This document shows, in pieces, positions 1 through 64,000 of a stretch of 64,000 bases of DNA. A program made the translations under genes and the position numbers. This stretch comes from Carboxylicivirga linearis (GTDB lineage Bacteria > Bacteroidota > Bacteroidia > Bacteroidales > Marinilabiliaceae), in contig NZ_JAGUCO010000004.1 of the NCBI RefSeq assembly GCF_018271995.1, positions 248,001 through 312,000 on the forward strand, given 5' to 3'. Positions within the stretch are counted from its first letter, which is position 1. Each line of letters begins with the position of its first letter. The notes under the pieces are model-generated. The model had not been told where the DNA came from. It worked only from the letters and a program-made list of their open reading frames with translations, and made no database searches.

Positions 1-184
1 CGTATAGCTGCTCGTATAATTTATTATCGTGTTTATTTCGGGTTAGTCGCTCAAGAGTTAAATGCTTAACCACCTGTCCGTTTTCCATCAAGGTAAGAGC
101 ATGATCGTGCACATAGAAAGGCGTATCGGTATTGATACGATCTTGTATTCCATATATGGCCAGCGTTGGCTTTGAAGCATCCAT
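1..184 (-). CDS. NodU-like carbamoyltransferase N-terminus (partial, runs off the window)
   Basis: Reading from an ATG at 184 towards position 1 gives about 61 codons with no stop, so the gene is cut by the window edge. The visible N-terminus has an 'AIYGIQD' strand, then 'HDHALTLMENGQVV', then 'ERLTRNKHDN'. This matches the start of the carbamoyltransferase N-terminal domain (NodU/CmcH family), where a His-Asp pair and an 'E-R-x-T-R-x-K-H-D' segment belong to the Kae1-like nucleotide-binding fold. Family members use carbamoyl phosphate to modify sugars or antibiotics; the acceptor cannot be guessed here. It lies immediately downstream of the DUF6427-like gene with only 4 bases between them, so the two are probably co-transcribed with purD. 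The call rests on a short stretch and is moderate. Confidence 0.55.
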   Translation of the reverse strand, partial: MDASKPTLAIYGIQDRINTDTPFYVHDHALTLMENGQVVKHLTLERLTRNKHDNKLYEQLY

Positions 185-188
185 GTAA

Positions 189-1169
189 TTAAATCAAGAA
201 TTGAGCAGCCAAAGTCAACACAAAAAGAAGAACAAAAAGTACTTCCTGAATGATTGTTTTACGAATAGCATTTAAGAAGCGACTAAGCACAATAGCTGCC
301 CCTATGGCTAAAATTGGCACTACCTCAAGGGAGTAATAAGGTGTTAATGCGGCTATGATACCCAATACTATGAGCCAGATAAAAATGCGAAAATATTTAC
401 GCGTAATGATCTTTACCATTGGCATAATACGTACTACGGCCAGAATAGCCAAGAATACCATAAAAATAACTATTCCGTTATATACCTGCGAGTAAATGGT
501 GTGGGAGAAGAAGGCCACTGGAGAAACAAAATTTTCGATGGCCAAGTCGGCAAACCAGGTAAACTTATCAATTAGAAAATAATAGCCAAAAGCGAATATA
601 TAGGGTAATATAGCTCCAAGAACAGATGCTAAAATAGCTCGAAAAGAAAACAATCTAAGGATAAACATGATCATCCATATCAGGATGAGGAAATAGATTC
701 CTTTGGCATAAAAAAGACTACCTACGGATAACCAGAAGGTTGACTCGAAACACCAGGCCATTGGCTTGCGGTGTGGACCACCCGAAAATAACCTTTCGAT
801 GGAGAGCAACAATAAAGGGGTAAAAAACCACACCGGATGTAATTGCTGCGCCATTAAATAGCCACTGACCAAAAAAAGATATAAATACCCAGGCATGGCT
901 GTTTGATTATTGGATAAACCAAAGCGGTTAACAATTCGGTTCACCCCCAACATCATCACCAGGGTAATTAACATGCTTATAAGGGTCGATAAAAAATGAT
1001 TCCCTTTCAGTGCTCCCAATAATAAGCTCCACAATGGCATTGGCGTTTCGTCAAATGGAAAAGCACTGGTCTGCGGTCCCACAAATGAGTTAAGCCAAAA
1101 GCCCAACAAAAAAAGTGGTAACAAAACAAACGCAGTGATGCTGTTTCTATTGAGAGACTGAAAAATCAT
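189..1169 (-). CDS. DUF6427-like polytopic membrane protein
   Basis: This 326-residue protein is almost entirely hydrophobic, with roughly eight to ten predicted membrane helices and short loops. An early loop around residues 31-45 ('GPQTSAFPFDETPMPLW') and a run of leucine-rich helices resemble the Bacteroidota family annotated DUF6427, which has no established function. The gene starts one base after the purD stop and ends 4 bases before the carbamoyltransferase-like start, so the three form a tight unit. Some polytopic proteins of this shape act on lipid-linked sugars, but no catalytic motif is visible and I assign no activity. The family name is from recall of the general sequence pattern. 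Confidence 0.55.
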   Translation of the reverse strand: MIFQSLNRNSITAFVLLPLFLLGFWLNSFVGPQTSAFPFDETPMPLWSLLLGALKGNHFLSTLISMLITLVMMLGVNRIVNRFGLSNNQTAMPGYLYLFLVSGYLMAQQLHPVWFFTPLLLLSIERLFSGGPHRKPMAWCFESTFWLSVGSLFYAKGIYFLILIWMIMFILRLFSFRAILASVLGAILPYIFAFGYYFLIDKFTWFADLAIENFVSPVAFFSHTIYSQVYNGIVIFMVFLAILAVVRIMPMVKIITRKYFRIFIWLIVLGIIAALTPYYSLEVVPILAIGAAIVLSRFLNAIRKTIIQEVLFVLLFVLTLAAQFLI

Positions 1170-1170
1170 A

Positions 1171-2439
1171 TTACAAATCGAATCCTATATCTGAACGGAA
1201 ATATTTTCCTTCGAATTTTACTATTTGAGCATTTTTGAATGACTGAGCCAAAGCATCATCCTTATCTTTACCGTAAGCTGTTAAAGCAATTACACGACCT
1301 CCGGCTGTAACAACTTTTCCATCTTTTTCGGTAGTTCCGGCATGAAATACCAGACCTTCAGTGATTTTTTCCAGATCAGTTATTTCTTTTCCTTTTTCGT
1401 ATGAACCCGGATAACCGCCCGAAACGCACATTACTGTAGTAGCAGATCTCTCATCCACTTCAATTTGTTTTGTACGAAGGTTACCTGCAGCAACAGCTTG
1501 AAATAAATCAACTAAATCAGACTTTAAACGAGGAATCACCACTTCTGTTTCAGGATCCCCCATTCGCACGTTGTACTCAATCACATATGGTTCCCCGTCG
1601 ATACTGATCAATCCAATAAAAATAAATCCTTTGTAAGGTATATCGTCTTTAAGTAAGCCTTCAACTGTTGGTACAACAATACGATCGTGTACTTTTTTCA
1701 TAAATACATCATCGGCAAAAGGAACTGGAGAAACTGCTCCCATACCACCAGTATTTAAACCTGTATCGCCTTCACCAATACGTTTGTAGTCTTTGGCTTC
1801 AGGCAATACTACATAACCATGACCATCAGTTAAAACAAAAACCGAAAGTTCAATTCCACTCAAGAACTCTTCGATTACAACTGTGCTACTGGCATCACCA
1901 AATTTACCGCCCAACATTTCTTTTAACTCGGCTTCTGCTTCTGCCAAATCATCTAAAATTAAAACACCTTTACCTGCAGCTAAACCATCAGCTTTCAATA
2001 CATAAGGTGCTTTCATTGTTTTCAAGAAAGCAATTCCTTCTTCCAGATTTTCGGATGTAACTGACAAATATCCAGCTGTTGGTACATTATGACGTTGCAT
2101 AAAAGCCTTGGCAAACTCTTTACTTCCTTCTAACTGTGCACCTTTTTGACCAGGACCAATTACAGGAACTTTTGCTATTTCAGGATCGTTTAAAACAAAA
2201 TCTTTTATTCCTCTTACTAAAGGTTCTTCAGGTCCCACCACAATCATGTCGATGGCTTTATCCAAAACTAATTTCTTTACTGCTTCAAAATCGTTAGGAT
2301 TAATATCAACATTAGTTCCCACAGCTGATGTACCTGCATTACCAGGTGCAATAAATAATTGCGTCAGCTTGTCGCTTTGTGCCATTTTCCATGCCAGTGC
2401 ATGCTCTCGTCCTCCTGATCCTAAAAGAAGAATATTCAT
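1171..2439 (-). CDS. purD: Phosphoribosylamine-glycine ligase
   Basis: GARS catalyses the ATP-dependent ligation of glycine to 5-phosphoribosylamine, the second step of de novo purine synthesis, in the cytoplasm. The 422-residue length is normal for bacterial PurD. The N-terminus has 'LLLGSGGREHALAWK' and 'PGNAGT'; 'GPEEPLV' follows near residue 70; the ATP-grasp core has 'KADGLAAGKGV' near 150-160, 'EEFLSGIE' near 190 and 'NVRMGDPETE' near 290, which carries metal and ATP ligands. The C-terminal domain contains 'CVSGGYPG'. The start ATG at 2439 leaves the glycine-rich strand directly at the N-terminus, as is usual. It is the first gene of the unit that continues into the DUF6427-like and carbamoyltransferase-like genes. 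Confidence 0.97.
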   Translation of the reverse strand: MNILLLGSGGREHALAWKMAQSDKLTQLFIAPGNAGTSAVGTNVDINPNDFEAVKKLVLDKAIDMIVVGPEEPLVRGIKDFVLNDPEIAKVPVIGPGQKGAQLEGSKEFAKAFMQRHNVPTAGYLSVTSENLEEGIAFLKTMKAPYVLKADGLAAGKGVLILDDLAEAEAELKEMLGGKFGDASSTVVIEEFLSGIELSVFVLTDGHGYVVLPEAKDYKRIGEGDTGLNTGGMGAVSPVPFADDVFMKKVHDRIVVPTVEGLLKDDIPYKGFIFIGLISIDGEPYVIEYNVRMGDPETEVVIPRLKSDLVDLFQAVAAGNLRTKQIEVDERSATTVMCVSGGYPGSYEKGKEITDLEKITEGLVFHAGTTEKDGKVVTAGGRVIALTAYGKDKDDALAQSFKNAQIVKFEGKYFRSDIGFDL

Positions 2440-2584
2440 TTGTTTACTTTATTAAAATAGTTCGTTAGTTTTTAGCCAGTAGGCAGTAGTTAATTTACAA
2501 AACCGAAAAACCTACAATCACTTCAAATGATCAATTCGCCAAAACTCTATCAAACCATTGTTTAATTATTTTGCTTTTATTAAC

Positions 2585-3208
2585 TCAATCCATTTTAATC
2601 GCCTCAAACCGATAACCCTCATTCAATAAAAAATCGAGGCTTTTGGGTAAGGCATATGTCAGGCGATCCCACGCCTTTATTGAATCATGAAAAACAATAA
2701 CGGAACCATTTCTCACGTTATTGGTAACATTTCTCAACACCTGTTCTTTACTTATTCTGTTATCGTAATCCATCGACAACACATCCCACATCACTACTTT
2801 TGAAAATCGATTCTTCAGTTCAGACATGTACCAGGGATACAACTGCCCGTGAGGTGGTCTGAACAAATTACCCGGGATATAAGGCCTTGCCTTTTCAATA
2901 TTGTTGAAATACTCACTACGCGAACATTTCCACGCAGGTAAATGATTGTAGGCATGATTACCTACACTATGTCCTTGCTTCAATAACTCCTGAACCAGAT
3001 GTTGATTATTGTCGGCATTCTCTCCCACACAGAAAAAGGTTGCCTTCACATCATACTGATCCAGAAGATTCATTACCCAAGGGGTTTCTTTTTCAACTGG
3101 TCCGTCATCAAAGGTAAGATAAACCACCTTTTCCCTGTCTGGCATGCGCCAGGTTGTTCCCGGAAAAAGGCTTCTTAAAACCTGCGGCGGACGAACCTTC
3201 CAGCTCAT
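2585..3208 (-). CDS. Polysaccharide deacetylase (NodB domain, CE4)
   Basis: A compact 207-residue NodB-fold protein. The catalytic and metal-binding motifs are all visible: 'TFDDGP' with Asp34-Asp35, 'HSVGNHAYNH' with metal-ligand His85 and His89, and 'RPPHG' near residues 117-121. The family removes N- or O-acetyl groups from glycans such as peptidoglycan or exopolysaccharide, or cleaves related amide bonds. No signal peptide or membrane helix precedes the domain, so it is probably cytoplasmic or acts near the inner membrane face. The start lies 3 bases after the stop of the upstream DUF2723 gene, implying co-transcription; a role in processing the same surface glycan is an inference from that spacing. 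The substrate is unknown. Confidence 0.9.
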   Translation of the reverse strand: MSWKVRPPQVLRSLFPGTTWRMPDREKVVYLTFDDGPVEKETPWVMNLLDQYDVKATFFCVGENADNNQHLVQELLKQGHSVGNHAYNHLPAWKCSRSEYFNNIEKARPYIPGNLFRPPHGQLYPWYMSELKNRFSKVVMWDVLSMDYDNRISKEQVLRNVTNNVRNGSVIVFHDSIKAWDRLTYALPKSLDFLLNEGYRFEAIKMD

Positions 3209-3211
3209 ATT

Positions 3212-6200
3212 CTAGTTTTCGTAAAAGCCCATACGGCTCATACGTTGTTGGTAGTCGCCTTCTAACTTCTTCAATAAATCTTTACGATCATATTTCTGAA
3301 CCATACGAACTACTTCCATGTAAATTGCCATAGCAGTATCAGGCTCGCGACCAACTGTTTTTTGTTTTGCCGGTGGTAATGATGAGTAATAGTCGAAATC
3401 CATCATCTTATCTTCCGCCAATTCTTGCAGAATCTCTTCCCCTTTTTCAAACTCACCCAATCGGAAATAACCCTCAGCCAGGAAGATACTGAAATAATTA
3501 TGTGGAACACGACTTCCGCTTAACACCTCCATACTCTTATCAAGAATATCACGAGCTTTGTCATTCTTACCTTCATCAAGTAAAGCCAGGCTAAGACGAG
3601 CCAGATTATTACGGATATTATTAGCCATACGCATATGGTTCTCGTCCAGATAAACATTCGGATTCTCAAATCCACCCCATCTGAATTTCTCCATCACGTT
3701 TTTGTACATCTTTTCGGTATCTACCCTACCGTACTGACCATTATTATTTACTGTTTTGATAGGCACTACTTGATAAGCAAATCCTTCAAGTTGGAAATAA
3801 TCCTGAAGACTTACATAATTATCTGCTCCAACAGTCACCGCAAAGTAAATCGGACGGTTCCAGTCGTTGGTTGCAAATAAATCAAGAATCATCAACTCGT
3901 TTTTCAGAATCACATCTTTTTTGATGTTGATATCCACTTCCGGAGCTAATAGATGGGCTGCATCTTCTGACACAATACCGTTTTGCAATACCTTTAAACT
4001 ATCGTAGTTTAAGGTAAACTCCTTAGAAGGTAAATAGTCTATCTTATTACCCGGATACTCAGGTATTGTTTTGGTTTTAACGTTATCGCTGGCCACAAAA
4101 TCAATAGCATCTTTCAAATCAATCGCGCCTTTAATACGGTCGAACATATATACCACATCGCGTGATCCTGTTACATACTGATCATGATTCATTGAGAAAG
4201 GCATCGGATCGGAATCGTAAGCTTTACGCTTCATCTGATCGATGTACCAATCGGTTTGTAAATAACTAAGGTTACAAACTCTTACATCAGGACGAATACC
4301 TTCTACTTCCTGGGCATACCACAATGGGAAAGTATCGTTATCACCATTGGTAAAAATAATGGCATTATCTTCACATGTATTCAAGTAGTTATAGGCCAGA
4401 TCACGGGCAACATAACGCTCTGAACGATCATGATCATCCCAGTTTTCGCTGGCCATAATACCCGGAACAAAGATTAAACTTACTATGGTTGCAATACCTG
4501 CTGCCACTGATCCTGGTACAAATCGTTTTAATCCGTTTACTATTGCCAATACACCTAATCCAATCCAGATCGAAAATGCATAGAATGAACCGGCATAAGC
4601 ATAATCACGCTCACGAGGCTGATAAGGTGTTTGATTCAAATAAATAACAATTGCCAAACCAGTAAGGAAAAACAATAAGCCTACAATCCAAAATCCTTCT
4701 CTTCCTTTTTTACCTGCATTAAACTGAAAGAAGATACCCGCCAACCCAAGAATCAACGGAAGCATATAGTACTTATTTCTTCCTCTGTTTTGAGTATATA
4801 AATCAGACAATTTTGATTCATCTCCAAACCTCATCTTGTCTAAAACAGGAATTCCAGTAATCCAGTTCCCTTTATTTATTTCACCATGACCTTGAATATC
4901 ATTCTGACGCCCTGAGAAGTTCCACATAAAATAGCGGAAATACATATAGTCTACCTGATAACTAACAAAAAACTTAATGTTCTCCCAAAGAGTTGGTACT
5001 TGAATTTGCTTTGGTGTGCCTCGATCATCCTCTACAGTTACACGCTTCCCTTTAAAATTAGTCCACGCTTTGTACTGTTCTATATGATGAGCTTCACGAC
5101 TGTACATCCGAGGGAATAAAGTAGTTGTTTTATCGTCAAACTTATATTTTGTACGATGCATCACCGTTTTGTATTCACCATCTTTTTTGATTCGCACCGG
5201 AGCTCCTTCTTTATCATCCATTGATTTTCTGTCCAATGGAGAATTAAAGTTCTGCCCAAAAAATAAAGGACGATCTCCATATTGCTCACGATTCAGATAC
5301 GACATCAACGAGAATACATCTTCAGGAGAGTTCTGATCCATTGGTGGATTGGCATATGATCGAATTACGATCATCGCAAAGGATGAGTACCCTATTAATA
5401 TAACGGTTACTCCCAATAGAATGGTATTGGCAATAGCCATCCGTTTTTTATAAGTGATCCAAATACCGGCAACTAATCCTGCAACAAGAAGCACAGCATA
5501 AAACAATGCTCCGGAATTAAACGGTAATCCAAATCCGTTTACAAACATTAGCTCAAACCAACTTGCTACAGTTACAACCCCCGGAATAATACCATAAAGA
5601 ATCCCTCCCAGTAAAACGGCTGAAATGGCAAGTGCTTTTAATGTATTATTTCTGTTAACCTCATACATTTTAAAGTAGTACACAAATACAATTGCAGGTA
5701 TTGCCAACAGGTTCAAAAGGTGAACTCCGATAGAAAGCCCCATTAAGTAAGCAATTAAAACCAACCAGCGGTTTGAATAAGGCTTGCCTGCTACATTTTC
5801 CCACTTTAGAATGGCCCAGAAAACAACGGCAGTAAACAGTGACGACATAGCGTAAACCTCGCCTTCAACAGCTGAGAACCAAAATGTATCGGAAAAAGTG
5901 TATGCTAAAGCACCTACCAAACCGGCTCCCATAACTGCCATGGTTCTCCATATTGGAGGCTCTTCTTCTGTAATAAATATTTTTTTAGCCAAATGAGTAA
6001 TGGTCCAGAACAAAAACAAGATAGTAAATGCACTGGCCAAAGCCGACATAATGTTAATCATTGCAGCTACCGCCCCTTGATCTGGAGCAAACAGGGTAAA
6101 GAAACGCCCCATAATCATAAAAAATGGTGCCCCCGGAGGGTGTCCAACCAATAATTTATAAGATGTTGAAATAAATTCTCCACAGTCCCAGAAACTGGCT

Positions 6201-6289
6201 GTAGGTTCGATAGTCATGATGTAAACCGTGGCCGAGATAAAAAAGGTTAACCAGCCAAGCAATAAGTTTAATCGGGTATATAGCCTCAT
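3212..6289 (-). CDS. DUF2723 family membrane protein (GT-C-like), copy 1
   Basis: This 1025-residue protein belongs to the Bacteroidota DUF2723 family. Its N-terminal membrane part begins with a helix and then 'PTASFWDCGEFI' and 'GHPPGAPFF', the family signature; the acidic DCGE segment in the first extracytoplasmic loop resembles the catalytic Asp/Glu loop of GT-C glycosyltransferases, suggesting transfer of sugar from a lipid donor. About ten to twelve helices follow, then 'NQTPYQPRERDYAYAGSF', more helices, and a soluble part from about residue 650 with 'NGDNDTFPLWYAQEVEGIR'. The last 170 residues are helical and TPR-like. A paralogue lies just upstream and a deacetylase starts 3 bases downstream. 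Enzymatic activity is inferred from family architecture only. Confidence 0.88.
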   Translation of the reverse strand: MRLYTRLNLLLGWLTFFISATVYIMTIEPTASFWDCGEFISTSYKLLVGHPPGAPFFMIMGRFFTLFAPDQGAVAAMINIMSALASAFTILFLFWTITHLAKKIFITEEEPPIWRTMAVMGAGLVGALAYTFSDTFWFSAVEGEVYAMSSLFTAVVFWAILKWENVAGKPYSNRWLVLIAYLMGLSIGVHLLNLLAIPAIVFVYYFKMYEVNRNNTLKALAISAVLLGGILYGIIPGVVTVASWFELMFVNGFGLPFNSGALFYAVLLVAGLVAGIWITYKKRMAIANTILLGVTVILIGYSSFAMIVIRSYANPPMDQNSPEDVFSLMSYLNREQYGDRPLFFGQNFNSPLDRKSMDDKEGAPVRIKKDGEYKTVMHRTKYKFDDKTTTLFPRMYSREAHHIEQYKAWTNFKGKRVTVEDDRGTPKQIQVPTLWENIKFFVSYQVDYMYFRYFMWNFSGRQNDIQGHGEINKGNWITGIPVLDKMRFGDESKLSDLYTQNRGRNKYYMLPLILGLAGIFFQFNAGKKGREGFWIVGLLFFLTGLAIVIYLNQTPYQPRERDYAYAGSFYAFSIWIGLGVLAIVNGLKRFVPGSVAAGIATIVSLIFVPGIMASENWDDHDRSERYVARDLAYNYLNTCEDNAIIFTNGDNDTFPLWYAQEVEGIRPDVRVCNLSYLQTDWYIDQMKRKAYDSDPMPFSMNHDQYVTGSRDVVYMFDRIKGAIDLKDAIDFVASDNVKTKTIPEYPGNKIDYLPSKEFTLNYDSLKVLQNGIVSEDAAHLLAPEVDINIKKDVILKNELMILDLFATNDWNRPIYFAVTVGADNYVSLQDYFQLEGFAYQVVPIKTVNNNGQYGRVDTEKMYKNVMEKFRWGGFENPNVYLDENHMRMANNIRNNLARLSLALLDEGKNDKARDILDKSMEVLSGSRVPHNYFSIFLAEGYFRLGEFEKGEEILQELAEDKMMDFDYYSSLPPAKQKTVGREPDTAMAIYMEVVRMVQKYDRKDLLKKLEGDYQQRMSRMGFYEN

Positions 6290-6519
6290 AATTACTTAAT
6301 TTCAAACAGATAGAATACTTTTTTCTAAAGATTCTTTTTCAGCGTTTGTCAGATATTCGCCAAAAATACAATTTTTATTAGAACAGGTCATATTTTATTA
6401 TGTATTAAGAAATGTAGAATGGGAACATTAACTAATCCTTAACCATTATAATGTGCAGTGGCCCGATTTAATGAATACCTTGTTTTGACATCAAACAAAA
6501 GAGCGTAATAGGATATCAC

Positions 6520-6569
6520 AGAGATATAAAGGCACCGATCGTTGCTTGTATCGGTGCCTTTATATCTCT
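6520..6569. repeat. Perfect 20-bp inverted repeat between the two DUF2723 genes
   Basis: The left arm at 6520-6539 (AGAGATATAAAGGCACCGAT) is the exact reverse complement of the right arm at 6550-6569, with a 10-base loop. It lies 31 bases past the stop of DUF2723 copy 2, in the 311-base gap 6290-6600. On the minus strand it is not followed by a clean T tract, so it may be a factor-assisted terminator, an RNA stabiliser or a processing hairpin. Shorter outer matches also exist (6487-6495 with 6582-6590, and 6517-6524 with 6589-6596), which could form alternative folds. The rest of the gap is AT-rich with nothing further recognised. Confidence 0.8.
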
Positions 6570-6600
6570 ATATTTTAAAATTTTGATGTCTCTGTGCTAA

Positions 6601-9561
6601 TTAGAAGTTGTTGCTCAAAAGTTGTGTCAATCCCAATTCCTTATAGGTTTTGTTGAATTGATCCAGTAACTTCTGATTATCTATCAATTGCAAAGCAGTA
6701 TTCAGCATTCTTCCGTTATCCAATTCTTCGGAAAATAATTGAGTTGATGCATTTTTCAGTTTTGCCGGTTGAGCATTAAACCAATACAGGTTATTGATAT
6801 GGCGTTGCAGCAAGAAGTCTATCTTTTCAGTAGCTACTTCAGTTAAACCGGTTTCAAAAGCCAATTGCAAGAAAGGTATATTCCCAGATGATTCGGGTGC
6901 CACCTCAATAGGTAGCTCTTTCAATCCTTTTTTGATTACTTCTGCAGCATCCTCTTTTCTGTTTTCATCCAGTAAGGATAGTATCAACAAATTACAAATC
7001 TGGCGATAACGCATTACACTAAAAGTACGTCTGCAATAATGATCGTAATAAGCCGTAGAGCCATCACCCAGCTGAATATTATTCATAAACGATTCAAACA
7101 ACACATCGGTATCAATATTTTGTGCATCTTGGGGGTATTTGGCTGTTGGCACTAATTGATAAACCATACCTTCGTAACGGAGGTAATCCTTTAAGCCAAG
7201 GAAGATCTCCGGATCAGCTCCGGCAGTAAAATAAATAGGTCGCTTCCAGTTGTTAGTAGCCAGCATATCAAGTAAAGCAATATCATTCTTATAAAGTACA
7301 CGTTTGGGACATTTCCACTTAACGGTGTCAGTTTCGTTGTAAGCCAAAGAAAAATTACCGATAGGCGAGTAATCAATTTTTTGTCCATTCTGAAGAGGTA
7401 ATTTACTCTGCTCGTTGGTGCTTCCTATAAAACGCACTACACTCATTAATGGAGCATACTCCTCACCCCTGTCCATTACCAATGCATTATCTAAGTCACC
7501 ACTTTTATATCGATCAATATTAATGGTAAAAGGCATTTTTCCGGCATCATTCACTGATTGAGCCAATTGACGAACGCACCAATCAGCCCCCATCAAACCA
7601 TAATTAATAACCCGCACATCGGTTCTGAATCCTTCCACCTCCTGCACATACCACACCGGGTATGTATCGTTATCTCCATAGGTAAACAATATGGCATTGG
7701 GTTCGCAGGAAGCCAGGTAACTACGAGCCATATTTAAAGCAAAATATCGGTTATCACGGTTATGATCATCATAGTTCTGCGACAATATTAACACAGGCAC
7801 TGCTATTGTCACTAACACCATAGCCAAATAACCTGTTACCGAACTTTTCGACAGTTGCTTTAACCAATGAGCAATGGCAAAAGCACCAAACGAAATAAAT
7901 ATGGCAAAAGCAAAAAACGAACCTGCAAAAGCATAATCGCGCTCACGTGGCTCAAAGGGTGTTTGATTTAAATAAAGGATGATAACAGGTCCGGTCATCA
8001 GAAATAATAATCCGGTTACAGCCAGATACTTTTTCCCATTTTTCCCTGCTCCAATCAGAAAAACAATTCCAATCAATCCAACCAGCAAAGGCAACAAATA
8101 ATATCTATTACGCGATGGGTTATTGTGAGCCAAACTATGATGTACCCCACTCGACACATCTTTATCCAAAAATGGAATACCCGTAATCCAGTTACCTTTT
8201 AACACATCTCCATGCCCCTGTTCATCATTTTGTCTACCAGAGAAATTCCACATAAAATAGCGGAAATACATATGGTTAATCTGATAATTAAAGAAGAACT
8301 TTAGGTTAGTGGCAAACGAAGGTTTTTCTTTACTCTGGGGATTGATTCCTGCCCACATCTGATAACCATAAATATGGGTTGGACTACTGCTGTGCATTCG
8401 CGGGAAAAACCCGGAACCTTTTTCATCGTACTCGTATTGATCAGCTTTTTTATAACTCTCATATTTATCGCCATCAAAACGATAGGATGTTTTATACTGT
8501 AACTCTCCCACCTCAGCATTGTAATACTGTCCGTATAATAGAGGGCTTTGAGCATATTGCTCGCGATTTAAAAAACTATCCAATGAAAAAACATTCGACG
8601 GATCATTAAGGTTAATAGGCGTATTGGCATCTGCCCTGATAATCATCATAGCATACGATGAGTAGCCAATCATAAATACAAGACTTATTACAGCCAACAG
8701 ATGTTGCCAGTTATTTTTCGTGCGTGTTTTAAAAACAGCAAAAAACAACAAACTGAATAACAATAAGGTAAAAAGTAACAGACCTGAGTTTTTAGGCAAA
8801 CCAAAGCTGTTTACCGTCAGTAGTTCAAATTTTTCTGCCAACCACAAACCATTCTGAATGACTCCAAATAATAACACACCCAAAATCACACCACCATAAA
8901 CCACTGCTTTTATAAGTAATTTCCACGAAAAAGGAGCTCGTCTTAATAAAACCAATAAAATAAGAACCGGTATAATTAATAAATTCAACAAATGAACTCC
9001 TACGGATAATCCGGTGAGATAGGCAATCAGGATAATCCAATTTACTCCTGAACCCGTTTTTTCATGAGCTTCTTCCCACTTCAGGAATAACCAAAAACAC
9101 AAAGCAGTGAACAGCATCGACAATGCATAAACTTCTGCTTCTACTGCTGAAAACCAAAAAGTATCGGAAACTGCAAATGCCAAAGATCCAATAGCTGCCG
9201 GTACCACAATAAAAAGGTATGATGAAAGATTTTCGGTGTACTTACTGAAGATTCTGCGAAGCATATGTTCGGCCGAAAAATACATTAACATGATGGTGGC
9301 CGATGATGAAAATACCGACACCAGATTGGCCGTATAAGCTATTTGTGAAGGATCGCCGGCAAAGAGGTTAAAAAATCTTCCCAGCAACAGGTAAAAGGGT
9401 GCTCCCGGTGGGTGACCAACTTCCATTTTAGCCATACACGAGATAAACTCACCACAATCCCACAAACTTGCTGTAGGAGCCATAGTAAGCCAATATAGAA
9501 TAGTAGTCAAGATGAAGATTGCCCAACCAACAATCAGATTGATTCGTTTCAAAGGATTCAT
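6601..9561 (-). CDS. DUF2723 family membrane protein (GT-C-like), copy 2
   Basis: A 986-residue paralogue of the protein encoded at 3212-6289. It repeats the same landmarks in the same order: 'PTASLWDCGEFI' and 'GHPPGAPFY' near the N-terminus, 'WNFSGRQNDEQGHG' in the middle, 'NQTPFEPRERDYAFAGSF' before the last helices and 'YGDNDTYPVWYVQEVEGFR' in the soluble part. The C-terminal approximately 150 residues are helical, more diverged than the rest. The tandem arrangement suggests an old duplication with specialisation. As with copy 1, a role in sugar transfer from a polyprenyl-linked donor to a surface glycan or protein is inferred from the GT-C-like layout, not seen directly. It probably starts the transcript that continues to copy 1 and the deacetylase. 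Confidence 0.87.
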   Translation of the reverse strand: MNPLKRINLIVGWAIFILTTILYWLTMAPTASLWDCGEFISCMAKMEVGHPPGAPFYLLLGRFFNLFAGDPSQIAYTANLVSVFSSSATIMLMYFSAEHMLRRIFSKYTENLSSYLFIVVPAAIGSLAFAVSDTFWFSAVEAEVYALSMLFTALCFWLFLKWEEAHEKTGSGVNWIILIAYLTGLSVGVHLLNLLIIPVLILLVLLRRAPFSWKLLIKAVVYGGVILGVLLFGVIQNGLWLAEKFELLTVNSFGLPKNSGLLLFTLLLFSLLFFAVFKTRTKNNWQHLLAVISLVFMIGYSSYAMMIIRADANTPINLNDPSNVFSLDSFLNREQYAQSPLLYGQYYNAEVGELQYKTSYRFDGDKYESYKKADQYEYDEKGSGFFPRMHSSSPTHIYGYQMWAGINPQSKEKPSFATNLKFFFNYQINHMYFRYFMWNFSGRQNDEQGHGDVLKGNWITGIPFLDKDVSSGVHHSLAHNNPSRNRYYLLPLLVGLIGIVFLIGAGKNGKKYLAVTGLLFLMTGPVIILYLNQTPFEPRERDYAFAGSFFAFAIFISFGAFAIAHWLKQLSKSSVTGYLAMVLVTIAVPVLILSQNYDDHNRDNRYFALNMARSYLASCEPNAILFTYGDNDTYPVWYVQEVEGFRTDVRVINYGLMGADWCVRQLAQSVNDAGKMPFTINIDRYKSGDLDNALVMDRGEEYAPLMSVVRFIGSTNEQSKLPLQNGQKIDYSPIGNFSLAYNETDTVKWKCPKRVLYKNDIALLDMLATNNWKRPIYFTAGADPEIFLGLKDYLRYEGMVYQLVPTAKYPQDAQNIDTDVLFESFMNNIQLGDGSTAYYDHYCRRTFSVMRYRQICNLLILSLLDENRKEDAAEVIKKGLKELPIEVAPESSGNIPFLQLAFETGLTEVATEKIDFLLQRHINNLYWFNAQPAKLKNASTQLFSEELDNGRMLNTALQLIDNQKLLDQFNKTYKELGLTQLLSNNF

Positions 9562-9910
9562 AGGGTATAATTAAATTCCCCTAAAGATAGGTTTTCAAAT
9601 TTATTTACCAGCCAGTTTTAAAAAGATTGATAATACATTAGCAATGCAAATAGTTGTTTGGATATTCTTCTAGCTTGATTAATACGATTGTTCTTTTCTC
9701 TGAAATTAACCAACGGTTTTTCATACTGATTATGCATAATTATTCAAAAAGAGAGAAATTGATAAAATATCGCACATTTATGACAAAATGATCACACTAA
9801 TTTTATTGATATTTCAGAGTTAAGCACTAACATTGTAGCTCCATTTTAAAAGAAGAAGTCCGCCCTAGGTCCATTTTGGAAATAAAACAAAATACTAATA
9901 ATATATCAAC
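9562..9910. other. 349-bp divergent intergenic region upstream of pfkA
   Basis: This AT-rich gap separates the minus-strand DUF2723 gene from plus-strand pfkA, so it must hold promoters in both directions. A Bacteroidota-type promoter for pfkA is recorded separately. No further gene, strong hairpin or repeat was seen. Confidence 0.6.
9806..9835 (+). promoter_or_regulatory. Candidate pfkA promoter (Bacteroidota type)
   Basis: TTG at 9806-9808 is followed after 19 bases by TAACATTG at 9828-9835, close to the Bacteroidota -33 TTG / -7 TAnnTTTG pattern with one mismatch in the -7 box. The implied transcript has a leader of about 70 bases before the pfkA ATG at 9911. Confidence 0.4.
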
Positions 9911-10900
9911 ATGAATAAACTTTCTAAAATAGGGGTTCTTACATCCGGAGGTGATGCTCCGGGAATGAATGCTGCTGTGCGTGCTGTTGTGCGTAAATGT
10001 GTGTATGAAAACATTAAGGTTACAGGTATTATAAAAGGTTACCAGGGACTTGTAAATGGTGATTTCCTTCCTTTAAATGCCGGCTCGGTAAGTGGTATTT
10101 TAAAAGATGGTGGCACCATGCTAAAATCGGCCCGTTGCCCTGAGTTTCGCACACCCGAAGGAAGAGCCACTGCTTATGAAAACTTCAAGAAACAAAAGCT
10201 GGATGGATTAGTGGTGATTGGTGGTGATGGTACATTTACTGGTGCTAATATTTTCGGACGAGAATACAATATTCCCATCATTGGCGTTCCCGGAACCATC
10301 GACAACGATTTATTTGGTACTGATTTAACGATTGGCTACGACACCGCTTTAAATACGGTTGTTGATGCAGTTGATAAAATAAGAGATACGGCTACTGCGC
10401 ACAGTCGATTATTCTTTATTGAAGTAATGGGCCGCGATGCTGGCTTTATTGCTTTAAATGCCGGCGTTGCTTCTGGTGCTGAGGTTGTTCTTTTACCAGA
10501 AAAGAAAACAAGCTACGATGATTTGAAACGTTTCCTTGAAAAACAATATTCTTACTCTAAAGACAGTAGTATTGTATTGGTTGCCGAAGGTAAAAAAATG
10601 GGAAACACCTTTGAAATTGCCCAACGTGTTAATGAAGAACACCCTGAGTACGATGCACGAGTTACCATCTTAGGTCACTTACAACGCGGAGGTTCACCAA
10701 CTGTTGCCGACAGGGTATTAGCCAGTGAATTGGGTGTTGCTGCTGTTGAAGCATTAATCGACGATCAAAAAAGCATTATGGTTGGAATGGTTGATGGTGA
10801 AATTGTTCACGTTCCGTTTAACCAGGCACTTAAAAATAAAAAAGGTATTAACGAACGCTTGTTCAACCTTATCAATGTTCTTTCTGGAGGAAAAAAATAA
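9911..10900 (+). CDS. pfkA: ATP-dependent 6-phosphofructokinase
   Basis: This 329-residue cytoplasmic enzyme phosphorylates fructose 6-phosphate to fructose 1,6-bisphosphate, the committing step of glycolysis. Motifs appear in the expected order: 'LTSGGDAPGMNAA' near residue 10, 'IGGDGTFTGA' near 103, 'PGTIDNDLFGTD' near 125 with the catalytic Asp, 'MGRDAGFIA' near 170 and 'GHLQRGGSP' near 250. The residue after GGD is Gly rather than Asp, which in this family indicates ATP rather than pyrophosphate as phosphoryl donor. Length is typical of the short bacterial PfkA class. It stands alone, flanked by its own promoter candidate and a strong terminator. Confidence 0.97.
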   Translation: MNKLSKIGVLTSGGDAPGMNAAVRAVVRKCVYENIKVTGIIKGYQGLVNGDFLPLNAGSVSGILKDGGTMLKSARCPEFRTPEGRATAYENFKKQKLDGLVVIGGDGTFTGANIFGREYNIPIIGVPGTIDNDLFGTDLTIGYDTALNTVVDAVDKIRDTATAHSRLFFIEVMGRDAGFIALNAGVASGAEVVLLPEKKTSYDDLKRFLEKQYSYSKDSSIVLVAEGKKMGNTFEIAQRVNEEHPEYDARVTILGHLQRGGSPTVADRVLASELGVAAVEALIDDQKSIMVGMVDGEIVHVPFNQALKNKKGINERLFNLINVLSGGKK

Positions 10901-10922
10901 TATATAATTATTTATTAAGGTG

Positions 10923-10953
10923 ATGCCCGGTCTTTTTCGATCGGGCATTTTTT
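10923..10953 (+). terminator. Rho-independent terminator of pfkA
   Basis: ATGCCCGGTC at 10923-10932 pairs with GATCGGGCAT at 10939-10948 (one G-T wobble) around a 6-base loop and is followed by a run of T, 22 bases after the pfkA stop. Confidence 0.85.
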
Positions 10954-11098
10954 ATATCTAATTCTATGTTAAAGGATAAATCTTCTCCTTGTCTCTTATC
11001 TCTTTCACCAAGGTAAAATCTTTCATTTTTTTCACGTTCTTTTCTTTCTGAAAACAAGGCTACAACAAGGATTTCATTATATTTTTTCAAAAATATTA

Positions 11099-11128
11099 TT
11101 GTAATGAAAAAAAAACTCTCTATATTTG
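11099..11128 (+). promoter_or_regulatory. Promoter of the tRNA-Gln pair
   Basis: TTG at 11099-11101, a 19-base spacer and TATATTTG at 11121-11128 match the Bacteroidota sigma consensus (TTG, 19-21 bp, TAnnTTTG) exactly. The first tRNA begins 29 bases downstream, a normal tRNA leader length. Confidence 0.75.
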
Positions 11129-11156
11129 CATCGCTTTAGAAAAAAAGCACAGCGAT

Positions 11157-11227
11157 TGTCCCATGGTGTAATGGTAACACACCTGGTTTTGGTCCAGGCA
11201 TTTAAGGTTCGAGTCCTTATGGGACAA
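11157..11227 (+). tRNA. tRNA-Gln (anticodon TTG), first copy
   Basis: Acceptor arms TGTCCCA and TGGGACA pair fully. The anticodon stem CCTGG/CCAGG encloses the loop TTTTGGT, giving anticodon TTG. The T arm carries GGTTCGAGTCC. No CCA is encoded; the discriminator is A. The sequence is identical to the second copy 119 bases downstream. Confidence 0.96.
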
Positions 11228-11229
11228 CT

Positions 11230-11259
11230 AAAAACCCTTTCTATTTTGAGAGGGTTTTT
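11230..11259 (+). terminator. Hairpin between the two tRNA-Gln genes
   Basis: AAAAACCCT at 11230-11238 pairs with AGGGTTTTT at 11251-11259. It could terminate part of the transcripts or serve as a processing signal between the tandem tRNAs, since no separate promoter is visible for the second copy. Confidence 0.55.
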
Positions 11260-11275
11260 AATTAAAAAACTCGAT

Positions 11276-11346
11276 TGTCCCATGGTGTAATGGTAACACA
11301 CCTGGTTTTGGTCCAGGCATTTAAGGTTCGAGTCCTTATGGGACAA
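11276..11346 (+). tRNA. tRNA-Gln (anticodon TTG), second copy
   Basis: Identical over all 71 bases to the copy at 11157-11227, and the identity extends a few bases upstream of the mature 5' end, which indicates recent tandem duplication or gene conversion. It probably shares the upstream promoter. Confidence 0.96.
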
Positions 11347-11349
11347 CGC

Positions 11350-11377
11350 AGAAAGCGGTCAATTTGACCGCTTTTTC
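11350..11377 (+). terminator. Terminator after the tRNA-Gln pair
   Basis: AGCGGTCA at 11354-11361 pairs with TGACCGCT at 11365-11372, extended by flanking A/T pairs, and ends in a T tract directly after the second tRNA. It lies between convergent units. Confidence 0.85.
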
Positions 11378-11413
11378 TGTATTTATAGGTTTCTTATTCA
11401 AAACTCATCATAT

Positions 11414-13660
11414 TTATTTTTTGAAGACCGTATGAACCTGAGTGTCTTTTACTGTAACAATCTTGACCAGATAGGTGCCTGATGGTATTGATCTTACGTC
11501 GATGAAAGACTGGCAATTTTCATTCAACATTACTTGAATTCCCTGCATATTATAAACTTCCACTTTTATAATACTGTTCGTTCCTTCTATGCTGATATAA
11601 TCGATCACAGGATTCGGGTACAATTTAATTCTTTCATCAACCCTTGACTTAACTCCTGTTGTGGTATCATATTCCAGACTCATAAAATAAAGGTTAGCCA
11701 CATCACCTTTTGTAAACTCATAATCGCCTGCTGCAATATCTAAGTTCAATATACCATTGGTTGGATAATACGCGGTACCATTTACTTTAAATTTTCCTTC
11801 AAAACCCTCATTAAAAACCAAGGTAAGTTGACCGTTCTGAGTTGATGTAAATGAGATGGAAGTAGCGGATTCTATTTTCAAGCATTGAGTTAATGTTAAA
11901 CCATTGTACACAACTGTTCCTTTTGAATCAGACAGATTACCGGAAATATTGTAAAAAGAACTATTCAGGCCGGATAAAGTGAAGTTATGTATCATGTCTC
12001 CTTCATCAACCGGGCCGCCATCATCTCCTCCATCACCCGATCCATCATCCTCAGCGTCGCCCTGTATAGAAACCAATGTTGTTTGATATGCAGATAAAGC
12101 ATTTTTTAAAGCCTGATTGACCTCATACGATGCATCATCAACCGAATTATCAAAGGCCCAGATGAAATCACCTCCTTCCATTCTTCCTGCATATTCCATC
12201 ACTGTAGCTTTAGCATCCTCCGGAGTCTCGCTTGTATATTCATACATCACAGCTTCATTGGTGTCAAAATTGTTATAACTATTAGCTCCCTGCACTGTAA
12301 TAACATCTTCCGGAACCAACTCTTCTTTCGACGAAGCAACATATGCATCAAATTGAAGGGTAGAGTTGGTTATTGCTTCATCTCCCCATGCAACAAAGCG
12401 ATTCTGTCCTTCCATATAATTATTAAATGCCTTAATGATTCCTCCATCTTCCCCTGAGAATGTCCCATCCGAATCGTAATAAATATCGGTTCCCTGCTGA
12501 GATATCAACATTGGATATTTACAATTTCGGAAATAGTTGTCTTCAACAAATACCGATGAACCGCTTGTTGCCCCAACGCCGTATTTCGCATTTCCATCGT
12601 AATAATTATTGTAGACATGCGCAGAGAAAAATCGTACCCTCGGATGGCGGGAATCGGAATGATCAAACCAGTTATGATGATAGGTTATGTAAAGCCCTTC
12701 GGTTGTATCTTCACCTAATCCCAATAAACACGATTTGCCGGTATCCCAAAAATGATTATATGAGAAAGTAACATAAGTCGATCTTTTGCAATCCAAAGCT
12801 CCATCACCTTTTGCCTGATCAGAATCGCCTCCGGCGTCGCCATAAAACAAATCGCAATGATGCACCCATATAAAATCATTGTCTTGCTGCAATCCCAAAT
12901 TATCGCCTTCATCGCTATTGCAATTCATAAAAGCCAGATTTCGGATTTCAATGTTGGATGCATTTTTTAATCTGATGCCCCAACCATCTGCCACAGCATC
13001 ATTACCAATACCTTCAATAGTAATGTAACTTGATGGATTATTTTTATTCTCAACCACTATATCTCCCTTATTCATGTAGGAAAAATCAGTAATCTGCCCC
13101 ACCATACGAATTATCAACGGTCGATTATCGTTGCCTTTTTTAAATCCATCTAAAATTTCCTGCAAACCCACACATGGATTCTCATTCGCCCCTGTCACAT
13201 CCATCGAAATGGTGTTCTTCGAGTTTTCAGTGATATAGATAATAACAGCATTATCTTTGGCAGTCCCATCTTCCTTATAAGCTCCGGGAACACGATTATC
13301 AGAAAAAGAAAAGCCTGTTCGATCATGAGCAATAACACTGATCGAATTTGTTTCTGTAGATTCTGTTTCCACTCCATCAATAACCGGCACCACCTTTAAT
13401 GTGTATTCGCCAGCCTGCAAACCCGGGATATCTGCCCGGTAATAATCACCATAATTACGGATTAACTGATCATCTATTTTAAAATTGGTAATACCTTCAC
13501 CACTGCAATAAACATTATAAGCTTCAGCTCCCTCAACAGGTTGCCACTTTACCGTTGCCGTTTCGAACCATCCGACCGACTCGATAATAGTTACAGATTG
13601 AGCAAAAAGCTTAATACTTGAAAGGCTTAGCACTGCCAAGAGGATAAGAATGGATTTCAT
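11414..13660 (-). CDS. Secreted pectate lyase (PL1) with T9SS sorting domain
   Basis: The 748-residue product begins with a signal peptide (cleavage after about Ala20-Gln21). An FN3-like module covers about 22-115. The right-handed beta-helix of a polysaccharide lyase family 1 enzyme runs from about 125 to 430: 'DNDFIWVHHCDLFYG', 'GDGALDCKRSTYVTFSYNHF', then 'SDSRHPRVRFFSAHVYNNYY', which supplies the catalytic Arg, preceded by Asp residues that would bind calcium. A Gly/Asp-rich linker near 545 leads to a beta-sandwich domain, and the last 80 residues have 'YPNPVIDYISIEG', the type A T9SS sorting domain. The enzyme would cleave polygalacturonate by beta-elimination at the cell surface. Its neighbours are two other T9SS proteins. 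Confidence 0.92.
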   Translation of the reverse strand: MKSILILLAVLSLSSIKLFAQSVTIIESVGWFETATVKWQPVEGAEAYNVYCSGEGITNFKIDDQLIRNYGDYYRADIPGLQAGEYTLKVVPVIDGVETESTETNSISVIAHDRTGFSFSDNRVPGAYKEDGTAKDNAVIIYITENSKNTISMDVTGANENPCVGLQEILDGFKKGNDNRPLIIRMVGQITDFSYMNKGDIVVENKNNPSSYITIEGIGNDAVADGWGIRLKNASNIEIRNLAFMNCNSDEGDNLGLQQDNDFIWVHHCDLFYGDAGGDSDQAKGDGALDCKRSTYVTFSYNHFWDTGKSCLLGLGEDTTEGLYITYHHNWFDHSDSRHPRVRFFSAHVYNNYYDGNAKYGVGATSGSSVFVEDNYFRNCKYPMLISQQGTDIYYDSDGTFSGEDGGIIKAFNNYMEGQNRFVAWGDEAITNSTLQFDAYVASSKEELVPEDVITVQGANSYNNFDTNEAVMYEYTSETPEDAKATVMEYAGRMEGGDFIWAFDNSVDDASYEVNQALKNALSAYQTTLVSIQGDAEDDGSGDGGDDGGPVDEGDMIHNFTLSGLNSSFYNISGNLSDSKGTVVYNGLTLTQCLKIESATSISFTSTQNGQLTLVFNEGFEGKFKVNGTAYYPTNGILNLDIAAGDYEFTKGDVANLYFMSLEYDTTTGVKSRVDERIKLYPNPVIDYISIEGTNSIIKVEVYNMQGIQVMLNENCQSFIDVRSIPSGTYLVKIVTVKDTQVHTVFKK

Positions 13661-13772
13661 ATTTTGAATTTAAAGGGTCTATTGGTTTATCTGTGTTAAA
13701 AGTAAGTTTTGTTGAGGCACGGCAGGGTAGATAAATAGGTTTGAATGGTATGAATAATAGCTATAAACGAAA

Positions 13773-13795
13773 GCGGCCGGAATAGTTCCGACCGC
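13773..13795 (-). terminator. Probable terminator after the cohesin-like gene
   Basis: GCGGCCGGAA at 13773-13782 pairs with TTCCGACCGC at 13786-13795 with one mismatch and a 3-base loop. On the minus strand it is followed by an interrupted T-rich stretch, 23 bases after the stop at 13818. Confidence 0.55.
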
Positions 13796-13817
13796 AATCC
13801 ACATTCACCTACACCTT

Positions 13818-15779
13818 TTACAACTTAATTTTCAGGTAAATTTTATTATTTCCAAAAATCTCAACGATATAAATCCCTTTAACAAACTGGCCTTTAACTA
13901 ACGTATATACATTACCTTCCACCATAGTTTTTAAAACCGGCTGACCGGTTAAACTATACAATGTTAACCAACGAGTATCATTGGGCAGATTCTCAATTCG
14001 GACTATCCCTGATTCGTATATCACCTTTATCTCATCTTTCAGATTTTCATCCAGAGCAGTTGGCTCTGCAATTTCAACCGATCCAGCAACCACCCGTAAC
14101 CTCGGATTTCCTTCGTTCATTAGTATTTCAGAAAAACTTAACGGTATCACCTGGCCTACGTTTAATCCATTTTGTATAAATACCTCCAGACCCAACATAG
14201 TAACGTCTCCATTTACACCACTTACACCGGCTCCGGCAAACTGAAAATGATCCGCTTCTGAAAGTTGAGAATAACTCCACGATTGCGTTGCACTACCAAC
14301 ATTATTCAAGCTTATTTGCTGAATATTAGAGCTATTAAAGCCAATAACACCCGAAATACTGATAACCGGTAACATATTATCATACGAATTTAAGTATACA
14401 GGCATTTGAACCGATTCTCCATCAGCAGGAATAGAAACATTACCCAACTCAATGGTGCCATCATAAATTTCAATAATGCCCGACTGCCCTGTTGAACCGC
14501 GAGGATCTGTTACCAATACTCTAACCTGACCTCCTGCATTGACAGCAAGCAATCCATTTGCATCAATACTTGCTATCGCCGGATTTGAAACACTCCATTG
14601 GTAAGGTTCGATACCTCCACTAACATTAAAATCCAATGTTTCGCCAGCCAGAAGCTGCCCTGTAGAAGGTGTAACCGATAAATTAGGTAAGCTTACAATA
14701 CTAAAATACCCCCTATAAGCTCTCGCCTTTAATGTTTCATTAAACATGGCATGTGTCACTTCAATCCAAGTAGCTCCTGAAGTACGATCATCAACTTTAA
14801 AACGTATATAAAAAAGAGGCCCACTACCTGATAAGGCTTCCGGTGATGCAAAACTAACCGATACAGATTCCAGCTGATTGAGGTTGGCTGATTTAGCTCC
14901 CACAGCTTCGAGTAAACTACCGGCAAAGATTACTTCTTCTGCCATCAGTATATCATCATTGAAACTGATTTTTATTTCACCACTCATCACATCAAAATCA
15001 TCAAGCTGCGAAATATTAACCGGAATGGTTACCCTGTTATTTTGATAGTAACTGGTATCGCGCACAGTTACGGTAAAAGGCACGACTTCCACCCAGTATC
15101 CAGCAGTATCAATAACTCCTGCATCGTCTGTGGCAATCACTTTCACTTTACCTGGCGAAACACCAGTAATTACACCTGTTGAACTGATGGTAGCTACTGT
15201 TAAATCGGTTGTACTCCATGTATAAGGAGCTGTACCTCTCGACACATAATATTGCAAAGTCTCACCTATGGCAATTAATCCGCCGTTGGGACTAAAATTA
15301 AAATAAGGTGCCGGACTGATTGTAATTCGCCCATTGGTTAGGTGAACCGGCACTTCGCCTTCGTTAAAAATGGTTTGTTCATCATTAGCTAAATTGAGAT
15401 AAGCCGTACCATTGGATTTTAAGCGAAACCATAATCGAGTCAATACACCGGTTCCACTTAAAGGGGTTACGCCGGCATGACTAACAGTTACTTTTCCTGC
15501 AGTGTTTATATTGCTTACCGGATCGCCCCACGACGCCGCAATAGTACTTTCGAAAGTAGGCTCCAAAGCTTCGAGTAAATTAACATTATACTCAACCGCT
15601 ATCTGATACGAAAGGATATTCAGCGATGTCAACGAAGTGTCGACATAAACCGGCACACTCACCACATCGCCAACTACTCCTTCTACATTAGCCACTCGCA
15701 GACCAATATCTGCCCTGCCCGGAATTAGTATTACCGACCAGACAAATATGGTTGCTATATAATTTTTAAGCATCTTCAT
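13818..15779 (-). CDS. Secreted protein with three cohesin-like modules, two Ig-like domains and a T9SS tail
   Basis: After a signal peptide (to about residue 24) this 653-residue protein alternates modules. Cohesin-like beta-sandwiches lie at about 28-153, 236-358 and 446-570; each has a 'V.VPVYVD' or 'VTIPVNIS' strand, then 'YQIAVEYNVNLLEA' or 'GEIKISFNDDILMAEE', and a 'SGTGVLTRLWFRLK' or 'SGSGPLFYIRFKV' strand, as in cohesins. BIG2/Ig-like modules sit between them (about 155-235 and 359-445, with 'TISSTGVITGVSPGKVKV'). The last 75 residues look like a T9SS sorting domain. Cohesins bind dockerins, and the next gene encodes a dockerin-like segment. Binding is inferred; cohesin-like folds also occur in proteins without dockerin partners. 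Confidence 0.78.
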   Translation of the reverse strand: MKMLKNYIATIFVWSVILIPGRADIGLRVANVEGVVGDVVSVPVYVDTSLTSLNILSYQIAVEYNVNLLEALEPTFESTIAASWGDPVSNINTAGKVTVSHAGVTPLSGTGVLTRLWFRLKSNGTAYLNLANDEQTIFNEGEVPVHLTNGRITISPAPYFNFSPNGGLIAIGETLQYYVSRGTAPYTWSTTDLTVATISSTGVITGVSPGKVKVIATDDAGVIDTAGYWVEVVPFTVTVRDTSYYQNNRVTIPVNISQLDDFDVMSGEIKISFNDDILMAEEVIFAGSLLEAVGAKSANLNQLESVSVSFASPEALSGSGPLFYIRFKVDDRTSGATWIEVTHAMFNETLKARAYRGYFSIVSLPNLSVTPSTGQLLAGETLDFNVSGGIEPYQWSVSNPAIASIDANGLLAVNAGGQVRVLVTDPRGSTGQSGIIEIYDGTIELGNVSIPADGESVQMPVYLNSYDNMLPVISISGVIGFNSSNIQQISLNNVGSATQSWSYSQLSEADHFQFAGAGVSGVNGDVTMLGLEVFIQNGLNVGQVIPLSFSEILMNEGNPRLRVVAGSVEIAEPTALDENLKDEIKVIYESGIVRIENLPNDTRWLTLYSLTGQPVLKTMVEGNVYTLVKGQFVKGIYIVEIFGNNKIYLKIKL

Positions 15780-15788
15780 GATGGCTAA

Positions 15789-18700
15789 TTATTTAATAAT
15801 AACCTTCTGAGTAAACACCTCATCTTCCACCATTAACCTGATAATAACCACTCCATGATAACTATCCAATTCATCACCACTGAAGTGATAACGACCATTA
15901 TTGAGTGTTCCACTGAACAGGTTAGTAATTAATGTACCATTAGGACTGTAAGCTGAAATTACAACTTCACTATTTTCATCAGCTACATCGTAATCAAATT
16001 CGATGTATCCATTGCTTGGGTTTGGATAAATAGTATGCAACGATGATTCATCGATAACCACCTGTTGCACTACGGTTGCTACCGGATTATCCACCTTAGC
16101 ACCTTTGCTATTCGCACTTGCATATTGCTCATTCGATAGTAACTCTACAAATTCAATGGATGTTTCAGCCTCTGCACCTGAAATAATTTCGAAATGTAAA
16201 TCAGCCCAAACGCCATCATTTGAAATAGCTTCAGCAGATGCAAATGCCAGATCTGCTTCCCCTTTTTCATTATCGATATGATAAGCCATTAGTGCTCCTG
16301 ATTGATCACCACTTACTTCTTTGAGTTGCAGTACTTCTGCATTAAAATGAAGTTTAATATCGGCACTTAACAGATTTGATGTATTACTTACAGAAAGCTG
16401 TGTACTAAACTCGGTACTAATCGGACTAACATCATTCAAACTGAAGTATGCATCATTCGCAGTTTTAGCCACTGTATTTTTCAATACTTCAGCCGGGAAA
16501 GAAGTAATTACTCCTGCAACATATTGCAATACCAATGAAGCATCGTAAGCTGTAATTCCGGCTTCACCAGAAACATCGGCTACTGATTGTTGCAAATCGT
16601 TCAAGGTAATCATTGTAGCTGCATGCTGTAAAATCAGTGAAGCATCATAAGCCTGAATATGCCCGTTTAAACTAACATCTCCCATTAAAGGATTGGTAAA
16701 TCCATCGGTGGTAAAATCGTCGTAGTTGACCATATCAGTAACGGCATCGCCTGTACCACCCGGATTGGATGCATGCGTTGGCCCGGTATTACTTCCCCAA
16801 TAATTATAACGGGCATCAATATCAAAGGCCATATCTACATTTTGCACACCAAAATTGGTATTTCCATAAATATCACAAAAGTTAATTACCGGATTAGAAG
16901 CACCCGTTGCCCTAACTCCATTGGCATTATAAATTAAGCTTGAATTTCTAATGGATGGACTAGCCTTCTCGACTGTTACGGCTGCTTCGGTATTGTAATA
17001 TCCCGCATAGCGTATTAAACAATTTTCTAATCGACACGAATCATCAAATGCCTCATCTGTGAAACGAAGTCCTTTCCAATTGTAATAGTTATTGGCAATA
17101 TTATCCGGTCCGTTGGAATTACTATCCCCTCCAAAGAAATCATCTTTGATATCGGTAAAAACAATAACGCTGTCAGCGGTGGATCCTCCTTCTGCAATCA
17201 AACCTCTTTTAACTGTCATGCGGGCTCCCTGATGAAATTTACAGATCACTCCCGGATCGATAGAAAGGTGCACACTGGTTCCAATTGAGTAATTACCTGA
17301 GAAGTAATAAGGAATATTACGAACTCCTGCAAAATTATTCTTTTTAAGTGTTACATCCTGTACTAGTTCTTCGTTGGCCAATACACCAATAGCCTTATAA
17401 GTTGTACCTGAAATGGTATTATTAACTGTATCGCGTGGGAACGAAACCAAAGAAATTACCATTGGTGCGTACGTTAGATCATTAAATGTGCTATTTGTCA
17501 ATGCAGGTGTGGATACTCCCCGAAGCTCTACTCCCCATGTGCAATTCTCGAATAACGAAGCGTTGATATCAGGTGCTGCCTGCTCCATATTTACACCACT
17601 CCTTGCATATCTGAATATGGTATTATCTACCGAACAGGAATCATCATTGGAAATATCAGCGTAAGTAATAATCGGATAATTCTGGACAGATGGACCATTC
17701 TCAGCTCCATTATCATTGGTATCCATAGGCCGACCATAAGCATCATCGCGCAGATTGGTAAATACCACCGGATTCCCTGATTCACCATTCACCTGCAATG
17801 CTCCATTAACTGTAAAGGCCGAATGATTATAGGTTTTAAATATGGTTCCGGCAGGTACCACAATGTTGGTTCCGGAATTGACTGTTAAAGTATTGTAGAT
17901 GTAATAGGTGATGTTATCATATCCGGCAAAATCTCTTTGAGGAATGGTATCATCCAACGAATAAGTTTCTTGCGCAACACCCAAAGCCACAATACCCAAA
18001 TTAGATACGCCATTATTTTCAAAGGTTGGCTCAGCAAACATACTTAGAATTACAGGAGCCTCTCCTAAATTATTAAACTGCGAATTAGTTACCACTGCGT
18101 TGGAGCTTCCGAAAATACCAATACCTCCATAGTTACAGTGCTCGAGCTGACAACTATCCACCTCAACATAGGCATCAAAAATATCAACCAGACTCCTGTT
18201 TTTTCCTTGACTATAATAAGTATAACCTCCATAATTGAGTATACAATTATTCAACAGGTTATCTTCTTCCAATGCTGAGGCATTAAATATAATTCTACTC
18301 CAGTTATTTCGTTGCGGAACAGAGACATTACCATCATCGTTGGTATCGCCTCCTTTTGAATCATCTTTAATAGAGGTAAAAACTATTTTCTCCTCTTCAG
18401 CACCATTGGCATTTAATGCTCCATTAACAGTTATGCCACTATTGTAGTTTCTGAATTTAATAACAACACCTGGTGATATATTGAGTATGGCATTATTGCC
18501 AATTGTTAAACGATCAATGATATAGGCAATATTATAAATGCCACCTACATCGCGTTTTACCAGATTGGCTGAATTGGCCAGATTACCTTCTAAAATAAAG
18601 ATACCATTACTACCATTACCATTTGATGCAATATCGGGTGATGTAAACGACATTAGTGGATTAGACATTAGCGACATGGCCAATGGATCGAGTCGACAGT

Positions 18701-21656
18701 TTTGAATAAACACTTCTTCAGAACAATCCGGATCTGAAGTTCCGTCAAAACGAAGGCCATAGTAATATGAATCACTAACAGTAGAATTAGAAATCTGTCC
18801 TCCGGCATCCACCCAGGTTACAACCCCATAATTACTATTACCACCAAACAATAATCGGGTGAAATCGATGGCATTGAAATCATCATTGGCAGTACCTGTA
18901 TAACGAATGGTTGTCCAGTTACCCGCAGACGGTGCTTCTGCATCTCCATCGTTTTTGGTATCCTGAGGAACTCCATAATTATCATCCCTAATGGAAGTAA
19001 AAATAATGGAATCAGTTTCGAGGCCGGCAGCTTTAAATCCTCCGTTAACCGTTATACTTTTGCTTTGATTAAACTTAAGAACTACTCCCGGTTTAACCTC
19101 AACATCGGAACCCGAATTAATGGTCAGATTATCAAGCAGTACATACGAAATATTATCATATCCAGCTATAGTATCCTTATCGAGTGTAGCATTAAATCCA
19201 ACACTTTCGCCAATAATACCAATGGCTGTCCAACCCGGATTAGTAAAGCTGTTGCCAGTAAACTGAGGCATGGCATTGATAGATTTGGCCACAGGTGTAT
19301 AAGTGGTGTTTACCAACTCATTATTCTCAACTACCGGATGAGATGCCTGAAATGCATAGATACCGTAGTGGCAATCTTTAAGAATACTATTGCTTATTTG
19401 TGGACTGGCATTTTCAAGTGTTATCTGCCCTCCACTAATGTATTGTGTATTATAATATCTGCCCGGCATAGCTCCATACTGAAGACGAGTATAGTTTAAA
19501 ACACAATTTTCATCATCTACTGTATTTTCAAAAACAATACCTCCCCAATTGGCAATGGCCGGCACTGTTTGGGTTCCGTCTTTATTCGTATCCTGAGGAT
19601 TACCAAAATTATCATCCCTTACAGAAGTGAAGGTAATGATATTGTTTTCATCTCCTCCGTCTGCCACCAAAGCACCTTTTACAATTATAAGATGCGATTG
19701 ACTATATCCTTTGATTACAACACCCGGATTAATAGTTAGAGTAATGCCTTCAGGAATGGTAACCGAACCTAATAACAGGTAAGTTACATTTGGTATACCT
19801 GTTACATCACGCTGAGGCAGGTTAGCACTGGCAGTCATAGTACTGCTAATAATACCAATGGCATCGTAGGTATTATCAGAAAATGAAAAGCTATTATCGG
19901 TAAAAGTTGGTGTAGCGTCTAATGTTAGTGCAAAAGGCACTAATGATGATGAACCAATGGTATTAAACCGGAAACTAGGGCTTGAATTAAACTCAATGTA
20001 AGCACCAATGTAGTTGTTCTCGAAATTACAGTTTTCAATACTTGGCGAAGCATTCTGAATCCAAACCGGAGCCCTGTTGCTACGTCCACCAAACGAAAAA
20101 TCGGCATAGCTGATGCTACACTCTGCATCTACACTGCTATCTTCAAAACGGATAGATCCCCAGTTACCTGCGGCTGGAGGTGTGGCGGCACCATCGTTAT
20201 TAGTATCGCCTCCCAGGTTATCGTTCTGATAAGAGGTAAAATAGATCATATCTGTGTCTGAACCATCAGCTATTAAGGCACCTCTTACATATATACTACT
20301 GTTATTGAATTTAATTGTATTACCGGCACGAATGGTTAATGCAGCTGCTGCCTGAACATAAAAGGCCCTGGTAAATACATAGGGTACAGCCACTGTATCC
20401 AATGTCATATCACCATTCAGGTAACTAAAATCCACATAAACACCATTAAAGGTGTTATCCGATATATCAACATTATTATGCGCAAAAGTCAGATTGGCTG
20501 CACTTCCATATAAAATTGGCCAGCGACAATCCGATATTTGAGCGCTTTCAATATGAGTATCCCCTCCATTAACAACTCTTAGTCCCACATTATTTGACTG
20601 GTGAACAACACAATTGTCGGCAAGACTTAAGGTACCTCCATTATTATATAAACAGCTATAATTGGCATTAAAAGAGGAACTATAACCACCATACTCTATA
20701 GTAGTTGCATTAAAAGTTGCAACACCACCTGGCGATATATTTATGGCTTCCCAATTTCCGGCTGCTCCAACAGTAGTAGTTCCATCGTTATTGGTATCTC
20801 CTCCCAAAACATCATTCTGATATGATGTTACATAAACTCTATCGGTGACAGATCCATAGGTTAATAACGATCCGCTTACATTAACACTATTAGTACTGTT
20901 AACCTTTACCGTATTGCCTGCTCGTATTGCTAAGGTAGCACCGGCCTGTATCGTAAATTCATTTAACAGAACATACGGAACCGAAATAGTATCAAGTTCC
21001 ATATCACTATTGAGAGAGGTGAAATCTAAAAAGATTCCATTTAAGGTATTACCTAAAATATCAATTCCGTCTGTATTAAAAGTTAAATCCGAAGCACTGC
21101 TATAAACAACCGGCCATCGACAAGCCGTAATTTGAAGACTTTCAGCCTGAACTGTTCCTCCATCTAAAAGTCGCAAACCAGTATTATTAGCATCTTTAAT
21201 AATACAATTATCAGCCAAAGTAATTGCTCCTCCACTACTACTAAGACATGCATAGCTAATATTATAAGACGAACTATAACCACCATACTCAAAAGTGGTT
21301 GCATTAAACTCTGCAGTACCGCCGGAGCGAACATTAATTTCGTTCCAATCTCCTTTTTGGCGTGATAGAGGATCTACCTCAGAGGAAGTAAAAAGCACCC
21401 GGTTTACAGTGGTACCATTTACAATTAAATCGCCATCAACAATAATACTTGTATTATCATTGATTCGTACTTCAACTCCTTCATCAATCGTTAAAACACC
21501 TGATGTAGAGATTTGCAGGTTAGAAGTAACCACATAAGGTGAGCCATCAACCGTCCAGGTTGAATCAGTTGTTATAAAGCCTGATACATTGGTTTGTGAA
21601 CTTACAAGCCAACTAAAACAAGCCAATATAAAAACCAGAGTAAATGATTTTTTCAT
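15789..21656 (-). CDS. Giant secreted beta-helix protein with dockerin-like pair, cohesin-like module and T9SS tail
   Basis: I use the ATG at 21656, which puts a signal peptide at the N-terminus; a GTG 21 bases upstream is in frame. The 1955-residue product has eight imperfect modules of about 150-230 residues (about 25-1640). Each has a strand such as 'LTINPGVVIKG', then 'ITFTSVRDDN', a DTNxDG calcium-type loop in modules 2-8, a 'NWGGI' strand and a string of parallel beta-helix turns. At about 1656-1722 two EF-hand-like segments follow, 'GDVSLNGHIQAYDASLILQ' and 'ADVSGEAGITAYDASLVLQ', which fit the dockerin type I pattern. A cohesin-like sandwich (about 1732-1850) and a T9SS domain with 'YPNPSNGYIEF' end the protein. 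No lyase active site was recognised, so the helix may bind glycan or act as a spacer. Confidence 0.82.
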   Translation of the reverse strand: MKKSFTLVFILACFSWLVSSQTNVSGFITTDSTWTVDGSPYVVTSNLQISTSGVLTIDEGVEVRINDNTSIIVDGDLIVNGTTVNRVLFTSSEVDPLSRQKGDWNEINVRSGGTAEFNATTFEYGGYSSSYNISYACLSSSGGAITLADNCIIKDANNTGLRLLDGGTVQAESLQITACRWPVVYSSASDLTFNTDGIDILGNTLNGIFLDFTSLNSDMELDTISVPYVLLNEFTIQAGATLAIRAGNTVKVNSTNSVNVSGSLLTYGSVTDRVYVTSYQNDVLGGDTNNDGTTTVGAAGNWEAINISPGGVATFNATTIEYGGYSSSFNANYSCLYNNGGTLSLADNCVVHQSNNVGLRVVNGGDTHIESAQISDCRWPILYGSAANLTFAHNNVDISDNTFNGVYVDFSYLNGDMTLDTVAVPYVFTRAFYVQAAAALTIRAGNTIKFNNSSIYVRGALIADGSDTDMIYFTSYQNDNLGGDTNNDGAATPPAAGNWGSIRFEDSSVDAECSISYADFSFGGRSNRAPVWIQNASPSIENCNFENNYIGAYIEFNSSPSFRFNTIGSSSLVPFALTLDATPTFTDNSFSFSDNTYDAIGIISSTMTASANLPQRDVTGIPNVTYLLLGSVTIPEGITLTINPGVVIKGYSQSHLIIVKGALVADGGDENNIITFTSVRDDNFGNPQDTNKDGTQTVPAIANWGGIVFENTVDDENCVLNYTRLQYGAMPGRYYNTQYISGGQITLENASPQISNSILKDCHYGIYAFQASHPVVENNELVNTTYTPVAKSINAMPQFTGNSFTNPGWTAIGIIGESVGFNATLDKDTIAGYDNISYVLLDNLTINSGSDVEVKPGVVLKFNQSKSITVNGGFKAAGLETDSIIFTSIRDDNYGVPQDTKNDGDAEAPSAGNWTTIRYTGTANDDFNAIDFTRLLFGGNSNYGVVTWVDAGGQISNSTVSDSYYYGLRFDGTSDPDCSEEVFIQNCRLDPLAMSLMSNPLMSFTSPDIASNGNGSNGIFILEGNLANSANLVKRDVGGIYNIAYIIDRLTIGNNAILNISPGVVIKFRNYNSGITVNGALNANGAEEEKIVFTSIKDDSKGGDTNDDGNVSVPQRNNWSRIIFNASALEEDNLLNNCILNYGGYTYYSQGKNRSLVDIFDAYVEVDSCQLEHCNYGGIGIFGSSNAVVTNSQFNNLGEAPVILSMFAEPTFENNGVSNLGIVALGVAQETYSLDDTIPQRDFAGYDNITYYIYNTLTVNSGTNIVVPAGTIFKTYNHSAFTVNGALQVNGESGNPVVFTNLRDDAYGRPMDTNDNGAENGPSVQNYPIITYADISNDDSCSVDNTIFRYARSGVNMEQAAPDINASLFENCTWGVELRGVSTPALTNSTFNDLTYAPMVISLVSFPRDTVNNTISGTTYKAIGVLANEELVQDVTLKKNNFAGVRNIPYYFSGNYSIGTSVHLSIDPGVICKFHQGARMTVKRGLIAEGGSTADSVIVFTDIKDDFFGGDSNSNGPDNIANNYYNWKGLRFTDEAFDDSCRLENCLIRYAGYYNTEAAVTVEKASPSIRNSSLIYNANGVRATGASNPVINFCDIYGNTNFGVQNVDMAFDIDARYNYWGSNTGPTHASNPGGTGDAVTDMVNYDDFTTDGFTNPLMGDVSLNGHIQAYDASLILQHAATMITLNDLQQSVADVSGEAGITAYDASLVLQYVAGVITSFPAEVLKNTVAKTANDAYFSLNDVSPISTEFSTQLSVSNTSNLLSADIKLHFNAEVLQLKEVSGDQSGALMAYHIDNEKGEADLAFASAEAISNDGVWADLHFEIISGAEAETSIEFVELLSNEQYASANSKGAKVDNPVATVVQQVVIDESSLHTIYPNPSNGYIEFDYDVADENSEVVISAYSPNGTLITNLFSGTLNNGRYHFSGDELDSYHGVVIIRLMVEDEVFTQKVIIK

Positions 21657-21886
21657 GCTGATGTATTTTAATGACACAAGTTGTTTCGCTTACGCATGCC
21701 TAGGGGGAAGACTATTTAATTTAAGACATCCGAAAGCTCTTGTCAATGCTAACTGATGTCTTTTTTAATGGTGGTTTCAATGGAATTGACAGATGAAAAA
21801 TGAAAGTAGACTAACTCCTGCTTATTAGTTATAATCGCAGGTATTTGAATTGTCGACGAGTTTGATGCAAATGTCTGAATAGAGCA

Positions 21887-21914
21887 TAAAAAAAGCGATC
21901 GCAAAAACGATCGC
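21887..21914 (-). terminator. Terminator of the DoxX-to-isomerase operon
   Basis: GCGATCG at 21895-21901 pairs exactly with CGATCGC at 21908-21914. Read on the minus strand the hairpin is followed by seven T residues, 23 bases after the stop of the isomerase/epimerase gene. Confidence 0.85.
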
Positions 21915-21936
21915 CTTACAACTAACTATGAAAATT

Positions 21937-22794
21937 TCACTTCACAAAATCCGCCTCATTTAAATAGTTATAGCTAAGCCTTACACTTTCAAGTGGTTCA
22001 AAATTGTAGTTTTCAACTTCAACCACAATCTTTTGCATACCTGCTAAATCTGTTTTGGCGAACACTGAAGCAAAGTCCATTGTTCCACTTGCGCCCAACT
22101 CTTTTTTATCTTTTATATGCCAAAACAGAAAGCGTCCCGGATATTTTTCGAAATAATCAACAGCACTCTTACCTCCTACTTTTATCCAATATAAATCCAG
22201 CTCAAAAAATACTTTATCAGAATCGGTATTTTGCAGCATAAAATCATAACGAATTTGCCCATCAACCTCCTCAAATTCCTTGTCATGATTGTGATATCCG
22301 AAGTGCAATCCTTTTGCTTTGCACTTCGCACCCACCGCATTAAAATAATCGCAATACAGTTTTAGATCTTCCAGTGATCCATAACCTTTTTCATCCATCG
22401 ATGCCTGTATTATGTATTCAACTCCAGCAGCCTTATGAGCATCAATACACTCATCCCACCAGGCCATGGTTTCGTCCCAATTAGATGAATCTGGTAAATC
22501 ATGTCCTGCATGAGAAGCCGTGAATTGTAAACCATTTTTATCCAGTAAAGCCTTGAATTCAGCCGGACTCATACCGTAAAATTTACCATTATCATAGCCG
22601 GCAGCTTCAATAAAGGTATACCCAATCTCACCCACTTTTTGAATGGTGGCTGCTGCATCTTTATTCATATCGTCCCTGACAGACCATAATTGTAAACCAA
22701 CATCTTTCTTGGGTTTTGAAACCTGACTACAAGCACTCATTATGATTGAACTGATAAAAAGTATAATACTTACCTTGAGGATTGAGGATCTCAT
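21937..22794 (-). CDS. Sugar phosphate isomerase/epimerase-like lipoprotein (TIM barrel)
   Basis: A 285-residue xylose-isomerase-like TIM barrel preceded by a lipoprotein signal (lipobox ending at Cys22, 'MSACS'). Typical positions are present: 'GLQLWSVRDDM' at the first strand, 'GYTFIEAAGY', 'HAGHD', 'GYHNHDKEF' in the centre, 'FELDLYWIK', 'FWHIKDKK' and 'IVVEVENY' near the end; the Glu, Asp and His residues would hold a divalent metal. Its start overlaps the stop of the DUF1080 gene by 4 bases, so the two are translationally coupled. Export and the gene set suggest it acts in the periplasm on sugars or 3-keto sugars rather than on sugar phosphates. The exact reaction cannot be read from sequence. 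Confidence 0.88.
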   Translation of the reverse strand: MRSSILKVSIILFISSIIMSACSQVSKPKKDVGLQLWSVRDDMNKDAAATIQKVGEIGYTFIEAAGYDNGKFYGMSPAEFKALLDKNGLQFTASHAGHDLPDSSNWDETMAWWDECIDAHKAAGVEYIIQASMDEKGYGSLEDLKLYCDYFNAVGAKCKAKGLHFGYHNHDKEFEEVDGQIRYDFMLQNTDSDKVFFELDLYWIKVGGKSAVDYFEKYPGRFLFWHIKDKKELGASGTMDFASVFAKTDLAGMQKIVVEVENYNFEPLESVRLSYNYLNEADFVK

Positions 22795-23540
22795 AACTCC
22801 TTGATTTTAATATTGCGAAACCAAACATCATCTCCATGATCCTGAAGTCCAATATATCCTTCCGTAGCAACATCAGCCCAATTAGGATTCAATTCAGGGA
22901 ACTTACTACCAGCAACCAAATCATTCCATTGTGGTGTCCATAAATGGTACTCAACAACTGTTTCGCCATTTTGAATATGCCAAACCGATCCTTTATAAAC
23001 CTTTATTTCAACCGTATTCCATTCTCCGGCAGGCTTCGCATTTTGAGGTACAGCCGGATACAAATCGTAAAGTGAGCCGGCCATTCTATTTCCATCTTTA
23101 CCCGCTTTAGCATCCGGGTGACGCTCGTTATCGAGCACCTGCATCTCAGGAGCCGTCTTATAAATGTAATCAAGGGTATCACTTTCTTGTGCTAAATAAA
23201 AGATACCTGAGTTACCACCCTCCGAAATTTTCCATTCCAGTTTCAGGTGGAAGTTGCCGAATTTTTTATCGCCATATAAGATATCACCTCTATCTTTTCC
23301 ACCGGCCTCACCACGCCCTGAACCCGGGCAATGAAGTGTTCCGTCTTCTGTAATCTCCCAACCCGCAGGAAAAGTACTTTTATTATAATTTCGCCAGCCG
23401 TCAGAGGTTTTTCCATCAAACAGTAATTGCCATCCATCGGCTTTTTCTTCTTTTGTCAATGTATTATTTTCTTTTGTTTGTTGGCTACATGCCGAACTAA
23501 GTATCAGAGCCAATGCTCCAAGGAATAAGATTTGTTTCAT
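22791..23540 (-). CDS. DUF1080 protein (3-keto-glycoside hydrolase/lyase family), lipoprotein
   Basis: 249 residues with a lipoprotein signal ('LILSSACSQ', Cys at about 18). The body is a single jelly-roll DUF1080 domain, starting 'GWQLLFDGKTSDGWRNYN' and containing 'WEITEDGTLHCPGSG', 'FGNFHLKLEWKISEGGNSGIFY' and 'VATEGYIGLQDHGDDVWFRNIKI' at the end, all family hallmarks. DUF1080 proteins were first known as 3-keto-disaccharide hydrolases and have since been linked to cleavage of 3-keto-glycosides. The gene lies between an oxidoreductase that could form the 3-keto sugar and a TIM-barrel isomerase. A periplasmic location follows from the lipoprotein signal. Confidence 0.92.
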   Translation of the reverse strand: MKQILFLGALALILSSACSQQTKENNTLTKEEKADGWQLLFDGKTSDGWRNYNKSTFPAGWEITEDGTLHCPGSGRGEAGGKDRGDILYGDKKFGNFHLKLEWKISEGGNSGIFYLAQESDTLDYIYKTAPEMQVLDNERHPDAKAGKDGNRMAGSLYDLYPAVPQNAKPAGEWNTVEIKVYKGSVWHIQNGETVVEYHLWTPQWNDLVAGSKFPELNPNWADVATEGYIGLQDHGDDVWFRNIKIKEL

Positions 23541-23681
23541 AATTATATTGATTTAAGTAAGTATTGTGAATTAAAAAGTTGATCACACTTCGTGTGTTCT
23601 TTTAAAAATTATATACTATGGATAACACCTGTGGCTTCCACATTTTGTCTATAGTCTAATATCTAAAGGTCTACAGATCTA

Positions 23682-25160
23682 TTAAGGCATTTCAGGTAAT
23701 GACCAACCATCACGGTAGGTATGTTTGATTAATTCCTGAGCAAACTCATTGGCATTAACCGGATCTGTCCAATCTTTATTAAATGTTGGATGCCCATCGT
23801 GGATTTTAAAACCGTCGCGAATAACAGTACGAATGGTTTCATCATCTCCAATATTGGTGAAACGCATATTTTCACCATCCCAATGAAGTTCTTTATTTAA
23901 TGACTGTAACCTAACAGCCAATACTCCCATCACTACCATCTCATTAAAAGGACCAGCCTCGCTAAATGGAGATAAGGTCTCAACCCGCTTTTTAGGTGAT
24001 TCTTTACAAGCTCGCACCCAATCCATTTCGTGAGAACTTGTTATACGAGGCTGTGTTTTAGGTACATCTGGTTTTCTTCCCGAAAGCAACCACGGATCTT
24101 TACCATAACAACCGCAAATTAAAGTATCTTTTGTACCGTGGAATAAAACTCCGCCACCGGCATCATTCATATCTCTTCCCTCTGGCCAACCTTCCGGTTT
24201 TAAAGGCTGCAAACCACCATCGTACCAATGCACTTCCACCTCCGGCATTTTTACTTTAGCCAGACTTTTTCGTTCAGGGAAAGTTAATCTTACTCGTTGG
24301 GCTGTTGGAGCCGCATCAGTCAATAACAAAGTAGAACTTCCTTGTGCTTTTGTTGGATAACCAAGGTTGAGTCCCTTAAATACAGGATGTAGAATATGAC
24401 AGGCCATATCGCCTAGTGCACCTGTTCCAAAATCCCACCAGCCACGGAAATTCCACGGCGTATAAATATTATTGTAGGGTCGCATTTTAGCCGGACCGAT
24501 AAACAAATCCCAATTAAATGTATCAGGTATTGGCATTACTTCTTCTGGTCGGTTTAATCCTTGTGGCCAGATCGGACGATCGGTAAAGGCTTCCACTTTT
24601 GTTACTTCACCTATCTCACCATTATGAATCCACTCGGTTGTTAAAGCAACTCCTTCGCCTGAAGCCCCCTGATTTCCCATTTGAGTAGCCACCTGGTATT
24701 TTGCAGCCAGTTTGGTTAATAGGCGCGATTCATAAACCGTATGAGTCAGAGGCTTTTCAACATACACATGCTTACCCATAGTAATGGCATGAGCCGCAAT
24801 GATGGCATGCGCATGATCAGCTGTTGCTACTACAACAGCATCAATTTCATCAGCCATTTCGTCAAACATAACACGCCAGTCCCAATATCGTTTAGCCTTA
24901 GGGAAATGCTCGAAACAGCCCTTTGCATATTTCCAGTCCACATCACATAAGGCTACAATATTTTCACTTTCCATGGCTTTTAAAACACCAAAGCCACGAC
25001 CGCCAACGCCCACTCCGGCAATATTTAATTGATCATTCGGTGATAGTTTTCTTCGTTTAGCAAAAACTGCAGATGGCATCATAGCTAATCCGGCTGCTGC
25101 TAATCCGGCATTGGCTATAAAGCTCCTTCGACTTAAATGAGATTTTTTTGATTGTTCCAT
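23682..25160 (-). CDS. Gfo/Idh/MocA oxidoreductase with Tat signal, 492 aa
   Basis: The N-terminus has a twin-arginine signal ('SRRSFIANAGLAAAGLAM'), implying export of a folded, cofactor-loaded enzyme. A Rossmann domain follows with 'GVGVGGRGFGVL', then 'VVVATADHAH' and the family Lys in 'YVEKPLTHT'. The C-terminal alpha/beta domain includes 'WNFRGWWDFGTGALGDMACH', common in exported members of this family. Such enzymes oxidise or reduce sugar hydroxyls with tightly bound NAD(P), and some act as glucoside 3-dehydrogenases. It is 141 bases upstream of the DUF1080 gene and 44 bases downstream of a second oxidoreductase. The substrate is inferred from this context only. Confidence 0.93.
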   Translation of the reverse strand: MEQSKKSHLSRRSFIANAGLAAAGLAMMPSAVFAKRRKLSPNDQLNIAGVGVGGRGFGVLKAMESENIVALCDVDWKYAKGCFEHFPKAKRYWDWRVMFDEMADEIDAVVVATADHAHAIIAAHAITMGKHVYVEKPLTHTVYESRLLTKLAAKYQVATQMGNQGASGEGVALTTEWIHNGEIGEVTKVEAFTDRPIWPQGLNRPEEVMPIPDTFNWDLFIGPAKMRPYNNIYTPWNFRGWWDFGTGALGDMACHILHPVFKGLNLGYPTKAQGSSTLLLTDAAPTAQRVRLTFPERKSLAKVKMPEVEVHWYDGGLQPLKPEGWPEGRDMNDAGGGVLFHGTKDTLICGCYGKDPWLLSGRKPDVPKTQPRITSSHEMDWVRACKESPKKRVETLSPFSEAGPFNEMVVMGVLAVRLQSLNKELHWDGENMRFTNIGDDETIRTVIRDGFKIHDGHPTFNKDWTDPVNANEFAQELIKHTYRDGWSLPEMP

Positions 25161-25204
25161 AAAATTAGATGTTAGATGATTTATTTGATTTAAGGAATTG
25201 TGAT

Positions 25205-26758
25205 CTAAACTACTTGTTCTTTATCTGCATCCCAGAATACTTTTCGGTTCTCACGATAAGCTATGGTAGCCATATGAGCCGTAACGGCTTCTTCAAAAGC
25301 CTGGTCGATATTACAACTTGGTTGCTTATTCATTCGAATGCATTCCAACCATTCTTTAATATGCAAGTGTGCAGTATTTACCCGTTTGCCTTTTATATGA
25401 GTATACAATAATCCTCGACTCGCAAAATACTTTTCGGTAGCTGAAGTATATGCATCTACTGCATTACGACCGGGTTCATAGGTAATCATGGGCTGATCGG
25501 GATTAATTAGACCAGCATCCAGTTGTTTTCTATATTGAGTTGATTGCCTGTCGGGAAAAATCTCCAATCGGTTCTCCATTCGCATGGTAGCATCGTGCCC
25601 CATAATAACCTTGCCTCGGTAATTATCATTGGCCAAAGAAGCACTGTACATAAAGGTCAGATCACGATCGGGATATTCATAAACTGCCTGAAAGACGTCT
25701 GGCACTTCCCTGCCATCTTTAAAGAAATAGATGCCTCCCGAAGCCACCGCCGAATGGGGAATACCCAGATTCAATACCTGATTGATAGCATCGTATTCAT
25801 GAGTAAGTAAGTCGCCTCCCAGACCAGTTCCGTAATCCCACCAGCAACGCCAGCGAAAAAAACGCTCCAGACTAAAAGGATGCGGATTAGTTGGTTCAAT
25901 GAACTGCTTCCAGTCAATGGTTTGAGGGTTACCGTCGGGATGAATCGGATAAACCCATGCCCCGTTGGGATCGTTACGATTGGTACAAACTTCAATCAAA
26001 GAAATCTTACCCAGAATATTTTTATCTATTAGCTGTTTAGCTTTTCGAAAAGATGCTGTTTGCCGCCCCTGATGACCTAATTGCAGAACTACATTCGATT
26101 GTTTTATGACGTTGCGTAGTGCATAAGCCTCATCTACGGTGCGCGTCAATCCTTTCTCAACATAAATATGTTTCCCTGCTTTTGCGGCATCTATCGCCAT
26201 TTGCGCATGCCAATGATCGGGTGTGGCAATAATCACAGCATCTACATCGGTAGCATTTATTAAATCGCGGTAATTCTTATATCTTTTTGCTTTAATGGTT
26301 AATTGATCCTTTGAAGTCTTTTTTGTAGCATTAGACGAGGCTTCCAAAGCATACCGGGCATGTACATCAAAAATATCGCATACTGCTGTTATTTCAATAC
26401 GTAAATTATCCTGTTCTAAATAATCCTGATAGCGGGTATCATCCTTATTTTGCTCCGCACTCATTGCCCAATCTTTTAACACATCGGGATGGGCAAAACC
26501 TGCTGCTTCCAACAATTGTCTTCCCCTTATGCCGGAACCAATAATACCCACTCTAATCAGCTTGTCGCTGCCCGAAGAAAACGGATCCGGATCATCATAC
26601 AGATTTAACCCCAGTTCATCAGCTATATGGTAGGTTTGCTCCTGACGGTATTGTAATTTCTTTGTGAGCCCATATGCAAAAGCACCTAATACCGGTACTG
26701 TAGCCAATGTTTTTATTATATCTCTCCGGTTGTATTTTTTTTGATTATTGCTATTCAT
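25205..26758 (-). CDS. Gfo/Idh/MocA oxidoreductase with Tat-like signal, 517 aa
   Basis: A second exported oxidoreductase, clearly diverged from its neighbour. The N-terminus carries 'YNRRDIIKTLATVPVLG', a Tat-like leader. The Rossmann fold has 'VGIIGSGIRGRQLLEAA', 'VIIATPDHWHAQM' and the Lys of 'YVEKGLTRT'; the second domain has 'RFFRWRCWWDYGTGLGGDLLTHEYD'. An insert of about 60 residues between the first strand and 'ITAVCDIFDVHARYA' is longer than in the 492-residue enzyme. Its start overlaps the end of the DoxX gene by 8 bases, so they are co-translated. Paired exported oxidoreductases in such clusters may oxidise a glycoside at C3 and re-reduce the released 3-keto sugar; which copy does which is unknown. 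Confidence 0.92.
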   Translation of the reverse strand: MNSNNQKKYNRRDIIKTLATVPVLGAFAYGLTKKLQYRQEQTYHIADELGLNLYDDPDPFSSGSDKLIRVGIIGSGIRGRQLLEAAGFAHPDVLKDWAMSAEQNKDDTRYQDYLEQDNLRIEITAVCDIFDVHARYALEASSNATKKTSKDQLTIKAKRYKNYRDLINATDVDAVIIATPDHWHAQMAIDAAKAGKHIYVEKGLTRTVDEAYALRNVIKQSNVVLQLGHQGRQTASFRKAKQLIDKNILGKISLIEVCTNRNDPNGAWVYPIHPDGNPQTIDWKQFIEPTNPHPFSLERFFRWRCWWDYGTGLGGDLLTHEYDAINQVLNLGIPHSAVASGGIYFFKDGREVPDVFQAVYEYPDRDLTFMYSASLANDNYRGKVIMGHDATMRMENRLEIFPDRQSTQYRKQLDAGLINPDQPMITYEPGRNAVDAYTSATEKYFASRGLLYTHIKGKRVNTAHLHIKEWLECIRMNKQPSCNIDQAFEEAVTAHMATIAYRENRKVFWDADKEQVV

Positions 26759-27239
26759 CTATTGAGTTCTTTTGCTTGAATAATAGTCTGTCAATACCAA
26801 TAAATTGGCTTGTTGGGAAGAAGGATAAGACCAGTAAAACAACTGCGAATATCAGGTTTTTATCTACCCACAGCACATGGTCGCCTGTTAACTGAAAATT
26901 CTGGGATGCAACAGTTGGTGGATAGGACAGGTAGTATAACATCACCAAAATAGCGCCCGATACAGATGCTAACTTCGATAATAATCCCAGTATTAATCCC
27001 AGGCCAATAGCTATCAATCCCCAGGTGTTTAAGAAGTCGATTACATTTAACAATGAAGCATTATCTGCCAGAGATGACCAGATATTACTACCCGGAGAAT
27101 TTTTTAAATAAGCGAAGGCACTCCAGTTAGGATCGAGAAATTTTACAACACCTTCGTACAAAAAGTACCAACCCATCAACACCCGTAAACAAGACAGGCC
27201 GTAGAGTTGTGTTAGGTTTAAATTGGATTTTGTTAGCAT
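26751..27239 (-). CDS. DoxX family membrane protein
   Basis: 162 residues with four membrane helices and the DoxX pattern: 'LRVLMGWYFLYEGVVKFLDPNW' in the first helix, 'IAIGLGLILGLLSKLASVSGAILVMLYY' in the middle and a final helix ending near residue 145. DoxX-like proteins often accompany respiratory or quinone-linked redox enzymes. Here it is the first gene of the unit encoding two exported oxidoreductases and overlaps the second gene by 8 bases. It might help pass electrons from the periplasmic sugar oxidation into the quinone pool, which is speculation from position. Confidence 0.85.
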   Translation of the reverse strand: MLTKSNLNLTQLYGLSCLRVLMGWYFLYEGVVKFLDPNWSAFAYLKNSPGSNIWSSLADNASLLNVIDFLNTWGLIAIGLGLILGLLSKLASVSGAILVMLYYLSYPPTVASQNFQLTGDHVLWVDKNLIFAVVLLVLSFFPTSQFIGIDRLLFKQKNSIDE

Positions 27240-27363
27240 GAAAACTTGAGCTTTAGTTAGATCACTTTTAAAATTAATACTTTATAAGTTAATAAAAAAC
27301 AGCACTTTAAATTATTTATCACTATGGTTAAATAGTATCATGTTTTGTCAGATATATATACTT

Positions 27364-29280
27364 TTAATACACTTCCAATTCTCCAATAGCAGTTGCGTAT
27401 TCCATTCCTAAATGCGCATTTGCCATATCTTTTTTTATACCTCCCGCCTTGCCAATTATTCTGATTCCCCGTGTTGTTAATGTATCGAAGCCAATAGTAT
27501 AATCCTGATAGGCTGGCTTCAGCCATTGTGAATTACCCAAATTCATTGAAGGAAACACTTCAACATCTCTCAATGCAACCCACTCGTTTTCATGAAGATA
27601 TTCAACCTTAAAATCAGTAAACCACCCATAAAATTCACCCGGTTTACCATTGTTATAAATTAGAGTGCTAATTTTTTGAGGTTGGTCCCATATATATCCA
27701 TAGTAATCAATACCAGGTTGATGATCGTTTTTAACACTTGTATAAGTGCTTCGGATATCTCCATCTCTGATTACTTCAGTATTTTTATCCCGCGCAGCAT
27801 TATTAAACAAAACAGATGAAGCACTGCCTGCTTTATTCTCATCAAAAACATACAGTTGAACAGCAATCTGTTTTTCATCACTCCCCTTGGTAGCCTTAAT
27901 CTCGAAGGAATAAGTTCCTTTGGTGGCAGGTACTCCTTGCAATTGCCCATCCTTATATACAACCCCGGATGGTAATTCACCTATTATCTCAACCTTTGCT
28001 TTCTTTGAACCCACATAAACCGGATATTGCCATTGCTTACCTACTCGTAATGATTGTTTTGGAATAGGATTTAATTCAAAGGGACTTTCGAATACTACAT
28101 CAATGGGTATTTTGTAGTACGTCTCCCCATCTTTATTAAATATCTCTCCACCTTGTTTTAAAATGATTTTTTCAGCTTGCTTAACGCTTCTCTCTGCCAG
28201 CTCTGTGATTCTGGCATCCGAAAGCCCATCCCGCGTTATCATTCGGTACGAATCATTAAAAGGCAACTCCCAATCTGCATCCTCCAATGGATACATGAGT
28301 TGTTTGGGTAAGCTTTCAAAACCATTAACAATGCCCAGTAAACCACAAATTGTTGCCGCCTGATTATCTGCATCCATACCAAAGGCACAGGCATAATCAA
28401 GTGTTTGCTGAAAATCGCCTTGGCCATATAATAATGACATTACTCCCAATGCTCCGTTTAAGATTGCATCAACAGCAGCCCACGAATGACGGTTATAATC
28501 TTCTATCACATAATATTTATCAACCACATTAGCTCTTGCTTTTTGCCAGTTGCTGGGGTAAAGGCTATACTGCTCTTTTACAAAATCAACAGCCTCTGAA
28601 AATCGACTACTGTCAGGTAAAACACTATTCCCTATCTCAATCAACCGATTAATATCCTTTTCAAAAAAAGCCGCACTATACATCGCCGCATAATGCAAGG
28701 TTGGTTCCAATCCAAAATCATCGCTGGTTATTCGTGCTGCATATTCCGACTTGGCCACTGCATAATCAACCATACCAGGAGCGGTAACCGCCCATATTTC
28801 ATTCACTAATTGCGGATCAATCTGAAACCACTCGCAGTTAAAATGCCTATTTCCCGTAACCGGAGGATAATGACCGGCATGCATTAGAGTAACAGCCATG
28901 CGGTTAGCAAACCAAACGCGCTCTTTCACGTGATTCTTCCAGGCATTGGCTAACTGATTATAATTGGGTTCAACACCATGTTTCTCCATCTGCAACAGGT
29001 ACATATATTCAATATCGGTATCGTCGTCAGAAAAGGCTCCATCATGCTTACGCAATGTGTCTAAAGTAAAATCGTATCCATAAGGAAAGTCATCTGGCCC
29101 CGGCTCATCAATAAATTTAAATTCATATCCTAAGCCATAGGTATTCCCAATAATCTGCCCCAACCACGAAGCATAAACAGCATCATGATATTCCTTTGCT
29201 GCAATTACTTTGTATGAGTGGGTGTTATTACTGCAGCCTCCAATAACTAATAAAAAGAAGATGTAATAGATGCATTTCAT
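27364..29280 (-). CDS. ADP-ribosylglycohydrolase-family lipoprotein with Ig-like and C-terminal sandwich domains
   Basis: 638 residues with a lipoprotein signal ending at Cys16 ('VIGGCSNN'). Residues about 30-370 form an all-helical ADP-ribosylglycohydrolase-type domain: 'ASWLGQIIGNTYG' at the start, 'FSDDDTDIEYMYLLQ' near 95 and 'GMDADNQAATICGLLGIVNG' near 300, which supply the paired metal-binding Asp residues. An Ig-like domain ('GELPSGVVYKDGQLQGVP', a Put_Ig motif) follows near 430-490, then a beta-sandwich resembling a discoidin-type domain to the end. Members of this fold on polysaccharide loci are likely glycan-active rather than acting on ADP-ribosyl proteins. The gene lies 125 bases upstream of doxX in the same direction. 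Confidence 0.83.
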   Translation of the reverse strand: MKCIYYIFFLLVIGGCSNNTHSYKVIAAKEYHDAVYASWLGQIIGNTYGLGYEFKFIDEPGPDDFPYGYDFTLDTLRKHDGAFSDDDTDIEYMYLLQMEKHGVEPNYNQLANAWKNHVKERVWFANRMAVTLMHAGHYPPVTGNRHFNCEWFQIDPQLVNEIWAVTAPGMVDYAVAKSEYAARITSDDFGLEPTLHYAAMYSAAFFEKDINRLIEIGNSVLPDSSRFSEAVDFVKEQYSLYPSNWQKARANVVDKYYVIEDYNRHSWAAVDAILNGALGVMSLLYGQGDFQQTLDYACAFGMDADNQAATICGLLGIVNGFESLPKQLMYPLEDADWELPFNDSYRMITRDGLSDARITELAERSVKQAEKIILKQGGEIFNKDGETYYKIPIDVVFESPFELNPIPKQSLRVGKQWQYPVYVGSKKAKVEIIGELPSGVVYKDGQLQGVPATKGTYSFEIKATKGSDEKQIAVQLYVFDENKAGSASSVLFNNAARDKNTEVIRDGDIRSTYTSVKNDHQPGIDYYGYIWDQPQKISTLIYNNGKPGEFYGWFTDFKVEYLHENEWVALRDVEVFPSMNLGNSQWLKPAYQDYTIGFDTLTTRGIRIIGKAGGIKKDMANAHLGMEYATAIGELEVY

Positions 29281-29480
29281 AGTTTGTCAGAACTTTCCAT
29301 AATATTATGCGATATCTTTCAGTCCACCCAAAAATCTACCTCACTTAAAACTCATAGTACAATTAAATCATACTTTTTACTCATGATTAACAGCGTTTTT
29401 CTTCATTAATGAATCATTACTTACATTTATGCCTTCTAATAGCTATTATTGTAATCTGAATCCAAATGCATTCAATCGGC

Positions 29481-31157
29481 ATGAAAAAATCTGTTTTGCT
29501 ACTTTCTTATATTCTTGTGTCTGTTTTGGCATCAGGCCAAATTACGCCTGAGCTTGATTCGTTATACACCGAGCTTAACAACACAATGAAAGAACGGAGT
29601 AAATACGAAGCCGTTAAGGAAAATAAAATTAAAGGCCTGAAGAGTTTATTAGATGAAGAAGATCTTAGCGCCGAACGTGAATTTTATATCAACAACCGCC
29701 TTTTAAACGAATACCTACCCTACAATTTCGATTCTACCATCCATTACATCGATCGAAACCTAAAGCTGGCACATTTAAATAACAATGCTGAGTTTAAAAA
29801 CGAAACTAACCTTCATCTGGCCTACCTGCTCGCCTTTTCGGGTAGATACCTGGAAGCTTTGGATGTGGTTAAAAATGTGTCTTCTCCGCATATTACCAAG
29901 GAGCAAGAACAAGAATACTACAGTATTTTTACAAAAATTTACTCCGAGCTATTTCTTTTTACTCCAGCCAAAGAAAATATTGAATTTTACAGAGCACAAT
30001 ATCACGCTTATGCCGATACGCTGATGAATTTACTGGATAAATCCAGTGAAGAATATCTGGCCATAAAAGAAAAAGAATATCGTGATAGCAGAAATATGAT
30101 TGATTGCAAACGCATCAACAATCAGCGACTGGCAATGGCCGAACCCGGTACCCGAACCTACTCCACAGTCACATTTGAAAGAGCTATTCTTTACAAAATG
30201 GAGAATGACCTTGAGTCAGCAAAAAAATACCTGATTCTTTCAGCTATCTCAGATATTAAGGCAGCAGTAAAGGACAATGCTTCTCTCACTGACTTAGCCA
30301 TGTTGCTTTTTAACGAAGATAATATCGATGATGCCTATCGATACATTATGTTTTCGTTTGAAGATGCTGCTTTTTACAATTCCCGTTTGAGATATGTGCA
30401 AATATCAAATATTCTTCCTCTTATATCAGAAGCATATCAACTTAAAACAGATCGACAAAAAGCAGAGCTCAGAAGATACTTAATCATCATTAGTTTATTA
30501 AGCCTAATACTGTTCGTTGCTATCATTGCCATTTTCAATCAGATAAAATCGTTACGCAATGCTAAAAACGAGTTGATAAATGTTAACGATCGCCTGCTGG
30601 AACTGAATGATGAATTAAAAACCGCCAACACAGAATTAAACAGCTTGAATCGCGATTTGGTAGAATCGGATCTGGTAAAAGAGCATTATATAGGTAGCTT
30701 TCTGGCTATTTGTTCCGATTACATCGATAAGCTCGACAGCTTCAGAAAAATGGTAAATAAAAATATTGTAGGCCATAAAGTAGAAGAGCTCTATACAACA
30801 ACCAAATCGAGAAAACTGATTGATAAAGAAGTGGAAGATTTTTATAACAGCTTTGACAATATCTTTCTACACCTCTTCCCCGATTTTGTTGATCAAATCA
30901 ACGCTTTATTATTGGAAGAAGAGAGAATTGTATTAAAAAAAGAGGAAGCCCTGCCCACTGAGATTCGAATATTTGCTCTGATAAGGTTAGGAATTAAAGA
31001 CAGTTCTAAAATCGCTCATTTGCTTCGTTACTCAGTCAACACTATATATAACTATCGGGTGAAGATCAAGAATAAAGCCGCTGTACCCCGTGATGAATTT
31101 GAAGATTATGTGATGAAGATTGGATCAAAGATAGTTTACAACAGATCGTTAGATTAA
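29481..31157 (+). CDS. DUF6377-type membrane regulator with TPR-like sensor and HTH tail
   Basis: I prefer the ATG at 29481 (558 residues), because it places a signal peptide at the N-terminus; an ATG at 29466 is in frame. Residues 20-330 are helical and TPR-like and should lie in the periplasm. A membrane helix at about 340-360 ('IIISLLSLILFVAIIAIFN') is followed by a coiled coil (about 365-400) and a cytoplasmic part ending in 'IRLGIKDSSKIAHLLRYSVNTIYNYR', a helix-turn-helix like that of LuxR-type regulators. This is the architecture of Bacteroidota DUF6377 proteins. It is divergent from the ADP-ribosylglycohydrolase and 3-keto-glycoside genes and is their likely regulator. The DNA-binding role is inferred from the HTH shape. 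Confidence 0.82.
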   Translation: MKKSVLLLSYILVSVLASGQITPELDSLYTELNNTMKERSKYEAVKENKIKGLKSLLDEEDLSAEREFYINNRLLNEYLPYNFDSTIHYIDRNLKLAHLNNNAEFKNETNLHLAYLLAFSGRYLEALDVVKNVSSPHITKEQEQEYYSIFTKIYSELFLFTPAKENIEFYRAQYHAYADTLMNLLDKSSEEYLAIKEKEYRDSRNMIDCKRINNQRLAMAEPGTRTYSTVTFERAILYKMENDLESAKKYLILSAISDIKAAVKDNASLTDLAMLLFNEDNIDDAYRYIMFSFEDAAFYNSRLRYVQISNILPLISEAYQLKTDRQKAELRRYLIIISLLSLILFVAIIAIFNQIKSLRNAKNELINVNDRLLELNDELKTANTELNSLNRDLVESDLVKEHYIGSFLAICSDYIDKLDSFRKMVNKNIVGHKVEELYTTTKSRKLIDKEVEDFYNSFDNIFLHLFPDFVDQINALLLEEERIVLKKEEALPTEIRIFALIRLGIKDSSKIAHLLRYSVNTIYNYRVKIKNKAAVPRDEFEDYVMKIGSKIVYNRSLD

Positions 31158-31320
31158 TAGACAGTAGACTGTCAGACTATTTACAAGATACTTTTTTAGT
31201 ATTATACACACATGATGATTGAATTTATTGAAGATAGTAGAAAGTTTAACGAACTATTATATTTAGTTACTTCTCACTAATTGTCATTTTTCTATCTTGC
31301 CAATAAAAAAGGAAACAACT

Positions 31321-31677
31321 ATGAACAAGAAAGTATATTATTTATCTACCTGCGATACCTGCAAACGAATTATGAAAGAAGTGGGTGTTGATGACAGTTT
31401 TGAGCAACAAGACATTAAAACCACCCCTGTAACAGAAGAGCAGGTCGAAAACTTTTACAAGCATACCAATAACTATGAAGCTTTAATCAATAAAAGAGCC
31501 CGAAAGTTAAAAGATGCGTTAACCGAAAACCCAATTAAAGAAGATGGCGATTATAAAAAGCTGTTATTGATGGATTATACTTTTTTGAAACGTCCTGTAT
31601 TTGAAATCGGTGATCAGCTATTTGTAGGAAATGCTAAAAAAACGGTGGAAGCCATAATAGAAACATTAAATAAATAG
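31321..31677 (+). CDS. ArsC/Spx-like thioredoxin-fold protein
   Basis: 118 residues from the ATG at 31321, which has AGGA about 10 bases upstream; a TTG 24 bases earlier would only add a polar stub. The N-terminus 'YYLSTCDTCKRIMKEV' contains a CxxC (Cys11, Cys14) on a thioredoxin-like fold; 'LIRKR'-like segments are replaced by 'NKRARKLKD', and 'DYTFLKRPVFEIGDQLFVG' gives the cis-proline region ('KRPV'). The ArsC/Spx family includes arsenate reductases, the RNA polymerase-binding regulator Spx and uncharacterised redox proteins. Without arsenic genes nearby, a redox or regulatory function is as likely as arsenate reduction. It stands 36 bases before the GH16 gene. Confidence 0.85.
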   Translation: MNKKVYYLSTCDTCKRIMKEVGVDDSFEQQDIKTTPVTEEQVENFYKHTNNYEALINKRARKLKDALTENPIKEDGDYKKLLLMDYTFLKRPVFEIGDQLFVGNAKKTVEAIIETLNK

Positions 31678-31713
31678 ACGCATCCCTTTATTCTTTTAAC
31701 CCAATCCCAAGAT

Positions 31714-33417
31714 ATGTCAATCCTGCGCAATAAGTTAGTTCTATTCATCTGTGTTTCTGTTTTAGCACTTAGCTTCACTACACAAAGCAGTGCTCAACAA
31801 TGCGAAACGCTGATCTGGTCTGATGAATTTGAAGGACCAACTTTAAATGCCGATAACTGGACATATGAAATTGGCAATGGGCAAGACGGTTGGGGAACCG
31901 GTCAATTGGATTATGCAACCAACCGTATTGAAAACGTTAGAATAGAAGATGGTAAATTAATATTGGAGCTCCGCAAAGAAAATTATGCCGGATATCAATA
32001 TACCAGTGGCCGATTGGTTAGCTATCAAAAACAAGCATTTCAATATGGACGTATTGAGGCACGCATTAAAGGTGTAGATACACAAGGTTTGGGTTTTGCA
32101 TTTTGGATGCTGGGAGAAGATTACGAAACGGTTTGGTGGCCTAAGTGTGGTGAGATAGACATCATGGAAAATACCGGTGGAGATCCTTCTTTTAACATCG
32201 GAACCGCTCATTTTCAGGAGTCCTGGGGACATCATTACGACCAGGGAAGCTATACGCTGCCATCAGGTAAATTTGCCGACAACTTCCACACTTTTGCCCT
32301 GGAATGGACTCCCGAACATCTGAAATGGTACATCGATGATGTGAATTATCATACCTTCGACATATCGGAACCAATCAACGGTTATCGTCCTTTTAACCGT
32401 CCCTTCTTTATTATTTTAAGCGTTGGTGTAGGCGGAAGTTATTCGGGCAATCCGGATGAATCAACCATCCTACCCATGCAAGCAACCATTGATTATGTAA
32501 GGGTTTATCAGGGAGCCTTTAGCGCAGCTGTTGAGGGAGAATCCAAAGTATTGGAAGGAGACACAAACATCACTTACAGCATTGACACTCCTGGAGCCAC
32601 AAGTTATCAATGGACCGTACCTGAAGAAGCAACTATCACTTCAGGACAAGGAACTCATACGATAAACGTTGATTGGGGAACTCTTGGTGGAGATGTTCAG
32701 GTTGTTACCACCGGATCGTGTGGTGATTATACCTACAGCTTGCCGGTTGAAGTGGAGACACAACATTCGAGTAATAACCTGGCATTGAATAAACCTGTTT
32801 TTGCTTCTTCACAGGAGAACGCCAGCTATGCTGCTGCCTATTGTGTGGATGGAGATGAATCAACCCGATGGGCCAGTAGCTGGAACGAACCCGAATCGAT
32901 TTATGTTGATCTGCAGGACACCTACGATATTAATCAGGTAATATTGAAATGGCAATATGCACGAGCCTCAGCTTATGAAATACAGGTTTCGGATGATGCT
33001 TCTAACTGGAATACCATCTATACCGAAACATCTGGCGATGGCGAAACAGACGATATTTCTTTAAATGGTAACGGTCGTTATGTAAGGGTGCTTTGTAATC
33101 AACGAAACACAGAATGGGGCTTCAGTCTTTTTGAGTTGGAAGTGTATGGCAATCTACCAACAGCTATCAAAACGATTAAAGAGGAAACGATCCTTCTGTA
33201 TCCTAATCCGGCAAAAAACAGTGTGACTATTGAGGATCTTAACCATGTTCTTAACGAGATCAATGTATTTAACTCCACAGGTCAGGCAGTTCAAAAGGTA
33301 GAAATTCATTCACCTGTACAGATCATTCCTCTTAATGACTTACCGGCAGGAATGTATTTTGTAGAATGTAGCGGTCCCAAAAAATCAATCATCAAATCTC
33401 TGTTAATTACCGATTAA
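31714..33417 (+). CDS. Secreted GH16 beta-glucanase with PKD-like, F5/8-type C and T9SS domains
   Basis: 567 residues. A signal peptide (to about residue 28) precedes a GH16 domain (about 32-270) with 'LIWSDEFEG' at its start and the catalytic motif 'EIDIMENTG', where Glu147 is the nucleophile and Glu152 the acid/base; the extra Met between them is typical of laminarinase-type GH16 enzymes. A PKD-like module (about 272-350) is followed by an F5/8-type C (CBM32-like) domain (about 358-487) with 'DGDESTRWASSW' and 'GRYVRVLC'. The end, with 'LYPNPAKNSVTIEDL', is a T9SS sorting domain. The enzyme probably hydrolyses beta-1,3- or mixed-linked glucans at the surface, though agarases and others share the fold. 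Confidence 0.93.
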   Translation: MSILRNKLVLFICVSVLALSFTTQSSAQQCETLIWSDEFEGPTLNADNWTYEIGNGQDGWGTGQLDYATNRIENVRIEDGKLILELRKENYAGYQYTSGRLVSYQKQAFQYGRIEARIKGVDTQGLGFAFWMLGEDYETVWWPKCGEIDIMENTGGDPSFNIGTAHFQESWGHHYDQGSYTLPSGKFADNFHTFALEWTPEHLKWYIDDVNYHTFDISEPINGYRPFNRPFFIILSVGVGGSYSGNPDESTILPMQATIDYVRVYQGAFSAAVEGESKVLEGDTNITYSIDTPGATSYQWTVPEEATITSGQGTHTINVDWGTLGGDVQVVTTGSCGDYTYSLPVEVETQHSSNNLALNKPVFASSQENASYAAAYCVDGDESTRWASSWNEPESIYVDLQDTYDINQVILKWQYARASAYEIQVSDDASNWNTIYTETSGDGETDDISLNGNGRYVRVLCNQRNTEWGFSLFELEVYGNLPTAIKTIKEETILLYPNPAKNSVTIEDLNHVLNEINVFNSTGQAVQKVEIHSPVQIIPLNDLPAGMYFVECSGPKKSIIKSLLITD

Positions 33418-33529
33418 TAAAAGGATACACCTCTCTTCTTAAAATTTACCACAGCAGATTTTCAAAAAAATTCAGCTTTTTTTATGGAATGTGTGAATGC
33501 AATGCATCTCATTAATAAACTTCACAGAT

Positions 33530-35401
33530 ATGAGAACATTACACATTTTATTATTCAGTCTAATTGTAAGTCAAATCTTCGGTCAGAAGATAAATGAGAA
33601 AATAGTTAACTCACAGGTTAATGAAGTCACCGTATTTTTAAAAAACGCCCAGGTAACCCGAAAAAAGAGCGTTGAGATATCTTCGGGAACAACACTGGTT
33701 AAATTCACCAACCTTTCGCCATTTATTGATGCAAAAAGCATTCAGGTGAAGGCCAACGGTGGGCTCACTGTTTTATCCGTCAATCATCAACAAAACTATT
33801 TAGATCAATCACAAAAACCCGATGAGCTTGTCAAATTAGAGAATCAACTAGAGTCAATCATTGAGAAGATTAATATTGAAAATACCTATCTCAACATTAT
33901 CAAGGAAGAACTGGCTTTTTTAAATGAGAACAAAGATGTTGGGGCCCGAAATCATGAAGTAAGTATCGACTATCTGCAAAAGGCTTCTGAATTTTACGGA
34001 GCAAAACTAACCGCCTTAAAACTGAAAGAAATTGAACGCAAAAAAACAGTATCGGCACTACAAAAACAACAAAATAATATAAGCAGACAAATCAACACAT
34101 TGACCAATAAAAAAGAGTTTCCTACTGGTGAAATTCTGGTCAAGGTAAAATCCTCTACGGCTCGCTCCTATCAGCTTGAACTCTCATATGTAGTTGCCAA
34201 TGCAGGTTGGTTTCCCTCGTACGACATCAGGGCAAAAAACATTAACGAACCTGTTCAATTGGTTTACAAAGCCAATGTAAAGCAGGACACCAAAGTGGAC
34301 TGGAACAATGCCAAACTCAAATTTTCATCGGCCGATCCTAATACCTCGGGGGTGGCACCATCACTTATCCCCTATTTTCTGGATTATTACAGCACACCTC
34401 CAACCTATAAAAATCTAATGCTTAATCAGGTGAGTGGGACAATAATGGATACAAACGGAGAGCCACTTCCCGGAGTCACCGTTAATGTAGAAGGCACAAC
34501 CATTGGTACTGTTTCAGATATGAGTGGCAAATACACCCTAACAGTTCCGGATAATAACAGCCGACTTGCCTTTTCATTTATCGGATTCAGCAATCAGATA
34601 AGAAGTATTAACGGTCCGGTGATGAATATACATTTACAGGAAGAAACAACCAGCCTTGATGAAGTAATGGTGGTTGGTTATGGTTCCAGTGCAAGTAAAG
34701 CACTAACCGGTGCTGTGGCTGGTGTAAAAAAGGAAAACATAAAGATAAGAGGTCGCAGTTCATTGGCTGTTCCAACAACACGCATTGAAAACCAAACAAC
34801 AGTAGATTTTGAAATTAAAACTCCCTACACAATTAAATCAGACAATAAGAACTATGTTGTGGAGATGGAATACCTGGATCTACCAGCTTTCTATCAGTAT
34901 TACTGTGTTCCTAAAATTGATAAAGATGCCTTTTTAATAGCCAAAATTGTGGATTGGGAAAAATACAATCTGTTGGAAGGCGAAGCTAACCTGTTTTTTG
35001 AAGACACTTATGTAGGCAAAACCATTTTAGATGTTAGATATGCCAGCGATACCCTGGATATTTCATTGGGTCGCGATAAGCAAGTATCGGTGAATAGAGA
35101 GAAAGTGAAGGACTTTACCAGCAAAAAATTTATGGGCAGCAAAAAAGAAGAAACCCGAGCCTATAAAACCATCGTTCGCAATAATAAAAATCAGCCTGTG
35201 AACATGATTATTCTGGATCAGGTACCTGTTTCAACTCTTGAAGAGATAGAAGTAATTGTATCCAACTCGTCAGGGGCTAAGCAAAATATTATAACCGGTG
35301 AGATGAAATGGCAATTCACATTGGATCCTTTAAAATCAAAAGAACTGCAATTAAAATACTCGGTAAAATATCCTAAAAACAGAAACCTGGTTATTGAGTA
35401 A
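33530..35401 (+). CDS. DUF4139/MuiA-type protein interrupted by a carboxypeptidase-regulatory plus plug-like segment
   Basis: The ATG at 33530 gives 623 residues with a signal peptide ('LLFSLIVSQIFGQ'); an upstream ATG at 33497 adds 11 polar residues and is less likely. An N-terminal DUF4140-like domain ('VNEVTVFLKNAQVTRKK') and a coiled coil (about 85-205) are followed by DUF4139, which begins with 'YVVANAGWFPSYDIRA'. At about 298-418 this domain is interrupted by a CarboxypepD_reg unit ('SGTIMDTNGEPLPGVTV') and then 'LDEVMVVGYGSS', the signature of SusC-like receptor N-termini, before DUF4139 resumes with 'TTVDFEIKTPYTI'. The family is known as mucoidy inhibitor A-like; its function is unclear. 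A strong terminator follows. Confidence 0.87.
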   Translation: MRTLHILLFSLIVSQIFGQKINEKIVNSQVNEVTVFLKNAQVTRKKSVEISSGTTLVKFTNLSPFIDAKSIQVKANGGLTVLSVNHQQNYLDQSQKPDELVKLENQLESIIEKINIENTYLNIIKEELAFLNENKDVGARNHEVSIDYLQKASEFYGAKLTALKLKEIERKKTVSALQKQQNNISRQINTLTNKKEFPTGEILVKVKSSTARSYQLELSYVVANAGWFPSYDIRAKNINEPVQLVYKANVKQDTKVDWNNAKLKFSSADPNTSGVAPSLIPYFLDYYSTPPTYKNLMLNQVSGTIMDTNGEPLPGVTVNVEGTTIGTVSDMSGKYTLTVPDNNSRLAFSFIGFSNQIRSINGPVMNIHLQEETTSLDEVMVVGYGSSASKALTGAVAGVKKENIKIRGRSSLAVPTTRIENQTTVDFEIKTPYTIKSDNKNYVVEMEYLDLPAFYQYYCVPKIDKDAFLIAKIVDWEKYNLLEGEANLFFEDTYVGKTILDVRYASDTLDISLGRDKQVSVNREKVKDFTSKKFMGSKKEETRAYKTIVRNNKNQPVNMIILDQVPVSTLEEIEVIVSNSSGAKQNIITGEMKWQFTLDPLKSKELQLKYSVKYPKNRNLVIE

Positions 35402-35421
35402 TCATTTCAATTACCAATTTA

Positions 35422-35465
35422 GATCAGGTAAGCTCTCGCCCGGCTTACCTGATCTTTTTTATTTC
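35422..35465 (+). terminator. Terminator after the DUF4139 gene
   Basis: GATCAGGTAAGC at 35422-35433 is the exact reverse complement of 35443-35454, with a 9-base loop and a following T-rich run. Confidence 0.92.
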
Positions 35466-35532
35466 TCCAAAACATACTAAGCATTGGGTTGTTTAAGAAA
35501 GGTTAAATCAAAATGAGTAGTATTATATTGCA

Positions 35533-36297
35533 ATGATTAACCTAAAATTCACCTCTTTTCTGTTATTGTTATCTATTTATATATTTAATGATAGTACAGC
35601 ACAAACCCAAGTTGATACCTTATCTACTAACCAGTCACTTCCTTTTAAAATTCAGTCTTTAATCATTCCGGTATCGTTGATAAGCTATGGGGTAATCGGA
35701 AATGATAACGGTGCATTGAAGTTTGTTAATGACCACATAAAAGAAGAGGTTGGCGAACACATAGATGATAAATTTACCATTGATGACATCTCGCAGCACT
35801 TACCTTATTTGAGTGTATATGCATTAAATGCATTGGGCATTAAGGGAAAACATAATTTCAGAGACCGAACCGTAATTTTGGCAACATCTTATCTGTTTAT
35901 GGCATCAATGGTGAATACGCTCAAGTACACCACTAAAATTGAAAGGCCTGATGGTAGTTCTAGAAACTCCTTCCCTTCCGGACATACTGCTACCGCTTTT
36001 ATGGGAGCCGAGTTTTTATGGCAGGAATATAAAGAAGTATCGCCTTGGTACGGATTAACAGGATATGCCATCGCTGCCGGAACAGGTGCTTTTAGAATGG
36101 CCAACAACCGCCATTGGCTAACCGATGTAGCTGCCGGAGCAGGCATTGGTATGCTAAGCACAAAAGCAGCCTATTGGATACATCCCTGGCTAAGTCGTAA
36201 ATTGTTTGGAACGAAAAACAGGAATCGTAAAACTTCTGCTATTCTTCCTTATTATAATGGTCATCAGGTTGGTTTTGCCGTATCTTTGAAGCTATAA
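35533..36297 (+). CDS. PAP2-family phosphatase
   Basis: 254 residues with an N-terminal signal peptide (to about residue 24). The three phosphatase motifs are present: 'KYTTKIERP' (about 135), 'PSGHTATAF' (about 149-157) and 'NNRHWLTDVAAG' (about 193-204), giving the catalytic His pair and Asp. Hydrophobic stretches around the motifs fit a PAP2 enzyme at the membrane. Such enzymes dephosphorylate lipid phosphates, for example undecaprenyl pyrophosphate, phosphatidylglycerophosphate or lipid A. The C-terminus ends in a beta-strand-like 'GHQVGFAVSLKL', which occurs in Bacteroidota PAP2 proteins placed near the outer membrane. Its own substrate is not evident. Confidence 0.92.
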   Translation: MINLKFTSFLLLLSIYIFNDSTAQTQVDTLSTNQSLPFKIQSLIIPVSLISYGVIGNDNGALKFVNDHIKEEVGEHIDDKFTIDDISQHLPYLSVYALNALGIKGKHNFRDRTVILATSYLFMASMVNTLKYTTKIERPDGSSRNSFPSGHTATAFMGAEFLWQEYKEVSPWYGLTGYAIAAGTGAFRMANNRHWLTDVAAGAGIGMLSTKAAYWIHPWLSRKLFGTKNRNRKTSAILPYYNGHQVGFAVSLKL

Positions 36298-36375
36298 ATC
36301 AATTATTATTAGAAGGCAGATAAGTATTAGAATTGTTGAAATAGGTTTGTCAAATTCATAATTTAGTTTAATTAA

Positions 36376-36819
36376 ATGAGCAAACCTATGAAAAAGAAAC
36401 TCGAAACTTACTCAAAACACATCTCCTATTACTCAACCTCAACAAGTAATTATGTTCTACAATTTAGTATAGCAGGCATTGTAATAGTTTGGTACTTTGT
36501 TTGTCAGTATTCTATTAAAAAAGAGGATTACATAATTCTAATGAAATTAGCATTCCTGATTTTTATATTAACAATTCTCTCAGCATTAATACAATATGCT
36601 TATTTAACATTTATATTAGAACGTTTTTACCATAGGGAAGCTGATCGGTTGAAGAAAGAGACTGGAATAGATGAGAAAGATAAGCTTGAACAGATTTACG
36701 TTTTAGATGATCACAGATTTGAAAAAATATCATGGAGATACTTTTATACCAAAATCATCCTACTGATCGTCGGTTATTCATTAATCCTAATATACCTAAC
36801 AAAACTATTTCTATTCTAA
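36376..36819 (+). CDS. Small membrane protein of unknown function
   Basis: 147 residues with three membrane helices: about 27-44 ('LQFSIAGIVIVWYFVC'), 55-78 and 123-145. A charged cytoplasmic loop lies between helices two and three ('READRLKKETGIDEKDKLEQIY'). No enzymatic motif was recognised. A TAGGTTTG at 36342-36349 fits the Bacteroidota -7 box and would give a short leader, suggesting that the gene has its own promoter. It is flanked by the PAP2 and M61 genes in the same direction. Confidence 0.7.
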   Translation: MSKPMKKKLETYSKHISYYSTSTSNYVLQFSIAGIVIVWYFVCQYSIKKEDYIILMKLAFLIFILTILSALIQYAYLTFILERFYHREADRLKKETGIDEKDKLEQIYVLDDHRFEKISWRYFYTKIILLIVGYSLILIYLTKLFLF

Positions 36820-36921
36820 TCATATTTTCTTGCTCACTACGTAGTCTCCTTATGACATACATATCACAGATCAATCAAAAGATTTTCATTACTTTAATGC
36901 CCAATTAAACCCATTTCAAGC

Positions 36922-38463
36922 ATGAAAACCAGATTACTACTTTTTCTTTTAGTATTTCTATCGCTATCGGCCTGTGTTGAATCAACGCAAACCCAACAAC
37001 CCGACCTGTACTATGAAGTATCTCTGGATAAAGCTAATGATCAAATTTTTGGCATGACTTTTACAGTCATTGGTATTCAGCAAGACTCTGTTATTTTAAA
37101 ATTACCACAATGGACACCCGGATATTACCAGTTAATGGATTTTACTTCGGACCTGAGTAATTTAAAAATAACTGATCAAACGGGTCTGGTAATGGATGCA
37201 ACTTTTATGGCACCTAACGCCTGGATGGTGACCAACACACTAAACAAAGATCTTATCATTACATATGATATTAAGGCAGATCGAAAATTTGTTGCTCAAA
37301 GCTTTATCGACAGTACTCATGCCTATCTGGTACCAACTAATAATTTTCTGTATATCGATGGTTACCTCAATCAACCTTTAACCGTTGAAATTTCCGGCAT
37401 GGAAGAGAGTGGTTATTCTGATATTATCACAGGATTAGAACAACTTCAACCATACACTTTTACTGCTCCTGATTTTGATATATTATATGATAGCCCCATA
37501 CTGGCAGGTCCACTGGAGCGATTACCTGAGTTTGAAGTGGGTGGAATCAGTCATCAGTTTGCCGGTTATCTACTGGGTGATTTTAACCGCGAAGAGTTTA
37601 ATAAACAACTTAAAAAGGTAGTAGAAGCAGCCACCACTTTAATGGGTGATATACCCTATAATAACTACACCTTCCTTGCCATTGGTCCGGGTTTTGGAGG
37701 CATTGAGCATTTGAATAATACCACCATCAGCTTTGATGGCAATAAATTAAAATCCACCGGAGAGATAAAAGATGTGATGAGTTTTATTGCACATGAATAC
37801 TTTCATCATTACAACGTTAAACGCATTCGCCCCTATGAGCTGGGGCCTTTTAATTACGATGGTATTAACCGCACCACACAACTATGGATCAGCGAAGGCC
37901 TAACCGTGTATTACGAGTATATGCTTACCCGTATGGCCGATATCACAAGCGAAGAAGATCTGATCAGATCATTTGAGCATCATATCAATCATGTAGAAAA
38001 TAATATGGGGCGTTTTAAACAATCGCTAGTGCAATCGAGCTATAACACCTGGGAAGATGGCCCGTTTGGAGTAGAAGGTAAAACCATTTCGTATTACCAG
38101 AAAGGTCCCTTGGTAGGCTTACTGCTCGACCTGAGTATACGACAAGCAACCCAAAACCAACAATCGCTTGATGATGTAATGCGTTTTCTGTATCAGCATT
38201 ATTACCTGCAGAAGCAACGTGGCTTTACCGATGCCGAATTTCAGCAGGCTTGTGAAAGTATTGCCGGAACTTTGTTAACCGATGTGTTTGACTACGTCCA
38301 CACTAAACAAGAGCTCGACTATAATCACTATTTGCATTATGCCGGTCTCGACCTCGTTAAAATAATGGACCGCAACACCGGCCAAATTCAATTCCGCATT
38401 GAAAAACTCACCGTCACCAATGCCTTACAACAAGATATTTTAAAATCGTGGTTAAGGGAGTAA
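36922..38463 (+). CDS. M61-family (glycyl aminopeptidase-like) lipoprotein without a PDZ domain
   Basis: 513 residues with a lipoprotein signal ('LSLSACVES', Cys18). An N-terminal beta-domain ('PQWTPGYYQLMDF') leads into a zinc peptidase core: 'FGGIEHLNN', the zinc motif His291-Glu292-x-x-His295 ('IAHEYFHHYNVKRIRP') and 'WISEGLTVYYEY' with the third ligand Glu325. The end, after 'TKQELDYNHYLHYAGLDL', stops where many M61 proteins continue into a PDZ domain, so this copy is a short form. M61 enzymes are aminopeptidases with preference for small residues. The outer location fits peptide processing at the cell envelope. Confidence 0.92.
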   Translation: MKTRLLLFLLVFLSLSACVESTQTQQPDLYYEVSLDKANDQIFGMTFTVIGIQQDSVILKLPQWTPGYYQLMDFTSDLSNLKITDQTGLVMDATFMAPNAWMVTNTLNKDLIITYDIKADRKFVAQSFIDSTHAYLVPTNNFLYIDGYLNQPLTVEISGMEESGYSDIITGLEQLQPYTFTAPDFDILYDSPILAGPLERLPEFEVGGISHQFAGYLLGDFNREEFNKQLKKVVEAATTLMGDIPYNNYTFLAIGPGFGGIEHLNNTTISFDGNKLKSTGEIKDVMSFIAHEYFHHYNVKRIRPYELGPFNYDGINRTTQLWISEGLTVYYEYMLTRMADITSEEDLIRSFEHHINHVENNMGRFKQSLVQSSYNTWEDGPFGVEGKTISYYQKGPLVGLLLDLSIRQATQNQQSLDDVMRFLYQHYYLQKQRGFTDAEFQQACESIAGTLLTDVFDYVHTKQELDYNHYLHYAGLDLVKIMDRNTGQIQFRIEKLTVTNALQQDILKSWLRE

Positions 38464-38569
38464 AGTTGGGACTTGGTGAGCTGTGCTCCCATTATTCAGT
38501 TATATGATAGTGATAATAATCTTTTAATCAATCGAATTTATAGACTTGAATTCCCTGAATGAGAAAAAA

Positions 38570-38597
38570 AAGAGTCAACTCTTATTGGTTGACTCTT
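38570..38597. terminator. Terminator between the M61 gene and the GAF/acidic-protein pair
   Basis: AAGAGTCAAC at 38570-38579 is the exact reverse complement of 38588-38597 with an 8-base loop. On the minus strand it is followed by a T run (38562-38569 as A on plus), so it mainly terminates the minus-strand pair. Confidence 0.85.
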
Positions 38598-38632
38598 ATG
38601 GAATTATATTTAAACAATTTTTTACAAAAAAA

Positions 38633-38839
38633 CTATTCAAGCATTATCTCTGAATCTTGCTCATCAGATGTATATTCTTCGCTCCTCGATTCTGGGGAAG
38701 ATCCTATTGCAAAACCTATCTTATTATCATTATTTAAATAAGATAAGTCATCATAGAAATTCATAAAAAACTCTATTTCTTTTCGAATATAAAAGTCTTC
38801 AGAAAAGTTTGTACTAAAAGTTTGTTTTTCTTTATCCAT
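38633..38839 (-). CDS. Small acidic protein paired with the GAF membrane protein
   Basis: 68 residues, starting 5 bases after the stop of the GAF gene, so a second gene of the same transcript. It is acidic at its end ('SRSEEYTSDEQDSEIMLE'), with a central 'EIEFFMNFYDDLSYLN' segment that could be helical. No signal peptide, cysteine or known motif is seen. I do not recognise a family. The tight spacing and the terminator just downstream are the main reasons for believing that it is real. Confidence 0.6.
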   Translation of the reverse strand: MDKEKQTFSTNFSEDFYIRKEIEFFMNFYDDLSYLNNDNKIGFAIGSSPESRSEEYTSDEQDSEIMLE

Positions 38840-38844
38840 AATCT

Positions 38845-40026
38845 TTAGATTAATTCAAAGTACTTTTGTGAAAGCAATTCGTGTTTTACTCTCAACGAGT
38901 AATCATGTCTAAAAAGTTTCAAAATGGACGTGATTTTTTCTTTGTTTATCTGACCATCAAATATTTTTTCTGTACCTGAATCTATTAACAATACTGCTAT
39001 TGGTTCGTTGTTATATATAATCGGACAGCCAATAATACTTTTCAAATGATCCTTTTGTTTGTTGTAAAAGTAATTGAAATTTTCATTTATGCAATCACCT
39101 ATGATAACAATATCAGAAGAAAAATACACTTGGACAGCAAAGCTTTCAGGTGCCATTGCATCTAAATTAAAGTGTCCATTCTTGTTAATTTTTTTCCAAT
39201 TAATACAGTCTCGATTCCCTAAATTATCATTTGCACAAAATAATTCCAATTTCTCACCTTTTTCATCTGGAATATAGAAAGCTATACGACAGTTGTCATT
39301 GGCTGCTATATTAAGAGACTTACTTATATGCTTAAGAATTTCTGTACATGCCTCCTCAATTTGTTGTCTTGAAGAGAAAATTGTACTACAGTTTGTACAT
39401 TGAGGGATTTTACCATCGGGTTTAGATCCATCAATAGTTTTCTCTAGTCTTTGACATTTTTTAGCAACTAGTTTATTCATAATTGCAGCTTCTTCGGCTA
39501 ATAATCTATAGGTCTCCTTTTCTCTAGCGTATATTTTTTCATGTTTCGCTTTTTCTTCATGCAATTCCTGCTCCAAATCTTGAAGATTACTACTAATTTT
39601 ATAGGCAGTCCGCTTATCCAAGATAACTAATGCTACGTAAAAGGTCAACACCAGCGAAAGAATTATACATAAGATTATATTAAATGTTTGCTTGGGAGGA
39701 GATACTTTCGAATAAAAATTATCAAGCTCCAAAAGGAATGCTGTTTGTTGATCTTCACTGTTCTGATGGTAGCTTTCATAATTATTCTTGAGCACTTTGA
39801 AGTCACCATCAATGCCATTTTTACTTTTTATTTCACTAAAATCGATTAAGTCAGTAAGAACTGCAATTAATATTCCTAAAGAAATGTAGGTAATGGTGAA
39901 AGCTACACCAATTTTGGGTCGATTATACTTTACCCTTATCAAATACTCTGCAAGTCTCTTATTGAAAAATGCATATGCTCCAAACATAACAGGAAGCACA
40001 AATACTATTGCAACTGTTAATAACAT
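38845..40026 (-). CDS. Membrane-anchored coiled-coil GAF-domain protein
   Basis: 393 residues. Three membrane helices are clear: 1-20, about 41-60 and about 117-137 ('ILCIILSLVLTFYVALVIL'), with about 55 residues outside between the second and third. A coiled coil rich in Glu and Lys (about 145-195) is followed by 'CTNCSTIFSSRQQIEEACTEIL' and a GAF domain (about 230-375) with 'IAFYIPDEKGEKLELFC' and 'SIIGCPIIYNNEPIAVLLID'. No kinase, cyclase or HTH domain is attached, so an effector is missing; the small acidic protein may be its partner. The unit has low GC and sits next to repeats. A sensory role is inferred from GAF only. Confidence 0.75.
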   Translation of the reverse strand: MLLTVAIVFVLPVMFGAYAFFNKRLAEYLIRVKYNRPKIGVAFTITYISLGILIAVLTDLIDFSEIKSKNGIDGDFKVLKNNYESYHQNSEDQQTAFLLELDNFYSKVSPPKQTFNIILCIILSLVLTFYVALVILDKRTAYKISSNLQDLEQELHEEKAKHEKIYAREKETYRLLAEEAAIMNKLVAKKCQRLEKTIDGSKPDGKIPQCTNCSTIFSSRQQIEEACTEILKHISKSLNIAANDNCRIAFYIPDEKGEKLELFCANDNLGNRDCINWKKINKNGHFNLDAMAPESFAVQVYFSSDIVIIGDCINENFNYFYNKQKDHLKSIIGCPIIYNNEPIAVLLIDSGTEKIFDGQINKEKITSILKLFRHDYSLRVKHELLSQKYFELI

Positions 40027-40410
40027 TATTTGTTGGATTTGGTTAAATATTTATCTAACAAATATATACATTGATATTAAATTAATCAATAAATAATCAA
40101 ATTTTAATTATAGACACTTAAATACATCACTCACTCGTAAGTAACAGTTAGTTTGTAACTAACACAATAAACACGAAAGCCACATACCATCTATTGTTTT
40201 CGATTTTTAGTACTTCTGTTGTCACTTCCTTTGCATACCAAGGGATGGCTGCATTTATTATCTCTCAATAACCTTCATCCAATCGCTGATATCCATTATT
40301 ACCTTGGTATTGTTTGCTGTCCATGCTATACCATCAAATTCATACCAAAGGACACAGTTACAAGAACACTACCAGTCCAGATTACTTAGCTAGCATGATA
40401 GTATGGTTAG
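40027..40410. other. Noncoding stretch with a possible gene remnant
   Basis: No complete gene was seen here. A minus-strand frame at about 40258-40366 stays open for some 36 codons without a start and reads like protein ('WYEFDGIAWTANNT'), so it may be a decayed gene end. A 7-bp palindrome (GTTAGTT/AACTAAC) lies at 40147-40163. Together with the neighbouring tandem repeat it gives an 880-base gene-free zone. Confidence 0.35.
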
Positions 40411-40649
40411 AACCCAGTAGCGAAGCCTCCAAACCGGGTATGTAATACCTGAAAGTGGGTAGCGAAGCCTCGTAAGCGGGGTAGCAAGGGGCAAAAGCAG
40501 AGTAGCTACCCTTAAAAGTTAGTGAGCAGGGGTTAAAAGCAGCGGAGTTATGACAAAAAGTCCGGAAGCGACCCCTAAAAGTGAGGGAGCACCCCCCAAA
40601 AGTGAGGTAGCGACCCCCAAAAGTAGAAGAGCATGGGGCAAAAGCAGCC
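40411..40649. repeat. Degenerate 21-bp tandem repeat, about 11.4 units
   Basis: Twelve consecutive units (the last partial) begin with A-A-A-G or A-A-C and carry the loose pattern AAAGTNNGGTAGCNACCCCNA. All full units are 21 bases except the fourth (40474-40493), which is 20. The best-conserved pair is 40578-40598 and 40599-40619. Because 21 is a multiple of three, one minus-strand frame stays open and encodes heptad-like repeats, but it has no gene-like context. The flank 40650-40909 is AT-rich, with no other feature seen apart from whatever promotes the gene at 40910. Confidence 0.88.
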
Positions 40650-40909
40650 AATATGTCAGTTATAATAATTCTTAATAAACCATCATATAATTATGCATTT
40701 ATATTTGGATTTTAATTTATAAAAACATAATATTACATGTGTAACTAAATAAACAAGTTCTTATACATTTCTGAAAACACGGATAAATTCTCGCTAAATC
40801 CGTTATTTACATTACCTATCAATAGATATTTTCAGCAATAACACGAGATTATCCAAATTATAACCCTTACTCTATTTAATTAATAGTATAAATAGAGTTA
40901 ATAAAACCA

Positions 40910-41560
40910 ATGAATATGAAAACCTCTTATGAAAAAATTTATGAGAAGTCCCGCATCCTAATAACGGGCGTAAACCAAATTAAAGAAATCAAACAACGCA
41001 TTTCCCCTGTTTATACCGAAGAGCGCCTGGCTGAAGGCACAGAATTACTAAAACTGGCCAAGCAAAGCATGATAACTCAGGATAAAGAGATAATAGAATC
41101 AAGTATGGCCACCAAAGCTTATCACGAGGTAGATGAGCATTTACATACAATATTGGTAAAGGTACGCAAAGCTATTCGCTACTTTTTTAAAGATGACCAA
41201 CTGGTACAGGCCAGTATGCATATCAACGATCCTATACCAACTGATTATAATGGTTGGAAAACATTATGTGAACGAGTAATGAACGGTATTATCCTGTATC
41301 CTGCTGTTCAGGATAAGCTGGAGTGGATTGGAATCAGTCAGGAGGTAGTTACGCAATGCAAAAGCGATCTGGAAAAGTTAGATCAATTAAAGAGTGATGC
41401 TGCCCGCGAAAGTGGAGAAGCACAAGTTGCAAGCGATACCAAAAAACAAGCATTTAAAAATTTAAAAGACTATTGCATCGACCTTCGCGAGTGCCTGGAT
41501 TTATTCTTTGAAGACGACGAACGGCAGCAACTCGAAAAAGTTGGTATCTCTGTTCATTAA
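40910..41560 (+). CDS. Helical protein of unknown function, 216 aa
   Basis: A soluble, largely alpha-helical protein with no signal peptide or membrane segment. It has helices such as 'EERLAEGTELLKLAKQSMI' (about 37-55), a 'VDEHLHTILVKVRKAIRYFF' segment (about 76-95) and a final 'FKNLKDYCIDLRECLDLFFED'. The start could be either the ATG at 40910 or the one at 40916. I do not recognise a family; similar all-helical proteins exist as uncharacterised Bacteroidota genes. A strong terminator follows, so it is a single-gene unit. Confidence 0.75.
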   Translation: MNMKTSYEKIYEKSRILITGVNQIKEIKQRISPVYTEERLAEGTELLKLAKQSMITQDKEIIESSMATKAYHEVDEHLHTILVKVRKAIRYFFKDDQLVQASMHINDPIPTDYNGWKTLCERVMNGIILYPAVQDKLEWIGISQEVVTQCKSDLEKLDQLKSDAARESGEAQVASDTKKQAFKNLKDYCIDLRECLDLFFEDDERQQLEKVGISVH

Positions 41561-41581
41561 TAACCCAAAATTGCAAGTAAG

Positions 41582-41614
41582 AAGCCCTGTAATCAACGGA
41601 TTGCAGGGCTTTTT
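41582..41614 (+). terminator. Terminator after the 216-residue protein
   Basis: AAGCCCTGTAATC at 41582-41594 pairs with GATTGCAGGGCTT at 41599-41611 (one G-T wobble), followed by T residues. Confidence 0.9.
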
Positions 41615-41780
41615 AATTTCCTTCAATACACATTATAATAACATATCCTCCAGCTTTATAGCTCCAAAAAGTAAGGCAACACCCACCTTATGCAGATAAC
41701 ACCATAATCAATTTATCAAACATTAATTATTATATTTACATTTAATACACACTATTTTATGTCTAACCTAAATGATTTCA

Positions 41781-42338
41781 ATGAAAAATAGTAAAACTAC
41801 CTTCCAAAGAGCAACAATGCATATAATTGCATCCTTGTTTTTATTGACTTCAATGTTTCTTAACCAAAGCTGTGCCGTTATCGCCGGCGGAAGCAGGTAC
41901 TACGCAAACGTAGTGGTTGAAGGCCATCCCAACGCAAAAATATCTTACGATGGCCAGACAAAAGGATATGGAAACACAACTGTTAAATTAATGCGTAAAG
42001 ACGCTAATAACCTAACTTTTACCATTAGTGAAGAAGGATGCCCAACCGTTGATAAAACTTTTACCGAACGTAAGTTCCGTGGCTGGGCTTTTGTTGGCAC
42101 ACTGGTAACATGGACAGGCTTAAGCATTAACGGAGGTCCCTGGCTTCCTATTCCGTTTGGAGTTATTGTTGATGGTGCCACTGGCGCCTGGTGGAAACCC
42201 GACGAGAACGAAGTTGGTATTTCTAAAGTTGATTACAAAAATTATAATTACAACCTCCAGTACAAAGAATGTGATGGAGTTGAGCAACCTGAAAACTCGG
42301 TTAATGATAATTTTGAGGATGCTGACACGAATTTATAA
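41781..42338 (+). CDS. Probable lipoprotein of unknown function
   Basis: I start at the ATG at 41781 (185 residues); an ATG at 41772 is in frame. A hydrophobic leader ('HIIASLFLLTSMFLNQSC') ends at a Cys, suggesting a lipoprotein, although the lipobox is not classical. The body has 'VVVEGHPNAKISYDGQTKGYGNTTVKL', resembling a PEGA-like surface module that turns on Gly-Asn, then a hydrophobic, Trp- and Gly-rich part ('WAFVGTLVTWTGLSINGGPWLPIPFGVIVDGATGAWW') that could be a membrane hairpin. It ends with an acidic tail. No enzymatic motif was found. Confidence 0.72.
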   Translation: MKNSKTTFQRATMHIIASLFLLTSMFLNQSCAVIAGGSRYYANVVVEGHPNAKISYDGQTKGYGNTTVKLMRKDANNLTFTISEEGCPTVDKTFTERKFRGWAFVGTLVTWTGLSINGGPWLPIPFGVIVDGATGAWWKPDENEVGISKVDYKNYNYNLQYKECDGVEQPENSVNDNFEDADTNL

Positions 42339-42362
42339 ATAGGTCAAATAACATATATTAAG

Positions 42363-42550
42363 AGGATGTCCAAAAAGTAATTCCGCAAATACGCAAACTT
42401 TCAATTTGTAACTTTACTTTCATTTTACCCCACCAAACCTCCCCTAAAAGGGAGGCTTAAGTCCCCTTCAGGGGATTTAGGGGTGACATAAAGTGATATT
42501 ATTACAAATTGAAACAAACACTGTTGTGATGTTTAGTTTTTGGACACCCT
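42363..42550. repeat. MITE-like nested inverted-repeat element, 188 bp
   Basis: The outer arms AGGATGTCCAAAAA (42363-42376) and TTTTTGGACACCCT (42537-42550) are inverted with one mismatch. Inside, TTTCAATTTGTAA (42399-42411) pairs exactly with 42502-42513. At the centre (about 42427-42486) there are two G/C hairpins: CCTCCC...GGGAGG and TCCCC...GGGGA, enclosed by CCCCTAAA...TTTAGGGG. No reading frame is present. The termini resemble those of insertion sequences, so this may be a non-autonomous mobile element; a target duplication was not evident. Confidence 0.72.
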
Positions 42551-42644
42551 TTTTTTGAAAGAATAATATTACTTTATCACTATTAAATACCATTCAACTT
42601 TTACGCCTCAGCAAATACGTAAGAACCGCCTCCAATATTTTTAC

Positions 42645-43664
42645 CTATTTCAAATAAATAACAAACTCATTTATTACAGGCGCTTCCAAACTAACATCAG
42701 CAACATACCCTTTCAAACTTTTTTTATCCCATTCCAATACTTGCCATACCTTCTGATGCTCGTTATCTTTTACAATAAAATGATGTGCATCCAATATTAA
42801 ATCGGCATCGTATTTATTCGCATCACCTTCCTTCGAAATTTCAATACTTACTAATTGGTCGTGTATAATTAAACTCCCTTTGTGTGTTTGATCTCCATCT
42901 GTCATCTCCAATTTATAAACCTTGTTTAAAAGTAATAGCTCATTAAAAGGGAGATGGCTATTGGTGTTTAGTACAAAAGGTTTAAAATCATCAAACTGAC
43001 GTTTAATCACTTCCAATCCGTGCAGCAAACCTCCATAACTGCTATAGGCTTCCCATCGCATATTTTCTATTTTAGAAGTGATAAGGAAGGTGTCAGGTTG
43101 AAAAACGTTTCCCTGAAAACGATTTTTCTCATTTTTCACCACATCATATATTTCCACATTACCCAGCGTGTCCGTGTTTTGATTCTCATTAAAATACAGA
43201 TAGCCAAAGCTACGTGGTTTTCCCATGGCATAGGTTTTATACGGACAAATCATTCCCGGTTGAATAGGATGCTTAATCTTATCCTTAAAGCCCAGTTCTT
43301 CTTTTATCTGATAAAGCAGATGAATAAAATGGTTGGCGTCGTTCCTGGATCGAAACATTAAATCACCCAGGTTATTATGATCGTATTTACAATACGATGC
43401 TTCCTTGTAGAAAAAGATAACATTATACAATCCACCAAAGAAGTTATAGGTATAGCTTAAATCACTAAAATGTAAATTAAATTCCTTGTTATCCTTATTG
43501 GTTATGGTTGCAAGTCCGTTCTTTTTCACTTCAAATTGCTGCTGATGAATAGCTACCGAAGCAATTAGGTTAAGATCGGAAACTAATGTGTCTAAGCGGG
43601 AAGCTTTCTGCCCGTAAGTGAGGCTTGGGATGGTTAATAGTAGTAGGATGGTTATATTTCTCAT
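42645..43664 (-). CDS. Secreted protein of unknown function, 339 aa
   Basis: A signal peptide ('LLLLTIPSLTYGQ', cleavage near residue 19) precedes a mixed alpha/beta protein with no recognised domain. Visible segments include 'LHFSDLSYTYNFFGGLYNVIFFY' (about 65-90), 'FRSRNDANHFIHLLYQIKEELG' (about 104-125) and 'SSYGGLLHGLEVIKRQFDDFKPF' (about 213-235). The gene starts 26 bases after the stop of the large peptidase gene, so it is probably translated from the same message and could serve the peptidase or its substrate. No family name is offered. Confidence 0.78.
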   Translation of the reverse strand: MRNITILLLLTIPSLTYGQKASRLDTLVSDLNLIASVAIHQQQFEVKKNGLATITNKDNKEFNLHFSDLSYTYNFFGGLYNVIFFYKEASYCKYDHNNLGDLMFRSRNDANHFIHLLYQIKEELGFKDKIKHPIQPGMICPYKTYAMGKPRSFGYLYFNENQNTDTLGNVEIYDVVKNEKNRFQGNVFQPDTFLITSKIENMRWEAYSSYGGLLHGLEVIKRQFDDFKPFVLNTNSHLPFNELLLLNKVYKLEMTDGDQTHKGSLIIHDQLVSIEISKEGDANKYDADLILDAHHFIVKDNEHQKVWQVLEWDKKSLKGYVADVSLEAPVINEFVIYLK

Positions 43665-43689
43665 TTTGATTGTTTTTTAGGTTTGATAA

Positions 43690-46600
43690 TTAACGACAGA
43701 AAGCAGCCGATTTGGCGGTTTTGGTTTGTCCTTCGGAATAATGCAGTAATTTTGCTTTGTGCTTGTCTGTCTGATCGATTGCTTCATCTTCAATGGGTGA
43801 ATTAAACGTAAAGTAGCATTCCAGGTCCTTGTATTTTTTGAGATTTTGCAGCTCAATATTCATAGTAGTTTGGATCTCCTTCTCACTTCTGGCTTTTTTC
43901 CAGATCCTTACTTCATCTACTAATCCATCAACTGCTCCATTGGGTCGGCTACGTCCAACTACAAAATAATGCCATGCAGGAGCAAAACGTACCTTTGAAG
44001 AAGCTGTTCCCATTAAGGTGCCGTTTTTATACAATCGCATCTCACCCTTATCGAATGTGTATGCAAAATGTTGCCAAACACTAATATCAATCATATTCAC
44101 CTCGGTATTAATTCTTGTCAATCCTCCACCTAAAAGGCCTGCACTAATGGAGCCATCAAAATTGCAATGAAACAAAAAACGCCCCCAGCCACCGCCAAAT
44201 TGCTGATTCCAGTTCTTATAAGAGGAGGGTTTAAGCCAAAACTCAACAGTATAGGCTTCCTGTGGTGTATTAAAAATGCTATCCACCACAAATACATTGT
44301 TTTCACCATTAAAGAACAAAGCATTACCGGCCGATATATTGGATACCGTGATACATTGCTCCTTCACAACAGAGGCATCACCGTTAGTATTCTGTGCTAT
44401 CAACTTCACCTGATATACACCTGGTTGGTTGTATTGAATGACAGGATTTTGTTCAGAGCTGATTGCAGGACTACCACCTTCAAATTCCCATTGCCATTGG
44501 TTAGGATTATTTAATGTGGTATCGGTAAAAACAATTTTATTACCCTTTATAATTTCTTCATCTGAAATGGTAAAACCGGCAACAGGAAGTGGACCTTTAA
44601 CGGTAATCATCTGCTGTTTTAAAATGTTTTTCTCACCACTTGCATTGGCCACCGTTAACTGAACATTGTAAACTCCCTCTTTTTCATATTTCACTACAGG
44701 GTTTTTAAGATTGCTAACCTTGGGAGAACCACCTTCAAATGTCCAATGCCAGCTATCGGGCGTGTAACTACTTTGGTCAGTAAAAAAGATGGAATCATTA
44801 ATATGGATTTGCTCCATACTTGCACTAAATTTTAATTCGGGAGTTGGCAATGCCTCAATATTTATTCTCTTTTCCAGCGTTTCGATAATGCCTTGGGAAT
44901 TGGTTACTTTAAGTTGCACCTTATATTCTCCTGGTGTATTGTAAATAACCAAAGGTGATGAACTAAACGCCTGCTGAGGCTGTCCCCCTTCGAAAAACCA
45001 TTCATATTTGTTGTTACTATTATTATGATGCGGATTATAAAACTGCTGAGGAAGGTGAGTCACCTTTTCAGAACGTACTAATGAAATACCAGGTTCATGT
45101 TCAATTTGCCTGTTTTTCACTATCCCTTGTCCTGCCAACCTGCTGTTGTTTAAGTTTCCGTATAAAGTTCCATGATATCTGCCTGTGGCATCTATTATCT
45201 GATTGCCACCTGACTCATTAAAAAAATAACAGGCCACTAAACCATCCTGCATTTGTTCGGCTATTGTTTTATGTGTGGCACTTTGCATTTCGCTTTGGGG
45301 TAATGCCCGGCTCCATATTTTAATATCATCGATACATCCTTTAAACCTGCGATCTTTAGAAAATGGTAGTCCCCCAATAAACGATTCATAGTTGAAGTTA
45401 TCCATCAAATTTTTTTGCTGCTTTACCAGTAAGCTATCATTCATATAAAGGACTAACGAGTCAGGATAAACCACCATGGCCAGGTGTGTCCAGGTATCAT
45501 CCGGCAAAACAACTCCATCGTGTGAGTTACGCCATCTGTAGCTTATCCGGTTCTCTTTTTTCTCAATCTCACCAACCGTATGATGTGATGTGTGTTTAGT
45601 GCCCAGTTTCACATACGAAGCTCCTTTACTATTTTCGAAAAAGACCGTTCCTTCATTTAATAAGCAGTTGGTCTTAACCCACATCTCAATGGTGGTTGCT
45701 TCCGAGAAAAGATGTAAGGGCGGGATAGACACATAATTCGTTTCTCCATCAAATTGAAGACAATAATCGTTGTTTTCACTAACCACAGATACGCTGTTCG
45801 AGGGTTCGGAATACATCAGGTGATTGTCCTTTTCATATACGGCCTTTAGGTAATAAGTAATAGCCGCTTTAGTCGATGTCTTGTCTTCGTATTCTGTTTG
45901 GGATTTATCAAGATCAGCTATTTTTTCATTATTCCTGAAGAGTTGATAACCTGCTAAGGCAGTGTTCTCCCAAAGAGGAGCAGACCATCTTAATTGAGTT
46001 TGAACGTCACCTTGAATGGCAGCCAGGTTTACAGGCAGAAATAGCATATTGCCCGGTATAATAACGGAAACTCTGGTTATTTGTCCTTCCAAAATGTCTA
46101 TATTCCTATCCGGAGAAACATACTCCGTACTTTCCCCTTCAGACTCATTGTTGATGACTGAAAAAGATATTATCTCTCCCTCGGGATCCGCGTTATTTAC
46201 TTCAACACTAATGCAGGTGAAAAACAATTTAACCTGACGGGATGGATCAACATCTCCCAGTAAGTCGCTGATGTCTAATCCAATTTCAATAGGATCATTA
46301 TTCCCACTGCCCAGCATTGGCACATCTGCTTTGCCATGATATGATTTTCCGTGATCAAATATCAGATACGAACGTTCAAATTCCGGCTTTGAAGCTTCAA
46401 TATCCTGTGCAATACCAACCCGCAGACTTATGGTATTTCTCATCTCGTGCTTCATTTTAATTTTTGCAGTCAGTCTTGGGGTATAATAAGGTTCGTCATA
46501 TAAATGGATAATCTCCACACTCACATTTTTCAACAATGCATAAGGATAATAAACCCGACCGTTATTAGCATATCGGTTACCCCAGGTATTTAAAGCAATC

Positions 46601-47340
46601 AGCGCTCCTTTTTCCCAGTCTCGCATATCCACCAAACCATCACCATTTATATCAATATCATTGGTAATTTCTCCATCATTATTCCAGTCATATTGAATTT
46701 CATCATCATACCCTGCAAAGGTCATAATATGATTACCCCCTTCTCCTAAGCCTACAATCAGTTTTTTCCCTTGTTCATAGTTCGTCGAAAGAGTGTCGTA
46801 TTGAATACCACCCATCGAGATGCCGAAAGTAGCTACTCCACCATATCTTCTGGAGCTATCTCCTTCATGATTATACAACCAGTGTTTCAGTCTATTTAGT
46901 CCTTCTGGTGTGGATATAGAAAACCACTCATTGCTTTTTACACGATTTTTCATCGCATTGTAATACAAGTTGTATCCGGTTGGCCAAATAGTATTATCAT
47001 CATTACTTATGGTGTGCCCATAGTACTGACTCAAGGGAATGCCATTTTCATGAGCGGTTTCGTAGCTATGATTTCCAAAATTATACGAGAAGTAAATAGG
47101 GTATTGATTTTGGACACTATCCGAAAAAAGCTTGCGTTTTAGATTGATTTCGTAATTAAACATATTACCCACCCAATTGGCTGCAACACATGAAGAGCCG
47201 GACTGATTAAACACGGGCCGCATATAAGGATTGGTAGAGTTATCAATACGAGGAGGAAGTTGATCGTTGCTTTGAGCTGCCGCAAAGTAGGCAATACTGT
47301 TTAACAGGAATAAACAGGTTAAAAGATTTTTGATTTTCAT
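43690..47340 (-). CDS. Secreted papain-like (C1) peptidase with FN3, LamG and PKD modules
   Basis: 1216 residues with a signal peptide (to about residue 22). The C1 core occupies about 30-275: Gln46 and Cys51 in 'FNQSGSSCVAANW', His204 in 'GGNHIMTFAGYDD' and Asn251 in 'ALNTWGNRY'. Between His and Asn is an insert with two DxNxDG-type loops (about 218-241) likely to bind calcium. A beta domain, an FN3 module (about 440-525), a LamG domain (about 530-690), three PKD repeats ending in 'WFFEGG', 'WTFEGG' and 'WEFEGG' (about 745-1010) and a second LamG domain (about 1020-1185) follow. The C-terminus does not look like a T9SS tail, so its secretion route is uncertain. Likely an adhesive surface protease. 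Confidence 0.9.
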   Translation of the reverse strand: MKIKNLLTCLFLLNSIAYFAAAQSNDQLPPRIDNSTNPYMRPVFNQSGSSCVAANWVGNMFNYEINLKRKLFSDSVQNQYPIYFSYNFGNHSYETAHENGIPLSQYYGHTISNDDNTIWPTGYNLYYNAMKNRVKSNEWFSISTPEGLNRLKHWLYNHEGDSSRRYGGVATFGISMGGIQYDTLSTNYEQGKKLIVGLGEGGNHIMTFAGYDDEIQYDWNNDGEITNDIDINGDGLVDMRDWEKGALIALNTWGNRYANNGRVYYPYALLKNVSVEIIHLYDEPYYTPRLTAKIKMKHEMRNTISLRVGIAQDIEASKPEFERSYLIFDHGKSYHGKADVPMLGSGNNDPIEIGLDISDLLGDVDPSRQVKLFFTCISVEVNNADPEGEIISFSVINNESEGESTEYVSPDRNIDILEGQITRVSVIIPGNMLFLPVNLAAIQGDVQTQLRWSAPLWENTALAGYQLFRNNEKIADLDKSQTEYEDKTSTKAAITYYLKAVYEKDNHLMYSEPSNSVSVVSENNDYCLQFDGETNYVSIPPLHLFSEATTIEMWVKTNCLLNEGTVFFENSKGASYVKLGTKHTSHHTVGEIEKKENRISYRWRNSHDGVVLPDDTWTHLAMVVYPDSLVLYMNDSLLVKQQKNLMDNFNYESFIGGLPFSKDRRFKGCIDDIKIWSRALPQSEMQSATHKTIAEQMQDGLVACYFFNESGGNQIIDATGRYHGTLYGNLNNSRLAGQGIVKNRQIEHEPGISLVRSEKVTHLPQQFYNPHHNNSNNKYEWFFEGGQPQQAFSSSPLVIYNTPGEYKVQLKVTNSQGIIETLEKRINIEALPTPELKFSASMEQIHINDSIFFTDQSSYTPDSWHWTFEGGSPKVSNLKNPVVKYEKEGVYNVQLTVANASGEKNILKQQMITVKGPLPVAGFTISDEEIIKGNKIVFTDTTLNNPNQWQWEFEGGSPAISSEQNPVIQYNQPGVYQVKLIAQNTNGDASVVKEQCITVSNISAGNALFFNGENNVFVVDSIFNTPQEAYTVEFWLKPSSYKNWNQQFGGGWGRFLFHCNFDGSISAGLLGGGLTRINTEVNMIDISVWQHFAYTFDKGEMRLYKNGTLMGTASSKVRFAPAWHYFVVGRSRPNGAVDGLVDEVRIWKKARSEKEIQTTMNIELQNLKKYKDLECYFTFNSPIEDEAIDQTDKHKAKLLHYSEGQTKTAKSAAFCR

Positions 47341-47643
47341 AGGTGAGTTGAGGTAACTGAGTTAAAAATATTAATCACATTAAATTACTGAATATTTTAA
47401 CCAAGATCGATGCCAACTATTTCTCTATCAACAAATCTCTTTACTACATTAAGTAAACCCAATAAAAAAAATTCGATTCATCTGTTTTTCATCTATTAAT
47501 ATCGCCCACATGGGCGATATCGACATTTAATAAATCTGTATTCTGATAAAGAATTTAAGCTGATCTTTCTATTCAACTAATAAGATAAGTAGAGTTGGTA
47601 TATTGAGAAAGAAGTACCGGATAGAAACCTCAGTAAAGGCCAC
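47341..47643. other. Intergenic region with a perfect 10-bp palindrome
   Basis: About 300 bases upstream of the peptidase gene hold no gene. ATATCGCCCA at 47499-47508 is exactly complementary to TGGGCGATAT at 47511-47520 with a 2-base gap, the kind of dyad bound by a dimeric regulator. It lies about 160 bases upstream of the peptidase start. Confidence 0.5.
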
Positions 47644-47675
47644 AAAAAAAGCCACCCAAAAATTGGATGGCTTTT
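47644..47675 (-). terminator. Terminator after the tRNA-Asn pair
   Basis: On the minus strand GCCATCC pairs with GGGTGGC (one G-T wobble; plus coordinates 47665-47671 and 47651-47657), followed by a run of T. It lies 7 bases after the end of the second transcribed tRNA. Confidence 0.85.
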
Positions 47676-47681
47676 AAAGAG

Positions 47682-47755
47682 CTCCCCAGGTAGGACTTGA
47701 ACCTACGACCTACGGATTAACAGTCCGCCGCTCTAACCAACTGAGCTACTAGGGA
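47682..47755 (-). tRNA. tRNA-Asn (anticodon GTT), distal copy
   Basis: Acceptor TCCCTAG pairs with CTGGGGA (one G-T), discriminator G, D arm with AGCTCAGTTGGTTAGAGC, anticodon stem GCGGACTGTTAATCCGT with anticodon GTT, and T arm with GGTTCAAGTCC. No CCA is encoded. It is 74 bases long and identical to the copy at 47798-47871. Confidence 0.96.
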
Positions 47756-47797
47756 ATCAAATATGTTTTATAAGAGCTTCTTTTAGCTTTTATGAAG

Positions 47798-47871
47798 CTC
47801 CCCAGGTAGGACTTGAACCTACGACCTACGGATTAACAGTCCGCCGCTCTAACCAACTGAGCTACTAGGGA
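47798..47871 (-). tRNA. tRNA-Asn (anticodon GTT), proximal copy
   Basis: All 74 bases match the copy at 47682-47755. The two are separated by 42 bases and share a direction, so they are probably transcribed together and cut apart. Confidence 0.96.
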
Positions 47872-47963
47872 ATTTATCTTTTTCATTCTGCATCGCACTT
47901 CCCGTGTGGCAGTGCTTTTGTCAAATGCGTTGCAAAACTATAAGGAATCTTCAAAATATGCAA

Positions 47964-47971
47964 TATCTTTG
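47964..47971 (+). promoter_or_regulatory. Candidate -7 box for the PfkB kinase gene
   Basis: TATCTTTG matches the Bacteroidota -7 consensus TAnnTTTG, 48 bases before the ATG. No good -33 TTG was found at the usual spacing, so this is a weak call. Confidence 0.35.
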
Positions 47972-48019
47972 TGAAAATTTTTGAATTAAAAATATCTAAA
48001 AAATAATAATCATTTAATT

Positions 48020-49000
48020 ATGAGTAGTGTACTGGGATTAGGAAATGCATTAGTTGATGTGCTGGCGCGTCTGGAGAACGATAATTTGCTTGAAAAACTG
48101 AATTTACCGAAGGGAAGTATGCAGTTGGTAGACGGTGAAGCAGCCAATAAAGTGATGGAAGCAACCGCTCATTTGAAGAAAGATTTAGCCAGTGGAGGAT
48201 CAGCAGCCAATACCATTCATGGATTAGCCAATTTAGGTGTTAAAACCGGTTTTATTGGTAAAATTGGTAAAGATGAATTGGGTCAGGTATTCCGTAATGA
48301 TATGTCGAGCAACAATATTACTCCTCATTTAAGTGAGAGTAATGCTGAATCGGGTCGTGCTATAGCATTAATCAGTCCTGATTCGGAACGAACTTTTGCA
48401 ACATGCCTGGGTGCAGCCATCGAATTATCAGCTGATGATATGTTAGATCATTTATTCGAAGGATATACCTATTTCCACGTCGAAGGATATTTAGTTCAGA
48501 ATAAACCACTGATCGAAAAAGCGTATCAGATAGCTAAAGCCAAAGGATTAAAGACCAGCATTGACTTAGCCAGCTTTAATGTAGTAGAAGATAATCTTGA
48601 CTTCTTAAAAAATCTGGTTGAGAATTATGTAGATATAATCTTCGCTAACGAAGAAGAAGCAAAAGCCTACACCGGTAAAGAAGGCGAAGATGCTTTAAAT
48701 GATTTAGCCAAAGGTACCGAGGTTGCTGTTTTAAAACTGGGTAAAGAAGGTTCGATTATAAAGCGCTTTGATGAAGTGGTAAAAGTGGGAATCATTCCTG
48801 TGAACAGTATTGATACTACCGGAGCGGGTGATTTATATGCTGCCGGTTTCCTATACGGTTTAATTCAAAACCTTGATTTGGAGAAATGTGGTAATATCGG
48901 TTCTATCTTATCCGGACATGTAATTGAGGTTGTAGGACCAAAAATGACAGAAGATACCTGGGCCACTATCCATCAAAAAGTAAAAGAATTACTTAACTAA
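48020..49000 (+). CDS. PfkB-family kinase, adenosine kinase-like
   Basis: 326 residues of the ribokinase/PfkB fold. 'GLGNALVDVLARLEND' at the N-terminus and 'LASGGSAANTIHGLANLG' near residue 55 form the substrate pocket; 'VAVLKLGKEGSII' and 'DTTGAGDLYAAGFLYG' near 270 provide the anion hole and catalytic Asp. The pattern resembles bacterial adenosine kinase-like members, which phosphorylate adenosine to AMP, but PfkB proteins for other sugars and nucleosides look alike. It appears to be a single-gene unit between the divergent tRNA-Asn pair and the kbl gene. Confidence 0.88.
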   Translation: MSSVLGLGNALVDVLARLENDNLLEKLNLPKGSMQLVDGEAANKVMEATAHLKKDLASGGSAANTIHGLANLGVKTGFIGKIGKDELGQVFRNDMSSNNITPHLSESNAESGRAIALISPDSERTFATCLGAAIELSADDMLDHLFEGYTYFHVEGYLVQNKPLIEKAYQIAKAKGLKTSIDLASFNVVEDNLDFLKNLVENYVDIIFANEEEAKAYTGKEGEDALNDLAKGTEVAVLKLGKEGSIIKRFDEVVKVGIIPVNSIDTTGAGDLYAAGFLYGLIQNLDLEKCGNIGSILSGHVIEVVGPKMTEDTWATIHQKVKELLN

Positions 49001-49353
49001 GGGTTGAGAATAGTGCTTAATATCATATTTCTTTTGATGTAACAGCACTAATTTTGAAATTTATAACAATTTGTATATTCATTTTATGCATTAATTGGCC
49101 TCATTAGAGATGATTACTGAAGTGAAGCATAAAATTTAGTAAGACCGGGAAGCTGAGAACTTGTTCGAAGATCACCCGGCCGCACTTAATTATATGCAAA
49201 AATCAGAAATCAGAGCTAATGTAGTCTTGATTTTCTTTGTTTCGTTTCTTGCATCAAGGCAAGAAATGAAAAGCCCAGCGGCTTGAGCAAATAAAGAAAC
49301 TCTATATTTCATGATAATGTCAATGAATATTTAAACTAGCAAAAAGATAAGCT
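49001..49353. other. Gene-poor 353-bp region with a hairpin repeat-like segment
   Basis: TTTCTTGC at 49245-49252 is exactly complementary to 49259-49266 with a 6-base loop. The segment around it (about 49195-49287) has a 30-codon open frame and a 'GAAAAGCCCAGCGGCTTGAG' run that recalls degenerate dispersed repeats of Bacteroidota genomes. No gene is called here. Confidence 0.4.
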
Positions 49354-50541
49354 ATGTACGGTAAGTTTCAGGATTTCTTAAAAAATGAAATAGAAGGCAT
49401 CAAAGAATCAGGCCTGTATAAAAACGAACGCATCATAACCTCTCCTCAGGGAGCTGAAATTCAGGTTGGCGGCAAAACAGTGTTGAACTTCTGTGCCAAC
49501 AACTATTTAGGACTATCCTCTCATCCGCGTGTGGTTGAAGCCGGTCAGAAAGCTATGGACACACATGGTTACGGATTATCATCGGTTCGTTTTATTTGTG
49601 GAACACAGGATATCCATAAGCAATTAGAGGCTAAAATTGCCGAGTTTTTAGGAACAGAAGATACAATCTTATACGCGGCTTGCTTCGATGCTAACGGTGG
49701 TGTTTTTGAACCCTTATTTACCGATGAAGATGCCATCATCTCCGATGCATTAAATCACGCCTCTATCATTGACGGAGTGCGTTTGTGTAAAGCGGCTCGT
49801 TACCGATATAAGCATGCCGATATGGAAGACCTGGAGGAGCAATTGAAAAAAGCTCAGGAGCAACGATTTCGTATTATCGTTACCGATGGTGTTTTCTCAA
49901 TGGATGGTGATATTGCCAAACTGGATCAGATTTGTGATTTAGCTGATAAATACGATGCTTTGGTAATGGTGGATGATTGTCATGCTGCCGGATTTATTGG
50001 AAAAACAGGTCGTGGCACACACGAATATAACAATGTAATGGGACGTGTTGATATCATCACCGGAACCTTAGGAAAAGCTCTGGGTGGTGCTTTAGGTGGA
50101 TACACAACCGGTCGTAAAGAAATTATCGACATGCTACGTCAACGCTCTCGTCCTTATTTATTCTCTAACTCACTGGCTCCTTCCATTATTGGTGCTTCTA
50201 TGGAAGTTTTCAATATGTTGACAGAATCCACTGAGCTTCGCGATAAAGTAATGGATAATGCTGACTATTTCAGAGCTAAATTAACTGAAGCTGGTTTTGA
50301 TCTGAAACCAAGTAAATCAGCCATTGCAGCTTTAATGTTATACGATGCTAAATTATCGCAGGAATTTGCCGCTCGCTTATTAGAAGAAGGAATCTATGTG
50401 ATTGGATTCTATTATCCGGTTGTTCCAAAAGGAGAAGCTCGAATACGTATTCAGCTATCAGCTGCTCACGAACGTCATCATCTGGATAAGGCTATTGAGG
50501 CCTTCATTAAAATAGGTAAAGAGTTAAAGGTGATAGAATAG
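49354..50541 (+). CDS. kbl: Glycine C-acetyltransferase (2-amino-3-ketobutyrate CoA ligase)
   Basis: 395 residues of a PLP-dependent alpha-oxoamine synthase, which converts 2-amino-3-oxobutanoate plus CoA to glycine and acetyl-CoA in threonine breakdown (reversible). The N-terminus is '[23 protein letters not shown]', typical of Kbl rather than BioF or 5-aminolevulinate synthase. '[16 protein letters not shown]', '[16 protein letters not shown]', '[11 protein letters not shown]', '[13 protein letters not shown]' and the PLP-binding Lys241 in '[15 protein letters not shown]' are present. No threonine dehydrogenase gene is adjacent. A terminator follows. Confidence 0.94.
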
Positions 50542-50562
50542 TCCAAAGATTAAACAAAATAC

Positions 50563-50590
50563 AACCCCGATGCATTGCATTGGGGTTTTT
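50563..50590 (+). terminator. Terminator after kbl
   Basis: ACCCCGATGC pairs with GCATTGGGGT (one G-T wobble) around a 3-base loop, followed by TTTT, 22 bases after the kbl stop. Confidence 0.88.
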
Positions 50591-50641
50591 CATTTCTTTT
50601 GTTGTGATGAAGCTAAAAAGAAAATGCATTACTTTTAAGGC

Positions 50642-51322
50642 ATGAAAAGAAATAATATTCTAAAAGCTGGTTGTTTTCTGTTTCTATTCTCTTTTCTGGT
50701 GAATCTCTCTGTAGAAGGTCAAAAAAGAGATGTTTATATGGGAGGAAGAGTCGCAATGACCTTACCTACCAACATTGGAAAAGACAGCGAACTGCCCATG
50801 GGATTTAAAGATATGTCGACTACCGGAATTGAGGCTGCCTATTTCGGTCGTTGGTTTTACATGAAACGTTTAAGTCTGGGATGGGATCTGGCTTACCAGT
50901 TTCAATCCATTGATGAGGATTTTTGGAATGTTGAAAACAGAGGTGAAGTCACCGGCAACTATCAAACCATTCAATTACTGGTTGAAGGAAACTACTATTT
51001 CAGCAGTGATGAAATTCGTCCTTACCTGGGTATTACAACCGGTGCCTTTGCATTATTTAACCAACGAACTTATAGCTCCAGCAACGAAGCAGCTAATGCA
51101 TCCAATACATACAAATATCAAAAAGTTATGCCGGGACTAGCTCCGCAGGCTGGTATTCTTTTTGAGATAGGAAGCAACACCTTTCTTGATATTCATGCCC
51201 GTTTGGTGTTAATGCCCAACCTTGATGAAGAATATGTTTATGACGAAAATATTGGCGAAATATCAACCAATCCTCATGGCGCACAAAATCACCTCAGCCT
51301 GAGTATAGGACTGTTATTCTAG
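50642..51322 (+). CDS. Outer-membrane beta-barrel protein
   Basis: 226 residues with a signal peptide (to about residue 26). The body alternates aromatic and polar residues: '[22 protein letters not shown]', '[33 protein letters not shown]', and it ends with '[11 protein letters not shown]', a terminal beta-strand as in OmpA-like or PorT-like small barrels. About eight strands would fit the length. Function unknown; the stop overlaps the stop of the convergent chemotaxis-type gene by 4 bases. Confidence 0.83.
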
Positions 51323-52446
51323 CTTATTTTAAAAAAGTGTAGCTTTCTCAATAACTCAGCAGCCTGGTTAGCCAGCTGATCAGATGTTGAATTCATTTCT
51401 TCTGATATAGCAGCGTTGCTTTGAGTGGTTACATTAATCTCCTGAATAGCCGAATTAATCTGATTGGCTCCTATATTTTGCTCTTGCGTAGAGGTAGTAA
51501 TTTCTGTAATCAAATCAGCATTCTTTTCAATTAATGGCAGGGTACTCTGTAATTTCTGCATCGCCTCTTCAGCTACTATATTTCCACTATCAGCCAATTC
51601 AAGAATTTCGTTAGCTGCCGCTTTACTTCGCTCAGCTAATTTTCGCACTTCTCCTGCAACTACAGCAAATCCTTTTCCTTCCTCACCGGCACGTGCAGCT
51701 TCAACTGCAGCATTTAAAGCCAATAGGTTGGTTTGAACAGCAATCTCATCAATAATGGTTATCTTTTCACTGATAAGCTGCATGGCACTCAATGCTTTTT
51801 GTGTTTTATCAAAACTTTCAAGCACCGAATCATTGGCCTCTTTTGAATTACCTTGTGTATCATTCGCATTTTTGGCATTGGCATCTATATTAGCCGCCAT
51901 TTCTTCCATGGATGAGGAAACCTCCTCAATACCCGACGCTTGTTGATTGGCACCTGTAGAAAGATCATTGGCCGTTGAACTGATGGTTTCGCTCATTCTA
52001 CTCACCTCATTAGCTGAAATTTCAACTCCACTAATAGCGTTACTGAGTTGGGTTTGTAATTCTCCTATGGAATTGTAGATATCTCGTATCTCTCCTTTCA
52101 AAGTGCCTTTAAAACTAACCTGCTCCTTTGCTATATTACCTTCGGAAATAAATTTAAGTTGTTGAACAATCTCTAGTAATGGTTTGCGCACCTGCTTATA
52201 TACCATATACTGCAGTATAATGGTAGCACCAATTCCAACCACCATGGCCACAGCGTAAGTGTATTGTTCCGGATAATCGTGTAGTAAACGACTATTGATA
52301 ACGGTTAGAAAGACGTTTAGCATCCATAAGGCGCCAATACGAAAAAAGATACTATTCTTAAATAATAGCTTTAGCACAACATAACCTAAAGAAATAGCCA
52401 CAAAGGCCAGAAATGCAATTCTCCCCCAAACAGATAAAAAAATCAT
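51319..52446 (-). CDS. Methyl-accepting chemotaxis-type protein without periplasmic sensor domain
   Basis: 375 residues. Four short hydrophobic segments in the first about 100 residues anchor it, with no sizeable external domain. A linker with HAMP-like character (about 90-145) leads to the MCP signalling domain, whose tip '[43 protein letters not shown]' region (positions about 233-275) is clear. The lack of a ligand-binding domain suggests it senses membrane or cytoplasmic state. No che genes are in the window, so its partner pathway is elsewhere, if present at all. Confidence 0.92.
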
Positions 52447-52568
52447 AAAGTAATCTCAGTTGTTTATTGATCTTAATTTGCACATAAGCTCCCGACAAAC
52501 AAACATGCAACAATCACATATTGATACGTTTAAACATACCTAATGTTTCAACTAAGATAGAACAAAAA

Positions 52569-52599
52569 TGGCTGAACCAATCGGTCAGCCACTTTTTTT
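52569..52599. terminator. Bidirectional hairpin near the Cys/Lys-rich gene
   Basis: TGGCTGA at 52569-52575 pairs exactly with TCAGCCA at 52585-52591, followed by seven T residues on the plus strand and preceded by five A residues, so on the minus strand it terminates the gene at 52621-52833. Confidence 0.8.
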
Positions 52600-52620
52600 A
52601 AATAATTTTAGGGAAAATGC

Positions 52621-52833
52621 TTACCCTTTTTTTTCTTCTTTTTTCTTGTCACAACACTTTTTTTCTGTGCATTCTTTTTTACATTCTTTCTTAGCTTCTT
52701 TATCACACTTCTTCTTTTTATCACACTTTTTCTCTGTTTTAACAGGCTCCTGTGGTGCAACTTGAGCCATAGAAGGAGATGCAATTGCTAATGTGAAAAG
52801 TAATAAAAACGAAAATGCCATTGCCTTTTTCAT
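52621..52833 (-). CDS. Small exported Cys/Lys-rich peptide
   Basis: 70 residues. A signal peptide ends about residue 23 ('SMAQ'). The mature part of about 45 residues has six cysteines (37, 43, 51, 55, 60, 61) in a run of Lys and Glu, with the pattern C-D-K repeated. Such density of thiols and charges suggests binding of metal ions or a redox role. It is divergent from the sensor kinase gene, with 170 bases between their starts. Similar short peptides occur beside Bacteroidota two-component systems, but I do not know a named family. Low complexity makes homology calls unreliable. Confidence 0.72.
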   Translation of the reverse strand: MKKAMAFSFLLLFTLAIASPSMAQVAPQEPVKTEKKCDKKKKCDKEAKKECKKECTEKKCCDKKKEEKKG

Positions 52834-52975
52834 AGTAGTATTAATTTAATGATTTATAAAAGTTTTCTTTATTTGATGATTCAAAACTAGAATCATTAAC
52901 TTCAAATTTAAGTTATAGAGTTGTTAATCGCTGTTAATGCGATGTTAAATTCAGATAACAAGATCTTTATTTAGG

Positions 52976-52983
52976 TAGCTTTG
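52976..52983 (+). promoter_or_regulatory. Candidate -7 box for the sensor kinase operon
   Basis: TAGCTTTG matches TAnnTTTG exactly and implies a start of transcription near 52990. That leaves the GTG at 52995 too close and favours the ATG at 53004. No clear -33 element was found. Confidence 0.45.
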
Positions 52984-53003
52984 TACCCAAGCAGGTGAAT
53001 GTA

Positions 53004-54236
53004 ATGAAAAAAGAAAGAAATAATATCTGGTTAGCCATTAGTACCTTCCTGGTATTGGCTGTTTTGCTGGGTATTCAGGTAGTGTACCTGTTAAAAGCAG
53101 CACACATGTCGGAGAAGAACTTCAACCATAGAGTGGTGATGGCTCTGAAAGACTCAAAAGATGAGTTAGCCCGGCGCATCTGTCCCGAGATGGATAACTT
53201 TTTGTGTGGTAAAGATTGCCCTAGAGCAACTAAACGAAACCGGGAGGCTGAAGTAGATAGCATTATCAGAGCCAACCTATGCATGTATCATCTGCCTTTA
53301 GACTTTACTTTTGTGGTTAGCGATAGTATAGGTGCAGCCAATACCGATAAAATGTTTGCAGCTAAATTATATCAACAATCTCTCAATGGCCTCTTGCAGG
53401 AACAAGGTCTTGGTATTCAAATTCAATTCCCCGACAGAAATCGCTTTCTTTTGGGCCAAATGAAAGGCCTGTTTTTGGTTTCGGTATTTGCCATTGCCTT
53501 TTTAGTGTGGTCGTACATTATTCTCTTACGTATGATTCGTAGAGAGAAGCTTCAGATGGCTCATATGCGAGAATTTATCAATAACATGTTGCACGAGTTT
53601 CAAACTCCATTGGCTAATATTCGACTGGCAACCAACCTCATCAGAAAGAAAAAGAACGATACAGACAAAACAGAAGAGTATACCGGTGTGATATTAAATG
53701 AATACGACCGAATGCAAACTCATGTAAATGAGATATTGAATATTTCGTGCGATTCACCGGAAAAATGCAAGAAAAATAAGATTGATATGAATACCATGCT
53801 TAAAGAGGTGGTTGAAAGTTATCAATACCAAATTCAGGAAAAAGATGGAATGATCAATCTGAATTTACGTGCCGAACAATCGGTTATTGACAGTAATAAT
53901 GGCAGATTGGCACAGGTAATTTCAAACCTGATTGACAATGCATTAAAGTACGTTGACAGATCACCGGTTATTAATATATCAAGCAACAATACTAAAAAAG
54001 AATTTATTCTTGAAGTTGAGGATAACGGTATTGGTATTGCAAAAAAAGATCAGCCTTATATTTTCGACCAGTATTACAGAGTGGGTACCGGAGATATACA
54101 TGATGTAAAGGGTTTTGGATTAGGTCTTAACTTTGTTAAAAAAGTAATTGAAGAGCATAACGGACGAATTAAAGTAGAAAGTGTAGTTGGCAAAGGCTCA
54201 AAATTTATAATTATACTACCTTTAGCAAATGGCTAG
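53004..54236 (+). CDS. Sensor histidine kinase with cysteine-bearing periplasmic domain
   Basis: From the ATG at 53004 it has 410 residues; a GTG at 52995 would add three residues. Two membrane helices (about 10-30 and 155-175) enclose a periplasmic domain of about 120 residues holding Cys60, Cys68, Cys72 and Cys93 ('RRICPEMDNFLCGKDCPR'). The kinase core starts with 'MLHEFQTPLANIRLATN', His197 being the phosphoacceptor, and has N, G1 and G2 boxes ('NLIDNALKYV', 'DNGIGIAKKD', 'GFGLGLNFVKKV'). It is 8 bases overlapping with the response regulator gene. The clustered cysteines point to a metal or redox signal, as does the neighbouring Cys/Lys-rich peptide. Confidence 0.93.
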   Translation: MKKERNNIWLAISTFLVLAVLLGIQVVYLLKAAHMSEKNFNHRVVMALKDSKDELARRICPEMDNFLCGKDCPRATKRNREAEVDSIIRANLCMYHLPLDFTFVVSDSIGAANTDKMFAAKLYQQSLNGLLQEQGLGIQIQFPDRNRFLLGQMKGLFLVSVFAIAFLVWSYIILLRMIRREKLQMAHMREFINNMLHEFQTPLANIRLATNLIRKKKNDTDKTEEYTGVILNEYDRMQTHVNEILNISCDSPEKCKKNKIDMNTMLKEVVESYQYQIQEKDGMINLNLRAEQSVIDSNNGRLAQVISNLIDNALKYVDRSPVINISSNNTKKEFILEVEDNGIGIAKKDQPYIFDQYYRVGTGDIHDVKGFGLGLNFVKKVIEEHNGRIKVESVVGKGSKFIIILPLANG

Positions 54237-54909
54237 AATTCTATTGGTTGAAGATGATACAAGTATGGGATTTTTACTTGTAGATTTTTTGGAAACTAAC
54301 GGTTTTGATGTAAAGTTATACAAAGAAGGCATCAAAGGACTGGAAGCATTTGAAAAACACACCTTTGATTTTTGTATTTTGGATGTGATGCTTCCGGGAA
54401 TGGATGGCTTTACCATTGCTGAAAACATCCGTAAGGTGAATAAGCGAATACCCATTATCTTCCTCACTGCACGTGCAATGAAAGAAGATAAAATCAAGGG
54501 TTTTAACCTGGGCGTTGATGACTATGTTACCAAACCTTTTGATGAGGATGAACTATTACTTCGTATAAAAGCTATTTTAAACCGTATTCAACTTAAGGAA
54601 GAAGACCTGACTACCGAATTCTCCATTGGCAAATACCATTTTGATTCAGCTAATCAAATGCTGACACTGGACGATGATGCCAAACGCCTCACTCAAAAAG
54701 AAAGTGATGTACTAAAAATGCTTTGCCAATCGATGAATAACATCGTTCGTCGAGAAGATATCCTGGTTGCTATCTGGGGCGAAAACGACTATTTCCACGG
54801 TCGCAGCCTGGATGTATTTATTGCCAAACTGCGCAAATATCTTAAAAACGACGAGAGTGTTAACATCGAAAATGTTCCTAAAGTAGGCTTTGTATTAAAC
54901 ACAGATTAA
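54229..54909 (+). CDS. OmpR/PhoB-type response regulator
   Basis: 226 residues with a receiver domain (1-118) holding Asp9-Asp10, the phosphorylated Asp52 in 'ILDVMLPGMDG' and Lys102 in 'YVTKPF', and a winged-helix DNA-binding domain (about 128-226) with 'LTQKESDVLKMLC' and 'RSLDVFIAKLRKYL'. It is translationally coupled to the preceding kinase gene and is its cognate partner. Targets are likely to include the divergent Cys/Lys-rich peptide gene, an inference from position. Its end overlaps the convergent MFS gene by 4 bases. Confidence 0.95.
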   Translation: MARILLVEDDTSMGFLLVDFLETNGFDVKLYKEGIKGLEAFEKHTFDFCILDVMLPGMDGFTIAENIRKVNKRIPIIFLTARAMKEDKIKGFNLGVDDYVTKPFDEDELLLRIKAILNRIQLKEEDLTTEFSIGKYHFDSANQMLTLDDDAKRLTQKESDVLKMLCQSMNNIVRREDILVAIWGENDYFHGRSLDVFIAKLRKYLKNDESVNIENVPKVGFVLNTD

Positions 54910-56216
54910 GCATTCTTCTTAATTGGAGAATTGGCCTTAATTGAACCAATAGCAATAACCAGTAATAAAGCCAGTCCTAAATATGAAATGGTACCATACT
55001 GATTGCTTAAATTAAAAGACAAGCTAAACAGGTAAGGTCCTGCTGCACTTCCCATCACCAACATCGACATGGCTTTACCTGAGATTGCACCCAAATGCTG
55101 ACGACCATAATAGCGTGGCCATACCAACGACATTAAAACAGCAAATAAACCGCCCGTTAAACCAAAGCCAACTATCACCATATAAAATCCAATACCTGAT
55201 TGCAAAAATAGCAATCCTATTGTGGCCATTATAGCTCCTGAAATCATAGCATATAAAAGAATCTTCAGCTTTACCCAGTCGCTGATAATATTACCCACAA
55301 AAGAAACAATGGTTGAAACAATAGTAATAGGGATAAAAATACCTATTGCAACATCTCTGTCGTAACCGGCTTCGGCATAAATACTAACCACATGAAAAGT
55401 AAAACCGGTAACAAAAAACGAATGAAACGAAAGGATCAGCGCATACATCCAAAAGCTACGTGTTTGAATAGCTTCTGGCAATGAGAAATTTTGTTCTGAT
55501 GTTTGCGGTGCCTTATTTTTTGTTTGAACAGATGAATGTCCATCCACCTCCAAACCATATTTTTCAGGATTATCCTTATAAAATAGAAATATCAGAATCA
55601 ATACCAATACTAAAGACGCGGCCATTATTCGCCATGCCCCCTGCCAACCATTATCCTGAATAATACCGTCAATTATCAGCGGTGAGATGGAAAATCCAAA
55701 AGCCATGCTGATACTGATAATGGAATTAACACGACCACGTAAGCGATCAAACCATTTCATCACCATATTGCGCGACACCATAGTAAGTACCCCTTGCCCG
55801 CTAAAGCGCAACATAGAAAACAAAACCGACATCAAAACAAAGGGTATGGACCAATGACGGAAGTGAAACAACAAAAACAAGCCTTCGCTAATCATCTGGC
55901 TATACGAGCATAATATCAACGTAGCACCTAACAATACAATGGATAAAAAAGCTGACAATACAACTCCATATCTATCGTATATTTTACCGGCATAAGTTAA
56001 AAACAACGAACTAACAAAAGTACCAATCCCATATGCAAGGCTAAACTGATCGCGTGTTAAACCTAAGGCGTCTTTAACCGGATCGGTAAAAGTGGACACC
56101 CCAATGGTCTGCCCCGGAATACTTGCAAGGACTCCAATGGTTCCGAAAAAAAGTACGATATAGCCGTAATAAAAGGAGAAAGATTGTGGTTTGATTAATG
56201 CCCCTGTTTTTTTCAT
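54906..56216 (-). CDS. MFS transporter of the monocarboxylate/oxalate-formate type
   Basis: 436 residues with 12 membrane helices in two halves, a charged loop of about 35 residues near 195-235 ('YKDNPEKYGLEVDGHSS') between helices six and seven, and 'YAGKIYDRYG' after helix two and 'WFDRLRGRVNSIISISMAFG' before helix five, the MFS motif A-like segments. The pattern resembles MCT/oxalate-formate antiporters. Substrate unknown. The start ATG at 56216 is preceded by a short leader; the next gene upstream diverges. Confidence 0.88.
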   Translation of the reverse strand: MKKTGALIKPQSFSFYYGYIVLFFGTIGVLASIPGQTIGVSTFTDPVKDALGLTRDQFSLAYGIGTFVSSLFLTYAGKIYDRYGVVLSAFLSIVLLGATLILCSYSQMISEGLFLLFHFRHWSIPFVLMSVLFSMLRFSGQGVLTMVSRNMVMKWFDRLRGRVNSIISISMAFGFSISPLIIDGIIQDNGWQGAWRIMAASLVLVLILIFLFYKDNPEKYGLEVDGHSSVQTKNKAPQTSEQNFSLPEAIQTRSFWMYALILSFHSFFVTGFTFHVVSIYAEAGYDRDVAIGIFIPITIVSTIVSFVGNIISDWVKLKILLYAMISGAIMATIGLLFLQSGIGFYMVIVGFGLTGGLFAVLMSLVWPRYYGRQHLGAISGKAMSMLVMGSAAGPYLFSLSFNLSNQYGTISYLGLALLLVIAIGSIKANSPIKKNA

Positions 56217-56338
56217 GTCGCAAAGGTATCACATTCAGGTTGCAATACTGAATATAGTGAGTAGCTTGTGGCACTTTTTAAGATTTGTTAATAATACAGG
56301 CCTGATATTTGTTGTTTAAAGACACTAAAAGAGATAAG

Positions 56339-57310
56339 ATGAGAAAATTGATTGTTTTTGTTGCTATCGCACTTTGCGTCATCACTATGAACGCAAGCAT
56401 AAAACCAGAAGTACTTCAAACAGTATCAAAATATCCTGGTTCGATAAAAAAGACCGAACAACTGGCCGAACGAATCAATAAAGATTTCACATCGGATGAA
56501 GATAAGGCTGCTGCTATCTATACCTGGATTGCTTTAAACATTGAGTATGATGTTAAGAGTTTTTTCTCCAACAAAAACACATCGGTTAAATATTCATATC
56601 AATCGCTTGAAGAAAAAGAGGCCAAAGAAAAAGAGATTCGTGATAAAATGGTTCACACAACCTTACGCAAGAAAAAAGCGGTGTGCGAAGGGTATGCCTA
56701 TTTGTACAAAGCAGTATCCGATTTATGCGGTTTGGAAAGTGTTATTATCAGTGGATCTTCTAAAAACAATTACAAGCTGATTGGTCGTGAACCCAAGGGA
56801 ACCGATCATGCCTGGAATGCGGTAAAGATAAATAACCAGTGGTACCTGATCGACGCTACCTGGGGAGCCGGATCGGTTGATCCCTCCACCCGAAAATTTA
56901 TTAAAGAATTTACCGATGGCTATTTTATGATGCCTGCTGATCGTTTTTTCTCGCAGCACTTTCCTAAGGATGAAGAGTGGAGTTTTGTAAACATGAGTGC
57001 CAAGGACTTTGCTGAATTACCTTACTACCATCACGCCTATCTTTTGTCGGATGACGAATTAATCACACCTGAGAAAGGCATTATTAAAAAAGTAAAAAAA
57101 GGTGAGATACCATTCAGGCTAAGAACTAAAAAGAATATTATAAATCTTTATTTTGCTTTTGACAGAGCAAAAAAATCAACCTTGATCGAATTTACTAAAA
57201 AAGGTGATGAAGTAACTTTTACTGTTCCGGTTGAAAACCGCAAATCAGGTTATTTTACTGTTTTTGCAGATGGTGAAGCGTTATTTTCCTTCAAATTGAG
57301 GACCAAATAA
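56339..57310 (+). CDS. Exported transglutaminase-like cysteine protein
   Basis: The ATG at 56339 gives 323 residues with a signal peptide ('LIVFVAIALCVITMNAS'); a TTG-started extension of 10 residues is less likely. The transglutaminase core has Cys116 in 'KKKAVCEGYAYLYK', His157 in 'GTDHAWNAVK' and Asp172 in 'LIDATWG'. The C-terminal about 110 residues are a beta-sandwich. Bacterial members are mostly thiol peptidases or peptidoglycan-related rather than crosslinkers. A hairpin separates it from the convergent YbaK gene. Confidence 0.9.
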   Translation: MRKLIVFVAIALCVITMNASIKPEVLQTVSKYPGSIKKTEQLAERINKDFTSDEDKAAAIYTWIALNIEYDVKSFFSNKNTSVKYSYQSLEEKEAKEKEIRDKMVHTTLRKKKAVCEGYAYLYKAVSDLCGLESVIISGSSKNNYKLIGREPKGTDHAWNAVKINNQWYLIDATWGAGSVDPSTRKFIKEFTDGYFMMPADRFFSQHFPKDEEWSFVNMSAKDFAELPYYHHAYLLSDDELITPEKGIIKKVKKGEIPFRLRTKKNIINLYFAFDRAKKSTLIEFTKKGDEVTFTVPVENRKSGYFTVFADGEALFSFKLRTK

Positions 57311-57321
57311 TAGTTAAGATA

Positions 57322-57349
57322 AAACGCCCTGCTTGAAAGCAAGGCGTTT
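57322..57349. terminator. Terminator between convergent genes
   Basis: AAACGCCCTGCTT pairs with AAGCAAGGCGTTT across 57322-57349, with a 2-base loop and one mismatch. It serves the transglutaminase-like gene and, from the other side, the YbaK gene. Confidence 0.78.
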
Positions 57350-57372
57350 ACTCAATCATCCCACAGCGTTAC

Positions 57373-57852
57373 TTATGCTTCGGCTACTGCTGTGCGGGCA
57401 ATTTTAATTACAGTAGGGTGCACAAGCCGCTGATAATCTTTATATGTCATCTGTATCAGCTCTGCATGGTTGCAGGCATTAAAAGCGATGTTGGTGTCTT
57501 CGGTAAGCTTCTCAGCAACAAACACCTCCAAATTGTATAGGTTTCCGAAAGGAGGCTGAGCTCCAACTTCACAGTCTTTAAAAACATCTTTAAATTCACT
57601 CTCGGTAGCCAAACGAACATCTTTGGCTGCAGTGGCTCGTTTCAGTTCATCCAAATCCAGTTGATAAGATGCCGGCAATACTGCCATAGCAATTTTACCG
57701 TCAATTTTAATCACTACTGATTTGGCAATTTCATTTCCAGAAATATGTGCATAAGCGGCTGTTTTTTGCGCAGTATAAGCCCTCGAGTGCACAATTCTCT
57801 TGTAATTGATTCGTTCTCGGTTGAGGAATTCCTCTAGGCGTGTAAATGGCAT
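57373..57852 (-). CDS. YbaK/EbsC-type aminoacyl-tRNA deacylase
   Basis: 159 residues. The YbaK fold is seen as 'SRAYTAQKTAAYAHISGNEIAKSVVIKIDGKIAMAVLPA', with the conserved Lys at about 44, then 'KDVRLATESEFKDVFKDCEVGAQPPFG', where Gly-x-x-Pro shapes the active site. Family members hydrolyse mischarged Cys-tRNA(Pro) or Ala-tRNA(Pro); this length and the short loops resemble the stand-alone YeaK/ProX group, so its precise target is uncertain. It is a single-gene minus-strand unit. Confidence 0.88.
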   Translation of the reverse strand: MPFTRLEEFLNRERINYKRIVHSRAYTAQKTAAYAHISGNEIAKSVVIKIDGKIAMAVLPASYQLDLDELKRATAAKDVRLATESEFKDVFKDCEVGAQPPFGNLYNLEVFVAEKLTEDTNIAFNACNHAELIQMTYKDYQRLVHPTVIKIARTAVAEA

Positions 57853-58013
57853 AATTTTTCCTCCAAATTAAAAAGGTACAAAGTATATTTTGACTAAAAA
57901 TGCCTTTAGAATTTACAACATTTTCAAACGGTTGTAAAGAGGTATTTTTGTATTTAGTTTAAAAATGCCAATTTTGCGCTCAAATAGATTTGATGATGGG
58001 CAAGGGAAAAATT

Positions 58014-58382
58014 ATGAGCCAGGAAGAACTACATTTTCTGGGTATTAAAGTGGTATATAAAGATATGGTTGACAAAGGATACAAAGTGCTTAATGTTCGC
58101 AAAGAAACCGATGTGAATCCTCAAATACTGGCCACTAAAGACGATCAGCGATATTTTGTTGTTGTGCGCACAACCGCATACCCCGATATGGGCATTTTGG
58201 TTCCTCATGTTGCTGCCGATGTACTGAAACATGGAACCAAACACAATGCTATTTGTTTGTTTGCCAGTGTGGGTATTGCCAATGCCGAAGGTGAGACTGA
58301 TGAAGAAATGGGTAAACCCGAGGTAGATGGCGAATACTATATCAATTACAAAGGACTACAAGATTTTCCAAAATACTCGTAA
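58014..58382 (+). CDS. Small cytoplasmic protein of unknown function
   Basis: I choose the ATG at 58014, which has AAGGGA 8 bases upstream and gives 122 residues; ATGs at 57993 and 57996 would add up to seven. The sequence is a mixed alpha/beta protein with 'LGIKVVYKDMVDKGYKVLNV', 'PQILATKDDQRYFVVVRTT' and 'DMGILVPHVAADVLKHGTKHNAICLFASVGIANAEG'. This resembles a small restriction-endonuclease-like or PD-(D/E)xK-like core ('Y-F-V-V-V-R'), a guess only. Its stop codon overlaps the start of the next gene by one base. Confidence 0.7.
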   Translation: MSQEELHFLGIKVVYKDMVDKGYKVLNVRKETDVNPQILATKDDQRYFVVVRTTAYPDMGILVPHVAADVLKHGTKHNAICLFASVGIANAEGETDEEMGKPEVDGEYYINYKGLQDFPKYS

Positions 58383-59038
58383 TGAAGAAATACTGGGATG
58401 AACTGAAGACTTTCTATCTGAAAAACCGACTATGGATTTTGGGTGGATTGTTCTTTCTATTGATGATGCAGATTTGCAGTCAGGGTGGTAAGGTACAAAA
58501 CACAACACCTGTATCTACAGAAATTTCAGAACAAACGGAACATTCTTTGGATGAACTTGAGTCGTTAACCAATTCAACCACTGACGTAAACAATCAACGC
58601 AAAACCTTCAACAGCGATTATCTATTGTTGTTAATGGGATTAGGCTTGCTGTATTACGTAGCCATGAAACGCAAATGGTTTCATAAACTAGCTCCTTCCA
58701 TTGTTTGGGTATCGTTAAAGATAAAGAGGCTAAAAGGTTCTAAAACAAAATTGGGTAGAATAACGGTTGTCAACAAAACCAAAGGTAATCTTACTTTTGA
58801 CGCTCCTGTTTTGGTATTTGGAGCTCCTTTCAAAAAATCACGTAAGTTTAGGCTAAAGAGTGGTAGTAATAATATTTTTCCCCTTACCCTTACGCCCAAT
58901 ACATCGCACAAAATAACAATCGACATTGATCAGTTCACAACTAAAGCCGGTGTTGATAAGAGTTACAGCCTCTTAAAAGTTGAATTAACAGATACTCATC
59001 AAAAGAAATATTCGTCCATTTGGAAGTTGTTGCTTTAA
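58382..59038 (+). CDS. Membrane protein with C-terminal beta domain, unknown function
   Basis: 218 residues. Two membrane helices, about 16-31 ('LWILGGLFFLLMMQIC') and about 80-94 ('YLLLLMGLGLLYYVAM'), enclose a Ser/Thr-rich loop of about 45 residues. The last 110 residues form a beta-rich domain ('LGRITVVNKTKGNLTFDAPVLVFG') that resembles a LEA-like or Ig-like sandwich. The start ATG overlaps the preceding stop (TAATG), which ties it to the 122-residue protein. Function unknown. Confidence 0.72.
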   Translation: MKKYWDELKTFYLKNRLWILGGLFFLLMMQICSQGGKVQNTTPVSTEISEQTEHSLDELESLTNSTTDVNNQRKTFNSDYLLLLMGLGLLYYVAMKRKWFHKLAPSIVWVSLKIKRLKGSKTKLGRITVVNKTKGNLTFDAPVLVFGAPFKKSRKFRLKSGSNNIFPLTLTPNTSHKITIDIDQFTTKAGVDKSYSLLKVELTDTHQKKYSSIWKLLL

Positions 59039-59084
59039 CCAAATAGTTTTACGTTTGTTACATTCTAGCTAAGCATCATTTATT

Positions 59085-59693
59085 ATGGAAAAGAAGAGAG
59101 GATTTTGGGCCGAGCAATGGCATAAGTATCGACGAAAGAAAACCATTTGGGGCATAGCCTTCGATTTTATATTCACTGCCTTGCTGATTTCAATGCTGTT
59201 TCCTGCTTCACGAAAAATAGTATCGGCAACCATCATTCGCTACAGCATGTTTCAGCCCCGCGAAACAGAAGATTTAATTTATCTGAAAGAGAATGATTAC
59301 AATTGGTATTTAGTAGATATGAATGGAAATCGTCATCAGTTTTCTGAGTTTAAAGGACAAGCTGTTTTTTTAAACTTATGGGCTACCTGGTGTCCTCCGT
59401 GCATAGCAGAAATGCCTTCGATTCAGCGCTTATATAGTGAGTACGGCGATAAAATGGCATTTGTATTAGCCAGCCAGGAAGAAGCCAATATTATACAAGC
59501 ATTTGTAGAATCAAAAGGTTATACTTTTCCCATTTATAATCTGGCTGGTGGTATGCCAGATGTGTTGAGTTCAAGAAGCATTCCTGCTTCTTTTTTAATA
59601 TCACCCGAAGGAAAAGTGATAATGAAAAAGCAAGGAGCTGCCAAATGGGATGGCAAAAAGGTTAAGCAGATTCTGGATGAAATGATTCAATAA
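59085..59693 (+). CDS. TlpA/ResA-like membrane-anchored thioredoxin
   Basis: 202 residues with one N-terminal membrane helix (about 24-41) and a thioredoxin domain in the periplasm. 'FLNLWATWCPPCIAEMPS' carries the CPPC active site, and 'SRSIPASFLISPEGKV' the cis-Pro ('IPAS') region. The family reduces disulfides or helps cytochrome c maturation and envelope redox control. The gene is 46 bases after the preceding membrane protein gene; no cytochrome genes are near. Confidence 0.93.
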   Translation: MEKKRGFWAEQWHKYRRKKTIWGIAFDFIFTALLISMLFPASRKIVSATIIRYSMFQPRETEDLIYLKENDYNWYLVDMNGNRHQFSEFKGQAVFLNLWATWCPPCIAEMPSIQRLYSEYGDKMAFVLASQEEANIIQAFVESKGYTFPIYNLAGGMPDVLSSRSIPASFLISPEGKVIMKKQGAAKWDGKKVKQILDEMIQ

Positions 59694-59711
59694 AAACTGC
59701 ATATACAAAAA

Positions 59712-59740
59712 GCCCTCTGAGGATGTCAAAGGGCATTTTT
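59712..59740 (+). terminator. Terminator after the TlpA-like gene
   Basis: GCCCTCTGA at 59712-59720 pairs with TCAAAGGGC at 59726-59734 with one mismatch; T residues follow. It also lies at the end of the convergent outer-membrane protein gene. Confidence 0.82.
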
Positions 59741-60220
59741 TTAAAAACAATAGCGAACTGCTATTCCAAATCCGCCGCCATAAGCCTTCAAGCGATTGAT
59801 CAAACCAAATTCCGGACGGTAATCAATAGCCAGCTGTAATGGAATTTCGGCAAATCGATACTCAGCACCAACATTGACAGAGGCAGCCAGGTATAACCCG
59901 CCATCATTCTCATAAAAATTTCTTTTTTCGGTCCAATACCCTAAAGCCGGCCCGGCACCCAAATACCAGTAAAAACCACTTTCGATAGGCATTACCCATT
60001 GGTATAAACCAGTAAAAGTCCAGCCTTTCCAATAGCGTCCTCCGCCCCAACCTAAATCAAGTTCCATACGGTTGGTGTTTAAGGCTTGTTGATAAGATAT
60101 CTCTCCAATATAATCAGTACCTAATCCAAAACGCAGACCAATAGCCGACTGACTTTTTTCCTGTGCCGATGCAAATAAACAAATACCTGTAATAGCAATT
60201 AACAGAATTACTTTCTTCAT
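59741..60220 (-). CDS. Small outer-membrane beta-barrel protein
   Basis: 159 residues with a signal peptide (to about residue 19, 'CLFASAQ'). Alternating aromatic and Gly residues ('LRFGLGTDYIGEISYQQAL', 'LGWGGGRYWKGWTFTGLYQWV', 'FYWYLGAGPALGYW') and the end 'GFGIAVRYCF' fit an eight-stranded barrel, though the terminal residue after Cys is Phe as expected. Function unknown. Confidence 0.82.
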   Translation of the reverse strand: MKKVILLIAITGICLFASAQEKSQSAIGLRFGLGTDYIGEISYQQALNTNRMELDLGWGGGRYWKGWTFTGLYQWVMPIESGFYWYLGAGPALGYWTEKRNFYENDGGLYLAASVNVGAEYRFAEIPLQLAIDYRPEFGLINRLKAYGGGFGIAVRYCF

Positions 60221-60316
60221 TAGTTAATGGTTTAAAAAAATTACGATTGAAATGGACTGGCTTTTTCTTTGAGGCCACAAAGATAAGTTGATTAACTATG
60301 TGAACAACACCTAAAA

Positions 60317-60351
60317 TAAAAAAGCCCCTGCTGAATAAATCAACAAGGGCC
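60317..60351 (-). terminator. Terminator of the GH30 unit
   Basis: On the minus strand GCCCTTGTTGA (plus 60341-60351) pairs with TCAGCAGGGGC (plus 60325-60335) with two wobble pairs and is followed by six T residues, just after the stop at 60374. Confidence 0.88.
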
Positions 60352-60373
60352 TAATTAGGGTTGAATTAAGCTA

Positions 60374-61837
60374 TCAATAAACCAAAGTTTGCATTGATCT
60401 GGCAGGTATGGTTGTTTCAGTTTCCCACCCATCAACAATCAACTTATAGGTAACAGGTTCATCTTTATCATTCATAACTACAGTTACCATCTTATCATCT
60501 TCATTAAGGAAAGAGGTACTGATAATGGTGCTTCTGCTTACAGTAGTACTGATTCGTTTTGCTTCAGGCCTGATAAACTTCGAAAAGTGGCCAATATAAT
60601 AATACGAAGGAGTATAAATTAATTCTCCTGTATTCGTATCAGCATGAATAGGTGCAAAACAAAAGTTACCTACATGGTTAGGTCCACCATTTTGATCCAA
60701 AAGAATGTTCCAGTCTGTCCAGCCAACAGTACCGCAGTTAAAATCTTTAATCATCGATCGTCCATATCGTTCAGCATTGGTCCAGCGTTGGTATCCGTCC
60801 TGCGAGAAGCTTTCTACACAACCTTCAGTAAACAGCAATTCCTTATCGGGGAACGACTCCTTTACATTTCGTAGGTTATCCCACATAGGTTGTCCTCCAG
60901 CCCAGGTTTCGTACCAATGAAAGCCAACTCCCCAGACATATTTAGCAGCATCAGGATCACCCAATATGGTATTGGCACGATGTGAAATCAAATCACGGTT
61001 GTGATCCCAAACTACAATATTTTTATCTCCCAACCCTTCTTTTGCCAATGTAGGACCTAGGTAATTTTTCAGGAAGTCACGTTCTTCTTCAGCTGTATAA
61101 ATACACGATTCCCAGGTTTGAACTGCCATAGGTTCATTCTGAATGGTTAATCCCCAAATAGGCATCCCTTCGGCTTCGTAAGCTTTTATGAATTTGGCAT
61201 AGTAGTTAGCCCACGATTGATAATACTCGGGCAATAACTTACCTCCCTGAAGCATGTTTTCTCTGCCTTTCATAAAGGCTGGAGGGCTCCATGGGCTAGC
61301 ATAAAAAACCAATGTATCACTGGCATTAGCCATAGCCTTTTTAATCATGGGTATTCTATATTGCTGATCGTGCTCAATCGAAAATGAGTTCAGATCCTTA
61401 TCGCCCTCTTCAATATAAGTATAACTACCGGATGCGAAATCGCAACTATGAATGGTTGTTCGTAATAAGGTGTAATCAATTCCATCTGATCCAAAATAGG
61501 CATTTATCAATTCTTCTTGTTTGTCTTCCGGCAGTTGTGCAAATACTTCTGCAGATGCATCGGTGATGGCCCCTCCTATCCCTAAAAAAGTTTGAAACTT
61601 TTTTGTCGGATTAACAAAAACTGCAATCTCTGTCTCTAAAGGTTGATTGGCTTGCGAAAAAGCCAACTGGTCACCAATCGACAACTTATTTTCACCATCC
61701 TTTGAAGTGGTGTAAACTGTTATGATCTTTCCTTCTGCCGAAAACTCAGAACTCTCCTTAATCGTATTATCTTCCGTTCGCTCTGTTGAACAGGCAAAAA
61801 GCAAGAGACTTAATCCAAGCAGGTATGTCTTTTTCAT
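60374..61837 (-). CDS. GH30 glycoside hydrolase lipoprotein (first copy)
   Basis: 487 residues with a lipoprotein signal ('LLLFACSTE', Cys16). The GH30 barrel begins with 'FLGIGGAITDASA' near residue 84; 'SPWSPPAFMK' marks strand three, Glu235 in 'TIQNEPMAVQ' is the acid/base and Glu338 in 'LLFTEGC' the nucleophile. A small beta domain ends the protein ('STSFLNEDDKMVTVVMND'). Known activities in this subfamily include beta-1,6-glucanase and glucosylceramidase-like enzymes. It lies downstream of a second GH30 gene and a SusE/F-like gene in one direction. Confidence 0.92.
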   Translation of the reverse strand: MKKTYLLGLSLLLFACSTERTEDNTIKESSEFSAEGKIITVYTTSKDGENKLSIGDQLAFSQANQPLETEIAVFVNPTKKFQTFLGIGGAITDASAEVFAQLPEDKQEELINAYFGSDGIDYTLLRTTIHSCDFASGSYTYIEEGDKDLNSFSIEHDQQYRIPMIKKAMANASDTLVFYASPWSPPAFMKGRENMLQGGKLLPEYYQSWANYYAKFIKAYEAEGMPIWGLTIQNEPMAVQTWESCIYTAEEERDFLKNYLGPTLAKEGLGDKNIVVWDHNRDLISHRANTILGDPDAAKYVWGVGFHWYETWAGGQPMWDNLRNVKESFPDKELLFTEGCVESFSQDGYQRWTNAERYGRSMIKDFNCGTVGWTDWNILLDQNGGPNHVGNFCFAPIHADTNTGELIYTPSYYYIGHFSKFIRPEAKRISTTVSRSTIISTSFLNEDDKMVTVVMNDKDEPVTYKLIVDGWETETTIPARSMQTLVY

Positions 61838-62063
61838 ATATCAAATCGTTTTTTAAAACTCGTTAATCCACTTTATAAGCTCTAAACTATAGCACTAAAG
61901 TGAATTAACGAAAAGGTATCTCTCAGATATGAGTTTATTGTGAGTTTTAATTTTAGTTTGTTAGTATTTAGTCAGAAGGCAGTAGTCGTATTTGATTTTC
62001 ACAGAGCATTTAATTGGTATCATGTAAATCATTCTAAAGTCCAGCTTCTAATGTATCAACCAA

Positions 62064-63521
62064 CTACTCCTTTCCCCAAACATAAGTAGCAACGGCTTTA
62101 CCTGACAATTTAGCACTGATCATCTCGTCTTCCCATTCGATGTTAAATTGCTGCTCCGTATCACCATTATTTAGTACAATAATCACTACCGAACCGTTTA
62201 GATTTTCAAAAGCTACATTGGCTAAATTTCCGGGTTGATTACTTTGTATCCGAACCGATCCCGGACGGGCGAATTTGGATGCATGAGCAATAATATAATA
62301 AGCCGGATTACGAACCACATTATCACCATCAATTGTTAAGGCTCCCAGACATTCGGTACATCCTCCATCAGTGTGAGGCTCTAAAGCCGAATTAGCAGCC
62401 AGATTCCATTCCAGAACATTTTTACACCAGTTGCGACTGGCACCAATAATCAGATTGTTAATATGCCAGACCATGTCATCACCAAAACTGCCTGGTGCAC
62501 CAATCCACTGCTCAGTAAAATACAGGTTTTTGTCAGGGTGAGCATTGTGTACCTGACTTAAATTACTGATATCACCTCCATACAAGTGAAAGGCCGATCC
62601 ATCAACATATTTATTGGCTTCTGCATCATCTAAAATAGTTATTGGATAATCAGGGCGATCAGCATTATGATCGTATACAATTATTTTGGTTCCAATGTTG
62701 GCAGCTTCGAAGGCAGGCCCCAGATGATTTTTTACAAACTCAGCCTGATCTTCAGCCGGCATATACAGGCTGGGATTATTACCCGGATGCAATGGTTCAT
62801 TCTGAACGGTTATGGCATCGATGGTAATGCCTTCTTTGGCCATTTCTTCAACATACTTAATAAAATATCTGGCATAAGCGCCATAGTATTCCTTTAGTAA
62901 TTCGCCTCCTTTGGTTGCACCATTGGTCTTCATCCATGTTGGTGGCGACCAGGGCGAACCTAAAATTTTAATATCAGGGTTGATGGCCAATATTTCTTTC
63001 AAAACAGGAATCAATGCTTTTTTATCAGGAGCTAACGAGAAATGCTCCATATTGACATCTGTTTCACCTGCATTTAAATCATTGTATGAAAATGGCTCAG
63101 GATCCAAATCGGAAGCACCAATACTAATACGAAGATAGCTTACGCCGATATTGTTATCCTCATGGTTGAATAATTCGTATAAAAGAGCACTACGTTTGGT
63201 ATCACTCATATTTTTAAGGTGAATAGCACTTCCACCGGTTAAGGTATATCCGAAACCATCCATCTCCTGAAATTGTGTTTCGGTATCGATGGTGATGGTT
63301 GGATTATTATTCGGATCAATATTACTGAAGCTCACATCCTGCTTAGCAAATTTAGAGCTTCCATCATACGTTGAAAGATAGCTAACCACATCCAATGCCT
63401 CAGGAACTACTGGAGGAGGCGGAGTTGTTCCTTCCGACTCTTTATTACACCGTGTTCCCATCAACCCCATGGTTATTAGCAATACTAAGGGTGCTGAATA
63501 TCTGTTTATTTTAAATTTCAT
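62064..63521 (-). CDS. GH30 glycoside hydrolase lipoprotein (second copy)
   Basis: 485 residues with a lipoprotein-type signal ('LITMGLMGTRCNKE', Cys25; the lipobox is divergent). A Pro-rich linker (about 32-40) precedes the GH30 barrel with 'EMDGFGYTLTGGSA', 'SPWSPPTWMKTNG', Glu242 in 'TVQNEPLHPG' (acid/base) and Glu337 in 'LYFTEQWIG' (nucleophile). The C-terminal part has 'GDTEQQFNIEWEDEMISA', a beta domain. It is about as distant from the first copy as two subfamily members, so the two may act on different linkages, for example beta-1,6- and other beta-glucan bonds. Likely a surface enzyme for the PUL that starts upstream. Confidence 0.92.
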   Translation of the reverse strand: MKFKINRYSAPLVLLITMGLMGTRCNKESEGTTPPPPVVPEALDVVSYLSTYDGSSKFAKQDVSFSNIDPNNNPTITIDTETQFQEMDGFGYTLTGGSAIHLKNMSDTKRSALLYELFNHEDNNIGVSYLRISIGASDLDPEPFSYNDLNAGETDVNMEHFSLAPDKKALIPVLKEILAINPDIKILGSPWSPPTWMKTNGATKGGELLKEYYGAYARYFIKYVEEMAKEGITIDAITVQNEPLHPGNNPSLYMPAEDQAEFVKNHLGPAFEAANIGTKIIVYDHNADRPDYPITILDDAEANKYVDGSAFHLYGGDISNLSQVHNAHPDKNLYFTEQWIGAPGSFGDDMVWHINNLIIGASRNWCKNVLEWNLAANSALEPHTDGGCTECLGALTIDGDNVVRNPAYYIIAHASKFARPGSVRIQSNQPGNLANVAFENLNGSVVIIVLNNGDTEQQFNIEWEDEMISAKLSGKAVATYVWGKE

Positions 63522-63577
63522 CTCTACTTTTTAATAGGTTGTTCTTAAGGGCTTATGCTTATTTATTGATGAACATT

Positions 63578-63637
63578 ACCCCTCTCCATCCTCCCTTTTC
63601 GAGGGAGGATACTTCTCCAAGTGGAGATGGAGGGATA
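63578..63637. repeat. Nested G/C hairpin repeat, related in form to the centre of the element at 42427-42486
   Basis: CCCTCTCCATCC and GGAGATGGAGGG are inverted outer arms, with internal TCCTCCC/GGGAGGA and CTCCA/TGGAG hairpins. The layout is the same as that of the element at 42427-42486, with different base pairs. It lies in the gap upstream of the GH30 gene, possibly as a remnant of a dispersed intergenic repeat family. Confidence 0.6.
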
Positions 63638-63673
63638 ACAAAACCACCAAGTTATTTATATTACTTTCTTAAT

Positions 63674-64000
63674 TTATTGCATCACAAACTCATAATTTCC
63701 AGTTGAGTAATCATCAGCTACCACAATGGTAATATCATATGTTCCATCACTTGATATATTGCGGAAATTGGAACCACCCTGGTTGGTCATCGTTCCGCTT
63801 AATGCGGTTTCATCATCGGCACCGAAGGAAACATCCCAGGGAGAGTTGAATTTCGATTCATGCGTTGCATAACAATCGGCTGTAACCGTGAAAGTATATG
63901 GATGTACATAGGTCATTTCTGTCTCAGTACGTGCATCCCATCCGCCATCGGCATCATCATCCCAATGAAATAATTTCATAGTATAGTAATGCCATGTCAG
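63674..64000 (-). CDS. SusE/SusF-like outer-membrane protein, C-terminal end (partial)
   Basis: The frame is open to the window edge, so the N-terminus lies beyond 64000; an internal Met at 63979 is not likely to be the start, since 'LTWHYYT' precedes it. The last 109 residues contain 'KLFHWDDDADGGWDARTETEM', then 'PYTFTVTADCYATHESKFNSPWDVSFG', 'NFRNISSDGTYDITIVV' and 'NYEFVMQ', which fit the C-terminal starch-binding-like domain of SusE/SusF-type surface glycan-binding proteins. The direction leads into the two GH30 genes, so the PUL (with SusC and SusD expected upstream) extends past the window. Confidence 0.6.
   Translation of the reverse strand: MTWHYYTMKLFHWDDDADGGWDARTETEMTYVHPYTFTVTADCYATHESKFNSPWDVSFGADDETALSGTMTNQGGSNFRNISSDGTYDITIVVADDYSTGNYEFVMQ

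Follow-up and report, generated by a model that had tools for sequence, protein, structure and literature searches.

The question raised by this locus is whether cohesin and dockerin modules, when they lie on neighbouring proteins with type IX secretion (T9SS) tails and next to a pectate lyase, make up a scaffold for enzymes or a surface structure of another kind. We have analysed a stretch of 64,000 nucleotides of Carboxylicivirga linearis (the window), in which a large gene (A) is followed on the minus strand, after 9 bp, by a smaller one (B) and, 157 bp further on, by the lyase gene (Table 1). A sequence-only reading had noticed cohesin and dockerin modules on T9SS-tailed neighbours, an observation that our analysis confirmed as real. 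The coordinates, the strand, the 1955-residue length of A and the pair of loops that carry Asp at their positions 1 and 12 were all correct in it; the adjacency of the genes also stood, but not the wording of their order, as A is the upstream gene in transcription and B therefore follows it. The ATG at 21656 gives A its 1955 residues, and an upstream GTG would give 1962.

Table 1. Features of the locus, with positions counted from the first letter of the window
Feature	Positions	Strand	Description
Gene A	15789-21656	minus	1955 aa; in order, an N-terminal export signal (by eye), a right-handed beta-helix, a dockerin, a cohesin and a T9SS type A tail
Beta-helix region of A	16707-21593	minus	~residues 22-1650; PF13229 in five stretches, E 1.8e-24
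Dockerin of A	16485-16688	minus	residues 1657-1724, two loop-helix repeats
Cohesin of A	16089-16448	minus	~residues 1737-1856; Pfam segment and local scores, AlphaFold2, Foldseek
T9SS type A sorting domain of A	15792-16031	minus	TIGR04183, 25.3 bits (cut-off 23)
Gene B	13818-15779	minus	653 aa; cohesin-Big_2-cohesin-Big_2-cohesin, ending in a T9SS tail
Cohesin 1 of B	15312-15707	minus	residues 25-156; Pfam, AlphaFold2
Cohesin 2 of B	14697-15077	minus	residues 235-361; Pfam genome match, AlphaFold2
Cohesin 3 of B	14064-14462	minus	residues 440-572, divergent; clade profile and AlphaFold2
T9SS type A sorting domain of B	13821-14030	minus	TIGR04183, 26.6 bits (cut-off 23)
Pectate lyase neighbour	11414-13660	minus	Pectate_lyase_4, CBM77, T9SS tail; judged outside the A/B pair

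By Pfam, the clade profile and AlphaFold2, B is a protein of the scaffoldin type with several cohesins. It gave 67.7 bits against PF00963 (cut-off 24.1) over two stretches; the third cohesin of the window protein, not matched by Pfam, gave 45 bits with the clade profile (which includes window sequences) and was modelled by AlphaFold2 at pLDDT 92-97. The B homologue of locus L120 has three cohesin stretches by Pfam. The model of B had a mean pLDDT of 91.0, all three cohesins included, and its pTM of 0.63 over 653 residues is a hint, and no more than that, of domains lined up rather stiffly. Foldseek matched it to the cohesin 6kgf_C (TMt 0.76), with long Ig-stack proteins ranking above, and the clade cohesin profile searched against the PDB had 2xdh_A as its best match (E 1.8e-12), with CaCohA2 (6kgc_A, 2.5e-11) also found. 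Pfam detected no CBM family in B, and PF18962 was not among its matches. Cohesin and Big_2 were both present in 70/70 relatives of B (Pfam, E up to 0.01). The C-terminal part differs in the three homologues scanned whole, being Laminin_G_3 (lectin-like) in L120, PKD in L136 and fn3 in L158; a varying C-terminus of B, together with a constant three-cohesin head and a constant A, is what would be expected if A were the rod shared by all and B a holder particular to each lineage. At some loci (L136, L153, L155, L159, L160 and L163) a gene of ~1900 aa lies directly after B on the same strand, the L159 copy containing CARDB and CarboxypepD_reg.

The beta-helix of A, recognised by PF13229 in 24/24 homologues scanned, contains seven Dx[NK]x[DN]G loops (DTNNDG-like) spaced ~205 residues apart, and its sequence had no match among PDB sequences up to E 0.1. 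The cohesin of A reached 32.8 bits with PF00963 as a local genome match and 32.3 bits on a C-terminal segment of 308 aa, both above the cut-off, and was absent from the matches when the whole 1955-aa protein was scanned (E up to 1). AlphaFold2 modelled the dockerin, cohesin and tail of A at a mean pLDDT of 89.5 (pTM 0.65), with a helix after each dockerin loop, and Foldseek matched this model to the cohesins 5nrk_A (TMt 0.73) and 2xdh (0.74). In an alignment of 77 A-tail relatives, Pfam (E up to 0.01) recognised Dockerin_1 in 74, Cohesin in 60 and Por_Secre_tail in 75; for 24 full-length A proteins the figures were 20 for Dockerin_1 and 14 for Cohesin. One A homologue (L129:762-8855) has an extra M6 peptidase domain at its N-terminus.

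On the dockerin proposed for A, PF00404 (cut-off 22.9) gave a divided answer: the whole protein stayed below at 20.9 bits, but the 308-aa segment (25.5) and the local match (28.5) were above. Both loops, residues 1660-1671 (DVSLNGHIQAYD) and 1694-1705 (DVSGEAGITAYD), have Asp at 1 and 12, and in the PDB the clade dockerin profile matched 8x39_A (named as a serine protease, E 5.6e-10) and the scaffoldin ScaB (4uyq_B, 5.7e-10). In 77 relatives, with rows partly selected by pattern, D1, S3 and D12 of loop 1 were each kept in 77/77, and those of loop 2 in 72/77, 75/77 and 77/77, respectively. The scan patterns spanned positions 9-17/18, so that conservation there is biased, and as a check each repeat was judged only in rows whose other repeat had matched the pattern. 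In these rows repeat 1 kept D1, S3 and D12 in 51/51 each, with Y/F at position 11 in 51/51 and Q (28/51) or K (18/51) at position 18; repeat 2 kept D1 and S3 in 53/55 each and D12 in 55/55, with Y/F at position 11 in 49/55 and Q at position 18 in 50/55. In clostridial dockerins, positions 10/11 and 17/18 serve as specificity positions. Position 5 of loop 2 varies and offers no constant ligand, which makes two-site calcium binding by this dockerin uncertain. The dockerin is the best-kept part of A, with a mean identity of 0.59 (a value raised by the pattern choice) against 0.25-0.49 for the other parts. A second dockerin subtype (NATDALLV... SFPSGDW... GDVNGSY), with an apparent insertion after repeat 2, was seen at L046, L058, L060, L065 and L070, where its genes lie upstream of one that encodes between one and four cohesins, in a parallel form of the pairing.

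The T9SS tails proposed for A, B and the lyase (the latter 37.2 bits) all exceeded the TIGR04183 cut-off, PF18962 giving A 19, under its own cut-off of 27. The genome also encodes the T9SS machinery, as judged from SprA_N at 596 bits (SprA alone was searched). A and B are predicted to be secreted by the type IX system via these C-terminal sorting domains.

The sequence-only reading had set a possible T9SS-secreted surface scaffold beside the pectate lyase. A cellulosome-like arrangement with the lyase as client has in its favour that the multi-cohesin B adjoins a pectate lyase with CBM77, and that another genome of the Bacteroidota (G546) has a PL14 lyase that bears a related dockerin. However, Pfam found no dockerin in the pectate lyase, and Pfam and the clade profile found no second two-repeat dockerin in the genome; several dockerin-bearing enzymes are a trait of cellulosomes, and here the one two-repeat dockerin sits on A. 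Besides, a lyase homologue was found to adjoin A/B only in the window and its closest relative (L086), in a comparison where 51/80 loci, the next closest (L087) not among them, hold at least 2500 bases past the first cohesin ORF after A. On the missing dockerin and this limited adjacency we reject the lyase as client; an enzyme scaffold linked to it is not supported and seems to us very improbable for this genome. G546 itself gave seven dockerin-profile matches, including the PL14 polysaccharide lyase and PA14 and PKD proteins, and it also has a cohesin-dockerin-T9SS protein; five of the seven were inspected, and the loci concerned include L230:331-2085, L224:4701-6365, L236:993-2288 and L234:1286-2662. 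It is a candidate enzyme-recruiting system.

Within the C. linearis genome, the clade dockerin profile found one site (E 6e-38, the next at 0.34) and the clade cohesin profile four, all in A and B (both profiles include window sequences); in these searches no candidate cohesin partner for the dockerin turned up elsewhere in the genome. A cohesin-like match on contig C104 was rejected (20.9 bits, under the cut-off, with no counterpart among the clade-profile matches at E up to 1), as were nine further Pfam dockerin matches of 17-29 residues each inside open frames of 987-1191 aa. Eight of these nine have one DxNxDG-type loop each, and the loop of the ninth (L016) is imperfect; the match on C137 reaches the Pfam cut-off, at 23 bits, together with its neighbours. 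By eye the host frames look like outer-membrane TonB-type receptors, and none of the nine was recovered by the clade profile, whose weak extras (E 0.34, 0.41) lie elsewhere. Across the order a single dockerin (E up to 1e-4) was found in 44 of the 81 dockerin-bearing genomes, and at least ten in 13 (G003, G048, G052, G075, G094, G095, G107, G116, G119, G179, G196, G215 and G271). In G003 the dockerin stands at the very C-terminus in 4/5 proteins scanned (a C10 peptidase, Omp28, LRR and a repeat protein), and in a G271 protein near the N-terminus, before Fib_succ_major domains; L181:4362-7493 and L182:2794-4074 are example loci of such dockerin-rich genomes.

Cohesin-like sandwiches are common in surface proteins, and loop 2 of the dockerin is degenerate. 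It might be argued from this that both folds are relics, reused as structural modules of two large adhesins that make no contact of the plug-and-socket type. Yet no other part of A is as well conserved as the dockerin, positions 1, 3 and 12 of its loops are kept in the bias-checked rows, and the cohesins and dockerin of the genome are confined to one locus. We regard non-binding relics as distinctly unlikely.

How general the pair is was examined by a profile search of genome contigs with the alignment of the dockerin, cohesin and tail of A, of which the best 80 of 227 relatives were kept (72 assemblies, eight of them giving two loci each). A B-type gene was next downstream on the same strand in 80/80 of these loci, a figure to be read knowing that the ten query rows came from loci already showing the pair and that 5/80 contigs have the same length as contigs behind these rows. 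Among these best 80 of 227, the next cohesin ORF had at least three cohesins at 72 loci; at 4 loci it had one or two, the locus ending within 1.5 kb, and at 3 a one-cohesin ORF came first, followed by an ORF with two or three. At L149 the frame of A is broken and B is intact. The record titles of the 80 name Bacteroidales, Marinilabiliaceae, Paludibacter, Prolixibacteraceae, Melioribacteraceae, Ignavibacteriales, Chlorobiaceae, Cloacimonadota, Zixibacteriota, Kryptoniota, Neomarinimicrobiota and Calditrichota; as most of these records are MAGs, single placements could be binning errors. Two culturable relatives, Geofilum rubicundum (L157) and Plebeiobacterium marinum (L159), also have the pair. 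The flanks are far less constant: the commonest flanking family occurred in 13 loci (position varies), that of a third gene, directly after B, in 6 and the lyase in 2, with 51/80 loci holding at least 2500 bases past the first cohesin ORF after A.

Two less selected samples were also used, 295 genomes of the order and 395 of the phylum, the dockerin profile holding some of the same genomes. In the order sample, 16 of the 17 strongest dockerin-profile matches (E up to 1e-20) were A-B pairs, although in G067 and G197 the frame of B is split, in G282 the contig ends within it and in G219 only two of its cohesins were detected; the exception (G016) has a cohesin before the dockerin and no B. The phylum sample gave 44 matches (E up to 1e-18), and of the 42 examined 27 were A-B pairs, two of them (L217, L218) with B present and no cohesin detected in A. 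The remaining 15 were cohesin-dockerin(-cohesin) proteins, dockerin-only proteins, of which G546 has four and G594 one, and an A (L226) without B in the piece examined; two of these 15 adjoin a one-cohesin gene. The cohesin-dockerin-cohesin proteins at L223:4432-6663, L233:440-2671, L237:4494-6641 and L222:5361-8495, with no B beside them in the piece examined, are possible chain-forming homologues; a T9SS tail was found in the L223 protein and in an L222 neighbour, the two that were scanned.

Judged from these sequence comparisons, the A-B pair is ancient, and its conserved pairing argues that A and B work together. The same pair in so many distantly related bacteria looks like an ancient, self-contained surface assembly that clips together, and not like a cellulose-degrading complex. 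In the 73 of 81 loci that were usable, the best match of a cohesin in another locus was the cohesin of the same position in 73/73 cases for A, 71/73 for B1, 73/73 for B2 and 71/73 for B3, and the four positions are thus distinct old types. Compared with L086, dN/dS was 0.062 for A and 0.124 for B, with dS nearly saturated (1.85 and 1.73).

We consider it probable that A and B form one exported surface assembly, in which the dockerin of A enters the cohesins of B in trans and in a calcium-dependent way. From the modules and their arrangement we infer this binding, its direction and its need for calcium, as well as a stoichiometry of up to three large beta-helix rods per B, which would present its three cohesins at a fixed spacing. 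The cohesin of A may accept the dockerin of another A and so extend the structure, and the rods might serve for adhesion, as a coat or for polysaccharide capture. Among the points against this trans pairing, dockerins akin to that of A are also found where there is no B gene (15/42 phylum matches), two of the 27 pairs (L217, L218) have no detected cohesin in A, and the dockerin gives no sign of special coevolution with B. Over 59 loci, the dockerin distances correlated with those of the A helix at r 0.69-0.74 and with those of the B cohesins at 0.63-0.70, that is, the dockerin tracks the A helix as well or better. The distances of the A cohesin correlated with B1-B3 at r 0.76-0.80 against 0.64 for the A helix and 0.57 for the A tail (59 loci), a difference that shared ancestry of the cohesins may inflate. 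We give these correlations no more than suggestive weight, and some of them run counter to binding in trans.

The dockerin distances would suit a clasp in cis, in which the dockerin of A binds the adjacent cohesin of the same protein, stabilising or capping the end of A, and the B cohesins are spacers with a related but separate job. Such a clasp is possible because the two modules are only ~24 residues apart in A; across A loci the dockerin stands directly before the cohesin with a linker of median 24 residues (range 17-63), and the pTM of the model of this part is compatible with packing between them or with none. However, mean identity is lower for the A cohesin (0.25) than for B3 (0.27) or for B1 and B2 (0.36 each), whereas the reverse would be expected if the A cohesin were the dedicated partner of the dockerin, the module that is conserved best. 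L217 and L218 keep the dockerin and B though no A cohesin was detected, and the clasp leaves the adjacency of B at every one of the best 80 of 227 loci unexplained. We hold it to be unlikely. Starting again from the trans pairing, one can go further and imagine an ancient, closed two-gene plug-and-socket system of T9SS bacteria, with calcium-switched rods that polymerise by dockerin-cohesin contacts and cluster in threes on a rigid B with its three sockets, giving a surface lattice or fibre unrelated to cellulose breakdown; the enzyme-recruiting dockerin systems of the lineage would then have derived later or share an ancestor with it. This larger picture is tentative and, taken as a whole, unlikely.

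The locus matters beyond this species, as both families occur together in 54/295 genomes of the order (Fisher p 6e-21, kinship uncorrected) and a single gene pair has been kept across records whose titles point to several phyla. As the searches found just one two-repeat dockerin, and four cohesins, in this genome, the role of non-cellulosomal cohesins becomes directly testable here.

In the part of the open literature covered by our searches, we found no description of a closed, widely conserved A-B pair. The type I clostridial cellulosome shares with it the cohesin and dockerin families (PDB matches 8x39_A, 4uyq_B and 6kgc_A), but here no dockerin-bearing enzymes and no CBM in B were found, Big_2 domains lie between the cohesins and export is by T9SS. 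The pair of Archaeoglobus fulgidus, in which the cohesin and dockerin genes presumably adjoin, gave the best PDB cohesin match (2xdh_A) and is likewise non-cellulosomal, but archaeal and without T9SS. Archaeal versions of the two modules have been verified to bind, and the available portion of the same source describes ANME proteins that combine a dockerin with as many as five cohesins, of function not clear and with variable other domains (PMC9012536); these are again archaeal, and that portion describes no fixed gene pair. Two elements of our system have already been proposed in print, as far as the accessible parts of the papers go: a T9SS-anchored cohesin scaffold in Ca. Stygibacter (PMC8542988) and an adaptor with dockerin plus cohesin in the planctosome (PMC6461901). 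The general idea of such a scaffold as a new design, put forward in the sequence-only reading, is thus partly pre-empted. The Ca. Stygibacter protein (Cloacimonadota) is, in those parts, a tandem-cohesin surface scaffold of 3755 aa with a T9SS-type C-terminal domain, as in B, but with CBMs and with dockerins on enzymes (GH18, GH57, S8 and C25) (PMC8542988), whereas the one two-repeat dockerin found here is on a beta-helix protein. The planctosome of the Nemodlikiaceae (Planctomycetes), also non-cellulosic and with dockerin and cohesin in one chain, has in the corresponding text a lamin-tail anchor with one cohesin and proposed peptidase clients (PMC6461901); in our case no enzyme client was found, and the partners are a three-cohesin B and a beta-helix A, both with T9SS tails.
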